Assembly: GCF_902806985.1 (NCBI RefSeq)
Contig: NZ_CADCXY010000004.1
Span: 1 to 64,000, forward strand
Direction of reading: 5' to 3'
DNA length: 64,000 nucleotides
From: Pseudidiomarina piscicola
Lineage (GTDB): Bacteria > Pseudomonadota > Gammaproteobacteria > Enterobacterales > Alteromonadaceae
Shown here: piece after piece, positions 1 through 64,000 of the stretch
Layout: the number at the start of each line of letters is the position of its first letter
How positions within the stretch are numbered: the first letter of the stretch is position 1
The notes under the pieces: generated by a model
The model's input: the letters and a program-made list of their open reading frames with translations, nothing else
Told to the model about the DNA's origin: nothing
Databases searched by the model: none
Translations under genes and position numbers: made by a program

Positions 1-1071
1 TTTCAGGTAGTACTCTAACGTGCGCTGGTAACCCTCTGGTCCTGTGATCACCAAACGTGAAAACCGCCGTGCGGTACTGAAGCCAACCTCAGCATGACCG
101 GTATAGGTGTAATCGTACACTTGCCCGGCATTTGTCACGCGAGTCACAAAATCGTTATGGTAACTGCCCGCATAATTTCTCGTCGCGCTAGAGATAGAGA
201 GCTGATCTTGCGTATCGGCCGGGCCACGCATAGTGAACGATTTTGCTGATTCATTCGCGCCTAACGCATTGGTAAAACCACTAAAATGCCAGTCCCTGCC
301 GCCAAGATCGGTGGCGTTACTGTCGGTTGGGTAGTTGAGCTCTGCGAGGATCACTGTCGGTGCTGAGGTTTTTACTATAGAAGCGCGCTTTAATTTCGAC
401 CAGCCAGACGCCCCTGTCGCACTGTCATTGGAAAAATAGCTGAATGACATTTCGTAACCCGTGCTCGAAACCATCTTCGCAGGCCGATGAAGAATAACCG
501 AGTTCTGTAGCGTCGCTTTGTCATAGGTGATGGAAACAGTTTCACCGTCAGGGTAGTCAATGAGGGTGGCGTAATAGGTCGTTTGAGAAGGCACAGTGGA
601 ACCCGTAACGCCGCTGTAGTCGAAATACGAACTTTTTGATGTATACAATACGCTAATACCGGTTTTACCTTGTACATAGCGAAAAATGTTATTGCCGACC
701 TGTCCGTCGAACGTTGAGCCTGTGTTGTTTTGCGCCATACATCCATTTGACGTGCATTTGAACGCCTCTGAAACCTCAGCGCCAAAGGTCAGGGAAAAGC
801 TCTCGCTGCGCTCATCCGTATTACTATAGAGTTGCCCGACGACTTTACTATCAAACTGTTGCAAGGTGCCTAATGTCAGTCGCGGTGCCGCCGGAACCTC
901 TAACACGGGAAGGTCCGGATTAAATCTACCACTTAACAAGTCAACATTGTTCGGGTCGGGCGTCACTTGCAGCGGCTTGATATTGTACTGCTCTTCCTGA
1001 GCCATTGCTGGCGTTGCAAGAAAGGCGCAAGCAATGACGATTGCGGTGTAAAACTGAGTGCGAATGCGCAT
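1..1071 (-). CDS. RHS/YD-repeat family secreted protein (N-terminal part, runs off window)
   Basis: This reading frame is open from the ATG at 1071 to the window edge, giving 357 codons with no stop, so the gene continues to the left. Residues 1-25 form a signal peptide ending near ATPAMAQ. The mature start has a stretch like VDLLSGRF seen at the N-terminus of bacterial RHS/YD-repeat surface proteins. The next ~300 residues are beta-rich with tyrosine/aspartate-rich segments (ITYDKA, YDYTYTGHAEV), as expected before a YD-repeat barrel. RHS proteins are exported, often with a toxic C-terminal tip, but that end is not in view. It follows the small YD-repeat protein with a 56-base gap, so the two are probably co-transcribed. 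Export and RHS character are read from sequence; a toxin role is not supported here. Confidence 0.72.
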   Translation of the reverse strand, partial: MRIRTQFYTAIVIACAFLATPAMAQEEQYNIKPLQVTPDPNNVDLLSGRFNPDLPVLEVPAAPRLTLGTLQQFDSKVVGQLYSNTDERSESFSLTFGAEVSEAFKCTSNGCMAQNNTGSTFDGQVGNNIFRYVQGKTGISVLYTSKSSYFDYSGVTGSTVPSQTTYYATLIDYPDGETVSITYDKATLQNSVILHRPAKMVSSTGYEMSFSYFSNDSATGASGWSKLKRASIVKTSAPTVILAELNYPTDSNATDLGGRDWHFSGFTNALGANESAKSFTMRGPADTQDQLSISSATRNYAGSYHNDFVTRVTNAGQVYDYTYTGHAEVGFSTARRFSRLVITGPEGYQRTLEYYLK

Positions 1072-1127
1072 AACAAAATTCCTATATATTTTAATCAGTA
1101 ACGGTTGGCGTGGTAAAACATCGGCAA

Positions 1128-1601
1128 TTAAATTCCGATAGGTCCTCCGCCCCCTGATTGATAAAATATGTAGCTTGAGGATTCAGCACTTTCGCTTCCA
1201 TCCACGCATTGCAGGAAAATGGCACCTGAGGCAAATACGCGAATGTAATGACTTCCGGAGCTCGGCAAATTCGTATACGAGTTCACCTGATTCTCGAAGG
1301 TTATAGCGCAGGACGTGGTATTCGTTGAAGCCCACGAAACATAAGTATTGTCGCCCACTCCAGATGCCATCATCGGCACCTCGAACTCAGTAATGACTGG
1401 ACCCATTAGTTGATCCAGACGCTCATTCCCGACCGCAGTGCGATTGCCTGCCTTGTCATAGGCGTACTCGATAAACGTGGTACCATTATCGACTTCGACG
1501 AGACGTCCTTTGGAGTCGTATTTAAAGGTTGACGTCGTTTGCGCAACGGCAATGAGCGGTATAAAGAGGAGAGAAATCAAAACTAAATGACGATTGTGCA
1601 T
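1128..1601 (-). CDS. small secreted protein with one YD-repeat pair
   Basis: 157 residues from the ATG at 1601. This start is preferred over an upstream in-frame start at 1649 because a GGAG sits 8 bases before it and a signal peptide follows directly (hydrophobic LISLLFIPLIAVAQ). Just after the cleavage site comes one YD-repeat pair (FKYDSKGRLVEV and YAYDKAGNRTAV), the signature of RHS proteins. The remaining ~90 residues look like a single beta-sandwich with two cysteines (TSCAI and LQC) and end in a glycine-rich tail. It lies 56 bases before the large RHS gene. It could be an accessory or a captured RHS fragment with its own export signal. Function is unknown. Confidence 0.66.
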   Translation of the reverse strand: MHNRHLVLISLLFIPLIAVAQTTSTFKYDSKGRLVEVDNGTTFIEYAYDKAGNRTAVGNERLDQLMGPVITEFEVPMMASGVGDNTYVSWASTNTTSCAITFENQVNSYTNLPSSGSHYIRVFASGAIFLQCVDGSESAESSSYIFYQSGGGGPIGI

Positions 1602-2029
1602 GCCTAACACTCCAATGTGATCTGTCAGGCACTCACAAAATGCAACCAACTAACAGCTCGATAATTATCCCAGACGAGCTACTACTCGGCCAAAATCCCT
1701 TGACACAATTCAATAACATTCAAACCTGAACGTCAACCATTTTAAAGCTAAAACAACATCTTTTTTGGATTCATTTTATAATCAATGCCATAGTAAAACT
1801 AAATGGACTTGCCAGCCTCCGCTACACACTTTCAGCAGTTAGTCACACACATTTGTATTCTCGCTGGTTTGTCCTTGGCTTTGTCGCTGTCCGAGGATAG
1901 GACAAGACAGTTGAAGGACATAACAAACGCACTGATGTATTCTGCATTACGGGCACCGTCCAATCATCAATAACGCTATAAGCTTCACCACTTTCGATGA
2001 GCTTGCCGACTTGTTCTGCGGGTCGACCA
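1602..2029. other. 428-base stretch without a supported gene
   Basis: AT-rich DNA lies upstream of the small YD-repeat gene. On the minus strand a possible promoter is a TTGGCC at 1688-1693 and a GATAAT at 1664-1669, 18 bases apart. Open frames on both strands around 1843-2085 show no recognisable domain. The right end grades into RHS-like coding remnants on the plus strand. Confidence 0.4.
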
Positions 2030-2290
2030 CTCATCGAAGACGGGCCGTTAACTGACAGTGAAGGTAGTGCCGGACCTGACCGCATTACAAGTTATAGTTA
2101 TGACACGAACGGTAATCTGACAGCGTTTCGCAAGCGTGATGGGGTGACGTTGGCCCATAGCTACGATAGCCGGGATCAGCGTACAAGCTCAGTCATACCG
2201 AACGAATGGTGGCGCAAACCGAACGGAGAATTTAACAGCGCTAGGAACTGAATCGGTTAGATGATTTTGGTCGAAAAAAGGTAGTGTTCA
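2030..2290 (+). pseudogene. decayed RHS-repeat fragment
   Basis: A plus-strand open frame that ends at a stop at 2251 encodes two YD-repeat units (YSYDTNGNLTAF and HSYDSRDQRTSS) with no credible start or export signal. Just past the stop, the next frame (from about 2248) reads LDDFGRKK, the next expected RHS motif. The similarity therefore crosses a frameshift. This is best read as a remnant of an RHS gene in the opposite orientation to the intact one at the left edge. Exact boundaries are uncertain. Confidence 0.6.
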
Positions 2291-2337
2291 GAATTCTGTG
2301 TCATTTCGTTACCCGGATTCAACCCTCGATAACAGGG

Positions 2338-2363
2338 TGGCGGCCGCATGGATGCGGCCGCCA
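2338..2363. repeat. 12-bp near-perfect palindrome downstream of rho
   Basis: Perfect 12-base arms (2338-2349 and 2352-2363) surround two central bases, and each arm contains GCGGCCGC. It lies 63 bases past the rho stop on the side where a rho transcript would end. No T-run follows on either strand, so it is either a non-canonical terminator or transcript-end stabiliser, or a recombination site left by the RHS region. Confidence 0.55.
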
Positions 2364-2426
2364 AGCCCCACGGATCGGTTTATGGCGTCCCTATGACGAA
2401 GGCCCCTGCGAGGCGCAAAGCCAAGC

Positions 2427-3692
2427 TTAAGACTTCTGGCGTTTCATTGCCTCGAAGAATTCGTCGTTGGTTTTGGTCATTTGTAGCTTGTCGATGAGGA
2501 ATTCCATCGCTTCCGTTTCACCCATTGGGTGCACGATTTTGCGCAAGATCCACATTTTTTGTAGCTCTTCCGGCGACGTTAACAACTCTTCACGACGCGT
2601 ACCCGAACGATTGAAGTCAATCGCAGGGAAAACACGCTTCTCAGCAATCTTACGATTCAAGTGCATTTCCATATTACCCGTGCCCTTGAACTCCTCGTAA
2701 ATCACCTCATCCATCTTCGAACCCGTATCGATAAGTGCCGTCGCAATGATAGTCAAACTACCACCCTCTTCGACATTCCGCGCCGCACCAAAGAAACGCT
2801 TCGGTTTGTGCAATGCGTTAGCATCAACACCACCCGTCAATACCTTGCCTGAGCTTGGAATGACAGTGTTGTAGGCGCGTGCCAGGCGGGTAATCGAGTC
2901 CAGCAAGATGACCACGTCTTTCTTGTGCTCAACCAGACGCTTGGCTTTCTCAATAACCATTTCAGCAACCTGAACGTGACGATTCGCCGGCTCATCAAAA
3001 GTCGAAGCAACCACTTCGCCTTTCACCAAACGGTGCATCTCGGTCACTTCCTCTGGACGCTCATCAATCAACAATACCATCAACACACAATCAGGGTGGT
3101 TGGCGGCAATCGATTGCGCAATATTTTGCAGCAATAACGTCTTACCAGCTTTCGGCGGAGCGACAATCAAGCCACGCTGACCTTTACCAATTGGCGAAGC
3201 AAGGTCTAGTACCCGAGCCGTAATATCTTCCGTCGAGCCGTTTCCACGCTCCATGCGTAAACGTTCTTCAGCATGTAATGGAGTAAGGTTTTCAAAGAGG
3301 ATTTTATTGCGGGAGTTTTCAGGCTTGTCAAAGTTTACTTCACGAATCTTCAGAAGGGCAAAATAACGCTCGCCTTCTTTCGGTGGGCGAATTTTTCCCG
3401 CCACCGTATCGCCGGTGCGCAAGTTGAAGCGGCGGATCTGGCTGGGCGAGACATAAATATCATCTGGACCAGCTAGGTACGATGAGTCTGCCGAGCGCAA
3501 GAAGCCGAAACCATCCTGCAAAATTTCCAATACACCATCGCCATAAATATCTTCGCCGCTTTTCGCGTGCGCTTTCAAAATGGCAAAAATGATGTCTTGC
3601 TTACGAGTACGAGCCATGGCTTCAAGGCCCATGGATTCGGCGAGCTGCACGAGCTCATTGACTGGTTTGTTTTTTAATTCTGTAAGATTCAT
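2427..3692 (-). CDS. rho: transcription termination factor Rho
   Basis: Hexameric RNA-dependent ATPase/helicase that ends transcription at Rho-dependent sites. At 421 residues it has the usual gammaproteobacterial length. The N-terminal Rho-N helical domain (about 1-45) is followed by a cold-shock-like RNA-binding domain with GFGFLR at 61-66. The ATPase core carries the Walker A APPKAGKT (178-185), a Walker B-like [16 protein letters not shown] and the Q/R-loop region [20 protein letters not shown]. It follows trxA on the same strand with a 231-base AT-rich leader; such leaders are used for autoregulation in relatives, but no element can be proven here. The gene pair trxA-rho is conserved in gammaproteobacteria. 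Identification is secure. Confidence 0.98.
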
Positions 3693-3876
3693 AAGAAGGG
3701 TATGACTTTAGTGTCCATAGGAAAACAAAGGGTTAGTTTATATAAAATTTTATAGCTTTAGGGATTCGCTATCTAGCTGCCGTAAGGCTGGCAACCGGAA
3801 GAAATATTGATTGAAAAGTAACACCTAAACCAAGATACGTCCAGTTTTTTGCTCGTTCTTTGAGCCAAAACCGCAG

Positions 3877-3912
3877 AAAAAGTTGCCAAACACTGCGATT
3901 TGACAACTTTTT
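3877..3912 (-). terminator. rho-independent terminator of trxA
   Basis: An 11-bp stem pairs 3902-3912 with 3877-3887. On the minus strand it reads as an A-run, a stem closed by GTTGTC/GGCAAC and a T-run. It begins 12 bases after the trxA stop, so it ends the trxA transcript before rho; with A- and T-runs at both ends it could work in either direction. Confidence 0.7.
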
Positions 3913-3923
3913 GCAGATTCCTT

Positions 3924-4250
3924 TTACAGGTTCTGATCAATGAATTCTGCCAGTTGGGCTTTCGATAACGCGCCAACTTTAGTACCCGCAACCTCGCCGT
4001 TCTTGAATAAAAGTAACGTCGGGATACCGCGAATACCATACTTTGGCGGGGTTTGACTATTGTGGTCAACGTTCAGTTTACCGATAGTGATGCGATCGCC
4101 GTACTCGTTTGCAATATCATCGAGGATAGGTGCAATCATTTTGCATGGGCCACACCACTCTGCCCAAAAGTCTACAAGTACTGGTTTATCAGAATTGAGG
4201 ACATCTGCCTCAAAAGAATCATCACTTAGCTGAACAATTTTATCACTCAT
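3924..4250 (-). CDS. trxA: thioredoxin 1
   Basis: Small cytoplasmic disulfide reductase that supplies electrons to ribonucleotide reductase, methionine sulfoxide reductase and others. At 108 residues it matches E. coli TrxA. The active site WCGPC is at 32-36 (redox cysteines 33 and 36). The cis-proline motif GIPTLL and the buried Asp27 in the VDFWAEW strand are present. A clear GGAGA ribosome site lies 7 bases before the ATG at 4250. It is divergent from rhlB, with rho downstream, the same neighbourhood as in E. coli. Identification is secure. Confidence 0.98.
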
Positions 4251-4338
4251 GGTAATCTCCGCTGCTGAATTCGCGTGAAATAATAAAACACTATTATTTC
4301 TGTTTTTGAATGTTAGCGCAAACTGGTATGCTTATGCT

Positions 4339-5628
4339 ATGAGTAAAACACACCTTACAGAGACACGCTTTGCCGATCTCGACCTGCATCCGCAGGTATT
4401 AACCGCTTTAAACAAGGCGGGCTTTGAGTATTGCACGCCAATCCAAGCCTTAAGCTTACCTATTGCTTTAAAAGGCCAAGATGTGGCGGGCCAAGCCCAA
4501 ACAGGAACTGGCAAGACACTTGCCTTCTTGATTGCAGCTTTTACTACTCTACTCAACAAACCGCGTTCTGGCGAAAAACGTTATCCGCGCGCTATTATTA
4601 TGGCTCCTACGCGTGAGCTTGCAATTCAGATCGCTAATGATGCCGAACTGCTTGCTGCTCACTGTGATATGCGCCTCGGGATCATTTATGGGGGCGAAGG
4701 TTACGAAAGTCAACGCCAACAACTCGAAGAAGGCGTAGATATTTTAATTGGCACCACCGGACGCCTGATCGACTACTGTAAACAGGGCGTTTATCAACTT
4801 GATAAGATTGAAGTTGTAGTGCTCGACGAAGCCGATCGAATGTTCGACTTAGGTTTCATTAAAGATATTCGCTATATGTTTGATCGCATGCCTGGCGCCA
4901 AAGAGCGGCAAAGTATGCTGTTCTCAGCCACCTTGTCGCAGCGCGTACAAGAACTTGCTTACGACCACATGAACTCGCCAACTAAAGTCGAAGTTGAACC
5001 CACACAAAAAACAGGTATTCGCATTACCGAAGAGCTGTTTTATCCATCTAAGCAAGATAAAATTAAGCTGCTACTGACACTTATTGAAGAAGACTGGCCA
5101 GAGAAAGCCATTATCTTCGCCAATACCAAACACGTTTGTGAAAAACTGTATCAGTGGCTCGACGCCGACGGTCATCGCGTAGGCTTATTGACCGGCGATG
5201 TTCCGCAGCGTAAGCGGTTGAAAATTCTTGAGCAGTTTAGCGACGGCAGCCTCGACTTTTTGGTTGCCACCGACGTAGCTGCTCGCGGACTACATATTCC
5301 AGAAGTCAGTCATGTTTATAATTACGATTTGCCGGACGACTTTGAAGACTATGTTCACCGAATCGGTCGTACCGGCCGCGCAGGTGCAAGCGGTAAGGCA
5401 ATTAACCTGGCCTGTGAAGAGTATGTCTACAACCTACCAGCGATTGAGGAATATATTGGTCACCCGATTCCGGTCACCAAATACGACCCTGACGCGTTGT
5501 TGACTGACATCCGCAGTCCACGCCCAAGTGGTCGTCGCCGCAGCCGCGGTGGACGCCGCGGGGGAAATGGTGGCCAACAGCGCCGACCAGCTGGCCAGCG
5601 TAAACCACCAGCGAAGCGTAACGACTAA
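4339..5628 (+). CDS. rhlB: ATP-dependent RNA helicase RhlB (DEAD-box)
   Basis: DEAD-box helicase that unwinds structured RNA for the RNA degradosome. The start at 4339 ([14 protein letters not shown]) matches the family's conserved N-terminus; an in-frame ATG at 4306 would add 11 unlikely residues. Motifs in order: Q-motif [49 protein letters not shown] and [10 protein letters not shown]. The last ~35 residues are a basic glycine/arginine-rich tail typical of RhlB and used for RNA contact. The gene is divergent from trxA. Its stop overlaps the next gene's ATG by one base (TAATG), so the two are translationally coupled. Length 429 residues is normal. Confidence 0.97.
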
Positions 5629-6551
5629 TGCCTGAGCACCCGCGCATCGCCGCAATTGACCTAGGTTCGAATAGTTTCCACCTGTTAATTGCTAAAGCGA
5701 CATCGCGGGGCTACCGCATTATTGCACGCCATCGGCAAAAGGTTCGCCTCGCCGATGGCCTTAACTCCGACCTTACCCTTAACGACGCCGCAATTGATCG
5801 CGGCGTTGAATGTTTAGCTAACTTTGCAAAGCTACTTAACGACTATCAACCTCTTCAAATCCGCTGTGTTGCCACCGCAACGCTACGGAAAGCCTGCAAC
5901 CGGCAAACCATTTTAAAGCGCTTTGAACACGCCTTAGGCACGCCTATAGACATTATTTCTGGAACTACCGAAGCGGGGCTCATTTATCAGGGTGCCACTG
6001 CCGAGCTTGCGAGTCAGCGTTCGGCAATGTTGGTATTGGATATAGGCGGCGCCAGTACCGAGGTGATTGCTGGCATCGGCACTGAACCGCATGTTTTGAA
6101 AAGTTTAGATATGGGCTGTGTGGTATGGCAAAATCAGTTTTTCAAAGACGGGCAAATTACCGAAGCACGTTTCGCTGCAGCCATTGATCAAGCAAATCAA
6201 CTCATCGCGCCCCTCGCTTCGACGTATCAAACCCATGGTTGGGATACGGTATGTGGCGCTTCAGGTACCTTTCGAGCTTTGCAAGATTGTTTACGCCATG
6301 CCCAAGCCGAAACCATGAGCGCAGCTTTCATTGACCGATGCCAGGCCCGCGCAATTGAATTAGGTAGCGTAGAAAAGTTGCACCAAATGGGTTTGCGCGA
6401 CGACCGCATCGCAGTGTTTTGTGGTGGGCTGGCAATACTTTCGGCCCTGCAAAAGAGCCTCGCTATTGCCACAGTCGATTTAGCTCAAGGCGCACTGCGC
6501 GAAGGCTTGGTACACACCATGCTGGCGGAACGCAAGCGCTCGCTTGCCTGA
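5628..6551 (+). CDS. Ppx/GppA phosphatase family protein, short form
   Basis: ASKHA-fold phosphatase of the exopolyphosphatase / pppGpp phosphohydrolase family. It has the phosphate-binding loop DLGSNSFHLLI (about 11-21) and the second loop DIGGASTEV, both needed for catalysis. At 307 residues it contains only the N-terminal Ppx-GppA domain; E. coli GppA and Ppx are about 500 residues with an HD-like C-terminal region that is absent here. Its place directly after rhlB, with a one-base overlap, is the gppA position of E. coli. Short homologues are common in marine gammaproteobacteria, so this is probably a complete gene. Whether it prefers polyphosphate or pppGpp cannot be told from sequence. 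Confidence 0.9.
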   Translation: MPEHPRIAAIDLGSNSFHLLIAKATSRGYRIIARHRQKVRLADGLNSDLTLNDAAIDRGVECLANFAKLLNDYQPLQIRCVATATLRKACNRQTILKRFEHALGTPIDIISGTTEAGLIYQGATAELASQRSAMLVLDIGGASTEVIAGIGTEPHVLKSLDMGCVVWQNQFFKDGQITEARFAAAIDQANQLIAPLASTYQTHGWDTVCGASGTFRALQDCLRHAQAETMSAAFIDRCQARAIELGSVEKLHQMGLRDDRIAVFCGGLAILSALQKSLAIATVDLAQGALREGLVHTMLAERKRSLA

Positions 6552-6559
6552 ATGAACAT

Positions 6560-7558
<999 letters not shown>

Positions 7559-9355
7559 TTAAGAATTATCACTCACATCTGTTGCAGGACGGGCAATTCG
7601 AATTTGGTCACGGCCTGCGTTTTTAGCTTCATATAAAGCTTTATCTGCCGCTTCTAATAAGTGCTTGCTGGCAACATGACCGGGTAGACTATTTAACAAG
7701 GACATACCAGCGCTAATAGTGATTTTAACCGCTCCCCGCTCAGTCTTAAAGCTATGACTGCGAATCACATCCATCACTGCAAGTACTTTATCGTGGCAGC
7801 CAAGCTCTTGCGCCCCCGGCATTAAAATTACGAACTCTTCACCGCCATAGCGGTAAATGCGGTCGCCCGCGCGCCGGAAATGTACTTTGAGTAGCCGGGC
7901 TAGCTCAACGAGCACTTCATCACCGACGGGGTGTCCATACTTGTCATTAACCTTTTTGAAATGATCGATATCGATCATCACAATCGCAATATCATAACCA
8001 GTGCGGCGTGCTCGTCGAACTTCTAGGGGTAGATCTTCATCAAGCACTCCGCGATTAAACAGCTTGGTTAAGCGATCTTCATTGCTTTTGACCTCAAGCT
8101 TTTTATTCATTTCTTTAAGTTTTCGCATCACCGCTTCGAGTTCTTCCGTGCGCTGTTTGACCTTAACTTCTAAGCGTGAGCTCAAGCGTTTTTCAGCAGC
8201 CAGACGCTCTTTACGGTTCTCGTTAAAGCGCATCGCCAGAATTAAACTTAACAGCATAATTTCAAATGCTGAGCCAAGCATAATTAAATAGCTCTGAATA
8301 AAGAACGATTCGAACAGCCCCAAATAACCAAGCGCATTAATAACAATGGTACTCAGCAATACACTTAACGCCAGCGTGTAGATACGAGCGTAGCCCAAAC
8401 CTTGCTGCCAAAGACTAATGCCGGTACAGATTAACAGCGCGGCTGCACCGATCGCCAGTATCAAAATCCACTGAATCATCCATTCGTAGGGCAATAAGAT
8501 GCTTGCCAAGAAACTTAAACCGGCCAAAACCATTACGCCTTGTAAACCACGGTGTAGTTTTGGACTACGTTCTTTTGTTTGCAAAATATGACTTGCCACT
8601 AAGCTCGCAAATATAAACGCGATACTACCGAAAATTGGTATCGCTTTACTTTGTAACCACTCAAAGTTTGACCATAAATATTGGTAACCGGAGCCATCAA
8701 GGCCTGCCAGAAGCAAGCCAATCGCTAAAATATAAGCACTATAATAGGCAAAATAGGGGTCGCGGGTCAGACTAAAACTGAACAGGTTATAAACAATCAT
8801 GCAAATGATTAACCCGAAGTAGAGCGCTGTAGCTGTTGTAACCAACTGTTCGTCGCTAAGTAGTTTCGTTGGTTGCCAGATGCTAATCGGTACCCGCATG
8901 GAGCTCGACGTCGCCACCTTCATGTAAACAGCCACGCTATCGCGGGTCGCTATCGGCACCACAAAGTTACGACTCGAAATCGGTCGCTGGGAGAACTCCT
9001 GCTCATCGCCTACGATGGTGCGTTGAATCACCTGGTTGTTTTGAACGAAATAAATGTCGACATTATCAAGCAACGGATATGCGATGCGCATTACCCGATC
9101 GTAATCTGCAGCCGGTAGATTAAAGTGAAACCAATAGGTGTCGGAGGTATAACCGAACGATGCCGCACGCTGATTAAGAACGTCCCAAAAGTTAAGTTCC
9201 TTATCGATAACTTGCTCAATTGATTGACGACCGTTTTTATCAACGTGGTAATAGACCGGTGGCATGTCTTCTGCAGTCTCAGCTCGCGCTGATGCTACTG
9301 ATGAAAATGTCACTAATAGGGCCAGTGCCAACCAATAGACTATACTTTTTGCCAT
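7559..9355 (-). CDS. membrane diguanylate cyclase with 7TMR-DISM sensor
   Basis: Makes cyclic di-GMP at the inner membrane. From the ATG at 9355 it has 598 residues: a signal segment (IVYWLALALLVTFSS), an extracytoplasmic carbohydrate-binding-like DISMED2 domain (about 30-170), seven membrane helices (about 180-390), a coiled coil rich in Glu/Lys, and a GGDEF domain (about 430-590). The catalytic motif is RYGGEEF, and an intact inhibitory I-site RAGD lies five residues before it, so an active, product-inhibited cyclase is expected. A TTG at 9391 in the same frame lies deep inside tatD and is less likely. The gene overlaps the end of tatD by 16 bases and abuts hemB, so it is embedded in a housekeeping operon. 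Confidence 0.93.
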   Translation of the reverse strand: MAKSIVYWLALALLVTFSSVASARAETAEDMPPVYYHVDKNGRQSIEQVIDKELNFWDVLNQRAASFGYTSDTYWFHFNLPAADYDRVMRIAYPLLDNVDIYFVQNNQVIQRTIVGDEQEFSQRPISSRNFVVPIATRDSVAVYMKVATSSSMRVPISIWQPTKLLSDEQLVTTATALYFGLIICMIVYNLFSFSLTRDPYFAYYSAYILAIGLLLAGLDGSGYQYLWSNFEWLQSKAIPIFGSIAFIFASLVASHILQTKERSPKLHRGLQGVMVLAGLSFLASILLPYEWMIQWILILAIGAAALLICTGISLWQQGLGYARIYTLALSVLLSTIVINALGYLGLFESFFIQSYLIMLGSAFEIMLLSLILAMRFNENRKERLAAEKRLSSRLEVKVKQRTEELEAVMRKLKEMNKKLEVKSNEDRLTKLFNRGVLDEDLPLEVRRARRTGYDIAIVMIDIDHFKKVNDKYGHPVGDEVLVELARLLKVHFRRAGDRIYRYGGEEFVILMPGAQELGCHDKVLAVMDVIRSHSFKTERGAVKITISAGMSLLNSLPGHVASKHLLEAADKALYEAKNAGRDQIRIARPATDVSDNS

Positions 9356-10143
9356 CCGTCGCATCCAAATAGTAAATGACTGTTTTGCCAAGCTGCAGCA
9401 GCAATATCATGCATCGAACTACCTCGTAGTTCCGCAACAACTTTGGCTATTTCGGGAAGCCAACATGGCTCATTAAAACTTGGGCGGGGTTTGAGCGTTC
9501 TCGGGATTAAAAACGGGGCGTCCGTTTCGAGAATGAGCCGCTCGCTCGGAATCATTGGTACAGCTTGACGTAAAGCGTCCCCACGCCGCTCGTCACACAC
9601 CCAACCCGTAATTCCGATATAACAGTCTAACTTTAGATACTCTTTCAGCTCTGTGCAACCACTTGTGAAACAATGTACTAATTTTAAAGGCAATTTTTTG
9701 CTAAATTTTTGTAATAAACGGTATTGCTCGGCAAAAGCATCGCGCTCATGAAGATAAACTGGGAGTTGTAGTTCTGCGGCAATCTCTAGCTGTTGCTCAA
9801 AAACCGCCAACTGAGTTTCAGGTGGTGAATAATTTCGATTAAAATCAAGACCACATTCACCGATGGCATGTACGGCTGGGTGCTGAGCAAACTCACGAAG
9901 CCGTTGCGTTAGGTCAGACGGTGCATTTTTAGCATCATGGGGGTGAACGCCGGCGGTGACGATTAACATCGGGTGTTGCTCCGCCAGTTCGATAGCCTGC
10001 TCGCATTCTTCTAAGTTACAGGCAATCACCACCATGCGTTCGACACCGGCAGCCTCAGCCTTGGCGATAACAGCATCGGGATCAGCGGCTAAGCGAGAGT
10101 GGGTAAGGTTTACTCCCGCATCGAACCACATCGGCGTTGTCAT
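9340..10143 (-). CDS. tatD: TatD family metal-dependent hydrolase/DNase
   Basis: TIM-barrel metallohydrolase; E. coli TatD is a magnesium-dependent 3'-5' exonuclease acting in DNA repair and not in protein export. The 267 residues show the family signatures: an N-terminal metal site (DAGVNLTHSRL, a slight variant of the usual DxHxH segment), AGVHPHDAK, GECGLDFNRN, QLPVYLHERDA, LKLVHCFTSG and ILETDAPFL. It follows the tatABC cluster as in E. coli, separated from tatC by one small exported protein. The start ATG at 10143 follows that gene's stop by one base. The first metal-binding histidine pair is replaced (NLTHS where many have DSHCHL), which is also seen in E. coli TatD (GVNLTSSQF). Confidence 0.94.
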   Translation of the reverse strand: MTTPMWFDAGVNLTHSRLAADPDAVIAKAEAAGVERMVVIACNLEECEQAIELAEQHPMLIVTAGVHPHDAKNAPSDLTQRLREFAQHPAVHAIGECGLDFNRNYSPPETQLAVFEQQLEIAAELQLPVYLHERDAFAEQYRLLQKFSKKLPLKLVHCFTSGCTELKEYLKLDCYIGITGWVCDERRGDALRQAVPMIPSERLILETDAPFLIPRTLKPRPSFNEPCWLPEIAKVVAELRGSSMHDIAAAAWQNSHLLFGCDGWQKV

Positions 10144-10144
10144 A

Positions 10145-10639
10145 TTAATCTTCTATACGACGCACTCGTATGCGTCGAACATCGCCTTCACGCCCTAGGA
10201 AAAAGCTGTTGAGAACGCCTCGTTCAATATAATAATTGCCATCATCAGGCAGTGGCACGGTGCGTGAGTCTGTTTGCTCCCATTTTTGCCCGTTGGTTAA
10301 AACAAGCTCCCACTTACCGTAAAAGTTACGCTGCGAATCAGCAATTTCGACATAGATTTTATCTGGTCTTTGCTCGCTTTGATCGGCTAAATGCTCACGC
10401 CCAAATTCCTGCTCTGCAGAAGAGGTCGACGGTTGCTGAGAATTCATACCATCAGCTACGGCTGGCGCTTCACCGGCGGCAAGTTTATCGAAGCACACCA
10501 AACGTTGTAAGGGGTTACCGATACTTGCGCAGTTCTGTAACTGTTGCTTTGACACCTCTTGCGCACTTGCGTTCGGAACCCATAAAACGGCGAACGAAAG
10601 ACATCCAATAACAGTGCCCAAGCCTAAGTTTTTCATCAT
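10145..10639 (-). CDS. exported protein, VasI/TagO-like N-terminal motif, unknown function
   Basis: 164 residues from the ATG at 10639; an upstream TTG at 10645 is less likely because AGGA lies about 9 bases before the ATG. A signal peptide ends near NASAQE. The mature N-terminus has the pattern CASIGNPLQRLVCFDKLA, two cysteines about 14 residues apart followed by a D-x-LA. This pattern is seen in many gammaproteobacterial periplasmic proteins and in type VI-associated VasI/TagO proteins. The C-terminal half has aromatic-rich beta strands (YGKWELVLTNGQKWEQ) and ends in an arginine-rich stretch. There is no type VI cluster here. It sits between tatC and tatD; function is not recognised. Confidence 0.75.
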   Translation of the reverse strand: MMKNLGLGTVIGCLSFAVLWVPNASAQEVSKQQLQNCASIGNPLQRLVCFDKLAAGEAPAVADGMNSQQPSTSSAEQEFGREHLADQSEQRPDKIYVEIADSQRNFYGKWELVLTNGQKWEQTDSRTVPLPDDGNYYIERGVLNSFFLGREGDVRRIRVRRIED

Positions 10640-10663
10640 TTTCAATGATCCTACTTCAATAGT

Positions 10664-11401
10664 TTATTCATGTGTGACGTTTGCATCACATGATTTACGT
10701 TGATATAGACTAGCAATCACTAAGCCAAGTTCAAAGAGCAACCACATCGGAATAGCTAATAGTGTTTGCGAAATAACATCTGGTGGCGTTAATACCATCC
10801 CCACAACAAAGGCCCCGACAATGACATAGGGCCTTTTTGCACGCAAGGATTTGACCGTCGTTACTCCTGTCCAGCATAGCAAGATAATTGCGACAGGGGT
10901 TTCAAAGGCGATGCCGAAGGCCATAAATATAGCCAGCACAAAGTCAAGATAGCGGGCAATATCGGTGGCGACAGTTACTCCTTCAGGCGCTGCATTTGCT
11001 AAAAAGTTCAATGCCAGCGGCAAAACAACCCAGTAGGCAAACGCTACGCCAGCGTAAAACAGCAGACTACTGGTGATCATTAGAGGCACCACCAGTCGCT
11101 TTTCACGCTTATAGAGCCCAGGCGCAATAAAGCCCCACACCTGCCACAACAGCAACGGCACGGCAACCGCAATAGACGCCACCAATGCAAGTTTAAATGG
11201 CGTGAAAAATGGCGTCGCTACGTCAGTGGCAATCAGGGTGCTACCCTGCGGTAGGCTTGCTAACATGGGCGAGGCAAGGTAGTTGTAGAGCTCGTCAGCA
11301 AAAAATGCAAATCCGGCAAAAATCACAAGTACAGTAATCACGCTCCACAGCAAGCGGCGACGTAGCTCAAGTAGGTGATCAATTAACGGCGACTGACTCA
11401 T
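10664..11401 (-). CDS. tatC: Sec-independent translocase subunit TatC
   Basis: Multispanning receptor of the twin-arginine translocase, which binds RR signal peptides and exports folded proteins. The 245-residue protein has six membrane helices, the N-terminal cytoplasmic motif [15 protein letters not shown] and the first-loop proline region used for signal-peptide binding. The conserved FETPV motif in the fourth helix region ([13 protein letters not shown]) is present. Its start overlaps the tatB stop by four bases (ATGA), as expected for coupled translation. It is part of tatABC and identification is secure. Confidence 0.97.
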
Positions 11402-11772
11402 GAGGAAGGTTTCGACTTATCATTTTCAGCGGCGCTAGACGAATCATCTGCGTCGTCTTTGGGCTCTACCGAGTTCTTTTTCGCATAAGGTCGTTGCACA
11501 CCGGCTGCTGCTTCACGTAGTTCAGCCATCGACCGTTGCAACTCTGGTGACAACTGTTCGATGTCCATTTTTTCAGCTTTGCTAAGGTGCTCATGTAGCT
11601 CTTTGATGCGCAATTCATGATTTAACTCGGCCTGCACCGAGGTGCCAAAGCTTTTCATTTTCTGCACCCCACGCTGAAACCCACGTAGCGCCACCGGCAG
11701 ACGTTCCGGCCCCAGTACTAGCAAGCCGATGAGGGCAACAAAAAGTAACTCCCAGAAGCCGATATCAAACAT
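11398..11772 (-). CDS. tatB: Sec-independent translocase subunit TatB
   Basis: Single-span partner of TatC in the substrate receptor complex. The 124 residues begin [26 protein letters not shown], the canonical TatB N-terminus with Glu8 in the membrane helix and the LGPERLP hinge. A long amphipathic/charged helix follows, ending in a low-complexity acidic/serine tail ([14 protein letters not shown]). It lies 5 bases after tatA and overlaps tatC by four bases. Confidence 0.96.
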
Positions 11773-11777
11773 AGAAC

Positions 11778-11978
11778 TTAAGCGTCCTTGTCTTTCTCTG
11801 AAGTACGATCAACTTTTTTAGGTTCATCCGTCGAGTGGGGTTCATCATCACTCACCGACTTCTTAAAGCCTTTTATTGCTGAACCAAGGTCACCACCTAA
11901 CGAACGTAACCGTTTGGTACCGAACAGTAGTACAATAATGACCAAAAGAATCAGCAACTGCCAAATACTTATACCCAT
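11778..11978 (-). CDS. tatA: Sec-independent translocase subunit TatA
   Basis: Pore-forming/membrane-thinning subunit of the twin-arginine translocase. The 66 residues start with a membrane helix ([22 protein letters not shown]), followed by the [17 protein letters not shown] hinge and amphipathic helix and an acidic/lysine-rich tail. It is shorter than E. coli TatA (89) but normal for the family. The gene lies 11 bases downstream of ubiB, the order ubiB-tatABC found in E. coli. Confidence 0.96.
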
Positions 11979-11989
11979 AACACCCTCGT

Positions 11990-13633
11990 TTATTTAGTGC
12001 TGACCTTGCGCCAGCTCATTGCAATACTTACGACCGAGAAGATACCACTTGCCGCGGTTAACCAATGACTTTGCTCTGTCACCCAGAATAAGGCCGTAGC
12101 AACCACGAGCGCACCGCTTGCGATGCCCCACCAGATGCGCCAAGCGAACTGTCGCTGACTATGAACCAGAGCTTGCGCAGCCGCCTGTTGTTGCGCAATT
12201 TGATACTTCTGGGTGCTTAAATAATCATAAAGTAGCGTTGGCATTTCAGGCATTTTTTCAGCCCAATAAGGCGCCTGCTCTTTGACCGAACGTAGCACCG
12301 CACGCCAGCCCAATTGCTCTTTCATCCAACGCTCTAAAAACGGTTTCGCAGTCTGCCAGAGATCTAACTGAGGGTACAAGGTGCGGCCTAAACCCTCAAC
12401 ATAAAGTAGCGTTTTTTGCAGCAACACTAATTGCGGCTGCACTTCCATTTCAAAACGTCGCGCAGTATTAAACAAGTTCACCAACACGTGGCCAAAGGAA
12501 ATTTCGGCCAGTGGTTTATTGAATATCGGCTCACAAACGGTACGAATCGCCGACTCAAAGTCTTCCACATTAATATGTGCTGGCACCCAGCCCGAATCGA
12601 CATGCAGCTCGGCAACTTTGCGGTAGTCACGGTTAAAAAAGGCGAGAAAATTCTCTGCCAAGTAGCGTTTATCATCACGATTTAAGGTACCCACAATGCC
12701 AAAATCGATGCCCAAATACTGTGGATCTTCTGGTTTCTCTCGCGACACAAAAATATTACCTGGGTGCATGTCCGCATGGAAAAAGCTATCTCGGAACACC
12801 TGAGTAAAGAAGACTTCAACGCCGCGTTCGGCGAGCTTTTTCATATCAACGCCAAGCGTCATCAGGGTATCAACATCGCTCACTGGCACGCCATCGATGC
12901 GCTCCATCACCATTATGTTGGGGCGGCTAAAGTCACTGTAAACTTTTGGAATATAAAGTAAGGGTGAGTCTTCAAAATTGCGCCGTAACTGAATGGCGTT
13001 GGCCGCTTCACGAGCTAAATCAAGCTCGTCGATCAGCGTTTTTCGGTATTCTTTAACCACTTCCTTTGGCTTTAAACGACGGCCATCGGGGAGGTGCTTC
13101 GCCAACACACTCGCCAGGGTTTCCATAAGCTTTAAGTCGGCATCAATCGCACCGCGAATATCTGGTCGAATAACTTTAATGACCACGCTCGCACCAGCAT
13201 CCTCACCGTGCTTCAAGGTCGCCGTATGTACTTGCGCGATGGACGCTGAGGCAAGCGGGGCGACGGAAAAATCGTCAAAGGCATCATCAATACTGGGCAG
13301 ACCTAGCGCCTTCTCAATTAGCTGCTGGGCTTGCTCTCCTGCGAAGGGTTTAACTTTGTCTTGTAACTTCGCTAATTCCAGCGCGATATCTGGCGCTAAC
13401 AAATCACGACGGGTCGATAGCATTTGACCAAATTTCACCCACACCGGACCCAATGACTCCAGCGCTAAGCGTAGCCGCTCTCCGGCCGGTTTATCTTTAT
13501 GGCGGTTGGGCAACCAAAAGAGGCTGTAGCGTGCAAAGCGTACCGACCACGGCATCCAGCGAGCGGGGATCAGCTCATTCAGGCCATAGTGCAGAAAAGT
13601 ACGGGTGATCTGATACAGTCGCTTTAGTCGCAT
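11990..13633 (-). CDS. ubiB: UbiB family atypical kinase/ATPase for ubiquinone synthesis
   Basis: ADCK/COQ8-type protein-kinase-like ATPase needed for ubiquinone biosynthesis, membrane-associated. In 547 residues it has the signature KFGQ motif ([16 protein letters not shown]), an alanine-rich nucleotide loop ([11 protein letters not shown]), the DMHPGN catalytic/metal motif ([11 protein letters not shown]) and the IDFG loop ([10 protein letters not shown]). Two membrane helices lie at the C-terminus (from about 495). It follows ubiJ by 2 bases and precedes tatA by 11, an arrangement as in E. coli. Identification is secure. Confidence 0.97.
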
Positions 13634-13635
13634 AA

Positions 13636-14238
13636 TTAGTTTCGCTGCTCTTGAAGGTGTCGCTCAAGCTTATCTAGCTGCGCTCGAAGCGCTTGTAGGT
13701 CGTTCTGAAACTGAATAAATTGCTCACGGGCCGCAAGCACTTGCTTTTCTTCCACTAACACATCGCCAAGCCATTGCTGCGAGTCGGTTTGGAAAGTTTT
13801 AAGTCGCGCACGCCCGCGCTCAAACGCATTTACCAAAACTTGTGCCGGCACATCACCGATACGTTGTGACAATTGCTCTGGCCAATCGATATCAAGGTCG
13901 CTGAGTAACTTACTCAGTTGTTGCGCCAGCATTGGGTCGCCCTCAATGTCGAGTTTATCGGCCTTGATCAAACGTGTGATGTTAGCGCTGTCACGTAGCT
14001 CAGGCAGTACCGCAAGCTCGGTTACAATATGGCAGTCGACGCTGCCATCATCGATCCAACTCAACACCAGCCCAGTCTCTGTGACTGTCACCGTGAACGG
14101 CTTGCCAAGCTCTTTCAGAGAAACTCGTACGCGCCGCCCATTTAGTTTCTGCAGGCGCGCAGGTGTTTCCGGGTCTAGGTGCATCAAATGGTTCACCAAG
14201 CCTTCTAGGGCTTGCATTGGGAGTACCGTCCACAGCAT
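13636..14238 (-). CDS. ubiJ: ubiquinone biosynthesis accessory factor UbiJ (SCP2 domain)
   Basis: Lipid-binding accessory protein which, with UbiK, assembles the aerobic ubiquinone-synthesis complex. The 200 residues contain an N-terminal SCP2-like sterol-carrier fold (about 10-115, with [15 protein letters not shown] and [11 protein letters not shown]) and a C-terminal coiled coil (about 160-200, [20 protein letters not shown]), as in E. coli UbiJ. Its ATG shares one base with the ubiE stop (TAATG). Position between ubiE and ubiB makes the assignment firm although sequence similarity in this family is low. Confidence 0.92.
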
Positions 14239-14993
14239 TAAAATTTAAACCCTCGATGCAAGGCCACAATACCGCCGGTGAGATTGTCGTAGGTCACACG
14301 CTCATAACCCGCCTGCTCCATCATGCTTTTTAACGTGTCCTGGTCGGGATGCATGCGAATCGATTCAGCTAAATATTGATAGCTCTCAGCATCACCAGCG
14401 ACCAACTGACCCATTTTGGGCAGCACATTGAACGAATAAAAGTCATAGGCTTGTGACAACATCGGTGGTACCGGTTTAGAAAACTCGAGCACCAGCAGGC
14501 GCCCCCCGGGTTTGAGTACCCGAAACATCGACTCGAGCGCTTTTTGTTTGTCGGTCACGTTCCGCAAGCCAAACGCGATAGTAATGATATCGAAACGCTC
14601 ATCTTCAAATGGTAAATCTTCGGCATTGGCCTGCACGTAATCGACATTGCCGACAATTCCTTTATTGCGCAGCTTGTCGCGCCCTACATCGAGCATCGCT
14701 TGGTTGATATCGGCTAACACCACTTCACCGGTTGGGCCTACACGCCGCGAAAACTGTGCCGTTAAGTCACCGGTACCACCGGCGATATCAAGTACCTTCA
14801 TTCCCGTTCGTACACCGCTACAGTCAATCGTGTAGCGTTTCCAGATACGGTGAATACCAAACGACATAACGTCGTTCATGATGTCGTATTTTTGCGCCAC
14901 TGAGTTAAATACATTGGCCACAAGACTTTGCTTTTCATTTTTCGCAACTTGCTTGTAACCAAAATCAATGGTGTCAGACTTCGAATCTTTCAT
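14238..14993 (-). CDS. ubiE: ubiquinone/menaquinone C-methyltransferase UbiE
   Basis: SAM-dependent C-methyltransferase acting on demethylmenaquinol and 2-polyprenyl-6-methoxy-benzoquinol. The ATG at 14993 is chosen over an adjacent GTG at 14996 because AAAGG lies about 7 bases before it. The 251 residues carry [31 protein letters not shown], the SAM-binding [12 protein letters not shown], and [17 protein letters not shown], all diagnostic for UbiE. It begins the ubiE-ubiJ-ubiB-tatABC run, 42 bases after recG. Confidence 0.97.
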
Positions 14994-15035
14994 CACGTTG
15001 CCTTTTCATAAATGGATGCCTAGTGTACTACGAAA

Positions 15036-17117
15036 TTAAGCTTGGGCGTAGTGGTCGCGGCGCGGTAACCAGCGTTGGATCAATGCTTCGGATGTTTCCG
15101 GATAGCTTTGCCACAACTGATGCGCCAGCTCTTGGGCTTCAGCCAACAGATAACTGTGTTTCATTACGTCGGCAACCTTCATTTCGGTCACTCCGGTTTG
15201 CCGTTGACCAAGTAACTCCCCTGGCCCGCGTAACTCGAGATCTCGTTGCGCAATCACAAAGCCATCATTACTGTCGCGCAGCACACCTAATCGCTGCGTC
15301 GCGGTTTTCGAAAGTGGCGCGTGGTACAGCAACACACAATGACTTGCCACCGCCCCGCGACCCACTCGCCCACGCAACTGATGCAGCTGAGCTAAGCCTA
15401 ATCGCTCGGGATTTTCGATAATCATCAGGCTGGCGTTGGGCACATCGACGCCTACCTCAATCACTGTTGTCGCCACCAACAAATCTAACTCGTGAGCTTT
15501 GAACGCCTGCATCACGGCCTCTTTTTCCGTGCCTTTTAAGCGCCCATGAACCAGCCCTACGCGTAAATCCGGTAATGCTTCGGCCAGTTGCGTCGCCGTG
15601 TCTTCGGCGGCTTGGCACTGCAGCGCCTCTGATTCTTCAATGAGTGTACAGACCCAGTAAGCTTGACGCTGCTCTTGCACGCAAACATCATGCACGCGCG
15701 CTACCACATCGTCGCGGCGGGTGTCCGGCACGGCCACCGTTGTTACAGGCGTACGCCCTGGCGGTAATTCATCAATCACCGATGTCGCTAAATCGGCATA
15801 GGCTGTCATCGCCAGTGTTCGCGGTATGGGCGTTGCGGTCATGATCAGTTGATGCGGCTGGTAGCCCTGCTGTACCCCTTTTTCGCGTAACCCAAGACGC
15901 TGGTGCACACCAAAGCGGTGTTGCTCATCAATGATCACTAACACAAGATTATTAAAGGTCACTTCGGCTTGAAACAGCGCGTGCGTGCCAACGATAAGAT
16001 TGATCTCGCCACTGGCGAGCCGTGTCAGGTTTTCCTTGCGTTGCTTGCTGTTTTGTTTACCAGCCAACCAGCCCACTTGAATACCCAAAGGTGCAAACCA
16101 CTGCTGGAACGTCAGCGCATGCTGCTCGGCCAGAATTTCGGTCGGCGCCATTAGTGCGACTTGGTAGCCCTGTCCAATCGCCGTTAAGGCGGCAAGGGCA
16201 GCAACCAGTGTTTTGCCTGAGCCGACATCACCTTGCACCAAACGCATCATCGGTACGGCTGCGGCCAGGTCTTGCTGGATCTCGCCAACCACACGTTGCT
16301 GCGCGTGCGTAGGGCTAAATGGCAATTGTGCTAAGAATGCCTGTTCAAGTTCGGAGTGGGGATGCAAAGCTCGCGCTTGATGTTGTTGTTTAATCGCTCG
16401 CAGCTTCAGCAAACTTAATTGGTGCGCGACTAATTCTTCCATCGCTAGTCGCTGTTGCGCCGGATGGGTTCCATCTTGCAACTCGCTCAAACTGACATCC
16501 AGAGGAGGCCGATGCAGTAATCGTATAGCATCCGCCAACGCCATGCCATTTGGACGCAGCTGTTCCGGCAATAGCTCATTGACTGCCTTATCGGTCAAGT
16601 AAGTAAGCGCCTGCTCACTTAGTTTACGCAACGATGCTTGTTGCACTCCTTCGGTGGTCGGGTAAACAGGTGTTAGTGAGCTTTCGCCAAGCTGCGGCGC
16701 CGCACCTTGAATCAATTTGTACTCGGGGTGAATCATATCCGGCCCTTGCAGACCACGGCGCACTTCACCGAAAAGTTGCAATTGAGCGCCTTGCTCAAAC
16801 TGCTTTAACTGGGCCGCACTAAACTGGAAAAACACTAGGTTCAGTCCGCCACTGGCGTCTTGCACCTTCACTTTCAGCATGCGCCGGCGGCCATAAACAA
16901 TTTCCGCCTTCACAACCCGCGCAATAACAGTGGCTGTGGTGCCCGCCTGTAACGCTGCAACAGGATAAATGCGCGAGCGGTCTTCGTAACGCAGCGGTAA
17001 ATGCAGCAGCATATCTTGCACCGTTACCAGCCCCAGCTTCGCGAGTCGCTCTTGCAGCTTTGGTCCAACGCCTTTAAGTACCGTCAGCGGTACTCGGTGC
17101 AAGCCTTCGGTAAGCAT
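15036..17117 (-). CDS. recG: ATP-dependent DNA helicase RecG
   Basis: Branch-migrating helicase that remodels stalled forks, D-loops and R-loops. The 693 residues comprise an N-terminal wedge/OB domain (about 1-250, with LHLPLRYEDRS) and two helicase lobes with Walker A VQGDVGSGKTLVA, DEQHRFGVHQR, TATPIPRTLAM, TTVIEVGVDVPNA and QLRGRVGRG. The C-terminal TRG/helical-hairpin region (RDLELRGPGELLGQRQTG) is intact. It follows trmH by 2 bases, as in E. coli, and is separated from ubiE by about 40 bases. Identification is secure. Confidence 0.98.
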   Translation of the reverse strand: MLTEGLHRVPLTVLKGVGPKLQERLAKLGLVTVQDMLLHLPLRYEDRSRIYPVAALQAGTTATVIARVVKAEIVYGRRRMLKVKVQDASGGLNLVFFQFSAAQLKQFEQGAQLQLFGEVRRGLQGPDMIHPEYKLIQGAAPQLGESSLTPVYPTTEGVQQASLRKLSEQALTYLTDKAVNELLPEQLRPNGMALADAIRLLHRPPLDVSLSELQDGTHPAQQRLAMEELVAHQLSLLKLRAIKQQHQARALHPHSELEQAFLAQLPFSPTHAQQRVVGEIQQDLAAAVPMMRLVQGDVGSGKTLVAALAALTAIGQGYQVALMAPTEILAEQHALTFQQWFAPLGIQVGWLAGKQNSKQRKENLTRLASGEINLIVGTHALFQAEVTFNNLVLVIIDEQHRFGVHQRLGLREKGVQQGYQPHQLIMTATPIPRTLAMTAYADLATSVIDELPPGRTPVTTVAVPDTRRDDVVARVHDVCVQEQRQAYWVCTLIEESEALQCQAAEDTATQLAEALPDLRVGLVHGRLKGTEKEAVMQAFKAHELDLLVATTVIEVGVDVPNASLMIIENPERLGLAQLHQLRGRVGRGAVASHCVLLYHAPLSKTATQRLGVLRDSNDGFVIAQRDLELRGPGELLGQRQTGVTEMKVADVMKHSYLLAEAQELAHQLWQSYPETSEALIQRWLPRRDHYAQA

Positions 17118-17119
17118 AG

Positions 17120-17800
17120 CTATTTAGACCTCACCGCGTGCCACCAGGTTTCATCGGCATCAATTTGCCCATTGGCGTCGAGTGCTGGGTAGGGAAGGTT
17201 CTTCAATCGGCATATTTTTGCAAAGATTGGATGCCCTCCCTCGAATAATACACGATGTCGTTCCTCTGCTGGCAGCTGCGCAGTCGCCGATCGGCCTGCG
17301 GCGGCACGCTGTCGCTGTGCTTCGTAAAGAATCACGGCAGCCGCTACGGAGACATTCAACGACTCGGCCATGCCCACCATTGGCACCACGATATGTTGGT
17401 CCGCCAGGGCTAACGCTTCAGCCGATACCCCTTGTTTCTCTTGGCCTAACAAAATGGCCGTGGGCAAACGGTAATCAACCTCACGAAAATCAACCGCCGA
17501 GTCAGACAAATGGGTGACTAGAACTTGCTTGCCCTCCGCTTTTAACTGACTTACCGCAGCCGCCGTCGAAGTGTGATGGTGCATTTTCACCCATTGTTGC
17601 GAACCCTTTGCCGTGCCGCCTTTGACTTTCCCTCGGCGGTCAAACCAAACGGCGTGCATTTCGTGCACGCCAACGGCATCTGCCGTGCGTATCAGCGCAG
17701 ATAAATTATGGTTTTTGTGGACACTTTCAAGGCACAGCGTAAGATCAGCCTGACGGCGATCGAGCAAAGCATTGATGCGAGCAAAACGTTCCGGCGACAT
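17120..17800 (-). CDS. trmH: tRNA (guanosine-18)-2'-O-methyltransferase
   Basis: SPOUT-class enzyme that methylates the ribose of G18 in the tRNA D-loop. At 226 residues it has the trefoil-knot motifs NLSALIRTADAVGV, LGQEKQGVSAEAL and VPMVGMAESLNVSVAAAV, where the Asn/Glu/Ser residues bind SAM and tRNA. The upstream gene in E. coli is spoT; here it is the first gene of the array and is divergent from a pseudouridine-synthase gene, with a 117-base intergenic region holding a structured repeat. Confidence 0.96.
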   Translation of the reverse strand: MSPERFARINALLDRRQADLTLCLESVHKNHNLSALIRTADAVGVHEMHAVWFDRRGKVKGGTAKGSQQWVKMHHHTSTAAAVSQLKAEGKQVLVTHLSDSAVDFREVDYRLPTAILLGQEKQGVSAEALALADQHIVVPMVGMAESLNVSVAAAVILYEAQRQRAAAGRSATAQLPAEERHRVLFEGGHPIFAKICRLKNLPYPALDANGQIDADETWWHAVRSK

Positions 17801-17815
17801 AAGGGTTCCAACGTG

Positions 17816-17903
17816 CGTTATTCGTTCGTCGTTGTTCGTACGCTCGGCTTCGCCTCTCTGCGTACGAGTAACGAGAAGCGTAGCGTACGAACAACAGTTT
17901 TTT
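17816..17903. repeat. heptad-based inverted repeat A upstream of the pseudouridine synthase gene
   Basis: Perfect 14-base arms lie at 17831-17844 and 17882-17895 (GTTGTTCGTACGCT and its reverse complement), 37 bases apart. A T6 run follows at 17898-17903. Seven-base units of the form NNTCGTT (left) and AACGANN (right) extend outward and inward. The 3' end lies 22 bases before the ATG of the downstream gene, right against its AGGAG. In plus-strand RNA this is a terminator-shaped hairpin. It resembles element B at 24377. Confidence 0.8.
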
Positions 17904-17917
17904 AGGAGTATAACGGC

Positions 17918-18547
17918 ATGCGCGAGCTAACCCTAGTGTTTCAACACACTGATTTTTATGTACTGAATAAGCCCGCCGGCGCGCCCATGCATGCCAATGA
18001 ACACGAATCCAGTGTTGTGCATCAGCTTGGCGAACAACTTGATGAGCAGCTTTGGCCCGTTCATCGACTCGACACCCCCACTTCTGGCGCGTTACTTGTG
18101 GCGCGTCAGCGCAGTGCGGCCGCTGAATTAAGTCAGCTCTTTGCCGAACGACAAATTACCAAAACCTATTTAGCGATTGCCTCTGGGCGTCCCAAGAAAA
18201 AACAGGGCTGGGTGATTGGCGATATGAAAAAAGTTCGACGCGGTGACTGGTGCCTATTACCAAGTCGCAATAACCCGGCGCGTACCTATTTTACCAGCAC
18301 ACTACTCTGTCCTGGCTATCGTGTTTACACTTTGCATCCCAGTACGGGTAAAACCCATCAACTGCGGGTCGCTCTGAAAAGCCTCGGTGTGCCGATTGTT
18401 GGTGATAGTCGCTACAATGGCGAAGAACATCGCCATTTGCACCTACACGCCTGGCAGCTAAAGTTTTGTTACCAGGGTGAAACCATTGAAGTAACCGCCC
18501 CGCTGCCGAGTCACGGCTACTTTGCTGAACTGTCAGCGGAAGTCTAA
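17918..18547 (+). CDS. RluA-family pseudouridine synthase (short form)
   Basis: Isomerises uridine to pseudouridine in RNA; target unknown. The 209 residues contain the catalytic motif VHRLDTPTSGALLVA, with the aspartate used by all RluA/RluC/RluD enzymes, and the TGKTHQLRVALKSLG and HLHLHAWQL motifs. There is no S4 RNA-binding domain, and the length fits the short stand-alone RluA-like subfamily. The start at 17918 has an AGGAG 9 bases upstream. It is divergent from trmH, so two RNA-modification genes share one short regulatory region that holds repeat element A. Confidence 0.93.
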   Translation: MRELTLVFQHTDFYVLNKPAGAPMHANEHESSVVHQLGEQLDEQLWPVHRLDTPTSGALLVARQRSAAAELSQLFAERQITKTYLAIASGRPKKKQGWVIGDMKKVRRGDWCLLPSRNNPARTYFTSTLLCPGYRVYTLHPSTGKTHQLRVALKSLGVPIVGDSRYNGEEHRHLHLHAWQLKFCYQGETIEVTAPLPSHGYFAELSAEV

Positions 18548-18618
18548 TTGGCAAATTCAGTAGCATCAAGGCATACTCGAAGTCACCTTATTAACCCAAA
18601 CCCGAAAGGTGTACTGTC

Positions 18619-19905
18619 ATGTTAAAACCTACTGTCTTGGCTTTAGCCTGTGCCGCCGGCATGCTCGCTTCAGCTGCGAGCGTTGCGCAAGAACCGGTAC
18701 GTATTTCTGCTGAACTTGAATCCCAAGTGATTGAATGGCGAAGAGACTTTCACCAGCACCCAGAGCTTAGTAACCGTGAATTTCGCACCGCAAAAATTGT
18801 CGCCGAACATTTACGTGAACTCGGTATTGAGGTGCAAACTGAAGTTGCCCATACCGGCGTGGTCGGTATTTTAACTGGCGGTAAACCAGGTCCAACGGTG
18901 GCCTTGCGCGCTGACATGGACGCCTTACCGGTAACCGAGCGTGCAGATGTACCCTTTAAATCGGAGGTCACCACCGAGTACCGAGGTGAAGAAGTAGGTG
19001 TTATGCACGCCTGCGGCCACGATATGCATGTGGCGATGCTGATGGGCGCGGCCGAGAAACTTGCCGCCATGCGCGAAGATATTGCCGGTACGGTCATGTT
19101 TATCTTCCAGCCAGCGGAAGAAGGTGCGCCGAAAGGTGAAGAAGGTGGTGCGGAACTGATGCTTGATGAAGGGCTCTTTACCGATCTAACACCTGATGCT
19201 GTGTTTGGTATTCACGTTGGTTCGTCAGCACCTACCGGCTATATCGGTTATCGTAGCGGACCACTGATGGCGTCGGCCGATCGCTTTGAAATTAATGTCA
19301 AAGGCGTGCAAACCCACGGCTCTCGTCCTTGGGGTGGTGTCGACCCTATTGTTGCGGCAGCGCAAATTATCAACAACACACAAACGGTGATTAGTCGCCA
19401 AACCGATATCACCAGAGGGCCAGCGGTGGTTAGCTTTGGCATCGTTGATGGCGGCGTGCGCAACAACATCATCCCTGATGAAGTTTATCTGGAAGGTACC
19501 ATTCGAAACTTTGACATGGAAAACCGTGCACAAATCTTCGAAAACCTGAAGACCACAGCTGAGCACACCGCCCAAAGTTCAGGTGCTGAGGCTCATGTAC
19601 ATATCGACGAAGGTTATCCAGTAACGGTCAATGACGCCGCGCTCACAGAACAAATGCTGCCGACCATGAAGCGTGTGGCCGGAGCCGATAAAGTTGTAGT
19701 AAGCCCACTCATTACGGGTGCCGAGGACTTTTCATTCTATGCGCTAGAAGTTCCCGGGCTATTCGTGTTTTTAGGGGTAACACCTGAAGGTACCGACCCC
19801 GCAACTGCACCAAGCAACCATTCGCCGTATTTCTATGCCGATGAGGATGCGTTAAAAATTGGCACTGAAATGTACGTCAACTGGGTATTTGATTACGCTA
19901 AGTAA
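18619..19905 (+). CDS. exported M20-family amidohydrolase (hippurate/IAA-amino acid hydrolase type)
   Basis: Zinc metallo-amidohydrolase that removes acyl groups from N-acyl amino acids or related amides. Its signal peptide (about 1-23, LASAASVAQE) places it in the periplasm. Metal and active-site motifs are FHQHPELS, ALRADMDALPVTE, MHACGHDMHVAML, QPAEEGAPKGEEGG (general-base glutamates) and GAEDFSFYA. The 428-residue length is usual. AAAGGTG lies before the ATG. It is the first of three same-strand genes (next is 26 bases away) whose products deal with acyl or acetyl groups. Substrate cannot be assigned. Confidence 0.92.
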   Translation: MLKPTVLALACAAGMLASAASVAQEPVRISAELESQVIEWRRDFHQHPELSNREFRTAKIVAEHLRELGIEVQTEVAHTGVVGILTGGKPGPTVALRADMDALPVTERADVPFKSEVTTEYRGEEVGVMHACGHDMHVAMLMGAAEKLAAMREDIAGTVMFIFQPAEEGAPKGEEGGAELMLDEGLFTDLTPDAVFGIHVGSSAPTGYIGYRSGPLMASADRFEINVKGVQTHGSRPWGGVDPIVAAAQIINNTQTVISRQTDITRGPAVVSFGIVDGGVRNNIIPDEVYLEGTIRNFDMENRAQIFENLKTTAEHTAQSSGAEAHVHIDEGYPVTVNDAALTEQMLPTMKRVAGADKVVVSPLITGAEDFSFYALEVPGLFVFLGVTPEGTDPATAPSNHSPYFYADEDALKIGTEMYVNWVFDYAK

Positions 19906-19931
19906 CCAACGTTAATCGCTAAGGAGATGCA

Positions 19932-21791
19932 ATGAGCGCACAGCATGGCAACCTAGTAAGTGAAGGCAAATGCGTTCAGTGGCAACAGTTACTCAAATCG
20001 GGAAACCGTATATTTATAGGTTCTCACGCTGCTGTCCCCCATGCGCTCATTGCTGACCTTAGTGCCCACAGTAAACACTTGCACGATATCGAAGTAGTAC
20101 AAGTGTATGCCTTAGGCGACAATAAATGGGCCAATCCAGAATACACCCAACAGTTTAAGGTGAATGCCTTATTTATTGGCGGTCAGCAGGTGCGCAAAGC
20201 TGTCGCCGAAGGACGCGCCGACTACACCCCTTGTTTTATGTCCGATATTCCCTCGCTGTTTCAAGATGGTATTTTACCGTTAGATGCGGCATTGATTATG
20301 GTCAGTCCAGCAGACAAGTATGGGTATCATTCGCTCGGCGTCTCGGTAGATATTGTCTCTGCTGCATTGCGCTCGGCGAAAAAAGTGATTGCACAAGTGA
20401 ACCCCAAAATGCCGGTCACTTTTGGTCAGGCGTTTATTCATAAAGGGCAGATTGATGCCTTTTTCGAGGCCGAAGCCGAGTTACCTGAAATTGAAGCCAC
20501 AGAGCTCGATGCTGTCACCGAGCGGATCGGCCAATATGTTTCATTGCTGATTGACGACGGCGCAACCCTGCAAATTGGCTTTGGCAATATTTGCGATGCG
20601 GTTCTGCGCTATCTTGGTAACCATCAAGACCTTGGCGTGCACAGCGAAATGATCACCGACGGCATTATGCAGTTGATGCAAGCTGGGGTGATTAACAACC
20701 GCAAAAAAACCTATCATCAGCATAAAGCCGTCACGAGTTTCTGTGTTGGCAGCAAAGCCTTATACGATTTTGTCGATGGTAATCCGCATATCGGTTTTTA
20801 TCCAAGTGAATACGTTAATTCACCTGCTAATATTGCCCGCAACGACAACATGATATCGATTAATAGCGCCATCGAAGTTGACCTGACGGGACAAGTGGTT
20901 TCGGACTCTATTGGCCATCAGTTTTATAGCGGTATTGGTGGGCATGTCGACTTCAGCCGCGGTGCGTCAATGAGTAAAGGCGGTAAACCGGTTATTGCAC
21001 TGCCGTCGACGGCGAAAGATGGCACCATCTCACGCATTGTTCCACACCTAACCGAAGGTGTTGGAGTGGCGACTTCGCGTGCTCATGTCTACTACGTGGT
21101 GACCGAGTTTGGCGTCGCCTCCTTACGCGGTAAGAGTATTCGCGAGCGAGCTTTGGAACTTATCCGCGTGGCACACCCTAAGTTTCGTCAACAGTTATTG
21201 GACGAAGTTCGCCAACACTATTATGTGCCGAACTACCAAACGCTAAAGTCCGTTGAGGTTCCTGAATTAGGCCGCGTAGGTTTCAAAAAGCTCAACATTG
21301 ATGGTCAATATTACGATTTGCGTCCACTGAACCCCAGCGACGAACGGCGTCTGCAAGAGTTCTTTTATTCGCATACCAAAGAAACCCTGCAAATGCGTTA
21401 CAACACTGTCCCGACACAAATGAGTCGCGAGAAATCATGTACTTTAGTCAGTGTCGATCAAGCCAGTGATTTAGCCCTTTGCATTGTTCGACAAAAAGGT
21501 TCAGCTGCAGAAATTCAAGCCGTTGGCCGCTATTACTATGTGCCGACCAATAACAGTTGTGAGGTCGCTTTTGTTACCCGCGAACTCCATCAAGGCAAAG
21601 GCATGGCAAGTTTATTACTCGATCAAATGATCGCTATCGCTAAGGCACGAGGTCTAGCCTTCATGGTCGCCTATGTGCGTAGTGAAAATCAAAAAATGTT
21701 AACCGTGTTTGAGCGCGCTGGCTTTCAACGTGTTCCAAGCGATGACGTAGGCGAAGTTCATCTTAAATTAGCTTTAACAGGCACCCACTAA
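19932..21791 (+). CDS. acetyl-CoA hydrolase/CoA-transferase fused to a GNAT acetyltransferase
   Basis: A two-domain protein of 619 residues. Residues ~1-430 are an acetyl-CoA hydrolase/transferase (CoA-transferase family I, two halves) with FGNICDAVLRYLG and the C-terminal half containing VVTEFGVASLRGKSIRERA. Residues ~450-615 are a GNAT fold whose acetyl-CoA-binding segment is HQGKGMASLLLDQMI. The combination predicts transfer or hydrolysis of acyl-CoA together with N-acetylation of an unknown amine or protein lysine. AAGGAGATGCA precedes the ATG, and the next gene starts 1 base after its stop, so it is co-translated with the deacetylase-family gene. The fusion is known among proteobacteria, but its role is not established. 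Confidence 0.92.
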   Translation: MSAQHGNLVSEGKCVQWQQLLKSGNRIFIGSHAAVPHALIADLSAHSKHLHDIEVVQVYALGDNKWANPEYTQQFKVNALFIGGQQVRKAVAEGRADYTPCFMSDIPSLFQDGILPLDAALIMVSPADKYGYHSLGVSVDIVSAALRSAKKVIAQVNPKMPVTFGQAFIHKGQIDAFFEAEAELPEIEATELDAVTERIGQYVSLLIDDGATLQIGFGNICDAVLRYLGNHQDLGVHSEMITDGIMQLMQAGVINNRKKTYHQHKAVTSFCVGSKALYDFVDGNPHIGFYPSEYVNSPANIARNDNMISINSAIEVDLTGQVVSDSIGHQFYSGIGGHVDFSRGASMSKGGKPVIALPSTAKDGTISRIVPHLTEGVGVATSRAHVYYVVTEFGVASLRGKSIRERALELIRVAHPKFRQQLLDEVRQHYYVPNYQTLKSVEVPELGRVGFKKLNIDGQYYDLRPLNPSDERRLQEFFYSHTKETLQMRYNTVPTQMSREKSCTLVSVDQASDLALCIVRQKGSAAEIQAVGRYYYVPTNNSCEVAFVTRELHQGKGMASLLLDQMIAIAKARGLAFMVAYVRSENQKMLTVFERAGFQRVPSDDVGEVHLKLALTGTH

Positions 21792-21792
21792 A

Positions 21793-22710
21793 ATGTCCGT
21801 CACGATTTTCAGCCATCCATCCTGTATGCAGCACCAAGTGACCGAGGTACATCCCGAAGAGCCAGCTCGCTTGAGTGCGATTAACGATCAGATCATACGG
21901 TCTGGACTGGAGCTCGCTCTGACGCAACGCGACGGACACCCGGCCAGTAAGGAACAGCTAAATCGCGCCCACGATGCCAGTTACGTCGATGAGATCTTTG
22001 CCAAGGCACCCACTGAGGGACACATTTGGCTTGACCCTGATACCTTGATGACTGAAGGCTCTTTGCAAGCTGCGCTTTATGCTGCGGGCTGTGGTATCGA
22101 TGCCGTTAATGAGGCGATGCAAGGTGCTAACCCGCGCTCGTTTTGCGTCGTGCGCCCACCCGGCCACCATGCCACTGAGAAGAAAGCGATGGGCTTTTGT
22201 ATCTTCAATAATATTGCGGTGGCTGCTCATCATGCCATGGCATGTTATGCACTTGAGCGTATTGCGATTATCGATTTCGATGTGCATCACGGTAACGGCA
22301 CCGAATCAATTTTCCTTAACGACCAGCGAGTGTTGCTATGTTCGTCATTCCAGCATCCGTTTTACCCGCACACAGGAGCTTCTACCACGCAGCCTCATAT
22401 TATTAACTGTCCGATGCCTGCCGGTACCAGCGGGAGCGAATGGCAGGCCGAAGTTAAGCAGCGTTGGCTACCAGCTTTACATCGCTTTAAACCGCAATTA
22501 ATTTTAGTGTCAGCTGGTTTTGATGGCCATAGCGAAGACGACATGGGTCAATTCAACTTGCGTGAAACAGATTATTTCTGGATAGCTGAGCAACTTAAAG
22601 GGCTAGCCGAGCAACACTGTGAAGGGCGCGTGGTGGGAATGTTAGAGGGGGGATACGACCACAGCTCTCTGGGTAGAAGTGTGGTCGCATTCATCAAGGG
22701 CTTACTTTAA
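21793..22710 (+). CDS. histone deacetylase superfamily protein (AcuC/Hda-like)
   Basis: Zinc-dependent deacylase of lysines, polyamines or other acyl amides. The 305 residues hold the full catalytic set: the histidine pair in RPPGHHA (125-126), zinc ligands D163 and H165 in DFDVHHGNGT, the third ligand D244 in SAGFDGH, and the transition-state tyrosine in LEGGYDHSSL. It starts 1 base after the CoA-transferase/GNAT gene and its 3' end overlaps the convergent acyl-CoA synthetase by four bases. The pairing with an acetyltransferase and an AMP-forming ligase resembles the Acu system of Bacillus, where AcuC reverses acetylation of acetyl-CoA synthetase. The target here is inferred, not shown. Confidence 0.93.
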   Translation: MSVTIFSHPSCMQHQVTEVHPEEPARLSAINDQIIRSGLELALTQRDGHPASKEQLNRAHDASYVDEIFAKAPTEGHIWLDPDTLMTEGSLQAALYAAGCGIDAVNEAMQGANPRSFCVVRPPGHHATEKKAMGFCIFNNIAVAAHHAMACYALERIAIIDFDVHHGNGTESIFLNDQRVLLCSSFQHPFYPHTGASTTQPHIINCPMPAGTSGSEWQAEVKQRWLPALHRFKPQLILVSAGFDGHSEDDMGQFNLRETDYFWIAEQLKGLAEQHCEGRVVGMLEGGYDHSSLGRSVVAFIKGLL

Positions 22711-24356
22711 TCGCTTTGCAGCTGACTGCGAATAAGCTTTTTATCAATTTTCCCAACACTGGTACGTGGTATCTCATCGACCACTTTAATGGTATCTGGT
22801 ACCGCCCACTTTTCGATGACACCGTCGTCGATAAAGTTTTGCATAAACTGCACCACGGCGTCGTGATCCACCGTTGCTCCTTCTCGAACTGTCACCACAG
22901 CATGCGGCCGCTCTCCCCATTCATCGTCAGGTAAACCGATCACCGCAGCAAGCTCAATATCGGAGTGTTGGCTAATCAAGTTTTCGATGTCGAGCGACGA
23001 CACCCATTCGCCCCCAGTCTTAATCACATCTTTGATACGGTCTTTGATTTGCAGCGTGTAGCCACTATCAATGCTGCCGACATCTCCCGTGTGCATCCAG
23101 CCATTCGCCCATAACTCTTCGCTTTTTTCCGGCTCATGCAAATAGCCTTGAGTTAACCATGGGGTGCGCACCACAACTTCACCCATCGCTTCGCCATCAT
23201 GGGGTAGGAAGCGACCATTGGTATCAATAATTCGCATATTCACCAAGGGCACAGGTTTACCGGTTTTCACACGCGTTTGTACCTGCTCAGAGGTGTCAAA
23301 GTCTGCCGCGTTACGCGGTAACCAGGTTGTGCTTAGCAGCGGGCACGTTTCTGACATACCGTAGCCAGTATAAATTTGGATTCCGCGATCTAAGGCGGCT
23401 TTGGCTAACCCTTCGGTCAGCGCACTACCGCCGATCAATACCTGCCAACCGCTGAAGTCAATCGCTTTGGCCTGCTCACTGCTAAGTACCATTTGTAAAA
23501 TGGTAGGCACACAATGCGAGAACGATACCTGCTCGCTCACAAACAGCTTTAACAGTGTCGCAGGTTCGTAACGCCCTGGATAAACTTGCTTTAAGCCCAT
23601 CATGGTTGCGACATAAGGTACGCCCCATGCGTGCACGTGAAACATGGGTGTGATCGGCATATAAACACTCGACGACTGCATCAATTGCATGTTGTCGTTC
23701 ATACTGGTGGTCGAAGCCAACGCTAAGGTATGCAATACCAATTGCCGGTGTGAAAAATAAACGCCTTTCGGATTACCGGTGGTGCCGGTCGTGTAAAAGG
23801 TCGTAGCAACCGCATTTTCATCAAAGTCAGGGAAGTCAAACTCAGTCATTGCGCCGGCGAGTAAACCTTCATAGTCACCAATCGTTTCCAGCGGTGCTTC
23901 AGGTGCCTGCGCTTGATCGGTTAGCTGCATATAGCTTTTAACTGTGGTGAGCTGGTCTTTAACTTGCGCCAACAACGGCAGAAAATCGTCATGGGCTAAT
24001 ACTAAATCGTCCTGTGCATGATTCATGGTGTACACGATCTGCTCAGGCGCTAAGCGTACATTAACCGTATGCAAAACCGCACCGATCATGGGTACCGCGA
24101 AAAAGCATTCCAAGTAGCGCGGGGTATCCCAGTCCAACACGGCAACGGTGTCGCCTTCTTTTATTCCTGCCTCAGTTAACACATTTGCCAAGCGGTTCAC
24201 CCGTTCAACAAACTCGGCATAGCTAAAACGTTGTCCGTTATTGCCTCCAACGATTTCGTTATCGCCAGCGTAGCGTTCGGCTGATAGCAGTAGTTGCTTG
24301 ATGAGCAACGGGTAGTTATAAGCGTCGTCGGCAGGTGGAATGAGTTTAACAGCCAT
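22707..24356 (-). CDS. AMP-forming fatty-acid/acyl-CoA synthetase
   Basis: ANL-superfamily ligase that activates a carboxylic acid with ATP and couples it to CoA. In 549 residues it shows the P-loop YTTGTTGNPKGVY, the A5 motif YGMSETCPL, MHTGDVGSID, the hinge IKDRIKDVIKTGGEWVS and the C-terminal A10 motif PRTSVGKIDKK. The lysine in that motif (K536) is catalytic and is the site acetylated in regulated ANL enzymes. The medium/long-chain subgroup (FadD/alkK-like) fits best. It converges on the deacetylase gene with a four-base overlap, and repeat element B lies between its start and the upstream GNAT-nitrilase gene. Confidence 0.93.
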   Translation of the reverse strand: MAVKLIPPADDAYNYPLLIKQLLLSAERYAGDNEIVGGNNGQRFSYAEFVERVNRLANVLTEAGIKEGDTVAVLDWDTPRYLECFFAVPMIGAVLHTVNVRLAPEQIVYTMNHAQDDLVLAHDDFLPLLAQVKDQLTTVKSYMQLTDQAQAPEAPLETIGDYEGLLAGAMTEFDFPDFDENAVATTFYTTGTTGNPKGVYFSHRQLVLHTLALASTTSMNDNMQLMQSSSVYMPITPMFHVHAWGVPYVATMMGLKQVYPGRYEPATLLKLFVSEQVSFSHCVPTILQMVLSSEQAKAIDFSGWQVLIGGSALTEGLAKAALDRGIQIYTGYGMSETCPLLSTTWLPRNAADFDTSEQVQTRVKTGKPVPLVNMRIIDTNGRFLPHDGEAMGEVVVRTPWLTQGYLHEPEKSEELWANGWMHTGDVGSIDSGYTLQIKDRIKDVIKTGGEWVSSLDIENLISQHSDIELAAVIGLPDDEWGERPHAVVTVREGATVDHDAVVQFMQNFIDDGVIEKWAVPDTIKVVDEIPRTSVGKIDKKLIRSQLQSD

Positions 24357-24376
24357 AGTAGCTCCTTTAAGTGAAA

Positions 24377-24472
24377 ATTCGTTGCTCGTTGCTCGTACGC
24401 TTCGCTGTTCGGACGCGCTTCGCGCTGTTCGTTAAAACCAACGAATAACGAACAACGAATAACGAGTAACGG
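24377..24472. repeat. heptad-based inverted repeat B upstream of the acyl-CoA synthetase gene
   Basis: Three 7-base units (ATTCGTT, GCTCGTT, GCTCGTA) run from 24377 to 24397. Four reverse-complement units (AACGAAT, AACGAAC, AACGAAT, AACGAGT) and a partial fifth run from 24440 to 24472. Between them lies a GC-rich core with small hairpins (GCGCTTCGCGC). The two arms can pair in several registers. The left end is 20 bases from the ATG (24356) of the minus-strand ligase gene. The unit and the TCGTACGCT core match element A. Confidence 0.82.
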
Positions 24473-24484
24473 CTTTGTTTTTAT

Positions 24485-26008
24485 CTACCACTTTCTGGTG
24501 ACTTCGTAGATGTCTGTTCGTCTATCTTTTAAATTGGTAACCGACCCCTCATGATGTAAATACCGTAATTCGTCTAAATTTAGATCAGAGAAAATCAGTT
24601 GTTCGGTATTCGGCGTTGTCTCTGCCAAAATTGCATCATAAGGGAACGCAAAGTCTGACGGCGAAAATACCGCTGACTGAGCATACTGTACATCGAGACT
24701 TTCCACTTGCGGCAAGTTACCCACACTACCGCAGGTGACCACATAACATTCGTTTTCTACCGCTCGTGCCTGCGCGCAATGACGAACACGCAAATACGCA
24801 TTCTGTGTATCTGTCCAAAAGGGCACGAACAATATCTCTAAGCCTTCAGCGGCCATCAGTCGGCCCAGCTCTGGGAACTCGACATCGTAACAAATTAGAA
24901 TGCCGACTTTACCCGCATCAGTATCGAACACCTGTACATGGTTGCCGCCCTCGATGACCCAGTCGCGCTTTTCGTGCGGGGTTACATGAATTTTACGCTG
25001 CTCTTCAACCGTGCCATCTCGACGACATAGATAAGACACATTATAGATAACGTCGTCTTCATCGAGGGGCATTGAACCGGTGATAATGTTGATATTGTAA
25101 CTCACAGCCATTTGCGACATCTCGCGCTTAAAGCGCTCGGTATAACCGGCTAAGAAGCGAATCGCATCTTTTTGTTGGCTTTGATCAGTGAGCCCCATTA
25201 AAGGCGCATTGAAGAACTCCGGAAACACCGCAAAGTCACTTTGATAGTTCGACATCGCATCGACAAAATACTCCACTTGCTTAAGCATCTCTTCAACAGA
25301 ATCGATTTCTCGCATTTGCCACTGCACCGCTCCAATTCGAACATTTCGAATTCGGCTTCCCAAAATGTTATCTGATGGCTCATAGAGGAAATTATTCCAC
25401 TCTAGCAATGTGGCAAAGCCTTCCGAGCGTTTGTCTTCAGGCAGATACTTACCTAACAGCCGCTTCACGGTGAAGTCATTGGCGAGCTGGAAGGTTAAAA
25501 TGGGGTCGTAAATTTCACGCCGGTGAACCCCTTCAATATATTGTCCGGGGGTTAAGTCGTCGGTGTATTTATGGAAATTAACGATGCGACCACCGGCTAA
25601 AATTGCCTTCAGATTTAACTGCCGACAGAGCTCTTTTCGTGCATCATAAAGCCGGCGCCCAAGCCGGAATCCTCGGTAGTCAGGATGAATCAAAACGTCT
25701 AAGCCGTATAACGCATCGCCTTTACGGTCATTGAGAATATTCTCGCGCGCGTCCATCAAATCGTCATAGGTGTGCGGGTTGCTAAAGCGTGCGTATTTTA
25801 CTCGAACCGTTAACGCAACGCCCACGAGTTGGCCGTTATCCTCAAGTAAGATTTGGCCTTCGGGAAATTCTTTTACCAATTTAAGGATGGTGTGTTCACC
25901 CCAGGCGCCGCCGATATCCGGATAAACCTTATCCATCAACGCCTTTAGTTGGGGGTAGTCTTCGTTGCGCAAATTGCGTAATTGCAAATGCAGTTCATCT
26001 GGGCTCAT
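24485..26008 (-). CDS. GNAT domain fused to a nitrilase-family carbon-nitrogen hydrolase
   Basis: 507 residues from the ATG at 26008, chosen because AAAGGA lies 5 bases before it; an ATG at 26014 would place the same AAAGG directly against the start. Residues ~8-205 form a GNAT acetyltransferase-like domain (LIHPDYRGFRLGRRLYDAR is the acetyl-CoA-binding segment). Residues ~225-500 form a nitrilase-superfamily amidohydrolase with the catalytic triad Glu (AVFPEFFNAP), Lys (EQRKIHVTPHEK) and Cys (GILICYDVEFPEL). The fusion occurs widely in bacteria, with no settled substrate; a deamidating or N-acyl-transfer reaction is plausible. It lies upstream of the acyl-CoA synthetase on the same strand with 128 bases between, filled by repeat B. 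Confidence 0.91.
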   Translation of the reverse strand: MSPDELHLQLRNLRNEDYPQLKALMDKVYPDIGGAWGEHTILKLVKEFPEGQILLEDNGQLVGVALTVRVKYARFSNPHTYDDLMDARENILNDRKGDALYGLDVLIHPDYRGFRLGRRLYDARKELCRQLNLKAILAGGRIVNFHKYTDDLTPGQYIEGVHRREIYDPILTFQLANDFTVKRLLGKYLPEDKRSEGFATLLEWNNFLYEPSDNILGSRIRNVRIGAVQWQMREIDSVEEMLKQVEYFVDAMSNYQSDFAVFPEFFNAPLMGLTDQSQQKDAIRFLAGYTERFKREMSQMAVSYNINIITGSMPLDEDDVIYNVSYLCRRDGTVEEQRKIHVTPHEKRDWVIEGGNHVQVFDTDAGKVGILICYDVEFPELGRLMAAEGLEILFVPFWTDTQNAYLRVRHCAQARAVENECYVVTCGSVGNLPQVESLDVQYAQSAVFSPSDFAFPYDAILAETTPNTEQLIFSDLNLDELRYLHHEGSVTNLKDRRTDIYEVTRKW

Positions 26009-26092
26009 AGACATCCTTTGTAATCCTTAGTACAACATAGAACTAGTATGACGAAGTCGCAGTAATTGGCAACAACCAATAGACTTTAGCTA

Positions 26093-26121
26093 TTGCACCA
26101 GAAAAATAAGGCGTATACACT
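26093..26121 (+). promoter_or_regulatory. possible promoter of the NhaC-type antiporter gene
   Basis: TTGCAC at 26093-26098 is followed by TATACACT; a TACACT at 26116-26121 gives 17-base spacing (TATACA at 26114 gives 15). It lies 52 bases before the ATG at 26173, in a divergent region shared with the GNAT-nitrilase gene. This is inspection only. Confidence 0.35.
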
Positions 26122-26172
26122 TCTGGACGTCTAAAAATAAAAACTAAACTAAAAGCAAAGGTTGGCTGAACT

Positions 26173-27504
26173 ATGACGGAATCTGCAAGTGCTCGCGCGC
26201 TCCTCCCCCTAGGTCTTTTTCTTGCGCTATTCCTTGGTGCTGGTATCTATTTTCAGGCCACTGGGGTCGATATGGCGTTTTACCAACTTGCCAGCCCAGT
26301 GGCTATTTTACCGGCCATCATTCTTGGTGTGCTCCTGAGCAAGCAAGCATTTGAAGAGCGCATTAATACCTTTGTGGGCGGTGTTGGCGACCGTAATATC
26401 GTTACCATGTGTATGATTTACTTGCTGGCTGGCGCGTTCTCCACCGTCGCAGCTGCAACAGGCGGGGTCGACGCCATGGTCGCGCTGGGGCTGCACATTA
26501 TTCCTGCCAGTTTTCTACTACCCGGGTTGTTCATTATCGCCGCGGTGGTTTCCACCGCTATGGGCACCTCGATGGGAACGCTGGGCGCACTGGCACCCGT
26601 TGCATTAGGTCTCGGTCAAGCTGCAGGCATTGATTTAGCACTGCTCGCTGGGGTACTCGTTAGCGGCGCCATGTTCGGCGATAACCTCTCAATTATTTCT
26701 GACACCACGATTGCCGCTACCCGAACTCAGGGCTGTAACATGAGTGACAAGTTTAAGGCCAACCTGAAAATTTCGATTCCCGCTGGGATCATCACTGTGT
26801 TATGGCTAATCACCTACGATACAGGTGCAACACCGCCGCAAGTTCCTGACGCAAATTTATGGCTGAGCCTGCCTTACTTCTTCATTATTGTACTGGCGGT
26901 AATGGGCTTGAACGTATTTGCCGTGCTTACACTGGGTATTATTTTAGCCGCGGTGTTCGGCATGGTCACCGTTGATTATCAATGGGTCGCGTTCAGCCAA
27001 GATATCTATACCGGTTTCACCAGTATGCAAGAGATATTTCTACTGAGCTTATTAATTGGTGGCCTTTCAGCGTTGATTCGTCAGCAAGGTGGGTTGAAGT
27101 TTCTCGCGAACACAGTGGGTAATGCCACCAAGCGCTTGTTTAAGCATCCACAGCAGCGGGCCGCCTTTGGTGTTGCTGGCCTAACGGGGCTTACGAACTT
27201 TGCCGTTGCCAACAATACCGTGACGATTTTATTATCGGGAGAGGTTAGCAAGAAACTTGCAGAAGAAGGCAACCTTGCGCCACGGCAAAGCGCCAGTCTG
27301 CTCGATATTTTTGCTTGTGTGGTACAGGGCGCATTGCCCTATGGTGCTCAGGCGCTGTTTATGGGAGCGAGTTTTGGTTTAACTCCCATTGAAGTGAGTG
27401 TGCACACCGGTTATTGCTTTATTCTTGGCGCGGTGGCCATTGCCATGATCATCTGGCGCAAGCCACTTGAAGGACGGGAAAAGTTAGCACCAAGTACAAC
27501 CTAG
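26173..27504 (+). CDS. NhaC-family Na+/H+ antiporter
   Basis: Inner-membrane secondary transporter of the NhaC superfamily, expected to exchange sodium for protons or a related amine/organic-acid couple. The 443 residues form about 11-12 hydrophobic helices, with small-residue-rich repeats typical of the family ([17 protein letters not shown] and [19 protein letters not shown]). The latter motif, with acidic and polar residues in a membrane segment, marks NhaC-type carriers. The 3' end overlaps ridA by four bases on the opposite strand. Salt-adapted marine bacteria carry several such carriers; the ion specificity is inferred. Confidence 0.9.
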
Positions 27505-27893
27505 TTGGTACTTGGTAGCTCCATCACACCATCAATTTCAATCTGCGCGCCCTTCGGTAGGGCTTTCACACCGATAGCGGCGCGCGCTGGATAAGGGCTC
27601 TGCAAGAACTCCGCCATCACTTCATTGACAATGGCAAACTGACCTAAATCGGTCAGGTAAATTTGCAATTTGACCATATCTTGCAGTTCACCACCTGCCG
27701 CCTCACAGACTGCCGCAACGTTTTTGAACACTTGCACGGCTTGGGCACGGAAATCTTCGCTGACGAACTCCATGGTTTCTGGAACCAACGGAATTTGCCC
27801 TGAAAGGTAAACCGTGGTGCCAATTTTGACAGCTTGTGAATAAGTACCAATCGCAGCAGGTGCATTTTCAGTGCTAATAATAACTTTTGACAT
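27501..27893 (-). CDS. ridA: RidA family reactive intermediate/imine deaminase
   Basis: Trimeric enzyme that hydrolyses reactive enamine/imine products of PLP dehydratases such as 2-aminoacrylate. The 130-residue length is standard. Conserved features include [16 protein letters not shown] at the start, the substrate-binding arginine in [17 protein letters not shown], and a C-terminal EIDGVMEL. It starts 1 base after the spoT stop (overlapping control region), an order common in Alteromonadales. Confidence 0.95.
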
Positions 27894-27894
27894 G

Positions 27895-30009
27895 TTACTT
27901 CCTTAAACGCGCAACACGCTGAACATCCGGCATTTTTCTAATATGACGAATAACATCTGCAAGTTGCTTTCTATCTAGAACGGTTAACGCGACGTCGATG
28001 TAGTAGATATTGGCATCAACTTCCTCGGTTTTCAGACCGTGAATATTACATCCAGTAGCGGCAATATTAGACGTTAATTTTGCCAACGCACCTTGGTGGT
28101 TCACCACCTCGACACGCACTTCTGTGACAAACTCCGCTTCTGACTTCTCATCCCATTGAACAGGGAAGTAGCGACCAGGTTCGTCTTCATGGCCTCGAAC
28201 GTTTTTGCATTCATGGCGATGAATCACGAGCCCCTTACCCGGACTTACATGGGCAATAATATCGTCACCTGGAATGGGGCGGCAGCATTTCGCAAAACTT
28301 ACCAACAGCCCCTCGGCACCTTTAATGGCAAGGCTGCGATTCGTGCTCGTTACCGCTTGCTCATCGTTTAATTGTTGCAGTTCGCCCATCAAACGCTTGG
28401 CAATCGCCACCGACATCATATTGCCCAAACCAATTTCACGCAGAAGTTGTGAACGTGACGCCATTCTTACTTCTTCGCAAACACGTGAAAAATCAGCTTC
28501 GGTAATGTCATTATAACTCACCGGACCAAGCGCGGCGCGTAATAAGCGCTCGCCAAGCTGCTCAGCTTCCCGGGTCTCTTGACCTTTCAGATACTGACGA
28601 ATTTTCGCCCGAGCTTTGCCAGTGACCGCAAAGTTTAACCAGGCGATATTCGGCCGCGACCCAGGTGCCGTTTTGATATCGACGGTTTGCCCTGTTTCTA
28701 AAGGCTTACTCAACGAATACACGTTGTGGTTCACGCGTGCGCCGATACAGGTGTTACCAATATCCGTATGCACTGCGTAAGCGAAATCGACAGGGGTGGC
28801 ACCTTGCGGTAACTCAATAATGCGGCCTTCCGGTGTAAAGACATAAATTTCTTCAGGGAACAGCTCAGATTTGACGTTTTCAATAAACTCAAAGGCATTA
28901 CCGGTGCTTTGTTGCAGCTCAAGTAAGCTTTGCATCCATCGCCGAGCGCGCACCTGTGCGGTGGTACCGCTGTTTTCATCGTTCTTATAAAGCCAATGCG
29001 CTGCGACCCCGCGGTCGGCCATCAAGTTCATCTCTTCAGTACGGATCTGAATCTCTACAGGTATTCCGTGCGGCCCCTTCAGTGAGGTGTGCAACGATTG
29101 ATAGCCGTTTGACTTGGGAATCGCTATATAGTCTTTGAAACGTGTCTCTATTGGCTTGTAAAGGTTATGTAAGGCGCCAAGTACGCGGTAACAGGTATCA
29201 ACCTCATCGACAATCACGCGAAACGCATAAATGTCCATCACTTGTTCAAACCGCAGCTCTTTATGCAGCATTTTCTTATAAATGCTGTAGAGGTCTTTTT
29301 CGCGACCCAACACCCGCGCATGAATGTTGTGGTTGGTCAGCCGCGTATCAATTTCTTTTTGCACTCGCTCCACAAGCTCACGGCGATTGCCGTGGGCTTG
29401 TTTCACTTGCGACTCTAACAATTTGGCACGCCATGGGTACAACGCATAAAACCCGAGCATCTCGAGCTCGTTTTTTATATCGTGAACACCGAGCCGGTGC
29501 GCGAGCGGTGCATAAATTTCAAGGGTTTCGCGCGCAATGCGACGGCGCTTGTCTGGCCTTAGGTGGCCAATGGTACGCATGTTGTGCGTGCGGTCCGCAA
29601 GCTTAATCAAGATCACTCGAATGTCTTGCACCATCGCCATGATCATTTTGCGATAGTTTTCGGTTTGCAGCTCTTCTTTCGAGTTGAAGGTTAGTTTATC
29701 AAGCTTAGACACCCCTTCGACCAGCTCGGCCACGGTTGATCCAAACTGCTCAGCCAGGTCTTCTTGGTTGAACTCGGTGTCTTCAATCACATCATGCAAC
29801 AGTGCTGCCATGATTGTTTCATGGTCTAAGCGCATGTCTGCAAGTATGCTGGCAACAGCAACCGGATGGGTGATGTAGGGTTCGCCGCTACGGCGCTTTT
29901 GAGATTTGTGCGCTTCTGCGGCCAGTTTGAAGGCCGCAGCAGCACGCTGCACCTGATCAGGTGGCAAGTACTCGGCTAATTGCTGCCGAAGCCCTTCAAA
30001 TAAATACAC
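27895..30009 (-). CDS. spoT: bifunctional (p)ppGpp synthetase/hydrolase SpoT
   Basis: Makes and degrades the alarmone (p)ppGpp in the stringent response. It starts with GTG at 30009 ([11 protein letters not shown], the conserved SpoT N-terminus). The 704 residues hold an HD hydrolase domain ([35 protein letters not shown]), a synthetase domain ([36 protein letters not shown]), a TGS domain ([16 protein letters not shown]) and a C-terminal ACT/RRM domain. An intact HD set makes it SpoT-like and not RelA-like. It follows rpoZ by 5 bases in a gmk-rpoZ-spoT-ridA run. Confidence 0.98.
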
Positions 30010-30014
30010 TCGTG

Positions 30015-30290
30015 TTACTCAGAAGTACGAATCGCTTCAAATTCAGCTTCTTCTGCTGACTCTTGCTGCATCATTTGCGAACGTTCTTCAACGTCTAAAC
30101 GTGCCGCATCAATCAAGCCTTCCTCGATTTCACGCAAAGCAACCACGGTCGCTTTTTCGTTATTTTTCCACGGCACCAAGGAATCTTTGCCTTGGGTCGC
30201 AAGTTGACGAGCGCGACGCGATGCGACCAACACTAGGTCAAATCGGTTGCCAATTTTATCAACAGCTTCTTCTACAGTTACGCGCGCCAT
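30015..30290 (-). CDS. rpoZ: RNA polymerase omega subunit
   Basis: Small subunit that helps beta-prime fold and join the core polymerase and forms part of a ppGpp site. The 91 residues begin [20 protein letters not shown] and include [16 protein letters not shown] and [15 protein letters not shown], all characteristic of omega. The acidic C-terminal tail is normal. It lies between gmk and spoT as in E. coli. Confidence 0.98.
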
Positions 30291-30349
30291 AGTTACTCCA
30301 ACTCAATAAATAGATTGCAAATGCAAAATGGGTCACGAATTATACGGAT

Positions 30350-30997
30350 TTACTCGTCATTCGCCAAGAGATCTTTAAGTTTAGCCGCATGACGCTGTTG
30401 CTGCAACGCAATTCGTTGCCGCCGCGCCATCACAATGTGCTCAAAATTCGCCAGTGTGTCGGTGAAATCGCCGTTCACCAGTAAGTAATCAAACTCATGA
30501 TAGTGAGACATTTCTGTCTGCGCTTTTGCCATTCGAGCCCGAATTGTATCGTCGCTGTCTTGCCCACGGCTTCTTAATCGCTGTTCCAGCACTTGTAAAT
30601 TCGGCGGTACAATGAAAATCGACTGCGCTTGCGGGTACGCATCGCGAACTTGACGCGCACCCTGCCAGTCGATATCCAAAAACACATCAATGCCCTGCTT
30701 AAGCGTTTCTTCAATTACCACGCGTGAAGTGCCATAGTAGTTATCGAATACTTTTGCCCACTCGTAGAACGCATTTGCTTCGATTTTGCGTTGAAACGTG
30801 TCAACATCCAAAAAGTGGTAATGTACACCGTCGATCTCGCCGGGCCGAGGCGCACGGGTCGTACAAGAAACAGAGACTTGCATGCTGCCGTCGTTATGGC
30901 GTTCTAGCAAAGCACGGATTAAACTAGATTTACCCGCACCACTTGGTGCAGCGACAATAAAAAGGTTTCCGTCAGCAGCGGCTGGTGTTGTGGTCAT
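30350..30997 (-). CDS. gmk: guanylate kinase
   Basis: Phosphorylates GMP to GDP. In 215 residues it has the P-loop [17 protein letters not shown] near the N-terminus, the GMP-binding segment [19 protein letters not shown], and [13 protein letters not shown]. The length matches E. coli Gmk (207). It is the first gene of the gmk-rpoZ-spoT-ridA group; a 60-base gap to rpoZ could hold a separate promoter, as in E. coli. It is divergent from lemA. Confidence 0.98.
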
Positions 30998-31090
30998 GGT
31001 TTTGCGGTCACATTATTCACTTGCGGATGACGGCAAAGCATAGCATGTTGCATCTTTTGGTGCGACATCTTAACAACGAGGAAGCTGTCC

Positions 31091-31684
31091 ATGAGTACCA
31101 GTTGGATCATTATCATTATTGCCATTGTTTTGTTTGTTTACATGATTAGCGTGTACAACAAACTTGTGCGTTTAAAAAACCAATTTGAAAATGCGTTCGC
31201 GCAAATTGAAGTACAACTAAAGCGCCGTTACGACCTCATTCCAAACTTAGTCGAAACAGCAAAGGCTTACTTAAGTCACGAACGCGAAACCTTAGAAGCC
31301 GTCACCGCAGCACGAAATCAAGCCGCTGACGCATTACCCAAGGCCGCCCAAGACCCGCGTAATGCCAGTGCTATGCAAGAACTTGGCGGTGCCGAGTCAG
31401 CTTTAGGTAGTGCGTTAGGCCGGCTTAATGTGGTTATGGAAGCCTATCCAGACCTAAAAGCCAACGAAAACATGATGCAGGTTTCCGAAGAGCTTACCAG
31501 CACGGAAAACCGTGTAGCTTTCGCCCGTCAGGCTTTTAACGACGCGGTTATGAGCTACAACACCTATCGCCAATCGTTCCCACCGGTCGCCGTTGCCAGC
31601 TTCTTTGGTCATGGTAAAGACGCCAGCTTACTTGAGTTTGCCGACAGCGCAGAGATCCAAGCAGCTCCTAAAGTTCAGTTTTAA
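31091..31684 (+). CDS. LemA family protein
   Basis: Membrane-anchored coiled-coil protein of unclear biochemical role that is often next to membrane proteases. The 197 residues have one N-terminal membrane helix (WIIIIIAIVLFVYMISVYN) followed by the family signature RLKNQFENAFAQIEVQLKRR and a helical region (YDLIPNLVETAKAYLSHE). GAGG lies before the ATG. It is followed 16 bases later by an M48 protease gene on the same strand, a recurring LemA/HtpX-type pairing. Confidence 0.93.
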   Translation: MSTSWIIIIIAIVLFVYMISVYNKLVRLKNQFENAFAQIEVQLKRRYDLIPNLVETAKAYLSHERETLEAVTAARNQAADALPKAAQDPRNASAMQELGGAESALGSALGRLNVVMEAYPDLKANENMMQVSEELTSTENRVAFARQAFNDAVMSYNTYRQSFPPVAVASFFGHGKDASLLEFADSAEIQAAPKVQF

Positions 31685-31700
31685 TTAACACGGCGACGTT

Positions 31701-33335
31701 ATGGTTAACTTCTTCGAACACCAGCAGCAGGCTCGGCGAAACACCGGCCTGCTGGTTATTTTATTTTTCCTTGCTTTTGCACTTATTATCGCCGGTGTAA
31801 CCTTGGTGGTAGCCTTTGTAATGGGCGCCGTAGCAACCAATGGCCAAGGTGACTATCAACTCAACTGGGAACCCTTTATTTGGGTCAGCCTCACCGTAGG
31901 TGGTGGCATTCTAGCGGTGATGCTATTCAAGTGGTTGCAGCTAAAAGCAGGTGGCCGTGTTGTGGCGGAACACCTCGGCGGTAAATTAGTAAGCCCTGAT
32001 ACCCAAGACGCGTTAGAGCGGCGAGTTCTCAATGTGGTCGAAGAAATGGCCATTGCCGCCAATATGCCGGTGCCGGCGGTGTATATTTTGCCCGATGAAG
32101 CTGCGATTAATGCCTTTGCGGCGGGCTACGATTCAAGAGATGCCGTGATTGGCCTTACCCGCGGTGCCGTCGATAGCTTTTCCCGTGAGCAGTTGCAAGG
32201 TGTGGTCGCCCACGAATTTAGTCATATTCTTAATGGCGACATGCGCTTAAATATACGCTTAATTGCGGCCCTTGCAGGTATTCTAGCCGTAGCCCACTTA
32301 GGCCGAATTTTACTTTATTCAGGACACGGTGCGCGCAGCCGAAACAATAAAAATGCCCTCCCTTTGTTCGGCATCGGGCTGATAATTCTTGGTGGCATCG
32401 GTATTTTGTTTGGCAATTTAATCAAATCGGCGGTCAGCCGCCAGCGTGAATATTTGGCCGATGCGGCAGCGGTGCAATTTACCCGCAACCCTGAAGGCCT
32501 TTCGGGTGCGCTGAAGCAAATAGGTGCACGCGAGTCTGGCAGTCGAGTTAAACACAAAAATGCCGATGAGGCGGCGCACTTGTTTTTCGGTGAAGCACTG
32601 CAACATTGGTTCGGCATGATGGCGACACATCCGCCACTTGAGAAGCGTATCAAACGCATTGAGCCACGCTGGAATGGCCGTTATCCGGAACCGAAAAATG
32701 CCCGAAGCCGCTCGGAAAAAGAACAGGCGGCTGCCCAACCTCGCCCATCGGCACTAAACAAATTAGCCATGCTCGCCTTGCCCGCGGTACTGATGGAGCA
32801 GGCGCATAGCCCTAAGCAAGCGCCTAAATTGGTGCATGACCTCGTCATGAGTCAGCTTTTAGGCGAACCCAACCAAGCCTTACTGGACTTAAATCCAGCA
32901 CAGCAACTAGCCTTGGTCGAAGTGGCTATACCGGCATTACGACAAGGCAGTGAGTCGGCCCGCTTAAACTTGCTCAAAGATCTAGAATCAATGGCGACCA
33001 GTCAGGATCTTTTCCATTGGGGGTTGTACCAACTTATCGCTCGGCAGTTGCTACCTAAATCGCGTTTTAAAGGCACGCTCGACAATGATCAAGCGTTGCA
33101 GGTCACCGTTGATGCGTTACAGCGCACTGATGCCGGTCAGCAAGTCGACCGTGAGCAGCTCAGCAAAGCCTTAAATACCTGCCGGGGCTGGTCACCGAAA
33201 GGCAAAGAGAGCTTAGTTGAAAACTGGCTTAAAACCGTACGCGAAGACGATGTCATTTCGCCTGCGGAACGCCAGTTATTAGCGATTCTGTGCGCCTGTA
33301 TTGAAGTTCCAATGACCGACGAGATGTTGCAATAG
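31701..33335 (+). CDS. M48-family membrane metalloprotease with a TerB-like C-terminal region
   Basis: Zinc endopeptidase of the HtpX/Ste24 family with a cytoplasmic active site, presumably for membrane-protein quality control. The 544 residues carry two N-terminal membrane helices (about 18-80), the zinc motif HEFSH with the following LNGDMRL, further membrane helices around 190-240, and the third zinc ligand in EYLADAAAVQF. HtpX proper ends near residue 290; here about 250 more residues follow. The last ~130 are helical and end in DDVISPAERQLLAILCACI, a pattern like TerB domains. It is cotranscribed with lemA. The TerB reading is a tentative inference. Confidence 0.88.
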   Translation: MVNFFEHQQQARRNTGLLVILFFLAFALIIAGVTLVVAFVMGAVATNGQGDYQLNWEPFIWVSLTVGGGILAVMLFKWLQLKAGGRVVAEHLGGKLVSPDTQDALERRVLNVVEEMAIAANMPVPAVYILPDEAAINAFAAGYDSRDAVIGLTRGAVDSFSREQLQGVVAHEFSHILNGDMRLNIRLIAALAGILAVAHLGRILLYSGHGARSRNNKNALPLFGIGLIILGGIGILFGNLIKSAVSRQREYLADAAAVQFTRNPEGLSGALKQIGARESGSRVKHKNADEAAHLFFGEALQHWFGMMATHPPLEKRIKRIEPRWNGRYPEPKNARSRSEKEQAAAQPRPSALNKLAMLALPAVLMEQAHSPKQAPKLVHDLVMSQLLGEPNQALLDLNPAQQLALVEVAIPALRQGSESARLNLLKDLESMATSQDLFHWGLYQLIARQLLPKSRFKGTLDNDQALQVTVDALQRTDAGQQVDREQLSKALNTCRGWSPKGKESLVENWLKTVREDDVISPAERQLLAILCACIEVPMTDEMLQ

Positions 33336-33338
33336 TTA

Positions 33339-34331
33339 TTACTTTTCTACAGCATCAAGCCAGGCACGAACATGCTCATGGCGCTCATTATCCATCACAC
33401 CAAGACTCATGTGATGACGTCCGGGCGCCATGATCAGTTGCAACCTATCTGATTCCAACGGCAAGTAATAATCATAAGGGGCAATCGCGTCTTTATCGCT
33501 GGCGATAACAAGCGTTGGTAACTGAATGGCAGGCAACAACTTACGTAAATCGGTATCTTCAATCGCCACATCTTGCTTACGCATGGCGGCCAGCACACCT
33601 TCTCGAATGGACTCGGTGGGCATCACCTTACTTAAGTTTGGATAAAGTAATTCAACCATCGCCGTAGTGGCTTGGTCCATCGGCCGCATTGGCGCAAATA
33701 GCATTAAGCCACTCACATCATCGCGGTTTTTAGCAACGTGGGCAGCGGCCACAGCGCCCATCGAGACGCCGGCCAAGTAAAGCGGGTGCGGCACTTCACG
33801 GGCGGGCAGACTATCGATCAGTGTGTTAATAAACGCCGCGTCACGCACTCCAAAGCCTACCTGCTGTGCACTAGAATCGCCGTGACCTAACAAATCTGGA
33901 ACAACGACATGATAGCCCAGAAACATGTAATAGGCCGCCAGATACCCCATGCTTGATTTATCGCCACCATAGCCATGCAACAACACAACGGTTCCCGAAC
34001 GTGGTGCCACTTGCTCGCGCTGTAAGTCGAGGTGAGAGGTGTCCACCTGACCATTCACCTCAAGCTCAGCATTGAAGGTCAAGCGTGCAAAGCTCTTATC
34101 TGTGTCCAGCAAGTGATAAGGTTTACCAAAGTAGTAGCCGGTGCAGCCCCCCAAATAAGGCAAGCAAAACTCGCGCTTACTGAGTTCTAAAGTTCGCAGC
34201 GACGCCTCAGACTCGTTTTCCCACTGCATACCTTGAGGCCGCTTCGATAGCTCATACTCGACATAATTGGCGCAGCCCGATAACAAAATGCTGGTCACAA
34301 GCAGTGCCGCCCAACTCAATACTTTGAACAT
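33339..34331 (-). CDS. alpha/beta-hydrolase lipoprotein
   Basis: Envelope-anchored serine hydrolase of unknown substrate. Starting at the ATG 34331 (AAGGG six bases upstream; a GTG at 34349 is less likely), the 330 residues begin with a lipoprotein signal whose lipobox LLSGC gives Cys20 as the acylated residue. The alpha/beta-hydrolase fold shows the oxyanion motif LLHGYGGDKSS, the nucleophile elbow AGVSMGAVAA, an acid in IASDKDAIAPYD and a histidine in APGRHHMSLG. It converges on the protease gene 3 bases away. Confidence 0.85.
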   Translation of the reverse strand: MFKVLSWAALLVTSILLSGCANYVEYELSKRPQGMQWENESEASLRTLELSKREFCLPYLGGCTGYYFGKPYHLLDTDKSFARLTFNAELEVNGQVDTSHLDLQREQVAPRSGTVVLLHGYGGDKSSMGYLAAYYMFLGYHVVVPDLLGHGDSSAQQVGFGVRDAAFINTLIDSLPAREVPHPLYLAGVSMGAVAAAHVAKNRDDVSGLMLFAPMRPMDQATTAMVELLYPNLSKVMPTESIREGVLAAMRKQDVAIEDTDLRKLLPAIQLPTLVIASDKDAIAPYDYYLPLESDRLQLIMAPGRHHMSLGVMDNERHEHVRAWLDAVEK

Positions 34332-34569
34332 TCTTTTCCCTTTTTTCACCGCCTAACGTAAAAGTATCTCGCTACTATAACCAAAGGCTGCGACATGAGC
34401 TACGATTTTCAAGTTGTTAGCATGGCTTTGATAACCGCTCCAGGGGCTGGCCGTAAATCATGATGAGCGCCTAACCTAGGCGATAGCTGTGGGCAATAAC
34501 TTGTAGAATCGTTAAAGATTAACGATAATAAGGTAAATATTTAATTAAATGAGTGAGATAGGTAAGACT

Positions 34570-35055
34570 ATGCCATCTTTTGATGTAGTTTCAGAAATTG
34601 ACAGTGTTGAACTGAATAATGCCGTAGAAAATGCAACCCGTGAGCTCGGTTCACGATTTGACTTCAGGGGTGTGGATGCGCGCATTGAACTGAAAGAGTT
34701 TACCGTGACCCTAGCTTCTGAATCAGACTTCCAAGTACAGCAGTTACACGATATTTTTGCGAATCATTGCGCCAAGCGTAACCTGAGTTTAGCCGGCACA
34801 GAATCACCTGAAGAGCTTACACATAGTGGCAAAACATTCAGCACCACAGTGACCTTCAAGCAAGGAATTGATCAAGCTTTAGCGAAGAAAATTGTCAAAA
34901 TCATTAAAGAGGCAAAACTGAAGGTTCAAGCTTCTATTCAGGGCGATAAAGTGCGTGTGACGGGTAAAAAACGTGATGACCTGCAACAAACCATGGCACT
35001 GCTTCGCAATGCTGATATCGATTTACCCTTGCAATTTGAGAACTTTCGCGACTAA
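34570..35055 (+). CDS. yajQ: YajQ family cyclic di-GMP-binding / nucleotide-binding protein
   Basis: Small cytoplasmic protein with two ferredoxin-like halves; in Xanthomonas and Pseudomonas relatives YajQ binds cyclic di-GMP and works with a transcription factor. The start at 34570 gives [19 protein letters not shown], the family's conserved N-terminus; an ATG at 34549 would add 7 residues. The 161-residue length is normal. Conserved segments are [15 protein letters not shown] and [17 protein letters not shown]. It is followed by a GGDEF protein gene after 33 bases on the same strand. Confidence 0.95.
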
Positions 35056-35088
35056 TACTTAATAAAGTTCAACCGCAACGAGTCACCT

Positions 35089-36390
35089 ATGGATCAGAAA
35101 GAACTTCTGCAGCGAATGCCAGGTATTGCGTATCAGCTGGTTCGCGATCCCAACGGGAAATTCCGTTTTTCGTTTATTGACAGCGGTGTCGAACGCTTAT
35201 TGGGTTTTACCGTCTCAGACTTATTAGAAGATGCGAGTGCCTTACTGCACTGTATTCACCCAGATGATTACTCGGCTGTTTTTTCTACGAGTATCACGGC
35301 GGCCGAAGAAGGCCGCGATTGGCATCACCCGTTTCGATTTATTCACCCCGATGGCGAAGTGCTTTGGCTTGACGCTCATGAACGAGGTGAGCAACAAAAT
35401 GATGGAAGCCTAGTATGGTCAGGCTTTCTATTTGAAGCTAATGAACGCAAACGGCTTGAGTGCCAGCTTGTTGCTAGCGAATATCGTTTTCGGACCCTTG
35501 TCGAACAGGCCCACGATATTATTTTCACGGTGGATGCGAATGGCATTATCACCTATTTATCGCCTAACTGGAAACAACATACCGGCTACGATATCGACGA
35601 CTCCATAAACCAGTCGTTTGAGACGATTGTTCATGCTGATGATGTGGCCTTGTGTAACGCTTTTATACAGTCAGTGATCACGACGGGGCCTGAGGTCGAT
35701 GATATTGAGTTTCGCGTTCTGCATGCCGATGGCAAGTGGCGTTGGTTCACCTGTCGAGCGTCGAGTATCGATGACCCACACTCTGAGCGACCACAACTAT
35801 TAGGCATTGCTCGCGAAATCACCGAACAGCGACAGCAACGTGAAAAAATCGCGCGTATGGCGCGCCAAGACATGCTTACCAATTTGTCGAATCGCGCGCA
35901 TTTTGAAGAAGTTTTCGAACGTCATCTCGCACATGCTGCCAAGCACGAGCAGCCCCTAGCAGTACTTTTTATTGACCTTGATGAGTTTAAGCCGGTGAAT
36001 GACACTTATGGGCACAGCGTCGGTGATCAACTGCTTGTGCATGTCGCACGCCGAATTAAATCATGTTTGCGTGACACTGATGCTGCGTGCCGCTCTGGCG
36101 GCGATGAGTTTTTAGTATTGGCAAACGAGTTAGCCGACACTGAAAGCGCTGAACAGGTTGCCGTCACTATTGCCGAGCGCATTCGAACCGAACTAGCCAA
36201 ACCGTTCACCATTGAGCAGGCACACATTAGTATTTCCGCGAGTATCGGCATCGCCATTTTTCCAACGCATGCACTACTTCCCCGCGACGTTTTACGCTGC
36301 GCTGATCGAGCCATGTATCGAGCTAAGCTCGCCGGACGCAATCGTGTTTGTGTGGCCGACTGTCGTGCTGGCACGCCCTGTTTGAGGTAA
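35089..36390 (+). CDS. diguanylate cyclase with two PAS domains
   Basis: Cytoplasmic sensor that makes cyclic di-GMP. The 433 residues comprise PAS 1 (about 1-125, HPDDYSAVF...FIHPDGEVLWL), PAS 2 (about 130-250, ITYLSPNWKQHTGYD) and a GGDEF domain (about 265-425). The cyclase motif is SGGDEF, with an intact I-site RDTD five residues before it; substrate and metal contacts LFIDLDEFKPVNDTYGH are present, so it should be active. There are no membrane segments. It lies between yajQ and a methyltransferase gene (2 bases after its stop), in what looks like one operon. Confidence 0.94.
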   Translation: MDQKELLQRMPGIAYQLVRDPNGKFRFSFIDSGVERLLGFTVSDLLEDASALLHCIHPDDYSAVFSTSITAAEEGRDWHHPFRFIHPDGEVLWLDAHERGEQQNDGSLVWSGFLFEANERKRLECQLVASEYRFRTLVEQAHDIIFTVDANGIITYLSPNWKQHTGYDIDDSINQSFETIVHADDVALCNAFIQSVITTGPEVDDIEFRVLHADGKWRWFTCRASSIDDPHSERPQLLGIAREITEQRQQREKIARMARQDMLTNLSNRAHFEEVFERHLAHAAKHEQPLAVLFIDLDEFKPVNDTYGHSVGDQLLVHVARRIKSCLRDTDAACRSGGDEFLVLANELADTESAEQVAVTIAERIRTELAKPFTIEQAHISISASIGIAIFPTHALLPRDVLRCADRAMYRAKLAGRNRVCVADCRAGTPCLR

Positions 36391-36392
36391 CC

Positions 36393-37043
36393 ATGAATTG
36401 CGGTCTATGTGGCGGTAACGAGCACCAACTTTTTTACACTCAAACACGCGGTACACTGCAGGGCCGCGAGTATTGGCACTGTGCAACCTGTGACTTAGTC
36501 CATGTGCCCCGCCATCAACACTTGAGCCCACAAGACGAAAAAGCGATTTACGATTTTCACCAAAACGACCTACATGACGAAGGCTACCGTAAGTTCCTTG
36601 ACCGCGTTGCCGAGCCGTTGCAGCAACGTTTACCCAAAGGCGCGCAAGGGCTCGATTTTGGCAGTGGTCCTGGGCCAACGCTGTCCGTAATGATGAGCGC
36701 GTCGGGCTACCCTTGCACCACCTATGATATTTATTACGACCACTACCCAGAGCGACTCGCAACTCAGTATGACTATCTCACCTGTACCGAGGTTATCGAA
36801 CACGTTGCCGAGCCTGCCAAGGTGCTTCAGCAACTGCTTGTAAGCTTACGTCCTGGCGGGCTGCTAGCCTTGATGACTCAGCAGTGGCGTAGCCAGGAAC
36901 ACTTTGAGTTTTGGTCCTATGCGAATGATCCAACGCATATAAGCTTTTTCCATCAGCGTACCTTCGACTGGATAGCTAAACACTGGCGCCTTGACGTTAA
37001 CTACGCCGCCAACGACGTTATTATTTTTCGAGTGCCAACTTAA
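36393..37043 (+). CDS. class I SAM-dependent methyltransferase with N-terminal CxxC pairs
   Basis: 216 residues from the ATG at 36393 (GAGGTAACC before it; a longer form from 36348 would overlap the cyclase). The N-terminus has two CxxC pairs (CGLCGGN and CATCDLV), probably a zinc ribbon. The SAM-binding motif is GLDFGSGPGPTL, followed by TYDIYYDHYPE and TCTEVIEHVAEPAK, typical of Methyltransf_23-type enzymes. The substrate is unknown. It is the third gene of the yajQ-cyclase run, and its end overlaps the convergent permease gene by four bases. Confidence 0.88.
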   Translation: MNCGLCGGNEHQLFYTQTRGTLQGREYWHCATCDLVHVPRHQHLSPQDEKAIYDFHQNDLHDEGYRKFLDRVAEPLQQRLPKGAQGLDFGSGPGPTLSVMMSASGYPCTTYDIYYDHYPERLATQYDYLTCTEVIEHVAEPAKVLQQLLVSLRPGGLLALMTQQWRSQEHFEFWSYANDPTHISFFHQRTFDWIAKHWRLDVNYAANDVIIFRVPT

Positions 37044-38263
37044 ACCAACTTAAGCAACACACCGCCCACCAGCCAAATTACCGCCAGTGCTGATAATCCC
37101 AACATGATTCTATCAGACCATGATGCACCACCATGATCATGTGAGTGGTCATGGCCTTCATGGGCGTGTTGTTGGCGTTTGAAGAAGTAAATCAAAACCG
37201 CCGACAGCGCTAAACCAATCAGGTTAAGCACAAAACCATAATTAAATTTAAAGTGCTCGCGCTCACTAATTTTTTGCACGCCTTCATTACTTGGCAACAC
37301 ATCAAATGCCAGTAAGCCATAGTGCAGTAGCAACGAGGTTACAACGAGGCAGGTAAATAACAAGCCAGCAATATAGAGCGCCATTTTCCAACCATAATAG
37401 TTGGCATTAATGCGTAGCACCGGCAGCACCACCAAGTCGGAAAAAATGAACGCCATAACCCCAGCAAAGGCTACTCCCTCGCCAAACAGTACTGCCGCAA
37501 GTGGAATATTACCCATTGAACCGATAAAGGTGAAAAATGCCGCAATAGGTCCAATTACAGTTTGTTGGAGCACTTGCCAGAAACTGAGGTCAGCACCGGC
37601 TGACCCCGATCCTTGAAAGAGCCAAGCAAAAAACTCAGAGGGTACAAATGCTGAGATTAGACCGGCAACGGTAAAGCCAAGCAGTACGTCTTTCCAAACC
37701 ATCTGCCATTCCATGACAAAACGCTGAGCGACCATTTGCCATAGTTCTGGATCACGAATATCGGCCCAGTGCGTTAGTTCATAGCCATCTTCTTCGGTGC
37801 CGTCGCCATCATCGTCTCGCGCCTCTTCGATCAGACGGTTCGGCTTGGTTAGCTTGACGAAGACCCAGGCCAAGGCGATCAACAATAAACCACCGAGGTA
37901 TTCCCCGACCACAAACTGCCAATTAAGAAATACGGCAATAACAAAGCCGAGCTCTACAACGAGATTCGTTGACGCCAGCAGGAAGGCGAGCGAGCCCGTA
38001 AATGCCGCGCCCTTGTTAAATAAGGCTCGCGTGGTTGCCAACGCAGCGAAACTGCAGGAGCTTGAAATAAAACCGAAAAAACTTCCCAAAGCCACTGACT
38101 TAAAGCCGTCGTCGCCCATCACTGAGCGCATCTGTTTACGGGTGATCAAAACCTGGATAATACTGCTAATAAAATAACCGAGTACAAACGCCCACAACGC
38201 CATCCAAAAAAAGCCGAGGCTGGTGGTCGCTGCAGCTTCCCAACTTTGCATAAAGTTTGTCAT
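37040..38263 (-). CDS. DUF318/UPF0718-type permease
   Basis: Membrane permease of the family that includes YraQ and the organoarsenical exporter ArsP. Started at the ATG 38263 (GGAG seven bases upstream) and not at 38299. The 407 residues contain about 8-10 helices in two repeats, with SSCSFAALATTRALFNKG and a second small-residue motif GSMGNIPLAAVLFGEG. A cytosolic histidine-rich loop (HAHEGHDHSHDHGG) near the C-terminus suggests metal binding. Substrate unknown; an arsenic or metal link is an inference from family and the histidine loop. It is divergent from dgt. Confidence 0.86.
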   Translation of the reverse strand: MTNFMQSWEAAATTSLGFFWMALWAFVLGYFISSIIQVLITRKQMRSVMGDDGFKSVALGSFFGFISSSCSFAALATTRALFNKGAAFTGSLAFLLASTNLVVELGFVIAVFLNWQFVVGEYLGGLLLIALAWVFVKLTKPNRLIEEARDDDGDGTEEDGYELTHWADIRDPELWQMVAQRFVMEWQMVWKDVLLGFTVAGLISAFVPSEFFAWLFQGSGSAGADLSFWQVLQQTVIGPIAAFFTFIGSMGNIPLAAVLFGEGVAFAGVMAFIFSDLVVLPVLRINANYYGWKMALYIAGLLFTCLVVTSLLLHYGLLAFDVLPSNEGVQKISEREHFKFNYGFVLNLIGLALSAVLIYFFKRQQHAHEGHDHSHDHGGASWSDRIMLGLSALAVIWLVGGVLLKLV

Positions 38264-38350
38264 TTCGCAGCTCCGTATTTGGTATCTGTCGATAAACATA
38301 GCATACTAGCGTCAATGCTATAAAATCAGCCTGTTACGCAAGGAATCACT

Positions 38351-39640
38351 ATGACTGCACATTGGCAAGCCCGCCGTTCTGGCCCTTCCCCTCAACGCCC
38401 AGGTGATCGGCGAACCCCATGGCAACGCGATCGGGCCCGAGTGTTGCATTCAGCAGCATTTCGACGCTTGCAGTCAAAAACCCAGATCATGAATGTTGGT
38501 GAAAACGACTTTTATCGTACGCGTTTAACCCATTCACTTGAGGCAGCTCAAATCGGGGCTTCGTTGATCAATCAACTCCATCATATCGGCACTGAGCAGG
38601 AAGTGAGTATGCTGCCAGACCTAAATTTAATGGAGACCTTGTGCTTAGCTCATGACATAGGCCATCCGCCGTTTGGTCATGGAGGGGAAACCGCGCTTAA
38701 CTTTAAAATGCTGGCCGCCGGCGGCTTTGAAGGGAATGGGCAAACTTTTCGTATTGTCGGCAAACTTGAAGCCTACCATCCTGAACATGGCATGGACTTA
38801 ACCCGTAGAACCCTGTTAGGGCTGCTAAAGTACCCGGTTTTAATGCCTGAACTACCAGTTCCGGTGCCAGCGAGCCAACCAGGCAGCTTAGCTCAATGGC
38901 GTCCTGCGAAGGCGCTTTTCAGTTGTGACGCTGATTTGCTTGATTGGGTGCTCGAGCCACTGTCGAAGGCCGATAAAGACATCTTTCAAGAGGTTGAAAC
39001 ACTCTCTGAAAGCCCTTGGCAACGCTCAAAACACAAAAGTCTCGATGCCTCGCTGATGGAGCTTGCTGACGATATTGCTTATGGCGTGCATGACCTGGAA
39101 GACGCAGTCGTTACCGGTACGCTTTCAGAATCTCAATGGCATGCGCACCTCGACAAAGTGGTCGCCAATTTAGACAGCTCACTTGCCGACTTGATGCGTC
39201 AACTTGGCCGCCAGTTGTTTTCTAGCCAGCATAGCGTGCGAAAAGATGCCATTGGCGCGTTAGTGAATATTTTTGTGACCGCGGTTCACATAACCGAAGT
39301 ATCACCCGAGACTGAAGAGCCGCTGATCCGCTTTAATGCTTGCTTGCCCGAGTCTGAACGCTACCTATTAGATAGTTTAAAGAAAGTGGTTTTCGAACAT
39401 GTGATTAACCAACCAGCGATTCAACAATTAAGGTATCGCAGCCAAAATATGCTACTCAATTTGTTTACGGCCTTTCATACCGAGCCCATGCGGTTATTAC
39501 CTGACAACACGCGCATACGCTGGCAAGCGGCCTATAACGAAAAAGGACAAGCCGCCGCAGATCGCATCTTATGTGACTACATTGCCGGTATGACCGACGA
39601 CTATGCTGAGCGAATGTACCGTAATTTATATGTGATCTAG
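38351..39640 (+). CDS. dgt: deoxyguanosinetriphosphate triphosphohydrolase (dGTPase)
   Basis: HD-domain enzyme that hydrolyses dGTP to deoxyguanosine and triphosphate. The 429 residues show the family N-terminus RDRARVLHSAAFRRLQSKTQ and RTRLTHSLEAAQIG. The HD metal set is in LAHDIGHPPFGHGGE, with LADDIAYGVHDLEDA further on. AAGGA precedes the ATG. This shorter, non-classical dGTPase type has members shown to protect against phage by draining dGTP. It is a single gene here, divergent from the permease, with no obvious defence neighbours. Confidence 0.93.
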   Translation: MTAHWQARRSGPSPQRPGDRRTPWQRDRARVLHSAAFRRLQSKTQIMNVGENDFYRTRLTHSLEAAQIGASLINQLHHIGTEQEVSMLPDLNLMETLCLAHDIGHPPFGHGGETALNFKMLAAGGFEGNGQTFRIVGKLEAYHPEHGMDLTRRTLLGLLKYPVLMPELPVPVPASQPGSLAQWRPAKALFSCDADLLDWVLEPLSKADKDIFQEVETLSESPWQRSKHKSLDASLMELADDIAYGVHDLEDAVVTGTLSESQWHAHLDKVVANLDSSLADLMRQLGRQLFSSQHSVRKDAIGALVNIFVTAVHITEVSPETEEPLIRFNACLPESERYLLDSLKKVVFEHVINQPAIQQLRYRSQNMLLNLFTAFHTEPMRLLPDNTRIRWQAAYNEKGQAAADRILCDYIAGMTDDYAERMYRNLYVI

Positions 39641-39678
39641 TTGGCGTCTTAAAAAACGGAGCATCGTAAAACTACCTA

Positions 39679-39697
39679 AATGGGAATAACTCGCATT
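39679..39697. promoter_or_regulatory. Fur box 1 of the TonB-dependent receptor gene
   Basis: AATGGGAATAACTCGCATT matches 14-15 of 19 positions of the Fur consensus AATGAGAATTATTCTCATT, counted by eye. It lies just upstream of the -35 element and 77 bases before the ATG. Confidence 0.65.
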
Positions 39698-39702
39698 AAC
39701 TA

Positions 39703-39731
39703 TTGCAAATGCGAATAGTTTCTATTTATAC
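39703..39731 (+). promoter_or_regulatory. promoter of the TonB-dependent receptor gene
   Basis: A -35 TTGCAA (39703-39708) and a -10 TTATAC (39726-39731) are 17 bases apart. Fur box 2 fills the spacer, so Fur-iron would block polymerase. The likely start is near 39738, giving a short leader. Confidence 0.7.
39708..39726. promoter_or_regulatory. Fur box 2, in the promoter spacer
   Basis: AATGCGAATAGTTTCTATT matches about 13 of 19 Fur consensus positions by eye and sits between the -35 and -10 elements. Confidence 0.6.
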
Positions 39732-39773
39732 TCTCCCCCAGTTCGAAACTGTCATTAATTTTTTGGGGGATTT

Positions 39774-41915
39774 ATGCGTTACTCATTGCTTGCTAGTGCG
39801 CTTACGCTAGCGCTTACAAGCCCAGTTAGCCTTGCAGCCGAAGTCGAAAGTGACACACCAGATGGTGTTGAAGTAATTCAGATTATCGGCTCGGCGGAAG
39901 ACGCAAAAACCGTTGCAGGCTCAGGCTCTGTTATCGCGCCCGAGCAGATGGACGTTGAAGTAAATACAGATATTAACCAGTTACTGAAAACTGTGCCTGG
40001 TGTTTACATCCGTGAAGAAGACGGCCAAGGCTTACGGCCTAATATTGGTATTCGCGCCGCGGCCGGCGGTCGCTCAAGCAAGGTCACCTTACTTGAAGAC
40101 GGCGTAATGATTGCACCGGCGCCATACTCGAATCCAGCGGCCTACTATTTCCCTGAAGCTTACCGCATGCACAGCATCGAAATTCTAAAAGGTGCTCCTT
40201 TGTTACGTTACGGTCCACAAACCACGGGCGGCGTAATTAACCTACTCACAACACCGATTCCACAGCAGCCACAAGGGCAAATCACTGTGCGCATGGGTGA
40301 AAACAGCAGCCGTGACATTCACGCCTACTATGGCGGTACGTCAGGCTCTTTTGGTTGGCTCATCGACACCGTTCAACGCGACTCGAATGGCTTCAAAACA
40401 ATCGACCGCAGCAACCAAGACGCTGGCTATGACATCGAAGACTATCTCGTTAAGTTACGCTGGTCGGGTGTAAACCAAAGCCTCACCGCAAAACTTCAAT
40501 ACTCTGAGCAAGTTTCCAACGAAACCTATGGCGGCCTCACTGAAGCTGATTTTGCTGAAAACCCTAATCGTCGTTACGGCCTAACCGCCATCGACCAAAT
40601 GGACAATCAACATAATGGCTATACCCTTACCTACGATGCCACGTTAACAGATAGCTTGAACCTAACAGCAGTAGCGTATCGCAATGAATACAAACGTGAC
40701 TGGTTTAAAGGTAGTCCAGGCAGTTTGATTGACGCAGCCAACTCAGGCGACACCGACGCACTCGCGGTACTGCACGGTACTCAAGACTACAGCGGGCTTG
40801 ACTACAAACACAATAATCGTGCCTATGAGTCCTATGGTGTTGAAATTCGCTTGAACGCCTTGCTTGGTGACCACGAAATCGAATTTGGCGCGCGTGATCA
40901 CAGTGACCGGATGGATCGCTTCCAGCCAGTTGAAGTATACGATCAAGTGAATGGTAGCTTGGTTTACCAACACACAGTACAACCAACGGGCAGTAACAAC
41001 CGCTTAGAAGGCGCTGATGCTAATGCGTTTTGGGTTGCTGATACCTGGCAAGCCACGGCGGATTTAAAAGTTGACGCAACCCTGCGTTATGAAGATGCCG
41101 AAACCTACCGCAAACAGTTTGCAAGTGTCGACCGCACCGATACCCCAAGCTATCGTAGCAGCGATGCCAAAGAATGGTTACCTGGCATCTCTTTTACCTA
41201 CGACGTTAATGATACTGTGCAAGTGCTTGCCGGCGTGCACCGCGGCTTCTCACCCTTGGGCGGTGGCGCGACTGAGACCGATGAACCCGAAACCAGCACT
41301 AACTATGAGTTAGGCGCGCGCTTCAGCGACAACGGTTTCTTCGCCGAAGCTTTGGCCTTCCGTAGTGACTTTAACAACCAAGCCGAGAGCTGCTCAGTTG
41401 CCAGCCCATGCAGTAACGGCGCCACCTCTGGTAGCTTCGTGACCGGTGAAGCTGTGGTACAGGGACTCGAGTTACAACTAGGAAAAACCTGGCAACAAGG
41501 TGCGTGGACAATTCCAACGAACTTTAACTACACCTATAGTAATGCCGAAATTAGTGAAGACAACGCAGTGACAGGTGTGCAGAAGGGCGATACCTTAGCT
41601 GATATTCCTGAGCACTTATTTAGCGCTCGCTTAGGCTTGCTGCATGACAGCGGTTGGGACAATCACCTCATCGTCAAATACATGGATGAAACCTGCGTTA
41701 GCGTAGGCTGCCAGAGCCAAAACGATCCGCTGCTCGTCACTGAGTCGTTGATGACCATTGACTTAGTAAGCCGTTACCCGTTGTCCGAGCAAACTACGGT
41801 ATTCCTGAAAGTAGATAACCTGTTCGATGAGCAAGTGATTATTTCGCGCTTACCTTACGGTGCTCGCCCTAACAAACCACAAATGGTTTCTGTTGGCTTC
41901 GACTACCGCTTCTAG
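39774..41915 (+). CDS. TonB-dependent outer-membrane receptor, FecA/siderophore type
   Basis: Outer-membrane gated barrel for an iron complex. The 713 residues start with a signal peptide (about 1-21) followed by a TonB-box-like GVEVIQIIGS. The plug domain (about 45-170) has KTVPGVYIREEDGQG, LRPNIGIRAA and EILKGAPLLRYGPQTTGGVINLLT. A beta-barrel ends in VGFDYRF with the terminal aromatic residue. Its closest family look is the FecA/FhuA-like citrate- or siderophore-receptor group. Two Fur boxes at the promoter support iron control. No siderophore synthesis or permease gene is nearby. A terminator-like hairpin follows the stop. Confidence 0.93.
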   Translation: MRYSLLASALTLALTSPVSLAAEVESDTPDGVEVIQIIGSAEDAKTVAGSGSVIAPEQMDVEVNTDINQLLKTVPGVYIREEDGQGLRPNIGIRAAAGGRSSKVTLLEDGVMIAPAPYSNPAAYYFPEAYRMHSIEILKGAPLLRYGPQTTGGVINLLTTPIPQQPQGQITVRMGENSSRDIHAYYGGTSGSFGWLIDTVQRDSNGFKTIDRSNQDAGYDIEDYLVKLRWSGVNQSLTAKLQYSEQVSNETYGGLTEADFAENPNRRYGLTAIDQMDNQHNGYTLTYDATLTDSLNLTAVAYRNEYKRDWFKGSPGSLIDAANSGDTDALAVLHGTQDYSGLDYKHNNRAYESYGVEIRLNALLGDHEIEFGARDHSDRMDRFQPVEVYDQVNGSLVYQHTVQPTGSNNRLEGADANAFWVADTWQATADLKVDATLRYEDAETYRKQFASVDRTDTPSYRSSDAKEWLPGISFTYDVNDTVQVLAGVHRGFSPLGGGATETDEPETSTNYELGARFSDNGFFAEALAFRSDFNNQAESCSVASPCSNGATSGSFVTGEAVVQGLELQLGKTWQQGAWTIPTNFNYTYSNAEISEDNAVTGVQKGDTLADIPEHLFSARLGLLHDSGWDNHLIVKYMDETCVSVGCQSQNDPLLVTESLMTIDLVSRYPLSEQTTVFLKVDNLFDEQVIISRLPYGARPNKPQMVSVGFDYRF

Positions 41916-41929
41916 CGCCACACCTGATG

Positions 41930-41961
41930 GCAGCAAGTACAGCTAACGCTGTGCTTGCTGT
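41930..41961. terminator. bidirectional terminator hairpin between convergent genes
   Basis: Fourteen-base arms (41930-41943 and 41948-41961), with two G-U pairs, enclose a TAAC loop. A CTTTT tract follows on the plus strand. It lies 15 bases after the receptor stop and overlaps the last codon of the minus-strand EAL gene. Confidence 0.6.
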
Positions 41962-44618
41962 GCATCTTTTATCCACTGCAACACCTCGTCTAAAGGTTGC
42001 GGATGGCAAAATAGATAACCCTGCATCAAATTGCAGCCATGCTCGACAATGTAATCACGCTCTTCCTCTGTCTCAACCCCTTCGGCTATTGTATTGATTT
42101 CAAGCTCACCAGCGATGGTCAAAACGCCTCGCGTAATTGCGGAGTTACGCCGCGTATTAGCAACCCCTGAAATAAATGAACGATCGATTTTTAACGCATC
42201 AACAGGGAATTGATTGAGGTAACTTAAGCTAGCAAAGCCAGTACCAAAATCATCGATGGCTACCAGTAAACCTAGCTCGCGCAAACGATGAATTAACGCA
42301 ATCATATTTTCGCTGTCACGCACAAATACGTTTTCGGTAATTTCAATCACGATTTGACCAGCTTGAACATCAAACTCTTCAAGTGTGGCTTTTACAACTT
42401 CAATAAAGTCGTCGCGATAAAACTGCAACGGTGAAAAGTTGACGCTTACGCGCGCAATACCTGCCGCAATTAACGCTTTGGTATCGTGACAAGCTTGACG
42501 GAACACCCAGTCTGCAATGGCGATGATTTGCCCGGTTGCTTCTGCCATCGGAATGAATTCCGCCGGTGAAATATAGCCTTTACTTGGGTGCTTCCAACGT
42601 ATTAATGCTTCAACCCCTTCCGGTTGGCCATTTTGATTCACGATCGGCTGATAAAAGAGTTCAAATTGCTCGGCTTGAATAGCCTCTTGCAACTGTGTAC
42701 GTAGCTCTACTTGATGCTGCATGTCGGCATCTAAGTGGGCACTGTACCAGTGGTACGAGCTACCCCCACGGCGTTTGGCTTCATACATTGCAACATCAGC
42801 CCGTTGGATGAGTTCGACTGGGTTGTCAAATGCGGTGCTATTGTCGGCAATACCGATTGTTGCCGACAGTGACACCTCTAATTCATTGAACCGATAAGGC
42901 TGATCAAATTGCTTCAGTAAGTTGGTTGCCAATTGGTTGATGTCACGCCGCTCTTGCATGCTGCTAACGATGACAATAAACTCATCGCCACCGAAGCGCG
43001 CTAACATGTCTTGTGGTGGAACTTGCGACTTAAGCCGCTCTGCTGTTTCAACCAAAATATGATCGCCTACAGCATGCCCAAGACTATCATTAATCGGTTT
43101 AAAGCCATCTAAGTCGATAAACAGCACCGCTAAGGTGGCACCGGCATCTGAAGTTTTATCTTGCAGGCTTTGCGCCAAGCGTTCTTCCAGTGCATTACGA
43201 TTCGGTAGGCGAGTTAACACGTCATGCTTCGCTAAAAACTGTAATTCTTTTTCACCCTCAACGCGTTCCGAAATATCACTTTGCAAACCAATGAAGTGTG
43301 TTACTTTTTCGCCACTATCACGCACCGGCGATATTAATAAATCATTCCAAAACGGTGAACCATTTTTACGATAGTTCAGAATGGTCACGTGAACTTCGCT
43401 TCGCGTGGCAAGCGCCTCACGAATTTTCTTAACGGTTGCAGGATCTGTTTCAGGCCCTTGCAAAAAACCGCAACCGTGGCCCAAAATATCTGCATCGTCG
43501 TGGTAGCCCGTGATGTCCTTAAACGCTTGGTTGACATAAATAATCGGAAAACCCGAAACATTTGCATCACTAATGATCACGCCATCTGAACTCGATTCAA
43601 CACCTCGTTCTAGCAACGCCAAGCGTGATTCGTTTTGCCGTGCTGCGGTGATGTCTTTCGCAATACCGTGCACACCGGTTACGTCACCGTTGATCACAAT
43701 CGGCACATTGGTGACATCTAATACATGGGTCTTGCCAGCACGGTCGGTAATTTCAACTTCATAGCGCTGCGGTTTACCGCTTAATGCCACGTTAAAATGG
43801 CCACGTGTTCGCGCATGTTCAAATTCAGAAACAACTAATTCATAGGACTGCCCAAGAACCTCTATCTCCTGGAAGCCAGTCAAATCTTCACCCGCTCGGT
43901 TTAAACTTAAAAAGTTGCCGTCACGATCGAGGGTAAACACCGCATCAGGATTATAGGTGAACAGCGAACGGTGATGCTGCTCACTGCGCTCACGACGCAC
44001 ACGATCATTATGTTGATCTATCACTAAGGCCACTAAGTCACGGCTACGCTGCAGCAGGATTGTCTCGCGTGAGGTCGGTTTTCGTACCTTATGGAAGTAC
44101 ACGGCAAAGGTGCCTATCACACTTTTATCCGTTGGCGAGATAATGGGGTACGACCAACAGGCTCTCAGCCGATGCGCCCTTATCAGCTCGAAAAAGTCGC
44201 TGAAACGCTCGTCTTTAAACATGTCTGCGGCGACCACTGGTGTCCGATGGTAAGCGGCCGTGCCACAGGCTCCAACGCCGTCCGCAATGGTAAGGTTCTG
44301 CAAATGGTCGGTAAAGGTGTTGGGTAAACTTTCGGCGGGTACGGCACTCAAACTCTTGTGGCGACTATCAACCAACATCACCGTGCACATTGCGTTACTT
44401 ACTTGGCCTTCGATCAGTCGACAAATATCGGCGAGCTTATCGTGCAGTGGTTTATCGTCAGCGAGTGACGCTAGGGTACGAAACTTTGCTTCAACAAGCC
44501 GCGTGAGTCGCATTCGTTCACGATGCCCTAACCACCAACCCAGCGCAATTCCAACGATCGCTAAAAGCAAACCGTAAAGCAATAACTGGTGCTGCCAGTC
44601 GAGTTGTGTAATCGCCAC
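41943..44618 (-). CDS. GAF-PAS-PAS-GGDEF-EAL cyclic di-GMP signalling protein
   Basis: A 891-residue sensor with both cyclic di-GMP domains. GTG start at 44618 with AAGGA seven bases upstream. Order: membrane helix (about 11-28), GAF (about 45-200), PAS 1 (about 220-340), PAS 2/PAC (about 345-460, IIYVNQAFKDITGYHDD and HVTILNYRKNGSPFWNDLL, flavin-like LOV-type motif without the usual NCRFLQ cysteine), GGDEF (about 470-625) and EAL (about 635-885). GGDEF reads RFGGDEF, but the I-site position has PPQD and not RxxD. EAL has EALIRW, ENVFV, DDFGTGFASLSYL and AEGVETEEE, so phosphodiesterase activity is likely. Direction of net activity is unknown. Confidence 0.93.
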   Translation of the reverse strand: MAITQLDWQHQLLLYGLLLAIVGIALGWWLGHRERMRLTRLVEAKFRTLASLADDKPLHDKLADICRLIEGQVSNAMCTVMLVDSRHKSLSAVPAESLPNTFTDHLQNLTIADGVGACGTAAYHRTPVVAADMFKDERFSDFFELIRAHRLRACWSYPIISPTDKSVIGTFAVYFHKVRKPTSRETILLQRSRDLVALVIDQHNDRVRRERSEQHHRSLFTYNPDAVFTLDRDGNFLSLNRAGEDLTGFQEIEVLGQSYELVVSEFEHARTRGHFNVALSGKPQRYEVEITDRAGKTHVLDVTNVPIVINGDVTGVHGIAKDITAARQNESRLALLERGVESSSDGVIISDANVSGFPIIYVNQAFKDITGYHDDADILGHGCGFLQGPETDPATVKKIREALATRSEVHVTILNYRKNGSPFWNDLLISPVRDSGEKVTHFIGLQSDISERVEGEKELQFLAKHDVLTRLPNRNALEERLAQSLQDKTSDAGATLAVLFIDLDGFKPINDSLGHAVGDHILVETAERLKSQVPPQDMLARFGGDEFIVIVSSMQERRDINQLATNLLKQFDQPYRFNELEVSLSATIGIADNSTAFDNPVELIQRADVAMYEAKRRGGSSYHWYSAHLDADMQHQVELRTQLQEAIQAEQFELFYQPIVNQNGQPEGVEALIRWKHPSKGYISPAEFIPMAEATGQIIAIADWVFRQACHDTKALIAAGIARVSVNFSPLQFYRDDFIEVVKATLEEFDVQAGQIVIEITENVFVRDSENMIALIHRLRELGLLVAIDDFGTGFASLSYLNQFPVDALKIDRSFISGVANTRRNSAITRGVLTIAGELEINTIAEGVETEEERDYIVEHGCNLMQGYLFCHPQPLDEVLQWIKDAQQAQR

Positions 44619-44773
44619 GGGGCATCCTTAGTGTGAACAACCAAAAGCTAGTCTAATCATTATGGAGTACGATGGTGATTCCGTAAATAGATCATATATC
44701 GCAGAGCCTTACCACTTAATGAGCCATCGACCGAAATAACACGACAAATTAACGCAGCATACGCAATTGATAA

Positions 44774-44803
44774 TTGCTTATCAGCTAAAAAGCTGGCTAC
44801 TAT
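44774..44803 (+). promoter_or_regulatory. possible promoter of the exported M24 peptidase gene
   Basis: TTGCTT (44774-44779) and TACTAT (44798-44803) are 18 bases apart, 38 bases before the ATG at 44841. A small inverted repeat CAGCT-AAAA-AGCTG lies in the spacer and could bind a regulator. Confidence 0.4.
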
Positions 44804-44840
44804 CGAGGCTAACAAAGGTTACCGAAGCGAGAAACAACCT

Positions 44841-46208
44841 ATGCACTTTGGCATTAAACTCGTCGTTTTAACGGCATTGACGATCGCTACAGCATCTGGC
44901 GTTTGTGCACAGCAGTTCGAACAAGGCCGATCACTCACGCGTGCCGACGACTTCGCGGTTCTCAGCCATAAGGCGCGGATAGAGCCTGAGAATGCAATAT
45001 TGCATGAGCGCATGAAGCAGTTGCTGCCAACGTTAATGGCGCAAGCTAATATCGATATGTGGCTAGTGATCAACCGTGAATATGCCGAAGATCCGGTCTA
45101 CTTCACCTTGGTGCCCCAACCGAGTCACGCAGCAAGACGTACGACCATGTTAGTTTTCTCACGCAATAAAGATGGTACGGTGGAGCACCTCTCGGTTAAC
45201 CGTTATCCACTGGGTGAACCTTATAAAACAGCATGGTCAGGTGGCAACCTTGCACAACAATGGCAAGCTTTAGCCGCACTTATCGAAGCGAAAAACCCTG
45301 ACAGAATCGGCATTAACGTGTCTGAGCATTGGCCCGTTGCCGATGGCCTTACCCATGGCCTTCATCAACGTTTACTTGACGCGCTTCCTGACACCTATGA
45401 ACAGCGGCTGGTGTCCGCAGAAGATCTTGTCGTGCGCTGGGTCGAAACTCGCACCGCAAAAGAGCTCGCCGTGTACCCCCAGATCGTTGCGCTTGCCCGT
45501 AGCGTGATCGCCGAGGCCTTTAGCAACAGAGTCATTACACCAGGTGTCACCACGACCGACGATGTCGCATGGTACATTAGGAATCGCTTCGCTGAACTAC
45601 AACTACAGATTTGGTTCCAACCTTACGTTACCTTGCAACGTGCGGGGCACGGCTGTGATACCGAACAAGCGTTCTGTGGTCAAAGTGGGCATACCATTGA
45701 GCGCGGAGACGTGATCCATACCGATATTGGCATTTGTTACCTGAAGCTCTGTACCGATACTCAAGAACTGGGCTATGTTCTGCCCTTGGGGATGACGGAG
45801 GTGCCTGGCGAATTAAGCACCGCTCTAAGTAAAGGGAACCAATGGCAAGATCACCTCACCGAAGCATTTCAAGTGGGTCGTAGCGGCAACGAAATTCTCG
45901 CCGCTACCGTCGAAAAAAGTGAACAGCACAAGCTCAATTCGAGCACTTATACCCACCCACTAGGTTTTTACGGCCATGCACCTGGACCAACCATCGGTAT
46001 GTGGGACAACCAAGGACCAACACCCGTGCGCGGTGATTGGCCGGTGTACGCAAATACCGCTTACGCCATTGAGGGAAATGTGAAAGTTCCACTAGATATG
46101 TGGGACGGTCAGAACATCCAGATCATGCTTGAACAAAGTGCATTCTTTGATGGTAAGAACGTTATTTACCTCGCTGGACGGCAAACGAAGTGGCATGTGA
46201 TTCATTAA
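44841..46208 (+). CDS. exported M24-family metallopeptidase (Xaa-Pro aminopeptidase-like)
   Basis: Pita-bread-fold dinuclear metallopeptidase, predicted periplasmic because of a signal peptide (about 1-23, TIATASGVCAQQ). The 455 residues have an N-terminal creatinase-like domain (about 45-210) and a catalytic domain with metal ligands in DVIHTDIGICYLKLCTD (two aspartates), a histidine in HPLGFYGHAPGP, and glutamates in AYAIEGNVKVP and MLEQSAFF. Extracytoplasmic members of this family are less usual than the cytoplasmic PepP/PepQ. The substrate is unknown; cleavage next to proline in imported peptides is a reasonable inference. The LOG gene follows after 24 bases. Confidence 0.85.
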   Translation: MHFGIKLVVLTALTIATASGVCAQQFEQGRSLTRADDFAVLSHKARIEPENAILHERMKQLLPTLMAQANIDMWLVINREYAEDPVYFTLVPQPSHAARRTTMLVFSRNKDGTVEHLSVNRYPLGEPYKTAWSGGNLAQQWQALAALIEAKNPDRIGINVSEHWPVADGLTHGLHQRLLDALPDTYEQRLVSAEDLVVRWVETRTAKELAVYPQIVALARSVIAEAFSNRVITPGVTTTDDVAWYIRNRFAELQLQIWFQPYVTLQRAGHGCDTEQAFCGQSGHTIERGDVIHTDIGICYLKLCTDTQELGYVLPLGMTEVPGELSTALSKGNQWQDHLTEAFQVGRSGNEILAATVEKSEQHKLNSSTYTHPLGFYGHAPGPTIGMWDNQGPTPVRGDWPVYANTAYAIEGNVKVPLDMWDGQNIQIMLEQSAFFDGKNVIYLAGRQTKWHVIH

Positions 46209-46232
46209 TTTCATCGTTACAGGAAGGTTTAA

Positions 46233-46826
46233 ATGTCAAATTCACTTACGACACTTTGTGTCTACTGCGGCTCAAGCCCGGGTTTTAGCCCAGTTTATCA
46301 AGATGCGACCTTGCAGCTTGCGGATCTGCTTGTCGCCGAAGGTATCACGCTCGTATTTGGGGGTTCTAGCGTCGGGCTGATGGGGATACTCGCCGATCGA
46401 GTCCTCGAACAAGGTGGCAAAGTCATTGGCGTGATTCCCCAGGCGTTGGTCGACAAAGAACTTGCTCACCAAGGTTTAACTGAGCTGCATGTCGTTGCTT
46501 CAATGCATGCCCGCAAGGCAAAAATGGCTGAGCTAGCCGATGGATTCATTGCTTTGCCCGGCGGCATGGGAACTTTAGAAGAGCTGTTCGAGATGCTTAC
46601 ATGGGCGCAGCTTGGCTTTCATCAAAAGAGCTGTGCGGTACTGAATGTCGATGGCTATTATGAATCTTTATTGAGCTTCCTTGAGGGGGCCACATCACAA
46701 GGTTTTATTCGCGACGAGCATCGTCACTTGCTACTCAGTCACGACCAGCCTGCACAGCTACTCGAACTAATGAGAGCCTATCAAGCTCCACAACAACCCA
46801 AGTGGATCACCGCCAGTGAAACCTAA
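46233..46826 (+). CDS. LOG family protein (cytokinin-riboside phosphoribohydrolase-like)
   Basis: Rossmann-fold protein of the TIGR00730/LOG family, which cleaves the base from nucleoside 5'-monophosphates. The 197 residues carry the two signatures: the nucleotide site CVYCGSSPGFSP with GGSSVGLMG and the catalytic PGGMGTLEELFEM (PGGxGTxxE). In bacteria these enzymes also hydrolyse AMP; no cytokinin pathway is visible here. AGGAAGG precedes the ATG. The next gene begins 13 bases after its stop. Confidence 0.93.
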   Translation: MSNSLTTLCVYCGSSPGFSPVYQDATLQLADLLVAEGITLVFGGSSVGLMGILADRVLEQGGKVIGVIPQALVDKELAHQGLTELHVVASMHARKAKMAELADGFIALPGGMGTLEELFEMLTWAQLGFHQKSCAVLNVDGYYESLLSFLEGATSQGFIRDEHRHLLLSHDQPAQLLELMRAYQAPQQPKWITASET

Positions 46827-46839
46827 TCAAGGACTTTTT

Positions 46840-47304
46840 ATGCGTAATCTTATCGTTTGTTTTTTTCTTGTTTTTAGTGGCTCAGCAGTGGCGCAACAAG
46901 CGCACCCTATCAGTGCGGAACAAAGCCAACAGGTAACGGCAGCTATCGACGCATTTTTGTATGGTGCGTCGATCAATGATGCGCAGGCGCATGCGAAATT
47001 TTGGGCACCCGAGCTTACTTACACGAGCTCGAACGGTACCCGCTTTGGTAAGCCTGAACTGATGCAGGGTATGAGTGAAAGTAATGCGCTCGCCGCTGAT
47101 GAGGTGACCGCCTGGTACACCGCAGAAGATCTTGAGCTAAAGTCGTTTGGTAGCGCGATTATCGTTAATTTCACCTTGGTTTCGACCCAGGTTGCCGACC
47201 AGTCGCGCGAAACCTTTTTAAACTCAGGGGTTTTGGTGCAACGTAAAGACGGCTGGCAAGCGGTGAATTGGCACGCTACTCGCAGCGCACCAACTCAGCC
47301 GTAA
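46840..47304 (+). CDS. exported NTF2/SnoaL-like protein
   Basis: 154 residues from the ATG at 46840, with AAGGA before it; a frame open from 46816 would overlap the LOG gene. A signal peptide ends near SAVAQQ. The mature protein is a compact cone-fold (NTF2-like/DUF4440-type) with FWAPELTYTSSNGTRFGKPELMQG and a C-terminal KDGWQAVNWHATRSAP, patterns seen in SnoaL-like and ketosteroid-isomerase-like families. No catalytic residues can be assigned. Function unknown. Confidence 0.78.
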   Translation: MRNLIVCFFLVFSGSAVAQQAHPISAEQSQQVTAAIDAFLYGASINDAQAHAKFWAPELTYTSSNGTRFGKPELMQGMSESNALAADEVTAWYTAEDLELKSFGSAIIVNFTLVSTQVADQSRETFLNSGVLVQRKDGWQAVNWHATRSAPTQP

Positions 47305-47310
47305 CGTAAT

Positions 47311-48438
47311 CTACCAGCCATTCACACGCGGCCAAAACACCAATTCGTTTTGGTCAGGTACCACATAGCCGTCGAATTGGCTGGCTGTGGCACAGGCATG
47401 GTTGGGTAAAATACGCACTTTTGTGCCGACCTCAAGCTGCGGTAACTTGCTCTTACTGCCTTTTCGCAGTTCGACAACACCATGTTCTTGACTGGTACTG
47501 CTAACAATAAGATCAGGGTAAGGGGTGCCATCCATCGCACAAACCACACCATACCCTTGGTCGACCTCTTGATTAGCGGTGCCACGATCGCGAGACAATG
47601 CCATCCATCCCGCATCTGTCATAATCCAACCTTTATCGGGGCGGTGGCCAATCACCGTTGCCACGACACTTATTGCAATGTCGTCTAACTGGCAAACATG
47701 CAAGCCAGCCATAACCAGATCTTGGAACACATAAACGCCAGCACGTACTTCCGTGATACCTGTGAGGTCTTTGGCAAAATGTGCCGTTGGGGTGGAGCCG
47801 ACACTTACTGTTTCACAGGGTAAGCCTGCGTCACGTAGGGCCTCACTCACTTTTACCGCAGTTGCCCGCTCGTGTTCAGCAGCTGCCTCTTTGGCTGCCT
47901 TGTCTGGGCAGTGATACGAGCCGCCGGCGTGCATTAAAATGCCTGAAAATTGCTTATTTTCTTGCAAAATACGTGCTATTTCGACGATTTTAGCATCACC
48001 TTCTCGTAACCCCGCGCGCTCACCATCACAGTCAATCTCAATTAACGCCGGTATCGACACATGATCGCGCTTGGCAAACGCCACCACTGCTTCTGCCTGG
48101 GCAACACTGTCTAGCAAAACTCGCAAGCACACGCCACCACGATGCAGCCGGGCGACCCGTGGTAATTTATCGGGACTGATTCCTACCGCATAGGTGATGT
48201 CGGTGAAGCCGTGCTCGGCAAAGTAGTCAGCTTCTTTAAGGGTCGACACCGTAATTGGGCCTGTTCCCTGGGCTGGAAAAAGGCGGCGCACTACGTCAAT
48301 CGACTTCGCTGTTTTGACGTGCGGCCGCAGGGGCACGCCAAGGGTATCCATATGGGCTTGCAGGCGATCAATATTGGCGCGCATTTTTTCGGGTTCAAGT
48401 AACAGGTAAGGCGTTGTCAGTTCTGCTAAGTTCATCAT
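47311..48438 (-). CDS. DSD1-type PLP enzyme (D-serine dehydratase/D-threonine aldolase family)
   Basis: Fold-type III PLP enzyme acting on D-amino acids. The ATG at 48438 is used (AGGTG about 8 bases upstream); the upstream in-frame start at 48462 is a TTG. The 375 residues contain the PLP lysine in RPHVKTAKSIDVVRR near the N-terminus, an alanine-racemase-like barrel, and the C-terminal zinc-site motif with a histidine and cysteine (RILPNHACATASQFD), which is typical of eukaryotic-type D-serine dehydratase and D-threonine aldolase. Substrate between the two cannot be chosen. It follows an operon of three oxidation genes on the same strand. Confidence 0.92.
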   Translation of the reverse strand: MMNLAELTTPYLLLEPEKMRANIDRLQAHMDTLGVPLRPHVKTAKSIDVVRRLFPAQGTGPITVSTLKEADYFAEHGFTDITYAVGISPDKLPRVARLHRGGVCLRVLLDSVAQAEAVVAFAKRDHVSIPALIEIDCDGERAGLREGDAKIVEIARILQENKQFSGILMHAGGSYHCPDKAAKEAAAEHERATAVKVSEALRDAGLPCETVSVGSTPTAHFAKDLTGITEVRAGVYVFQDLVMAGLHVCQLDDIAISVVATVIGHRPDKGWIMTDAGWMALSRDRGTANQEVDQGYGVVCAMDGTPYPDLIVSSTSQEHGVVELRKGSKSKLPQLEVGTKVRILPNHACATASQFDGYVVPDQNELVFWPRVNGW

Positions 48439-48473
48439 TGAATGTTCACCTTCTACAGCCAAAAGTAGGAGAA

Positions 48474-49580
48474 TTAGTCGGCTTGCTTTAGCGCCATGAC
48501 CGCGATCGCGTTTTCATGCAAGCTACTTAAATAAATACGACCAGCTACCTCGGCGGCGCCAGTCACCTGCGCATAACTACCGGCAGGATCTTGTAGGTTC
48601 TCAACCACGTTGCCACGACTATCGATTGCGATCACATGACCATAGTTTTTCGCTTGTGGACGAATAAAGCTCGGTAAGCGCTGAATCATTTTACGCACAT
48701 AAGGGTGATTTGAAAGACTATCTAACACCTCACTGCGCGGGCTAACTAAGCCCACCCAGAATTTACCATTTGGAGCGTCATTGATGTTGTCGGGGAAGCC
48801 TGGCAAGTTCTTAATTAAGGTCACCACTTCGCCATTGTTATGCGCGCCAATACCGATTTTTAAAATTCGATAGCTACCTGTCTCAACCACCAACAACCAT
48901 TGCTGATCATGACTCACTGCCACGCCATTGGCAAAGTGAAGCCCGCCTTGCACCGTATAAGTACGCCCTGTTTTTGGCTGGTACGCTAACACGCGACCGT
49001 TGCCGCTATGTTCCATGATATCCAGCAAACTCGCCTCATAGGTACCCACGCTAGCAGCCGGAAACTTCATCGAGGCATCGGAAAAGTAAACAGTGCCATC
49101 GGCAGCGATATCAACATCATCGGCATAACGCACAGCCACTCCGTCAACTTCTGTGACTAACAGTTCGAGCCCTTTCTCAAGCGACCAATGCATCAGCCCC
49201 TGATAGGCATCCGCTATCCATAGCCCACCGTCGTCGTCGAACTCAAGCCCCAGAGGGCGGCCACCGGTTGTCGTCAAGGTGGTAAAGCTACCATCGGCTT
49301 CCAGGCGCAAAATATCGCCGCTTAGCACGCCAAACACTGGGCGCCCCTGCGCATCAATGGCAATATCTTCTGGGCCCACTGAATTCGGCAGTACATGCCG
49401 CTCAACTTCCTGTAAGCGTTGATTCGGCGTAAACGCACCCACATACCCCCGGTCACGAGGCGCATTCCACGCGCGCGGTTCAATCGTTACGGGCCACAAC
49501 AACAGATAAGCCAACAGCACCAACACCACAAAAATAATCGAGTGTCGTAGCACATCCCCCAAACGCTGTTGCTTACTCAT
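48474..49580 (-). CDS. SMP-30/gluconolactonase/strictosidine-synthase-like protein
   Basis: Six-bladed beta-propeller hydrolase family, membrane-anchored. The 368 residues begin with a helix (IIFVVLVLLAYLLLWPVTIEP). Propeller repeats such as IDAQGRPVFGVLSGDILRL, LEFDDDGGLWIADAYQGL and DIAADGTVYFSDASMKF fit the strictosidine-synthase/APMAP-like branch, whose members act as lactonases or esterases. The start overlaps the upstream hydrolase gene by four bases, third gene of a Baeyer-Villiger monooxygenase operon. Lactone hydrolysis is a reasonable inference from context. Confidence 0.87.
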   Translation of the reverse strand: MSKQQRLGDVLRHSIIFVVLVLLAYLLLWPVTIEPRAWNAPRDRGYVGAFTPNQRLQEVERHVLPNSVGPEDIAIDAQGRPVFGVLSGDILRLEADGSFTTLTTTGGRPLGLEFDDDGGLWIADAYQGLMHWSLEKGLELLVTEVDGVAVRYADDVDIAADGTVYFSDASMKFPAASVGTYEASLLDIMEHSGNGRVLAYQPKTGRTYTVQGGLHFANGVAVSHDQQWLLVVETGSYRILKIGIGAHNNGEVVTLIKNLPGFPDNINDAPNGKFWVGLVSPRSEVLDSLSNHPYVRKMIQRLPSFIRPQAKNYGHVIAIDSRGNVVENLQDPAGSYAQVTGAAEVAGRIYLSSLHENAIAVMALKQAD

Positions 49581-50515
49581 TTTTCCAGTCCTTTTAGAAA
49601 GTCTTGCACTCTTTTTGCGGTCTGTTCTGGCCGTTCTACCATAGGCATGTGACCTACCCCTTCAAGAATAGAGAGCTCACTGTGAGGTAGTTGTTGATGC
49701 CAAATGGTGGCGCTGGATACGTCCAGTAATTGATCAGCCTCGCCCCATACAATTAGCGTCGGAGCCTGCACTAAATTTAACCGCTGCTCAACCTGATCAA
49801 AATGACGAAAGTCTTCTGCTATTTGGGCGAATTGTGCTTTACGCTTTTCATATTCGGCGGCCATTCCTCGCAGCACGAACTCAGGCACATAGGGCGGCTC
49901 GGCCATCGTCATCGCATAAAAGGCTTTGAAGTCTTGCCACGACTTAATTAGAAACGGCGACTTACCTTGGCGAAATAGACGTTCGGCAGGGCTTGGCTCG
50001 GGGGCTTCGACCCCAGCAGGATCAATCACGACTAAAGCGCTTAAGCGCTGCGGGTAGTCTAAAGCGAAGTTTGCGGCAATTAGACCGCCCATGGAATTGC
50101 CGATAAACGTCGCTTGCTCAATAGCCAGCGCATTTAGCAAACCCTCAAGGCGCGCAGCCTGAACACTTGGCCGATAACTCCACTGCGGATCAAAACCTGT
50201 TTTACCATGTCCTGGAAGGTCAGGAATCAGAATATTAAAATCAGTACTCAGTTGATTGGCAAACCGCAACCACAACTCTTTCGATGCAGTGTAGCCATGC
50301 AACAATACTAAAGTAGGTGCATCAGCACTCGTTGCAGGGCGCTGATACACTGAAAACTGCACATCGCCGACGGCTATCGACTGCTCGTCAAAGCCATACA
50401 GGGCTGCCTCCAACTGTTGCGTATTATGGTACACCCATTGCCCAGTTGCGGGATGCCAGGTTGCGCCCCATAACAGAAGAACGATAACCCCCAACGTCAG
50501 TAAAAGCTTTTTCAT
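49577..50515 (-). CDS. membrane-anchored alpha/beta hydrolase
   Basis: Serine hydrolase (312 residues) with an N-terminal hydrophobic anchor (LLLTLGVIVLLLWGATW). Fold motifs are LVLLHGYTASKELW, the nucleophile elbow FIGNSMGGLIAANFA, an acid in VWGEADQLLDVSS and a histidine in EGVGHMPMVERP, giving a Ser-Asp-His triad. It overlaps the genes on both sides by four bases. Its role may be to open the ester or lactone made by the monooxygenase. Confidence 0.92.
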   Translation of the reverse strand: MKKLLLTLGVIVLLLWGATWHPATGQWVYHNTQQLEAALYGFDEQSIAVGDVQFSVYQRPATSADAPTLVLLHGYTASKELWLRFANQLSTDFNILIPDLPGHGKTGFDPQWSYRPSVQAARLEGLLNALAIEQATFIGNSMGGLIAANFALDYPQRLSALVVIDPAGVEAPEPSPAERLFRQGKSPFLIKSWQDFKAFYAMTMAEPPYVPEFVLRGMAAEYEKRKAQFAQIAEDFRHFDQVEQRLNLVQAPTLIVWGEADQLLDVSSATIWHQQLPHSELSILEGVGHMPMVERPEQTAKRVQDFLKGLEK

Positions 50516-51990
50516 TGTTGTTCTCCGTCACGAAACTGATGATGTTGTGGTTTAAAACGTTGCGCCAGCAGCCGGTAAACAAAACTAAAGCCAGGAAACA
50601 TTGCGGTTACTTTACCACTTTTACTTTGATACCAGCTTTCACAGCCACCGGTTTGCCAGACCGTTTTGGCCATTTCACGATGAATCATGTCGGTGTAGGC
50701 CTGCTCCGCTTGCTCGGTGACTTCGATGCTTTGTTTTTGCCGGCGCTGCAGCTCTTCAAGTGCGCGCATGATGTAATACATTTGCGATTCAATGACGAAA
50801 ATAGCTGAGGTGTGGCCAATTCCTGTGTTTGGCCCGGTGACTAAAAATAGATTTGGGAAGCCCGGCATGGTGGTGCCCATGTACGCGCGTGGAAAGTCGG
50901 CCCATGCTTCGTCTAAACGCTTTTGCTCGCGGCCTATCACGTCAAAACCGAGAGCCCCGTCGGTCGCTTTAAAGCCTGTAGAGTAGACCACGAGATCGAG
51001 CTCTAGCTCAGTACCTTGGGCCGTCAGGATCCCGTTTTCGGTGAAACCCGCAATACCATCAGTTTTGATATGCAAAGTGACATTATCACGAGATAGCGCC
51101 GGATACAGCGTGTTTGACACGATGATACGCTTACAGCCGATACGATAGTCAGGGGTTAGTTGACGGCGCAGCTGTGCATTTGGCACTTGCTTTTTTAAGT
51201 GTTTAAGCGCTTCTCGCTCGGCAAATACTTTCATCAAGGTTTTGGAGTATTTGAACGCCAGCACACGCCATTCGAGAGTCCAGTAAATTGATTTACGCAA
51301 CAACTGATAAAAGAAGTTAATTTTTAATAGCCGTTGAAATCGCGGAGAAAACTTACGATCGGGGCGTGGCATTACCCAATGCGGTGACCTCTGAAACACA
51401 TGCAACTCGGCCACCTTGTCGGCAATCGCCGGAATCACCTGAGCGGCACTGGCACCACTGCCGATCACCGCAACTTTTTTGCCAACGTAGTCAACACTGT
51501 GGTCCCACTGGTTGGTATGAAAGCTCTTGCCTTTGAAGCTGGCACGCTGCGGGAAGTCGGGGATCATTGGGTTACTTAACGGACCTTGAGCGCTAATCAC
51601 TGATCTGGCAAAGTAAACGCCATGGTCCGTGGTAATTTGCCAACAGCTTCGCTCTTCAAGCCACCGAAGCTCGGTCACGGTGCGATTTAAATGCACTTTA
51701 TTAGCCAGCTCATGTTTCGCTAAAACGTGCTTGGTGTAGGCTTCAAGTTCAGGTTGTGCAGCAAACATTTGCGACCACGGATAGGGTTCGCTTGCCAGCG
51801 AGTACAAAGGTGATGGCACATCAACCTGGGCTCCGGGATAAGAGTTTTGGCACCAAGTGCCACCCATAAAGCCGCGGCGCTCAAGCATTAGAAAGTTGTT
51901 AATACCGCGCTTTTTAAGCTGCAAAGCAGCAGATTGGCCACCAAAACCGGTACCAATAATAATGACCTCATAATTCCCTTGAGTAACCAC
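50512..51990 (-). CDS. Baeyer-Villiger-type flavin monooxygenase
   Basis: FAD- and NADPH-dependent monooxygenase. GTG start at 51990. The 492 residues have the FAD site IIIGTGFGGQSAALQL, the second Rossmann motif VAVIGSGASAAQVIPAIA and the Baeyer-Villiger fingerprint FxGxxxHxxxWD (FKGKSFHTNQWD) near residue 150, which separates these enzymes from ordinary N/S-oxidising FMOs. Such enzymes insert oxygen next to a ketone to give an ester or lactone. It heads an operon with an alpha/beta hydrolase and an SMP-30-like protein. The natural ketone is not known. Confidence 0.93.
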   Translation of the reverse strand: MVTQGNYEVIIIGTGFGGQSAALQLKKRGINNFLMLERRGFMGGTWCQNSYPGAQVDVPSPLYSLASEPYPWSQMFAAQPELEAYTKHVLAKHELANKVHLNRTVTELRWLEERSCWQITTDHGVYFARSVISAQGPLSNPMIPDFPQRASFKGKSFHTNQWDHSVDYVGKKVAVIGSGASAAQVIPAIADKVAELHVFQRSPHWVMPRPDRKFSPRFQRLLKINFFYQLLRKSIYWTLEWRVLAFKYSKTLMKVFAEREALKHLKKQVPNAQLRRQLTPDYRIGCKRIIVSNTLYPALSRDNVTLHIKTDGIAGFTENGILTAQGTELELDLVVYSTGFKATDGALGFDVIGREQKRLDEAWADFPRAYMGTTMPGFPNLFLVTGPNTGIGHTSAIFVIESQMYYIMRALEELQRRQKQSIEVTEQAEQAYTDMIHREMAKTVWQTGGCESWYQSKSGKVTAMFPGFSFVYRLLAQRFKPQHHQFRDGEQQ

Positions 51991-52098
51991 CGTAAGCGCC
52001 TATTTATTGTTAGTCTTTATAGGTTTAAATTAACGGTTTTACGCAATATATTCTACACTTGATGGAAATAATCATCGTTTTTAGGCTGTTGCAGATTT

Positions 52099-53793
52099 AT
52101 GTCGAATAAAAGTCAAACAAGCATTTGTGAAAGTAATTTCCGTAAACTCTGTGACGATAACCAAGCCATGTCGATTCAAGGCTACGATGCTGAAGGCAAG
52201 GTGGTTTATTGGAATTCGGCATCAGAAAAAATGTACGGCTATTCAGCGGCAGAGGCGTTGGGTAAAACTTTATACGAGTTAATTATTCCAGCGCCAATGC
52301 AAGACGACGTGAAAGCCGCCGTTGCATGGATGTTTGAACATCGTGAAGGGATTCCTGCTGCGCGACTCGACTTACAGCATAAATCCGGCAGCCCGGTCCC
52401 CGTTTATTCAAGTCATACCGTGGTTGAGGTCGCCGATCAACAACCCATTATGTTTTGTATGGACGCCGACTTGCGGGCGCTGGAAGTTGTCGAAGCGGAA
52501 GTACAACGACTCTCATACTTTGATTCACTAACCGAACTTCCCAACCGCCGTTTGCTGCTTGAGCGACTCGATGGGCTGACTAAAGCGCCTGTACTCGAGC
52601 GTAATATCAGCGCTCTCATGCTAATTGATATTGATAATTTTCATAGTATCAATGATAGCTTAGGCTTCGATATTGGTGACCAGGTTTTAACTCACTGCGC
52701 TAAACGGTTAAAAAAGCTGTCGGACACCCAAGATGGCTTAGCGCGGCTAGGTAAGGACGAATTCATTTTCGTCTACTCGGACTTAGGCCAAGACATGGCG
52801 CAAGCGGCGACCCAAGCAGAACAATGTGCTCGCTGTATTTTAGAGGCCTTACACCACCCAATTACGCTCAACAAATCAATCCACAAGCTGAATGTACGTA
52901 TTGGTATAACACTCTTTGGCCATTCGGGCCGTGTTGCTGGAAGCACGCTTATTAGCCAGGCGGATATCGCTTTAAAGGCTGCTAAACAGCAGGCCGATGA
53001 CAATATCAGCTTCTTCGATCGCACCATGCAAGATGCCCTGCACCAGCGCCTAAAGCTATCGCAGGCCCTTAACCATGCTATTGCCGAGCAACAGCTGTCT
53101 ATTGTCTACCAGCCGCAAGTGGATAGTCAGCAGCAGTTGCTAAGCTGCGAGGCGCTGCTCCGCTGGGAACACCCCGAGTTCGGTACCGTTGCTCCGGCAG
53201 ACTTTATTCCTATTGCGGAAGCCAATGGCAGCATCGTGGAGATTGGTGAATGGGTGCTAGAGTCATGTGTGCAAACCTTGGTAGAGTGGTCAAAGCAACC
53301 TAAATTTGCTGATTTATCATTGGCCATAAATGTCAGTGCTATGCAATTTCGTCAGACTAATTTTGTTGAGCGCGTACAACAGTGTATCGAACGTTCCGGC
53401 GTCGATCCCACCAAGCTGCGCTTCGAATTAACCGAGAGCTTGATGGCCGATGACATCGGTCGCATTACGCAACAAATGACACAATTACGAGCTTTGGGCA
53501 TTTCATTATCACTTGATGACTTTGGCACGGGCTATGCGTCACTCGCTTATTTAACGCAACTGCCCCTTGATGAACTAAAAATCGATCGCGCGTTCGTAAA
53601 TGATCTGGAGCATGACGGCAAAGGTGCATTGCTGGCCAAGACTATTATTAGCCTTGGCCAAAGCATGAACTTAGCGGTTATCGCCGAAGGCGTTGAAACA
53701 CAAGCACAATTTTTACGACTGCAAGAGCTTGGCTGTGAGCTTTTTCAAGGGTATCTCTTTGGCCGACCCAGCCGCACCGTTTCGCCTCCTTGA
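52099..53793 (+). CDS. PAS-GGDEF-EAL protein, degenerate GGDEF and intact EAL
   Basis: Cytoplasmic cyclic di-GMP protein, 564 residues. PAS (about 15-130, AEGKVVYWNSASEKMYGYS), a GGDEF domain (about 135-300) whose active-site motif reads LGKDEF and whose I-site is DTQD, and EAL (about 310-560) with EALLRWEHP, ESLMADDIG, DDFGTGYASLAYL and AEGVETQAQ. Loss of the second glycine of GGDEF should remove cyclase activity, while the EAL residues are all present, so phosphodiesterase activity is likely with the GGDEF domain regulatory. It is divergent from the monooxygenase operon. Confidence 0.93.
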   Translation: MSNKSQTSICESNFRKLCDDNQAMSIQGYDAEGKVVYWNSASEKMYGYSAAEALGKTLYELIIPAPMQDDVKAAVAWMFEHREGIPAARLDLQHKSGSPVPVYSSHTVVEVADQQPIMFCMDADLRALEVVEAEVQRLSYFDSLTELPNRRLLLERLDGLTKAPVLERNISALMLIDIDNFHSINDSLGFDIGDQVLTHCAKRLKKLSDTQDGLARLGKDEFIFVYSDLGQDMAQAATQAEQCARCILEALHHPITLNKSIHKLNVRIGITLFGHSGRVAGSTLISQADIALKAAKQQADDNISFFDRTMQDALHQRLKLSQALNHAIAEQQLSIVYQPQVDSQQQLLSCEALLRWEHPEFGTVAPADFIPIAEANGSIVEIGEWVLESCVQTLVEWSKQPKFADLSLAINVSAMQFRQTNFVERVQQCIERSGVDPTKLRFELTESLMADDIGRITQQMTQLRALGISLSLDDFGTGYASLAYLTQLPLDELKIDRAFVNDLEHDGKGALLAKTIISLGQSMNLAVIAEGVETQAQFLRLQELGCELFQGYLFGRPSRTVSPP

Positions 53794-53794
53794 G

Positions 53795-54997
53795 TTACGC
53801 CTCGCGCTGGGGCAAGTAACGCATCGTCAGGGTAGATAGCCCAAGTAAGACCGTCGACACGACAAGGCAGGCAATGAAGCCAAAGCTTTGATAGATCCAA
53901 CCTGACAGTACGGTGCCAACTAGGCGCCCAGCCGCATTCGCCATGTAATAGAAGCCAACGTCCAACGAAACACCATCGTTTCGAGCATAGGAAACAATCA
54001 AAAAACTATGCAGCGAAGAGTTCACCGCAAACAAGACACAAAACGCACCCAGCCCAAGCATGATACTGGCAGCAACAGGCCATTGCTGCCACAACGCAAA
54101 ACTCAACAACAAGGGGCTCAAACTTAGTGCAGCGCCCCATGCCAATGCTTGTCGGCGTGGGCTTAAATCAGCATTTCGCGTTAGCTTCGGTGCACCGCCT
54201 TGCACGAAACCATAACCGATCAGCCACGCTGCGAGAAAGCTCCCCACTTGCCAATGATTCCAGTCGAGCTGACTGGCAAGAAACACCGGCAACGCCACTA
54301 CGAACCAAACATCTCGCGCTCCGAAGAGCAAAAAACGCGCCAGCGACAAAACATTAATGGGCTGACTTTTTGACAGTAGGTCACTGAATTTAGGTTTGTA
54401 ACGTGAGCGCCCTGTCTCTTTAGTTAAATAAACAAGACTCACCGCCCAAACCATGGCGAGCATGAGCATCATCGCTAACATCGCACCTTGGAAGCCTAAC
54501 CACGTTAGCAACACACCCCCGAGAAAAAAGCCCACGCCCTTAAGCGCATTTTTCGAGCCCGTGAGCAGTGCGACCCATTTATATAAGCGCCCTTGTTGCT
54601 GGTCAGGAACGAGCAATTTTATGGTGCTTTTGGCACTCATCTTATTGAGGTCTTTGGCGATGCCGGACAATGCTTGCGCGGCCATCACCCAAGCCACCGT
54701 TAACAAGCCATCAGGAAGCAACAGCATACCTAAGGCGGCCACCTGTAAACCTAAGCCAATATTCATCGAGCGATTTAAGCCCCAGCGCGACCCTAACCAA
54801 CCACCGAATAGATTCGTCACAACGCCAAAGAACTCGTAAAACAAAAACAGCATGGCGACTTCGAGCGCACTGTAGCCGAGCTGATGGAAATGCAGCACCA
54901 CCAGCATTCGAAGCGCCCCGTCGGTTAACGTAAACGCCCAGTAATTGGTCGTTACCAATAAGTACTGACGTACCGCCGACGATAACTGACTTAGCAT
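53795..54997 (-). CDS. arsJ: organoarsenical efflux MFS transporter ArsJ
   Basis: Major-facilitator permease that exports 1-arseno-3-phosphoglycerate. Started at the ATG 54997, with AGGTAGGTGC just upstream inside the end of the GAPDH gene; the longer frame from 55045 has no family support. The 400 residues give about 12 helices and the ArsJ signature [20 protein letters not shown] at the start, then [19 protein letters not shown]. It overlaps the GAPDH gene by 7 bases, so the pair is translationally coupled: the dehydrogenase makes the arseno-compound, ArsJ expels it. Confidence 0.94.
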
Positions 54998-55992
54998 GCA
55001 CCTACCTTCGCTACTAGTTCTACCGCACGGTTGGCATAGCCCCATTCATTGTCATACCAAGCATAAACTTTTACATGAGTGCCGTTAATTACCCGCGTTG
55101 ACAATGCGTCGACAATACTTGAACGAGGATCCGTACGATAATCAATCGATACTAAAGGCCGCTCTTCATAACCTAAAATCCCTTTCAGTTCACCGGCCGC
55201 TGCTTCTTTTAGTAAGTTGTTCACTTCCTCGACACTGGTCGCGCGTTCCATTTCAAACACACAGTCTGTCAACGAGGCATTGGCAAGAGGCACCCGTACC
55301 GCGTGGCCATCTAAGCGCCCTTTCAGCTCTGGGAATATTTCAATAATTGCCGTTGCTGATCCGGTCGATGTCGGAATAAGGCTCTCGCCACACGCGCGTG
55401 CCCGACGCAGGTCTTTATGCGGCGCATCTATAATGGTTTGCGTATTTGTCACCGAGTGAATGGTGGTTAGTGAGCCATGCTTAATACCAATGGCCTCATG
55501 CAACACTTTCACCACAGGTGCCAAGCAATTCGTGGTACACGAGGCAGCAGTGATAATTTGATGCTGAGCGGGGTCAAAAAGATAGTCATTCACCCCCAAC
55601 ACTAGGTTCAGCGCTCCCGGCTCTTTCACTGGTGCCGACACCACCACGCGTTTGACGCCTTGGGCTAAGTAATCATTAAGTAGTTTGACTGTTTTCATCT
55701 TGCCCGATGCTTCAAGCACAATGTCACAGGCACTCCAGTCGTTCTCTGCAATGCTTTGGTGCTGGGTGAAGGCTAGACCTTTGCCGCCAACACTTAGTCG
55801 TCCGTCTGCCGCGCTGACCTCTCGCGACCAGGTTCCATGTACCGAGTCGAATTTAAGTAGATGAGCAAAGGTTTCCGCACTGCCGCCTGGGTCATTGACC
55901 TGAATCACTTCTAGGTCGTCACGCTCTGCTGCTAAACGCAGCGCTAAGCGGCCAATACGGCCTAAGCCGTTGATACCTATTTTTATCGTCAT
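54991..55992 (-). CDS. ArsJ-associated glyceraldehyde-3-phosphate dehydrogenase
   Basis: Type I GAPDH used in arsenate resistance. In the ArsJ system it makes 1-arseno-3-phosphoglycerate from glyceraldehyde-3-phosphate and arsenate. The 333 residues have the NAD motif [18 protein letters not shown], the catalytic SCTTNCLAP (Cys) and a conserved histidine in [12 protein letters not shown], and the C-terminal [16 protein letters not shown]. Standard length. It sits directly before arsJ; no arsR, arsC or arsB is in the window. Repeat element C lies 19 bases before its ATG. Confidence 0.94.
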
Positions 55993-56011
55993 AGCGTTAC
56001 CTTGTAGATGC

Positions 56012-56068
56012 GATGTTGGATGTTCTGTTTTGGTTCAAGCACATAGCGACTAGCTAACATCGAACATC
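56012..56068. repeat. heptad-based inverted repeat C upstream of the ArsJ-associated GAPDH gene
   Basis: GATGTTGGATGTT at 56012-56024 pairs with its near-reverse-complement AACATCGAACATC at 56056-56068 (12 of 13). Each arm is two copies of a 7-base unit. The 31-base spacer has no clear structure. The near end is 19 bases from the GAPDH ATG. Unit sequence differs from elements A and B, but the layout is the same. Confidence 0.65.
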
Positions 56069-56152
56069 TTTGGTTTGCAACTCCAACTTTAATATTGGCG
56101 CGATTTAACTTAAACTTAACCAGTTACTAAAAGTCGCTTAAAAGGCCACACG

Positions 56153-57196
56153 ATGACCAGCATGGACCGCAACGTAGGAACCCACGATCGACCGCAATTT
56201 TGGCGTGTCGCACAGCGCTGTTGTTTAATTGCAGCGAGCGTTGATATCGCGTTCTTTGCTATTTTTCTTGTTCTAGATTCGCCTATCTTAGCCTGGGTAA
56301 ATGTCATTAGTGTTGCAATGTATGGTTTTGCACACTTCGCCTACGGACGGCGCTTAAATTGGCTAGCTGGGTGGCTCGTATGGACTGAGGTTTTGCTGCA
56401 CGCAGCGCTTGGTATCATTCTTATAGGATGGGACAGCGGCTTCCATTACTATTTGCTTATGTTCATACCGGCACTCGCCGTTACCATGACCGTGCAGCTT
56501 GCTGTCATTGCATTGATTCTGCTATGGCTGTACTACGTCGGGCTTTATGCAATTGCCCTGTACTACCCACCCATACAACCTATCACTGAACCAGCCTTGA
56601 TAGGCGTCAACCTGTTTAATCTAACCATCGTGTTTTCGATGTTTAGCTATTTGGGCTTCTTTTATGTACGCACGGTGAGCTCAGCTCATCGCAAGCTGAA
56701 CCGATTAGCCAGTACCGACGCGCTGACACTACTGCATAACCGACGCCATTTAACCGAGCTGGCGGAAACCGAAATCACTCGCGCCGAACGCTATCATAAA
56801 CCGTTAACGCTGCTACTGATCGACATCGACCACTTCAAACTGATCAACGACATTTTTGGTCATGTGAAAGGCGACGAAGTGCTCCAGCATTTGGCACAAC
56901 TTATTCGTCTTGAGCTGCGCCAACACGACCTTATTGGTCGCTGGGGCGGCGAAGAGTTCTTAGTTGTTTTGCCAGAAACAGATATTAACACCGGCGAACA
57001 AGTAGCTGAACGCATCCGTGTCGCCATCAGTCGTTATGACTGGAGCCAGAACCTGAAAAAAGATCTCGCTGTTACTTTAAGTGTCGGGCTCAGCCAATTA
57101 GGCGAGAATGAAACACTGACGCGTCTTATTAACCGAGCCGACAAGGCCCTTTATGCGAGTAAGTCGGCAGGTCGTAACCGTGTAACGGCGCTGTAA
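56153..57196 (+). CDS. membrane diguanylate cyclase
   Basis: 347 residues with about five or six N-terminal membrane helices (about 22-180: CLIAASVDIAFFAIFLVL and onward) forming an uncharacterised sensor region, then a GGDEF domain (about 185-345). The motif is RWGGEEF with I-site RQHD; LLIDIDHFKLINDIFGH and the catalytic residues are all present, so an active, product-inhibited cyclase is predicted. AAAGG lies before the ATG. It is divergent from the arsJ-GAPDH operon and convergent with another GGDEF gene 2 bases away. Confidence 0.93.
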   Translation: MTSMDRNVGTHDRPQFWRVAQRCCLIAASVDIAFFAIFLVLDSPILAWVNVISVAMYGFAHFAYGRRLNWLAGWLVWTEVLLHAALGIILIGWDSGFHYYLLMFIPALAVTMTVQLAVIALILLWLYYVGLYAIALYYPPIQPITEPALIGVNLFNLTIVFSMFSYLGFFYVRTVSSAHRKLNRLASTDALTLLHNRRHLTELAETEITRAERYHKPLTLLLIDIDHFKLINDIFGHVKGDEVLQHLAQLIRLELRQHDLIGRWGGEEFLVVLPETDINTGEQVAERIRVAISRYDWSQNLKKDLAVTLSVGLSQLGENETLTRLINRADKALYASKSAGRNRVTAL

Positions 57197-57198
57197 GC

Positions 57199-59091
57199 TT
57201 AGTTAATAATACAGTCGCCGCCTTGCGCTTTGGCTTTATATAGCAGTTTGTCGGCACGCTGAATCAGCTCCCTTGATGTTTCTCCCGGGCGTATTTTAGT
57301 GTAGCCGAAGCTCGCCGTTAACACTTTACTCGCCCGTCGGCTGTGTGTGTGGTCGATTGCCAGTTTGTGAATACGTTGCTGCAGCTGCTGCAAACGTTCT
57401 TCAACCTCTGCTGCGGTCTCAGCACGGCAAAGCATCGCTAGCTCTTCTCCACCAAAGCGATAGGTGCGGCTTTGTTCAACGCTTTTGAACAACTGACCAA
57501 TGGCGATCAGAGCGCGATCGCCCGCCTCATGACCGTAATTGTCGTTAAAACCTTTGAAATCATCCAAATCTGCCATCACAAAGAAACAGCTGACATCAGG
57601 ATTAGCCAGCACATTATCGATATCTAACTGCAGTGAACGACGGTTTAAAAGCTCGGTTAAGCCATCAAGGTGCGCCAGCTCATCGAGCTTGCGATTGGCC
57701 AAGCGCAGATCATGGGTACGCTCATCAATACGCTTTTCGAGTTGTTCGTTGGCCGCCACAAACCGGCGCGCCATGGTTCTGAAGGCACTGAGAACTTGTT
57801 TCACTTCGCCGTAACCACGCATGCGCTCAACGCTTTGCTGTTCAATTTCGTGATAGTTCTTCTGGTCAACTAAGGCGGCCACGTGCGCTAATTGGGTCAG
57901 CGGTCGTGATACTTCACGCCGCACAAAGTAAGTCATGGTCAGCAATACTGCCACCACCAGCGCCACACCAATTAACGCGATAAGTAAGGGCAAAGACAGT
58001 GCTTGGCTGGTGATCATGGCTTTTGGGTAAACCGAAAAATACCACCAGTTAGGCGTACCGAGGTGTTGCACCAAAATTAAGTAATCGTCGTCTAAGTCAT
58101 CCCAAATTTGTTGCCCTTGAACCGTGTCTCCTTGCAAAAGCCGAGCGGCTATTTCTTGATAAAGCGGGTCATCATAGGTTTCGGGGGTCAGCGTGTCTTG
58201 TCGCTCGGGACGCTTCTTTATAAGGGTTGAACTACTAACCAAGGCTCCTGTTTCATTGAGTACGTAGGTTTCAACATTCTCACCCTCGGTTTGGTTCAAG
58301 GTTTCGTTCAATTGCTGCAAGCCAACGTCAAAACTCGTGTTAATCAGATGCTGGCCGTGTAAATCTAATGGCTGCTGATAGGTGATGGTCCAGTAGCCCG
58401 ACGAATGATCATGGTACAACCCGGTCCAAATTGGTGTTCGGCTTGGGTTTTCATGTTGCAAGGTCGAACGAACCGTCGAGTAGTCCGTAATCACTAAGTC
58501 TTTTGCTGCTTGACGCCCCCACGGATCATCCAGTGAGTATTCGGCCAAACTGTTTTCTGGGAACGAAAAATGAGTGTTCGTTACCTGCTTACGCCAAGCC
58601 GGTGCCATCTCGCTCAGCACGATGACACTAATCACCAAACGCGCTTTGTATTCGTCGGACAAAGGCCGAGGCCCGGGGCCCACAAAAACGCTTAATCCGC
58701 GAAATAAACGGTCATCGATCTGGGTGCCTGAGAAAAAACGTTCTTGCAGACGAAAAACGCCTGGCGAGGTTTCCTCAAACCACTTTTCAAAGCGACCAAT
58801 TATTTCTGGGTTTCCAACAAAAGCTTGATAACGATCAAGATACGCCTGGCTCAAAAGTTCCGCTTGAGCTTCAACAGCTTGCAATTGCGCTTGATTCGAG
58901 CGAAGCTTTTCGCCCACTTGCTCCTGAAGTTGCTGCACCACCGACTGCTTCGCCGACGGGTAGGTGTTCCAAAATACAAGTGAGATGGTGGCCAGCAAAA
59001 GCACCACTGAAACGCTGATAACGTGCCACAAAAGCCGGGTCGTTAGCCGTTTCCTTGGTTCTTCGCGTCGTTCGGTATTAGGTACTGACAT
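57199..59091 (-). CDS. diguanylate cyclase with Cache-like sensor and HAMP
   Basis: 630-residue inner-membrane sensor. Helix 1 (about 22-45), a periplasmic Cache-type sensor (about 50-360, with IWTGLYHDHSSGYWTITYQQ), helix 2 (LLIALIGVALVVAVLLTMTYFV), a HAMP segment, a coiled coil (ANEQLEKRIDERTHDL) and a GGDEF domain (about 470-630). The motif reads RFGGEEL, with leucine in place of the usual phenylalanine; the I-site RxxD is absent (SVEQS instead). Catalytic residues look intact, so activity without product inhibition is expected. It is divergent from upp. Confidence 0.92.
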   Translation of the reverse strand: MSVPNTERREEPRKRLTTRLLWHVISVSVVLLLATISLVFWNTYPSAKQSVVQQLQEQVGEKLRSNQAQLQAVEAQAELLSQAYLDRYQAFVGNPEIIGRFEKWFEETSPGVFRLQERFFSGTQIDDRLFRGLSVFVGPGPRPLSDEYKARLVISVIVLSEMAPAWRKQVTNTHFSFPENSLAEYSLDDPWGRQAAKDLVITDYSTVRSTLQHENPSRTPIWTGLYHDHSSGYWTITYQQPLDLHGQHLINTSFDVGLQQLNETLNQTEGENVETYVLNETGALVSSSTLIKKRPERQDTLTPETYDDPLYQEIAARLLQGDTVQGQQIWDDLDDDYLILVQHLGTPNWWYFSVYPKAMITSQALSLPLLIALIGVALVVAVLLTMTYFVRREVSRPLTQLAHVAALVDQKNYHEIEQQSVERMRGYGEVKQVLSAFRTMARRFVAANEQLEKRIDERTHDLRLANRKLDELAHLDGLTELLNRRSLQLDIDNVLANPDVSCFFVMADLDDFKGFNDNYGHEAGDRALIAIGQLFKSVEQSRTYRFGGEELAMLCRAETAAEVEERLQQLQQRIHKLAIDHTHSRRASKVLTASFGYTKIRPGETSRELIQRADKLLYKAKAQGGDCIIN

Positions 59092-59117
59092 AAATAGCTC
59101 TTAACGCAACGTTAGTT

Positions 59118-59131
59118 AAAGGTTAACCTTT
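59118..59131. promoter_or_regulatory. 14-base perfect palindrome in the divergent upp/GGDEF intergenic region
   Basis: AAAGGTTAACCTTT is its own reverse complement and lies 49 bases before the upp ATG and 26 bases before the GGDEF gene's ATG. It could be an operator shared by both promoters. No regulator can be named. Confidence 0.4.
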
Positions 59132-59179
59132 TACGGATTATTCGTCACCCTTTTGTTATGCATTAAACACGAGGTCATT

Positions 59180-59809
59180 ATGGCTCTGCATCAAATTCAA
59201 CACCCTTTAATTCAGCATAAACTCGGACTGATGCGCGCAGCGGGTATTTCCACCAAGAGCTTTCGCGAATTAGCCAATGAACTCGGTTGCTTACTGACGT
59301 ATGAAGCCACCAAGGATTTTAAGGTAGAGGCACACAGCATCGAAGGTTGGGACGGCAGCACCATTGAAGTGCAGCGACTCAAAGGCAAGAAGGTCACCGT
59401 AGTTCCGATACTACGGGCGGGTATCGGCATGCTCGATGGGGTGCTTGATCTCATTCCCAGCGCTAAAGTCAGCGTGGTTGGCTTGTACCGTGATGAAGAA
59501 GCCCTTGAGCCAGTTGCTTATTTTGAAAAGCTCGCGGGTGAAATGCAGCAACGTACAGCGTTGGTGATTGATCCGATGCTCGCGACCGGGGGCACCATGA
59601 TCGCCACCCTTGATATGCTCAAGGAAAAAGGCTGCAAAGACATTCGAGTATTGGTGTTAGTTGCCGCCCCAGAAGGGGTAAAGAAAGTGACCGCTGCGCA
59701 TCCCGATATTCCGATTTATACAGCTGCTTTAGACCAAAAGCTCAATGAACATGGCTACATTGTGCCGGGTCTCGGTGATGCCGGCGATAAGATTTTCGGT
59801 ACGCGCTAA
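59180..59809 (+). CDS. upp: uracil phosphoribosyltransferase
   Basis: Makes UMP from uracil and PRPP in pyrimidine salvage. The start at 59180 (GAGG before it) gives 209 residues, the E. coli length; an ATG at 59153 is rejected. The PRPP-binding loop is [20 protein letters not shown], and the uracil-binding [11 protein letters not shown] is at the C-terminus. No uracil permease gene lies next to it. Confidence 0.98.
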
Positions 59810-59876
59810 GTGATCTTTACCTTGACCCATGGACTACACTAATAGGTACATTCGCAAAAAATGTTGGAGGCGCTAA

Positions 59877-60302
59877 ATGAAACGCACCGCAAATGCACAT
59901 TGGGAAGGTGGCTTAAAAGACGGCCAAGGTACTGTATCAACCGCTAGCGGCGTGCTCGATAAGCAGCAATACTCGTTTGGCACACGCTTTGAAAACGGCA
60001 AAGGCACCAACCCTGAAGAACTTATTGGCGCAGCGCATGCCGGCTGTTTCTCGATGGCGTTATCAATGGTGTTGGGTGAAGAAGGCATTACCGCCGAAAG
60101 CATCGATACCGAAGCCACAGTGAAACTCGAAGAAGACGATGGCGGCTTTGCCGTAACCCACGTGCATCTCGACTTAAAAGCACGTATTCCAGGCTGCGAC
60201 AAAGACCAGTTCGAAAAGGCCGCGCAAGCAGCCAAAGAAAACTGCCCAATCTCAAAGCTCTTTACTGCTGAAATTACCTTAGATACTGCGTTAGAATCAT
60301 AG
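59877..60302 (+). CDS. OsmC family organic-hydroperoxide peroxidase
   Basis: Dithiol peroxidase of the OsmC/Ohr superfamily that reduces organic hydroperoxides. The 141 residues contain the two catalytic cysteines in GAAHAGCFSMALSMVL and ENCPISKLF, the N-terminal arm NAHWEGGLKDGQGTVST and a helix around the second cysteine. The position of residues fits OsmC rather than Ohr. GGAGGCG lies before the ATG. The LLM oxidoreductase gene follows after 36 bases. Confidence 0.95.
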   Translation: MKRTANAHWEGGLKDGQGTVSTASGVLDKQQYSFGTRFENGKGTNPEELIGAAHAGCFSMALSMVLGEEGITAESIDTEATVKLEEDDGGFAVTHVHLDLKARIPGCDKDQFEKAAQAAKENCPISKLFTAEITLDTALES

Positions 60303-60338
60303 CCATCATTGGTTTAAAGCAGTAAATTTGGAGTTTTA

Positions 60339-61319
60339 ATGGTTGCGCTATCTGTACTCGATCTAGCCCCAATAACGGCTGAAAGCTCAGCGAAAGTGTC
60401 GTTGCAACGGTCAACTGAGCTGGCTCAGCATGTGGAAAAGTTAGGCTACCAACGCTTTTGGATGGCTGAACACCACAACATGACGGGTATAGCTAGCGCT
60501 GCAACCGCAGTAGCTTTAGCACACATCGGTAGTCGTACTGAATCGATCCGTATTGGCGCGGGTGGCATTATGTTACCCAACCACGCCCCACTCATCGCCG
60601 CAGAACAATTTGGCACCTTAGCAGCCCTTTATGGCGACCGAGTTGATCTTGGTTTGGGTCGCGCCCCGGGCACTGATGCAGCGACTCTTCGAGCCTTGCG
60701 CCGTACCTACAACAGTGCTGACCGGTTTCCCGACGATGTGCAAGAATTACTCGATTACCTCGACGACCCCAACCCTGCGCAACAAATCAAAGCGGTTCCG
60801 GGAAGTGGTTCGAAAGTGCCGGTATGGATTCTTGGCTCTAGTTTATTCGGCGCGCAGCTCGCGGCAAAATTGGGGCTACCCTATGCATTTGCCTCGCACT
60901 TTGCGCCCGATCACCTGCAAGCGGCTCTGGAGACCTACCGTCAGCAATTCCGCCCGTCAAAGTATTTGGCTGCGCCGCACGCCATGGCTGTGGTGAATGT
61001 ATTTGCCGCAGACGACGAGCAGGCCGCCAAACGCATGAAAAGCTCTATGCAGTTGCAGTTTATTGCCTTACGCAAAGGTAACCCCGGCCCCTTACCCGCC
61101 CCCGTAGACGCCATCGAAGAACAGGTCGACCCTATGGCTTTAGCGGCGGCGAATCATGCATTGAAGTACACTGCTTCGGGAACACCCGAGCAAGTGCACA
61201 CCTATTTAGATGATTTTGTTGCTGCAACCGGTGTGGATGAATTGATGCTGACCTGCCATGCCTATGACCATCAAGCGCGCATGCGTAGCTTCGAGATCGC
61301 AAGCGGTCGATTAAGCTAA
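60339..61319 (+). CDS. LLM-class (luciferase-like) flavin-dependent oxidoreductase
   Basis: FMN-dependent monooxygenase-like TIM barrel, 326 residues. Family signatures are [11 protein letters not shown]-type start, [40 protein letters not shown] and [12 protein letters not shown], followed by [22 protein letters not shown]. This subgroup (YhbW-like) is of unknown substrate. It follows an OsmC gene, which suggests an oxidative-stress setting, but that is weak evidence. Confidence 0.93.
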
Positions 61320-61320
61320 C

Positions 61321-61860
61321 TTAATCGCGGTCACGTTTTCCGGTGATCATCGGGCGTATCAAGGCGATACGTCCGCGCCAGCCAACCCAAACAACGGCAG
61401 CCACATGTACCAAAGCAAAACCGTAGAGCGTATTCGACAGCCACGCATGAACGGTTTCTAGCGTCGAATTACCGAACAACGCATCGATTTCTTCCATCAT
61501 GAAACCGGTAACGCCAAGCCCCACAAATAGCACAATCACCGCCATCACCATCAGCCAGCCAAGCGGGTTATGACCGCTCTGCTTAGGAACAGCTCGTTGT
61601 TTCAGGTGAGTAAAATGCTGCTGAAGTGCCTTGCGACTCAAACGCATAGTGCGAAATGAGCCATACCCCTTATCAATAAAGCCCCAGCCAATGCGCAGCA
61701 GCACCGCGGCCAGAGCTCCATAACCCACCCATTGATGAATCTGACCGCCAGCGTCCACTACAAAATAATTAATAGTGAACGCGGCCACCAGCCACCAATG
61801 GATAAGTCGAATCAGCGGATGCCAAATCCGCAGGGGTTGATCAGAGTTAGTGTGTTTCAC
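61321..61860 (-). CDS. cytochrome b561-type membrane protein
   Basis: Di-haem four-helix membrane cytochrome, 179 residues, starting with GTG at 61860. Helix 1 has the haem histidine in WHPLIRLIHWWLVAAFTINY, with further helices at residues 40-60, 95-118 and 140-165, and histidines in the last helix region (VHAWLSNTLYGFALVHVAAV). This fits the Ni/Fe-hydrogenase b-type/cytochrome b561 family, which carries electrons across the inner membrane. It is coupled to the PepSY lipoprotein upstream: its start lies 13 bases inside that gene. Confidence 0.9.
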   Translation of the reverse strand: MKHTNSDQPLRIWHPLIRLIHWWLVAAFTINYFVVDAGGQIHQWVGYGALAAVLLRIGWGFIDKGYGSFRTMRLSRKALQQHFTHLKQRAVPKQSGHNPLGWLMVMAVIVLFVGLGVTGFMMEEIDALFGNSTLETVHAWLSNTLYGFALVHVAAVVWVGWRGRIALIRPMITGKRDRD

Positions 61861-62131
61861 TCTTAATCACTTTCCCGTCAACAGGGTTAAAGTAGACCTC
61901 GACTTTGTTGCCGTCTTTGTCGGTGCCGTAAATCTCGTAACAGTTGCCTTCGGTCACCTTAAACTCATTGATGTCGTAACCTTGCTCGACTAACTGCAAC
62001 TGAAACTCAGCTTGGTCTTGCCAATCACTCATCGGTGCCACCGTGCATTGCGTCACGTCTTTGGCCGGACTACACGCCGCCACCAAACCTACCGTCATCA
62101 CAACCATTGCAAACATTGAATAAGACTTCAT
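61847..62131 (-). CDS. PepSY-domain lipoprotein
   Basis: 94 residues with a lipoprotein signal whose lipobox LVAAC places the acylated cysteine at 20. The mature part is a single PepSY domain (LVEQGYDINEFKVTEGNCYEIYGTDKDGNKVEVYFNP, ending VDGKVIKSE), which in other proteins binds or regulates exported partners. GGAG lies before the ATG. It overlaps the cytochrome gene that follows; such pairs are common and the lipoprotein may bind haem or a cytochrome domain. Confidence 0.88.
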   Translation of the reverse strand: MKSYSMFAMVVMTVGLVAACSPAKDVTQCTVAPMSDWQDQAEFQLQLVEQGYDINEFKVTEGNCYEIYGTDKDGNKVEVYFNPVDGKVIKSETH

Positions 62132-62215
62132 CGCATTCTCCTAATTAACTGAATTACCGAGCTAACTTCACTCACCCTCAGCATAGCCTAAACCACCACA
62201 TCCCGCACACCCACC

Positions 62216-62276
62216 CCAGAGGGGGCAGCCCCTACATTGTAAAGATGTCTTCCCAGAGGGGGGCTGCCCCCTCTGG
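62216..62276. repeat. 17-bp inverted repeat with nested terminator-like hairpin
   Basis: CCAGAGGGGGCAGCCCC (62216-62232) is the exact reverse complement of 62260-62276. The right arm is itself a hairpin, CCAGAGGGGG-GCTG-CCCCCTCTGG (62253-62276), followed by TGTCTTTT. In plus-strand RNA that is an intrinsic-terminator shape lying 95 bases before the HipB-like gene. No plus-strand gene ends here, so its purpose is unclear. Confidence 0.7.
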
Positions 62277-62370
62277 TGTCTTTTATATCGGAAGTGGTAT
62301 TAATGTGGTGGATGCGCTATATCTAATCGTATATGACTATATTTGTTTACGTATATATGGGGTGGTGGAC

Positions 62371-62598
62371 ATGCGAGTTGATGATGCGAATGAGTTAGGG
62401 GCGGCTATTCGGTTGGCGCGTAAGGAGCTGGGCTGGTCGCAGGCTTTTCTGGCTGAGCGGGTTGATACCACTCAAGCGTTAATTTCAAAGTTTGAGAATT
62501 CCGGCGACGGCCGTATTGATACGCTGCTGCGCATTACCGATGCGCTTGATCTGCAATTGCTGCTATTACAAAAGCGCGAGAGCCCACTATGGGATTAG
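62371..62598 (+). CDS. HipB-like helix-turn-helix regulator (XRE family), no HipA nearby
   Basis: 75 residues from the ATG at 62371 (GGTGG just before it). An upstream open frame from 62245 runs through the hairpin and is rejected. It is one XRE helix-turn-helix (about 12-60: AIRLARKELGWSQAFLAERV, then TTQALISKFEN), with a short C-terminal strand LDLQLLLLQK as in E. coli HipB. HipB is the DNA-binding antitoxin of HipA kinase. No HipA gene lies next to it; small genes on the other strand follow. Two CGTATAT repeats 22 bases apart (62328 and 62350) before the start could be its own operator. Confidence 0.82.
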   Translation: MRVDDANELGAAIRLARKELGWSQAFLAERVDTTQALISKFENSGDGRIDTLLRITDALDLQLLLLQKRESPLWD

Positions 62599-62604
62599 CA
62601 CCCG

Positions 62605-62799
62605 TCATTCATCGTCGGTGCGCGCAATCACCTCAAAGTCGCCATCACTGTGTTGCGTGATCATTACCTCGATCGGCTGACAGCAGATTTGGCAATCGAC
62701 GATTTGCTGTTGCCCGACATCATGCTCGGCGTCAATTTCGATACTATTTGGCGCCATGCAATAAGGGCAACCAAATTCTGCTTCGTAGGTTAAAGACAT
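62605..62799 (-). CDS. CPXCG-motif cysteine-rich protein
   Basis: 64-residue conserved protein of unknown function. Two cysteine pairs, CPYC near residue 11 and CQIC around residue 35 (CQICCQPIEV), form a zinc-ribbon-like site. The segment between them is acidic and the C-terminus DFEVIARTDDE is typical of the family. It overlaps the stop of the DUF1653 gene by one base (TAATG), so the two are coupled. Confidence 0.9.
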   Translation of the reverse strand: MSLTYEAEFGCPYCMAPNSIEIDAEHDVGQQQIVDCQICCQPIEVMITQHSDGDFEVIARTDDE

Positions 62800-63017
62800 T
62801 AGCTACCTCGCAAAAATTGAAATCGTGGTACCTGCTCGCCGTCCACCGTTACGCTTTCGACAAACATCGAAAAGGGTCGCACCCAAAGTTTTCGCTCGCC
62901 ATACAGCGGCCGATAAAGTACCAACACTTCTTCTGTTTCTGAGTGCCGCACCGTATCAATCACTTCATACTCGGGCCCTTTGTAGTGTTGATAGATTCCT
63001 GATTTTAACTGCTGCAT
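62799..63017 (-). CDS. DUF1653 domain protein
   Basis: 72-residue conserved protein. It has the domain's features: GIYQHYKGPEYEVIDTVRHSE, LYRPLYGERKLWVRP and a C-terminal PRFQFLR. Members have an SH3-like barrel of unknown function. It is upstream of and coupled to the CPXCG gene; the two genes often co-occur in gammaproteobacteria. Confidence 0.9.
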   Translation of the reverse strand: MQQLKSGIYQHYKGPEYEVIDTVRHSETEEVLVLYRPLYGERKLWVRPFSMFVESVTVDGEQVPRFQFLRGS

Positions 63018-63115
63018 CGCGTGATTCCATTAAACTTTAGAAGTAGTTATAGTGGGAGTATTCCTACACAGCATAGCACGTGAGAACGGTGTATCGCGTC
63101 GTTAAGGATCACACA

Positions 63116-63901
63116 ATGAACAGCATCTTCGTTTCCGGCGCTGCCGCAGGCATCGGCAAAGCAACCACACTGCGTTTCCTTGACGCTGGATGGTTGGTTG
63201 GCGCCTATGACCTCGATCAAAAAAATCTCAAGCAACTAGTTGCGCAGGTAGACGAAGAGAAGCGTCAACGCTTGGTCACAGGCACTCTCGACGTGACCGA
63301 TGAGCTGTCTTGGCAGCAGGCCCTTGATGACTTTTGCCAACATACGCAAGGCCAGCTTAATCTACTTTACAACAACGCAGGTATTCTTCACTCAGGCCCT
63401 TTTGAAAGCATCTCGCTAGATGCGCAGCAGTCGATGATAGACGTTAACGTGAAAGGGCTGCTAGCAGGCTGTTACCTGGCACTACCCTTCCTTGAAAAGG
63501 CCGCCAACGAAAGCGGTAGCGCTCGTGTAATCAATATGAGTTCGGCCAGTGCTATTTATGGACAACCGAACCTCGCGATCTACTCCGCCAGCAAATTTGC
63601 TGTGCGTGGCATTACCGAAGCACTCGACCTCGAGTGGTCGGCAAAAGGTATTAAGGTGATGGATGCCATGCCGCTATTCGTCCGCACCGAAATGGTCACC
63701 GACATGCAAGGCCACACCATTCAACGATTAGGGGTACGCCTTACGCCTGACATGATCGCCGATACCATTTATACCATGGCGCACTACCGCGGCAGTCGCG
63801 TTCACTGGTACGTGGGACGCCAAGCTAAACTTATGGGCATCGCCAGCAAATTATCACCTAGCTGGCTGGTGCGGCTCAGCAACAAATGGATCGCACGCTA
63901 G
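63116..63901 (+). CDS. short-chain dehydrogenase/reductase
   Basis: NAD(P)-dependent oxidoreductase, 261 residues from the ATG at 63116 (AAGGAT before it; the frame open from a GTG at 63080 is unlikely). It shows the cofactor motif SGAAAGIGKATTLRFLDAG, NNAGI in the LYNNAGILHSG segment, the serine-tyrosine-lysine catalytic set (NMSSASAIYG and YSASKFAVRGI) and an SDR C-terminus. Substrate unknown. The next gene starts 9 bases later on the same strand. Confidence 0.93.
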   Translation: MNSIFVSGAAAGIGKATTLRFLDAGWLVGAYDLDQKNLKQLVAQVDEEKRQRLVTGTLDVTDELSWQQALDDFCQHTQGQLNLLYNNAGILHSGPFESISLDAQQSMIDVNVKGLLAGCYLALPFLEKAANESGSARVINMSSASAIYGQPNLAIYSASKFAVRGITEALDLEWSAKGIKVMDAMPLFVRTEMVTDMQGHTIQRLGVRLTPDMIADTIYTMAHYRGSRVHWYVGRQAKLMGIASKLSPSWLVRLSNKWIAR

Positions 63902-63910
63902 CGAGCGCTT

Positions 63911-64000
63911 ATGGACAAAACCATCACCTATTATTCAAAACATGCAGAATCGTTGCGCGAGCAATACGATAGCCTCACCTTCGAGCAGGTACATGGTCAC
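63911..64000 (+). CDS. start of a class I SAM methyltransferase (cut by window edge)
   Basis: The ATG at 63911 opens a frame with 30 codons to the edge and no stop: DKTITYYSKHAESLREQYDSL, then TFEQVHGH. This is the usual N-terminus of small methyltransferases of the Methyltransf_25/UbiE-like kind, just before the SAM-binding loop. It lies 9 bases after the SDR stop, probably in the same transcript. The catalytic part is not in view. Confidence 0.55.
   Translation, partial: MDKTITYYSKHAESLREQYDSLTFEQVHGH

Follow-up and report, generated by a model that had tools for sequence, protein, structure and literature searches.

Genes and domains of the locus

The window, by which we mean the whole 64,000-nucleotide stretch of Pseudidiomarina piscicola DNA that was analysed, carries three adjacent genes. 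The first (19932-21791, plus strand) is a 619-amino-acid ORF in which Pfam detected AcetylCoA_hydro, AcetylCoA_hyd_C and GNAT domains, in agreement with the CoA-transferase–GNAT fusion claimed by a sequence-only reading of this DNA; we propose that it encodes a lysine acyltransferase (writer). After a single base follows a 305-amino-acid ORF of the histone deacetylase (HDAC) family (21793-22710, plus strand; PF00850, E 4.1e-85), a putative zinc-dependent deacylase and the proposed eraser. The third ORF, of 549 amino acids (22707-24356, minus strand), encodes an AasS-like ligase of the ANL type, a neighbour that probably lies outside the conserved unit; it converges on the HDAC gene and shares four bases with it (22707-22710). 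Both the one-base spacing and the four-base overlap had been claimed from the sequence and were borne out by the ORF coordinates. PADLOC gave zero matches, and a plasmid search returned 33 matching records, none spanning 80% of the fusion. The promoter and terminator scan of the locus reported fewer sites than in shuffled sequences; a terminator-like site just past the HDAC gene (22715-22732) carries no evidential weight.

The CoA-transferase domain spans residues 1 to about 433 of the fusion (19932..21230, plus strand; PF02550 and PF13336) and is of the 4-hydroxybutyrate CoA-transferase type, as judged from its closest solved sequence homologues, which are 4-hydroxybutyrate CoA-transferases, and from its top fold matches, 3gk7 and 2oas. 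E239 (codon 20646..20648, plus strand) aligns with E238 of chain 3gk7, which we take to be the catalytic glutamate, and this position is Glu in 41 of 42 fusions and Asp in the other. The GNAT domain occupies residues 446-619 (21267..21791, plus strand), and had been read as a lysine-acetyltransferase type. Its matches among PDB sequences agree, being protein-lysine-acetyltransferase (Pat) type chains in eight of nine cases. In the AlphaFold2 model of the fusion (pLDDT 87.3, pTM 0.82), Foldseek placed PatZ, S. lividans Pat and mycobacterial Pat at ranks 1-8 for this domain (E 2.1e-16 to 6.1e-10); other GNATs follow at once, with rank 9 at 7.3e-10. Sequence and predicted fold therefore support the assignment of the GNAT arm to the Pat kind. 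The proposed general base, E544 (codon 21561..21563, plus strand), is invariant in all 42 fusions; it was set by alignment with chain 4orf on E234 of MSMEG_5458, a named GNAT residue (PMC8556138), assuming a seven-residue tag in that chain. The P-loop that would bind CoA is kept in most fusions, with Gly at position 555 in 33/42 and at 557 in 38/42. L119 and L120, which have the CoA-transferase only, were left out of the fusion counts, and L043, with a stop inside the chosen stretch, out of the alignments.

The HDAC gene is the only one in the genome that matches PF00850. The Hist_deacetyl profile covered positions 1-297 of 298, so that the fold is complete, as had been claimed. In an alignment of 28 sequences, the double-histidine motif H125-H126 (22165..22170), the zinc ligands D163 and H165 (codons D163 to H165, 22279..22287) and D244 (22522..22524), and the catalytic tyrosine Y288 of the EGGY motif (22654..22656; all plus strand) are invariant, as are G134-F135-C136 and G286-G287; the roles of D-H-D and of EGGY are as given in passages of PMC11532494. 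The classical motifs of zinc-dependent deacylases (HH, D-H-D, GFC and GGY) are all present. The protein thus belongs to this family with its catalytic residues kept, and deacylase activity is predicted. Among solved chains 5ji5 is nearest (E 3.2e-99), with HDAC6 next.

The ligase contains the reported PRTSVGKIDKK stretch with K536 (codon 22749..22751, minus strand), the lysine of the PX4GK motif. K536 aligns, with an offset of 14, with K522 of Vibrio harveyi AasS, described as contacting the adenylate (PMC11271967). The gene had been called an acyl-CoA synthetase: the synthetase part stands, on AMP-binding and AMP-binding_C domains, but the enzyme may use either CoA or ACP, as the solved protein nearest to it, AasS (E 3e-190), is an acyl-ACP synthetase, followed among different proteins by a long-chain acyl-CoA synthetase (2.2e-109). 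The positions of AasS W230 and K522 are both kept, W230 having a counterpart in an acyl-CoA synthetase according to a passage of PMC11271967. The window ligase also passes an NCBIfam acyl-CoA ligase subfamily model.

Conservation of the neighbourhood and links to Pat

The HDAC gene lies directly 3′ of the fusion on the same strand in 54/54 gammaproteobacterial loci found in one scan, which looked for short peptide patterns and is biased towards close relatives. The gap has a median of one base over 62 measured pairs from 35 crudely defined contexts (L078 was left out of this count). Among 197 genomes of the order the fusion is present in 11, with the HDAC next to it in ten; in G013, whose genome is 85% complete, the fusion is present and no HDAC was detected. 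A close HDAC occurs in 10/11 fusion genomes vs 11/186 others of the order (Fisher p 1.9e-10, kinship ignored). These order-wide searches, like the class-wide ones and the ligase search in the genus, scored only the top candidates per genome. Fusion homologues were also found in bins assigned to Asgard archaea, Hydrogenedentes and Deltaproteobacteria. No such HDAC lies beside the 17 non-gammaproteobacterial fusions, three of which have short flanks. A single origin of all fusions is not rejected by the CoA-transferase domain tree (p-AU 0.518), which falls short of proof.

The three families had been expected to be conserved neighbours. This holds for the fusion and the HDAC, whose adjacency is beyond chance, but not for the ligase, which adjoins the pair in 9/54 loci, all from Pseudidiomarina; of the 45 loci counted without it, two end too soon to tell. 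Among the matches listed for the genus, the ligase lies beside the HDAC in three of the six genomes with both genes and elsewhere in the other three. One further genome of the genus, G624, yielded the ligase but no HDAC, with four of eight candidates scored. Ligase-type matches outside the genus, among those listed, have 34-41% identity. The ligase is probably a chance neighbour, not a member of the conserved unit. The sequence-only reading had named the lack of a conserved neighbourhood as grounds for refuting its three-gene switch, and for the third gene this is what was found.

The HDAC subfamily, present in 77/293 sampled gammaproteobacterial genomes, is also tied to Pat. In one fusion-less genus the HDAC lies beside a type I Pat in 9/9 HDAC-bearing genomes (one Pat is cut by the contig end), and class-wide it does so in 28/78 loci. 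Pat can run straight into the HDAC gene, with a four-base overlap in L145 and three bases between them in L169 and L170. Full-length Pat was found in 51/76 HDAC genomes vs 14/216 others of the class sample (p 3e-25, kinship ignored); Pat counts leave out PF13549 matches weaker than 1e-50, and this class-wide co-occurrence also leaves out frames below about 850 amino acids. Among the matches listed for the order, strong Pat matches occur in 0/11 fusion genomes vs 81/186 others (p 0.003, kinship ignored). The HDAC subfamily swaps partners between Pat and the fusion. SIR2, of which none was found in the P. piscicola genome, occurs in 8/21 close-HDAC genomes of the order vs 154/176 others (p 1.6e-6, kinship ignored) and also in 5/11 fusion genomes, again among the matches listed. 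No Pat, GNAT, CoA-transferase or AasS-type match was seen in the flanks of 46/78 class-wide HDAC loci, 11 of which fell short of the requested 12 kb, so that the HDAC could serve other purposes as well. Within the order, the close HDAC of G110 and that of G039 adjoin neither fusion nor Pat.

A putative writer–eraser operon and its alternatives

We consider it probable that the fusion and HDAC genes form an operon of two, writer and eraser, through which lysines are reversibly acylated, chiefly those of ANL ligases in trans. The two genes would be co-transcribed; the GNAT domain would move an acyl group from acyl-CoA onto lysines of target enzymes, with the CoA-transferase domain standing in place of the acyl-CoA-synthetase domain of Pat, and the HDAC would hydrolyse the acyl mark without NAD+, filling the role of CobB in this genome, which yielded no sirtuin. 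The main targets would likely be PX4GK-bearing ANL ligases anywhere in the genome, Acs above all; the adjacent AasS-like ligase could be one substrate in trans, at most one of several. In Rhodopseudomonas palustris, Pat and the HDAC-type LdaA are described as acting on many ANL synthetases (PMC6640162). A more far-reaching version seems doubtful to us: a sixth architecture of bacterial lysine acyltransferase in which a live CoA-transferase, fused to a Pat-type GNAT, would let the enzyme exchange CoA among short-chain acids and so choose the acyl group placed on target lysines, with a dedicated NAD+-independent eraser one base away, and which replaced Pat/CobB-style control in Alteromonadaceae and relatives.

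The self-contained switch of the sequence-only reading, in which K536 of the adjacent ligase is the dedicated target of the other two genes, did not survive, and we regard it as very improbable. The PRTSVGK stretch fits PX4GK, K536 is equivalent to the AasS lysine, and the three genes are adjacent here and in the Pseudidiomarina loci counted above; against this stand the separation of ligase and pair in most fusion loci and in half of the own-genus genomes with both genes found, and the presence of PX4GK in four or more of the genome's ANL genes, including a true Acs encoded elsewhere, so that motif and neighbourhood do not single out the window ligase. We also judge it improbable that the pair works on small molecules, the GNAT adding an acetyl group to a metabolite, for instance a polyamine, and the HDAC taking it off, next to a CoA-transferase step. 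Passages of PMC11532494 include polyamine deacetylases in the bacterial HDAC family, SpeG, which acetylates polyamines, turns up among the weaker GNAT fold matches, and the kept CoA-transferase glutamate suggests metabolism rather than pure sensing. The best SpeG match, however, comes at rank 23 (2.1e-9 to 2.3e-9), well behind PatZ at the top; the HDAC carries DMG where HDAC6 domain 1 has PKG, and not the PEG gatekeeper described for HDAC10 (passages including PMC11532494); and its subfamily is tied to Pat.

Unlikely, too, is a mainly metabolic CoA-transferase, catalysing short-chain acyl-CoA:acetate CoA transfer, with the fused GNAT and the HDAC regulating its own pathway only. The near-invariant glutamate at position 239 and the 4-hydroxybutyrate CoA-transferases among its relatives are what such an enzyme would display, but no neighbour cluster other than the HDAC is common to the fusion contexts, so that no pathway travels with the fusion, and a second CoA-transferase of the genome, which has no GNAT, could serve metabolism.

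Relation to known acylation systems

The reading that we prefer, a two-gene writer–eraser operon, shares features with several known systems. Type I Pat has a C-terminal GNAT of the same kind, preceded as in the fusion by a large N-terminal module from a family that handles CoA esters, and relatives of the window HDAC adjoin it. Membership of the fusion in type I was rejected, since its N-terminal Pfam domains are those of a CoA-transferase, in which the aligned active-site glutamate is kept, unlike the N-terminal module of Pat, described as inactive (PMC8556138). Descent of the fused GNAT from an HDAC-adjacent Pat is not supported: in the GNAT tree the fused GNATs form a separate clade on a long branch, away from Pat, with 30 gammaproteobacterial fused GNATs set apart from 35 Pat GNATs, in a tree whose branches are long and whose bootstrap is not settled. 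The fusion fits none of the GNAT types I-V, as none has a CoA-transferase domain in the passages of PMC8556138 and PMC11254643 that describe them.

The Bacillus AcuA-AcuB-AcuC/AcsA system resembles the locus in its linked GNAT and HDAC genes, with an ANL ligase adjacent here on the opposite strand. It differs in that the window GNAT is fused and the ligase link is not conserved; no AcuB gene was found among the scanned neighbouring genes of the pair. Membership in this system was rejected, as the window HDAC has RPPGHH and EGGY vs the GGGLHH and GGGY given for AcuC (cluster 2) in passages of PMC11532494, and 5ji5 and then HDAC6 as its solved matches. RpPat/KatA and LdaA of Rhodopseudomonas also pair a GNAT with a zinc deacylase of the HDAC type that serve many ANL synthetases in trans (PMC6640162); RpPat, unlike the fusion, is assigned to type IV, as an enzyme made up of a GNAT domain only (PMC8556138).

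A search of titles and abstract starts in the open-licence literature returned no CoA-transferase–GNAT lysine acetyltransferase and no Pat–HDAC neighbourhood, which is no proof of their absence from print. The NCBI annotation pipeline presumably gives this fusion a product name, which is not known to carry a function. The fusion points to a lysine acyltransferase architecture beyond the five types set out in passages of PMC8556138 and PMC11254643. Through its link to Pat, the HDAC subfamily gains a testable job. The fusion apparently takes the place of Pat, the module joined to its GNAT being a metabolic CoA-transferase; if this domain is active, the same protein could make the donor acyl group.

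The fusion–HDAC pair and its ligase neighbour

Open reading frames were found where the sequence-only reading had placed its three genes: the CoA-transferase–GNAT fusion (19932-21791, + strand), the HDAC-family gene (21793-22710, +) and the AasS-like ANL ligase (22707-24356, −). Pfam matches put acetyl-CoA hydrolase/transferase domains at fusion residues 15-176 and 273-425 and the GNAT domain at residues 463-599; the Hist_deacetyl domain of the HDAC spans profile positions 1-297 of 298, and the ligase has an AMP-binding and a C-terminal domain. The window lies on contig C4 of a 2.51 Mb genome, and its nearest relatives in a contig scan were Pseudidiomarina, with protein identity up to 91%.

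The scan, which used short peptide patterns of the query and is biased to close relatives, reported 73 loci with a fusion relative: 54 whose titles are gammaproteobacterial (L049-L101, L106), 17 in other bacteria or archaea, and two without the GNAT part (L119, L120). The three genes had been proposed as one neighbourhood, and part of this held: the HDAC lies 3′ of the fusion on the same strand in all 54 gammaproteobacterial loci (matches at most 54 bases apart), but the ligase comes next, as in the window, in only nine of them, all titled Pseudidiomarina. Five other Pseudidiomarina-titled loci have no ligase beside the pair; L078 and L083, both counted among the 54, stop too close behind the HDAC to judge. 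Two Aliidiomarina loci (L080, L084) carry a different ANL gene, 27-28% identical, upstream. Among 197 genomes of the order, 11 encode the full fusion, and the HDAC adjoins it in ten; no HDAC match was found in the eleventh (G013, locus L045), whose assembly is 85% complete. ORFs were picked crudely in 62 pairs, nine of them from other order loci and the rest from the scan (all but one of its 54). Both genes lie on one strand in every case, with a gap of -49 to 63 bases (median 1). Grouped by the neighbour clusters on either side, these pairs fall into 35 combinations, three of which involve a contig edge.

The ligase was followed in 196 genomes of the family, with at most four candidates scored per genome. 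Among the matches listed, it is present at 77% identity or more in all seven genomes of the genus and in none outside it, where ligase-type matches are 34-41% identical. The HDAC is beside the ligase in three of these seven (G000, the own genome, G575 and G507) and away from it in three (G544, G604, G643); in G624, which has the ligase, it was not found among the candidates scored. The conserved unit is thus the fusion–HDAC pair, which the ligase probably just adjoins locally. Immediately 5′ of the ligase and sharing its strand lies a second GNAT fusion, with a carbon-nitrogen hydrolase (24485-26014, −), which accompanies the ligase in the nine Pseudidiomarina loci.

A Pat-like GNAT joined to a CoA-transferase

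By sequence, nine distinct PDB chains match the GNAT part, and eight belong to Pat-type enzymes: S. lividans Pat, E. coli PatZ and two mycobacterial Pats. Modelled separately with AlphaFold2 (pLDDT 84.1, pTM 0.82), its eight best fold matches are E. coli PatZ, S. lividans Pat and mycobacterial Pat (E 2.1e-16 to 6.1e-10), and in one S. lividans Pat entry the C-terminal domain of Acs is part of the structure; other GNATs appear from E 7.3e-10 on. Opposite the Pat glutamate the fusion has E544, a position unchanged across the alignment of 42 fusions. The whole-fusion model (pLDDT 87.3, pTM 0.82) best matches 4-hydroxybutyrate CoA-transferases, and E239 aligns with residue 238 of 3gk7, which we take to be catalytic; this position is E in 41 of the 42 fusions and D in one. 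The GNAT is therefore Pat-like, yet the fusion is outside type I Pat, which joins an acyl-CoA-synthetase module to a GNAT. While the Pat N-terminal domain is described in PMC8556138 as inactive, though binding acetyl-CoA, the CoA-transferase part of the fusion keeps E239. Types I-V, as outlined in two reviews, include no match to the fusion.

The 17 fusions from outside Gammaproteobacteria (Lokiarchaeota, another archaeal bin, Hydrogenedentes, deltaproteobacterial and unassigned bins) are 41-45% identical, and their loci, three with short flanks, gave no HDAC match. A test on the CoA-transferase domain did not reject one common origin for all fusions; foreign contigs may be present in the bins. 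In Lokiarchaeota (L110-L117) the fusion mostly sits in one common gene neighbourhood, with no HDAC match. In Hydrogenedentes (L108, L109, L121) it lies 3′ of a GNAT-less NDP-forming acyl-CoA synthetase of ~700 aa (Pfam on the L121 copy), a separate form of the module that type I Pat has fused.

Pat and SIR2 in genomes with the HDAC

A close HDAC (at least 43% identity) occurs in 21 order genomes, ten with the fusion and 11 without. In nine of the latter, all of one genus, a type I Pat gene adjoins and converges on the HDAC (architecture confirmed by Pfam in the two loci checked; in G061 a contig end leaves only the GNAT part); G110 and G039 have no Pat beside it. Among 293 genomes of the class, 77, the own genome included, encode the HDAC at E <= 1e-60, and only the own genome has the full fusion (E <= 1e-100). 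A Pat with both parts lies within ~3.1 kb of the HDAC in 28 of all 78 class loci, from 76 genomes without our own (21 divergent, 4 codirectional, 3 convergent; truncated by a contig end in L171), with a crude chance estimate of ~5e-49 that ignores kinship. In L145, L169 and L170 Pat runs directly into the HDAC, with a 4-base overlap or 3 bases apart, the same layout as fusion–HDAC. The synthetase part alone adjoins the HDAC near a contig end in L156 and L175, and lies 4.7 kb away in L210. In L157 the HDAC has yet another type of acetyltransferase partner, the third: a Pat-type GNAT that stands alone (open stretch of 214 aa, ~6440-7080), divergent and 113 bases away. The fetched flanks of the other 46 loci, 11 of them shorter than 12 kb, held none of the queried genes. 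Full-length Pat is found in 51 of the 76 HDAC genomes vs. 14 of 216 others (p 3e-25, ignoring kinship). G244 has two HDAC copies (L146, L165), each adjoined by its own Pat.

Strong PF13549 matches (E < 1e-50) occur in 81 of the 197 order genomes, 80 of these with an open frame of at least 860 aa; all 11 genomes with the fusion lack them (p 0.003, ignoring kinship). SIR2 is present in 162 of the 197 and was not found in the own genome. It occurs in 5/11 fusion genomes vs. 157/186 others (p 0.005) and in 8/21 close-HDAC genomes vs. 154/176 others (p 1.6e-6), both values ignoring kinship. This sample includes 14 genomes of the own family. SIR2 is missing from five of these, each of which has the fusion–HDAC pair, and present in nine, of which four have the pair too. 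This fits the HDAC taking CobB's role in some genomes, not as a general rule.

Putative targets of the pair

By established precedent, Pat-type GNATs switch off ANL ligases by acetylating the lysine of PX4GK (motif named in PMC11619455), and sirtuins or zinc deacylases undo this; AcuC acts on AcsA (PMC11532494), and in R. palustris Pat/KatA and LdaA exert such control over many ligases (PMC6640162). The motif occurs in at least four ANL genes of the own genome: the window ligase, an acyl-CoA-ligase-like gene on C5, one on C2, and, on C3, a true Acs (PKTRSGKIMRR), whose score exceeds the threshold that NCBIfam sets for its acetate--CoA ligase equivalog. Given this precedent and several such genes, we propose that fusion and HDAC form a writer–eraser pair that acts in trans and whose main target is probably Acs. 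The HDAC belongs to the classical zinc deacylases, and its RPP and EGGY motifs, in our own reading, set it apart from AcuC. The proposed system would work like Pat/CobB and AcuA/AcuC control, although it is a member of neither. The CoA-transferase domain may have a sensing or donor-making role. A second, GNAT-less CoA-transferase, 49% identical, is encoded in the own genome (G000:C6:90306-91535, locus L011).
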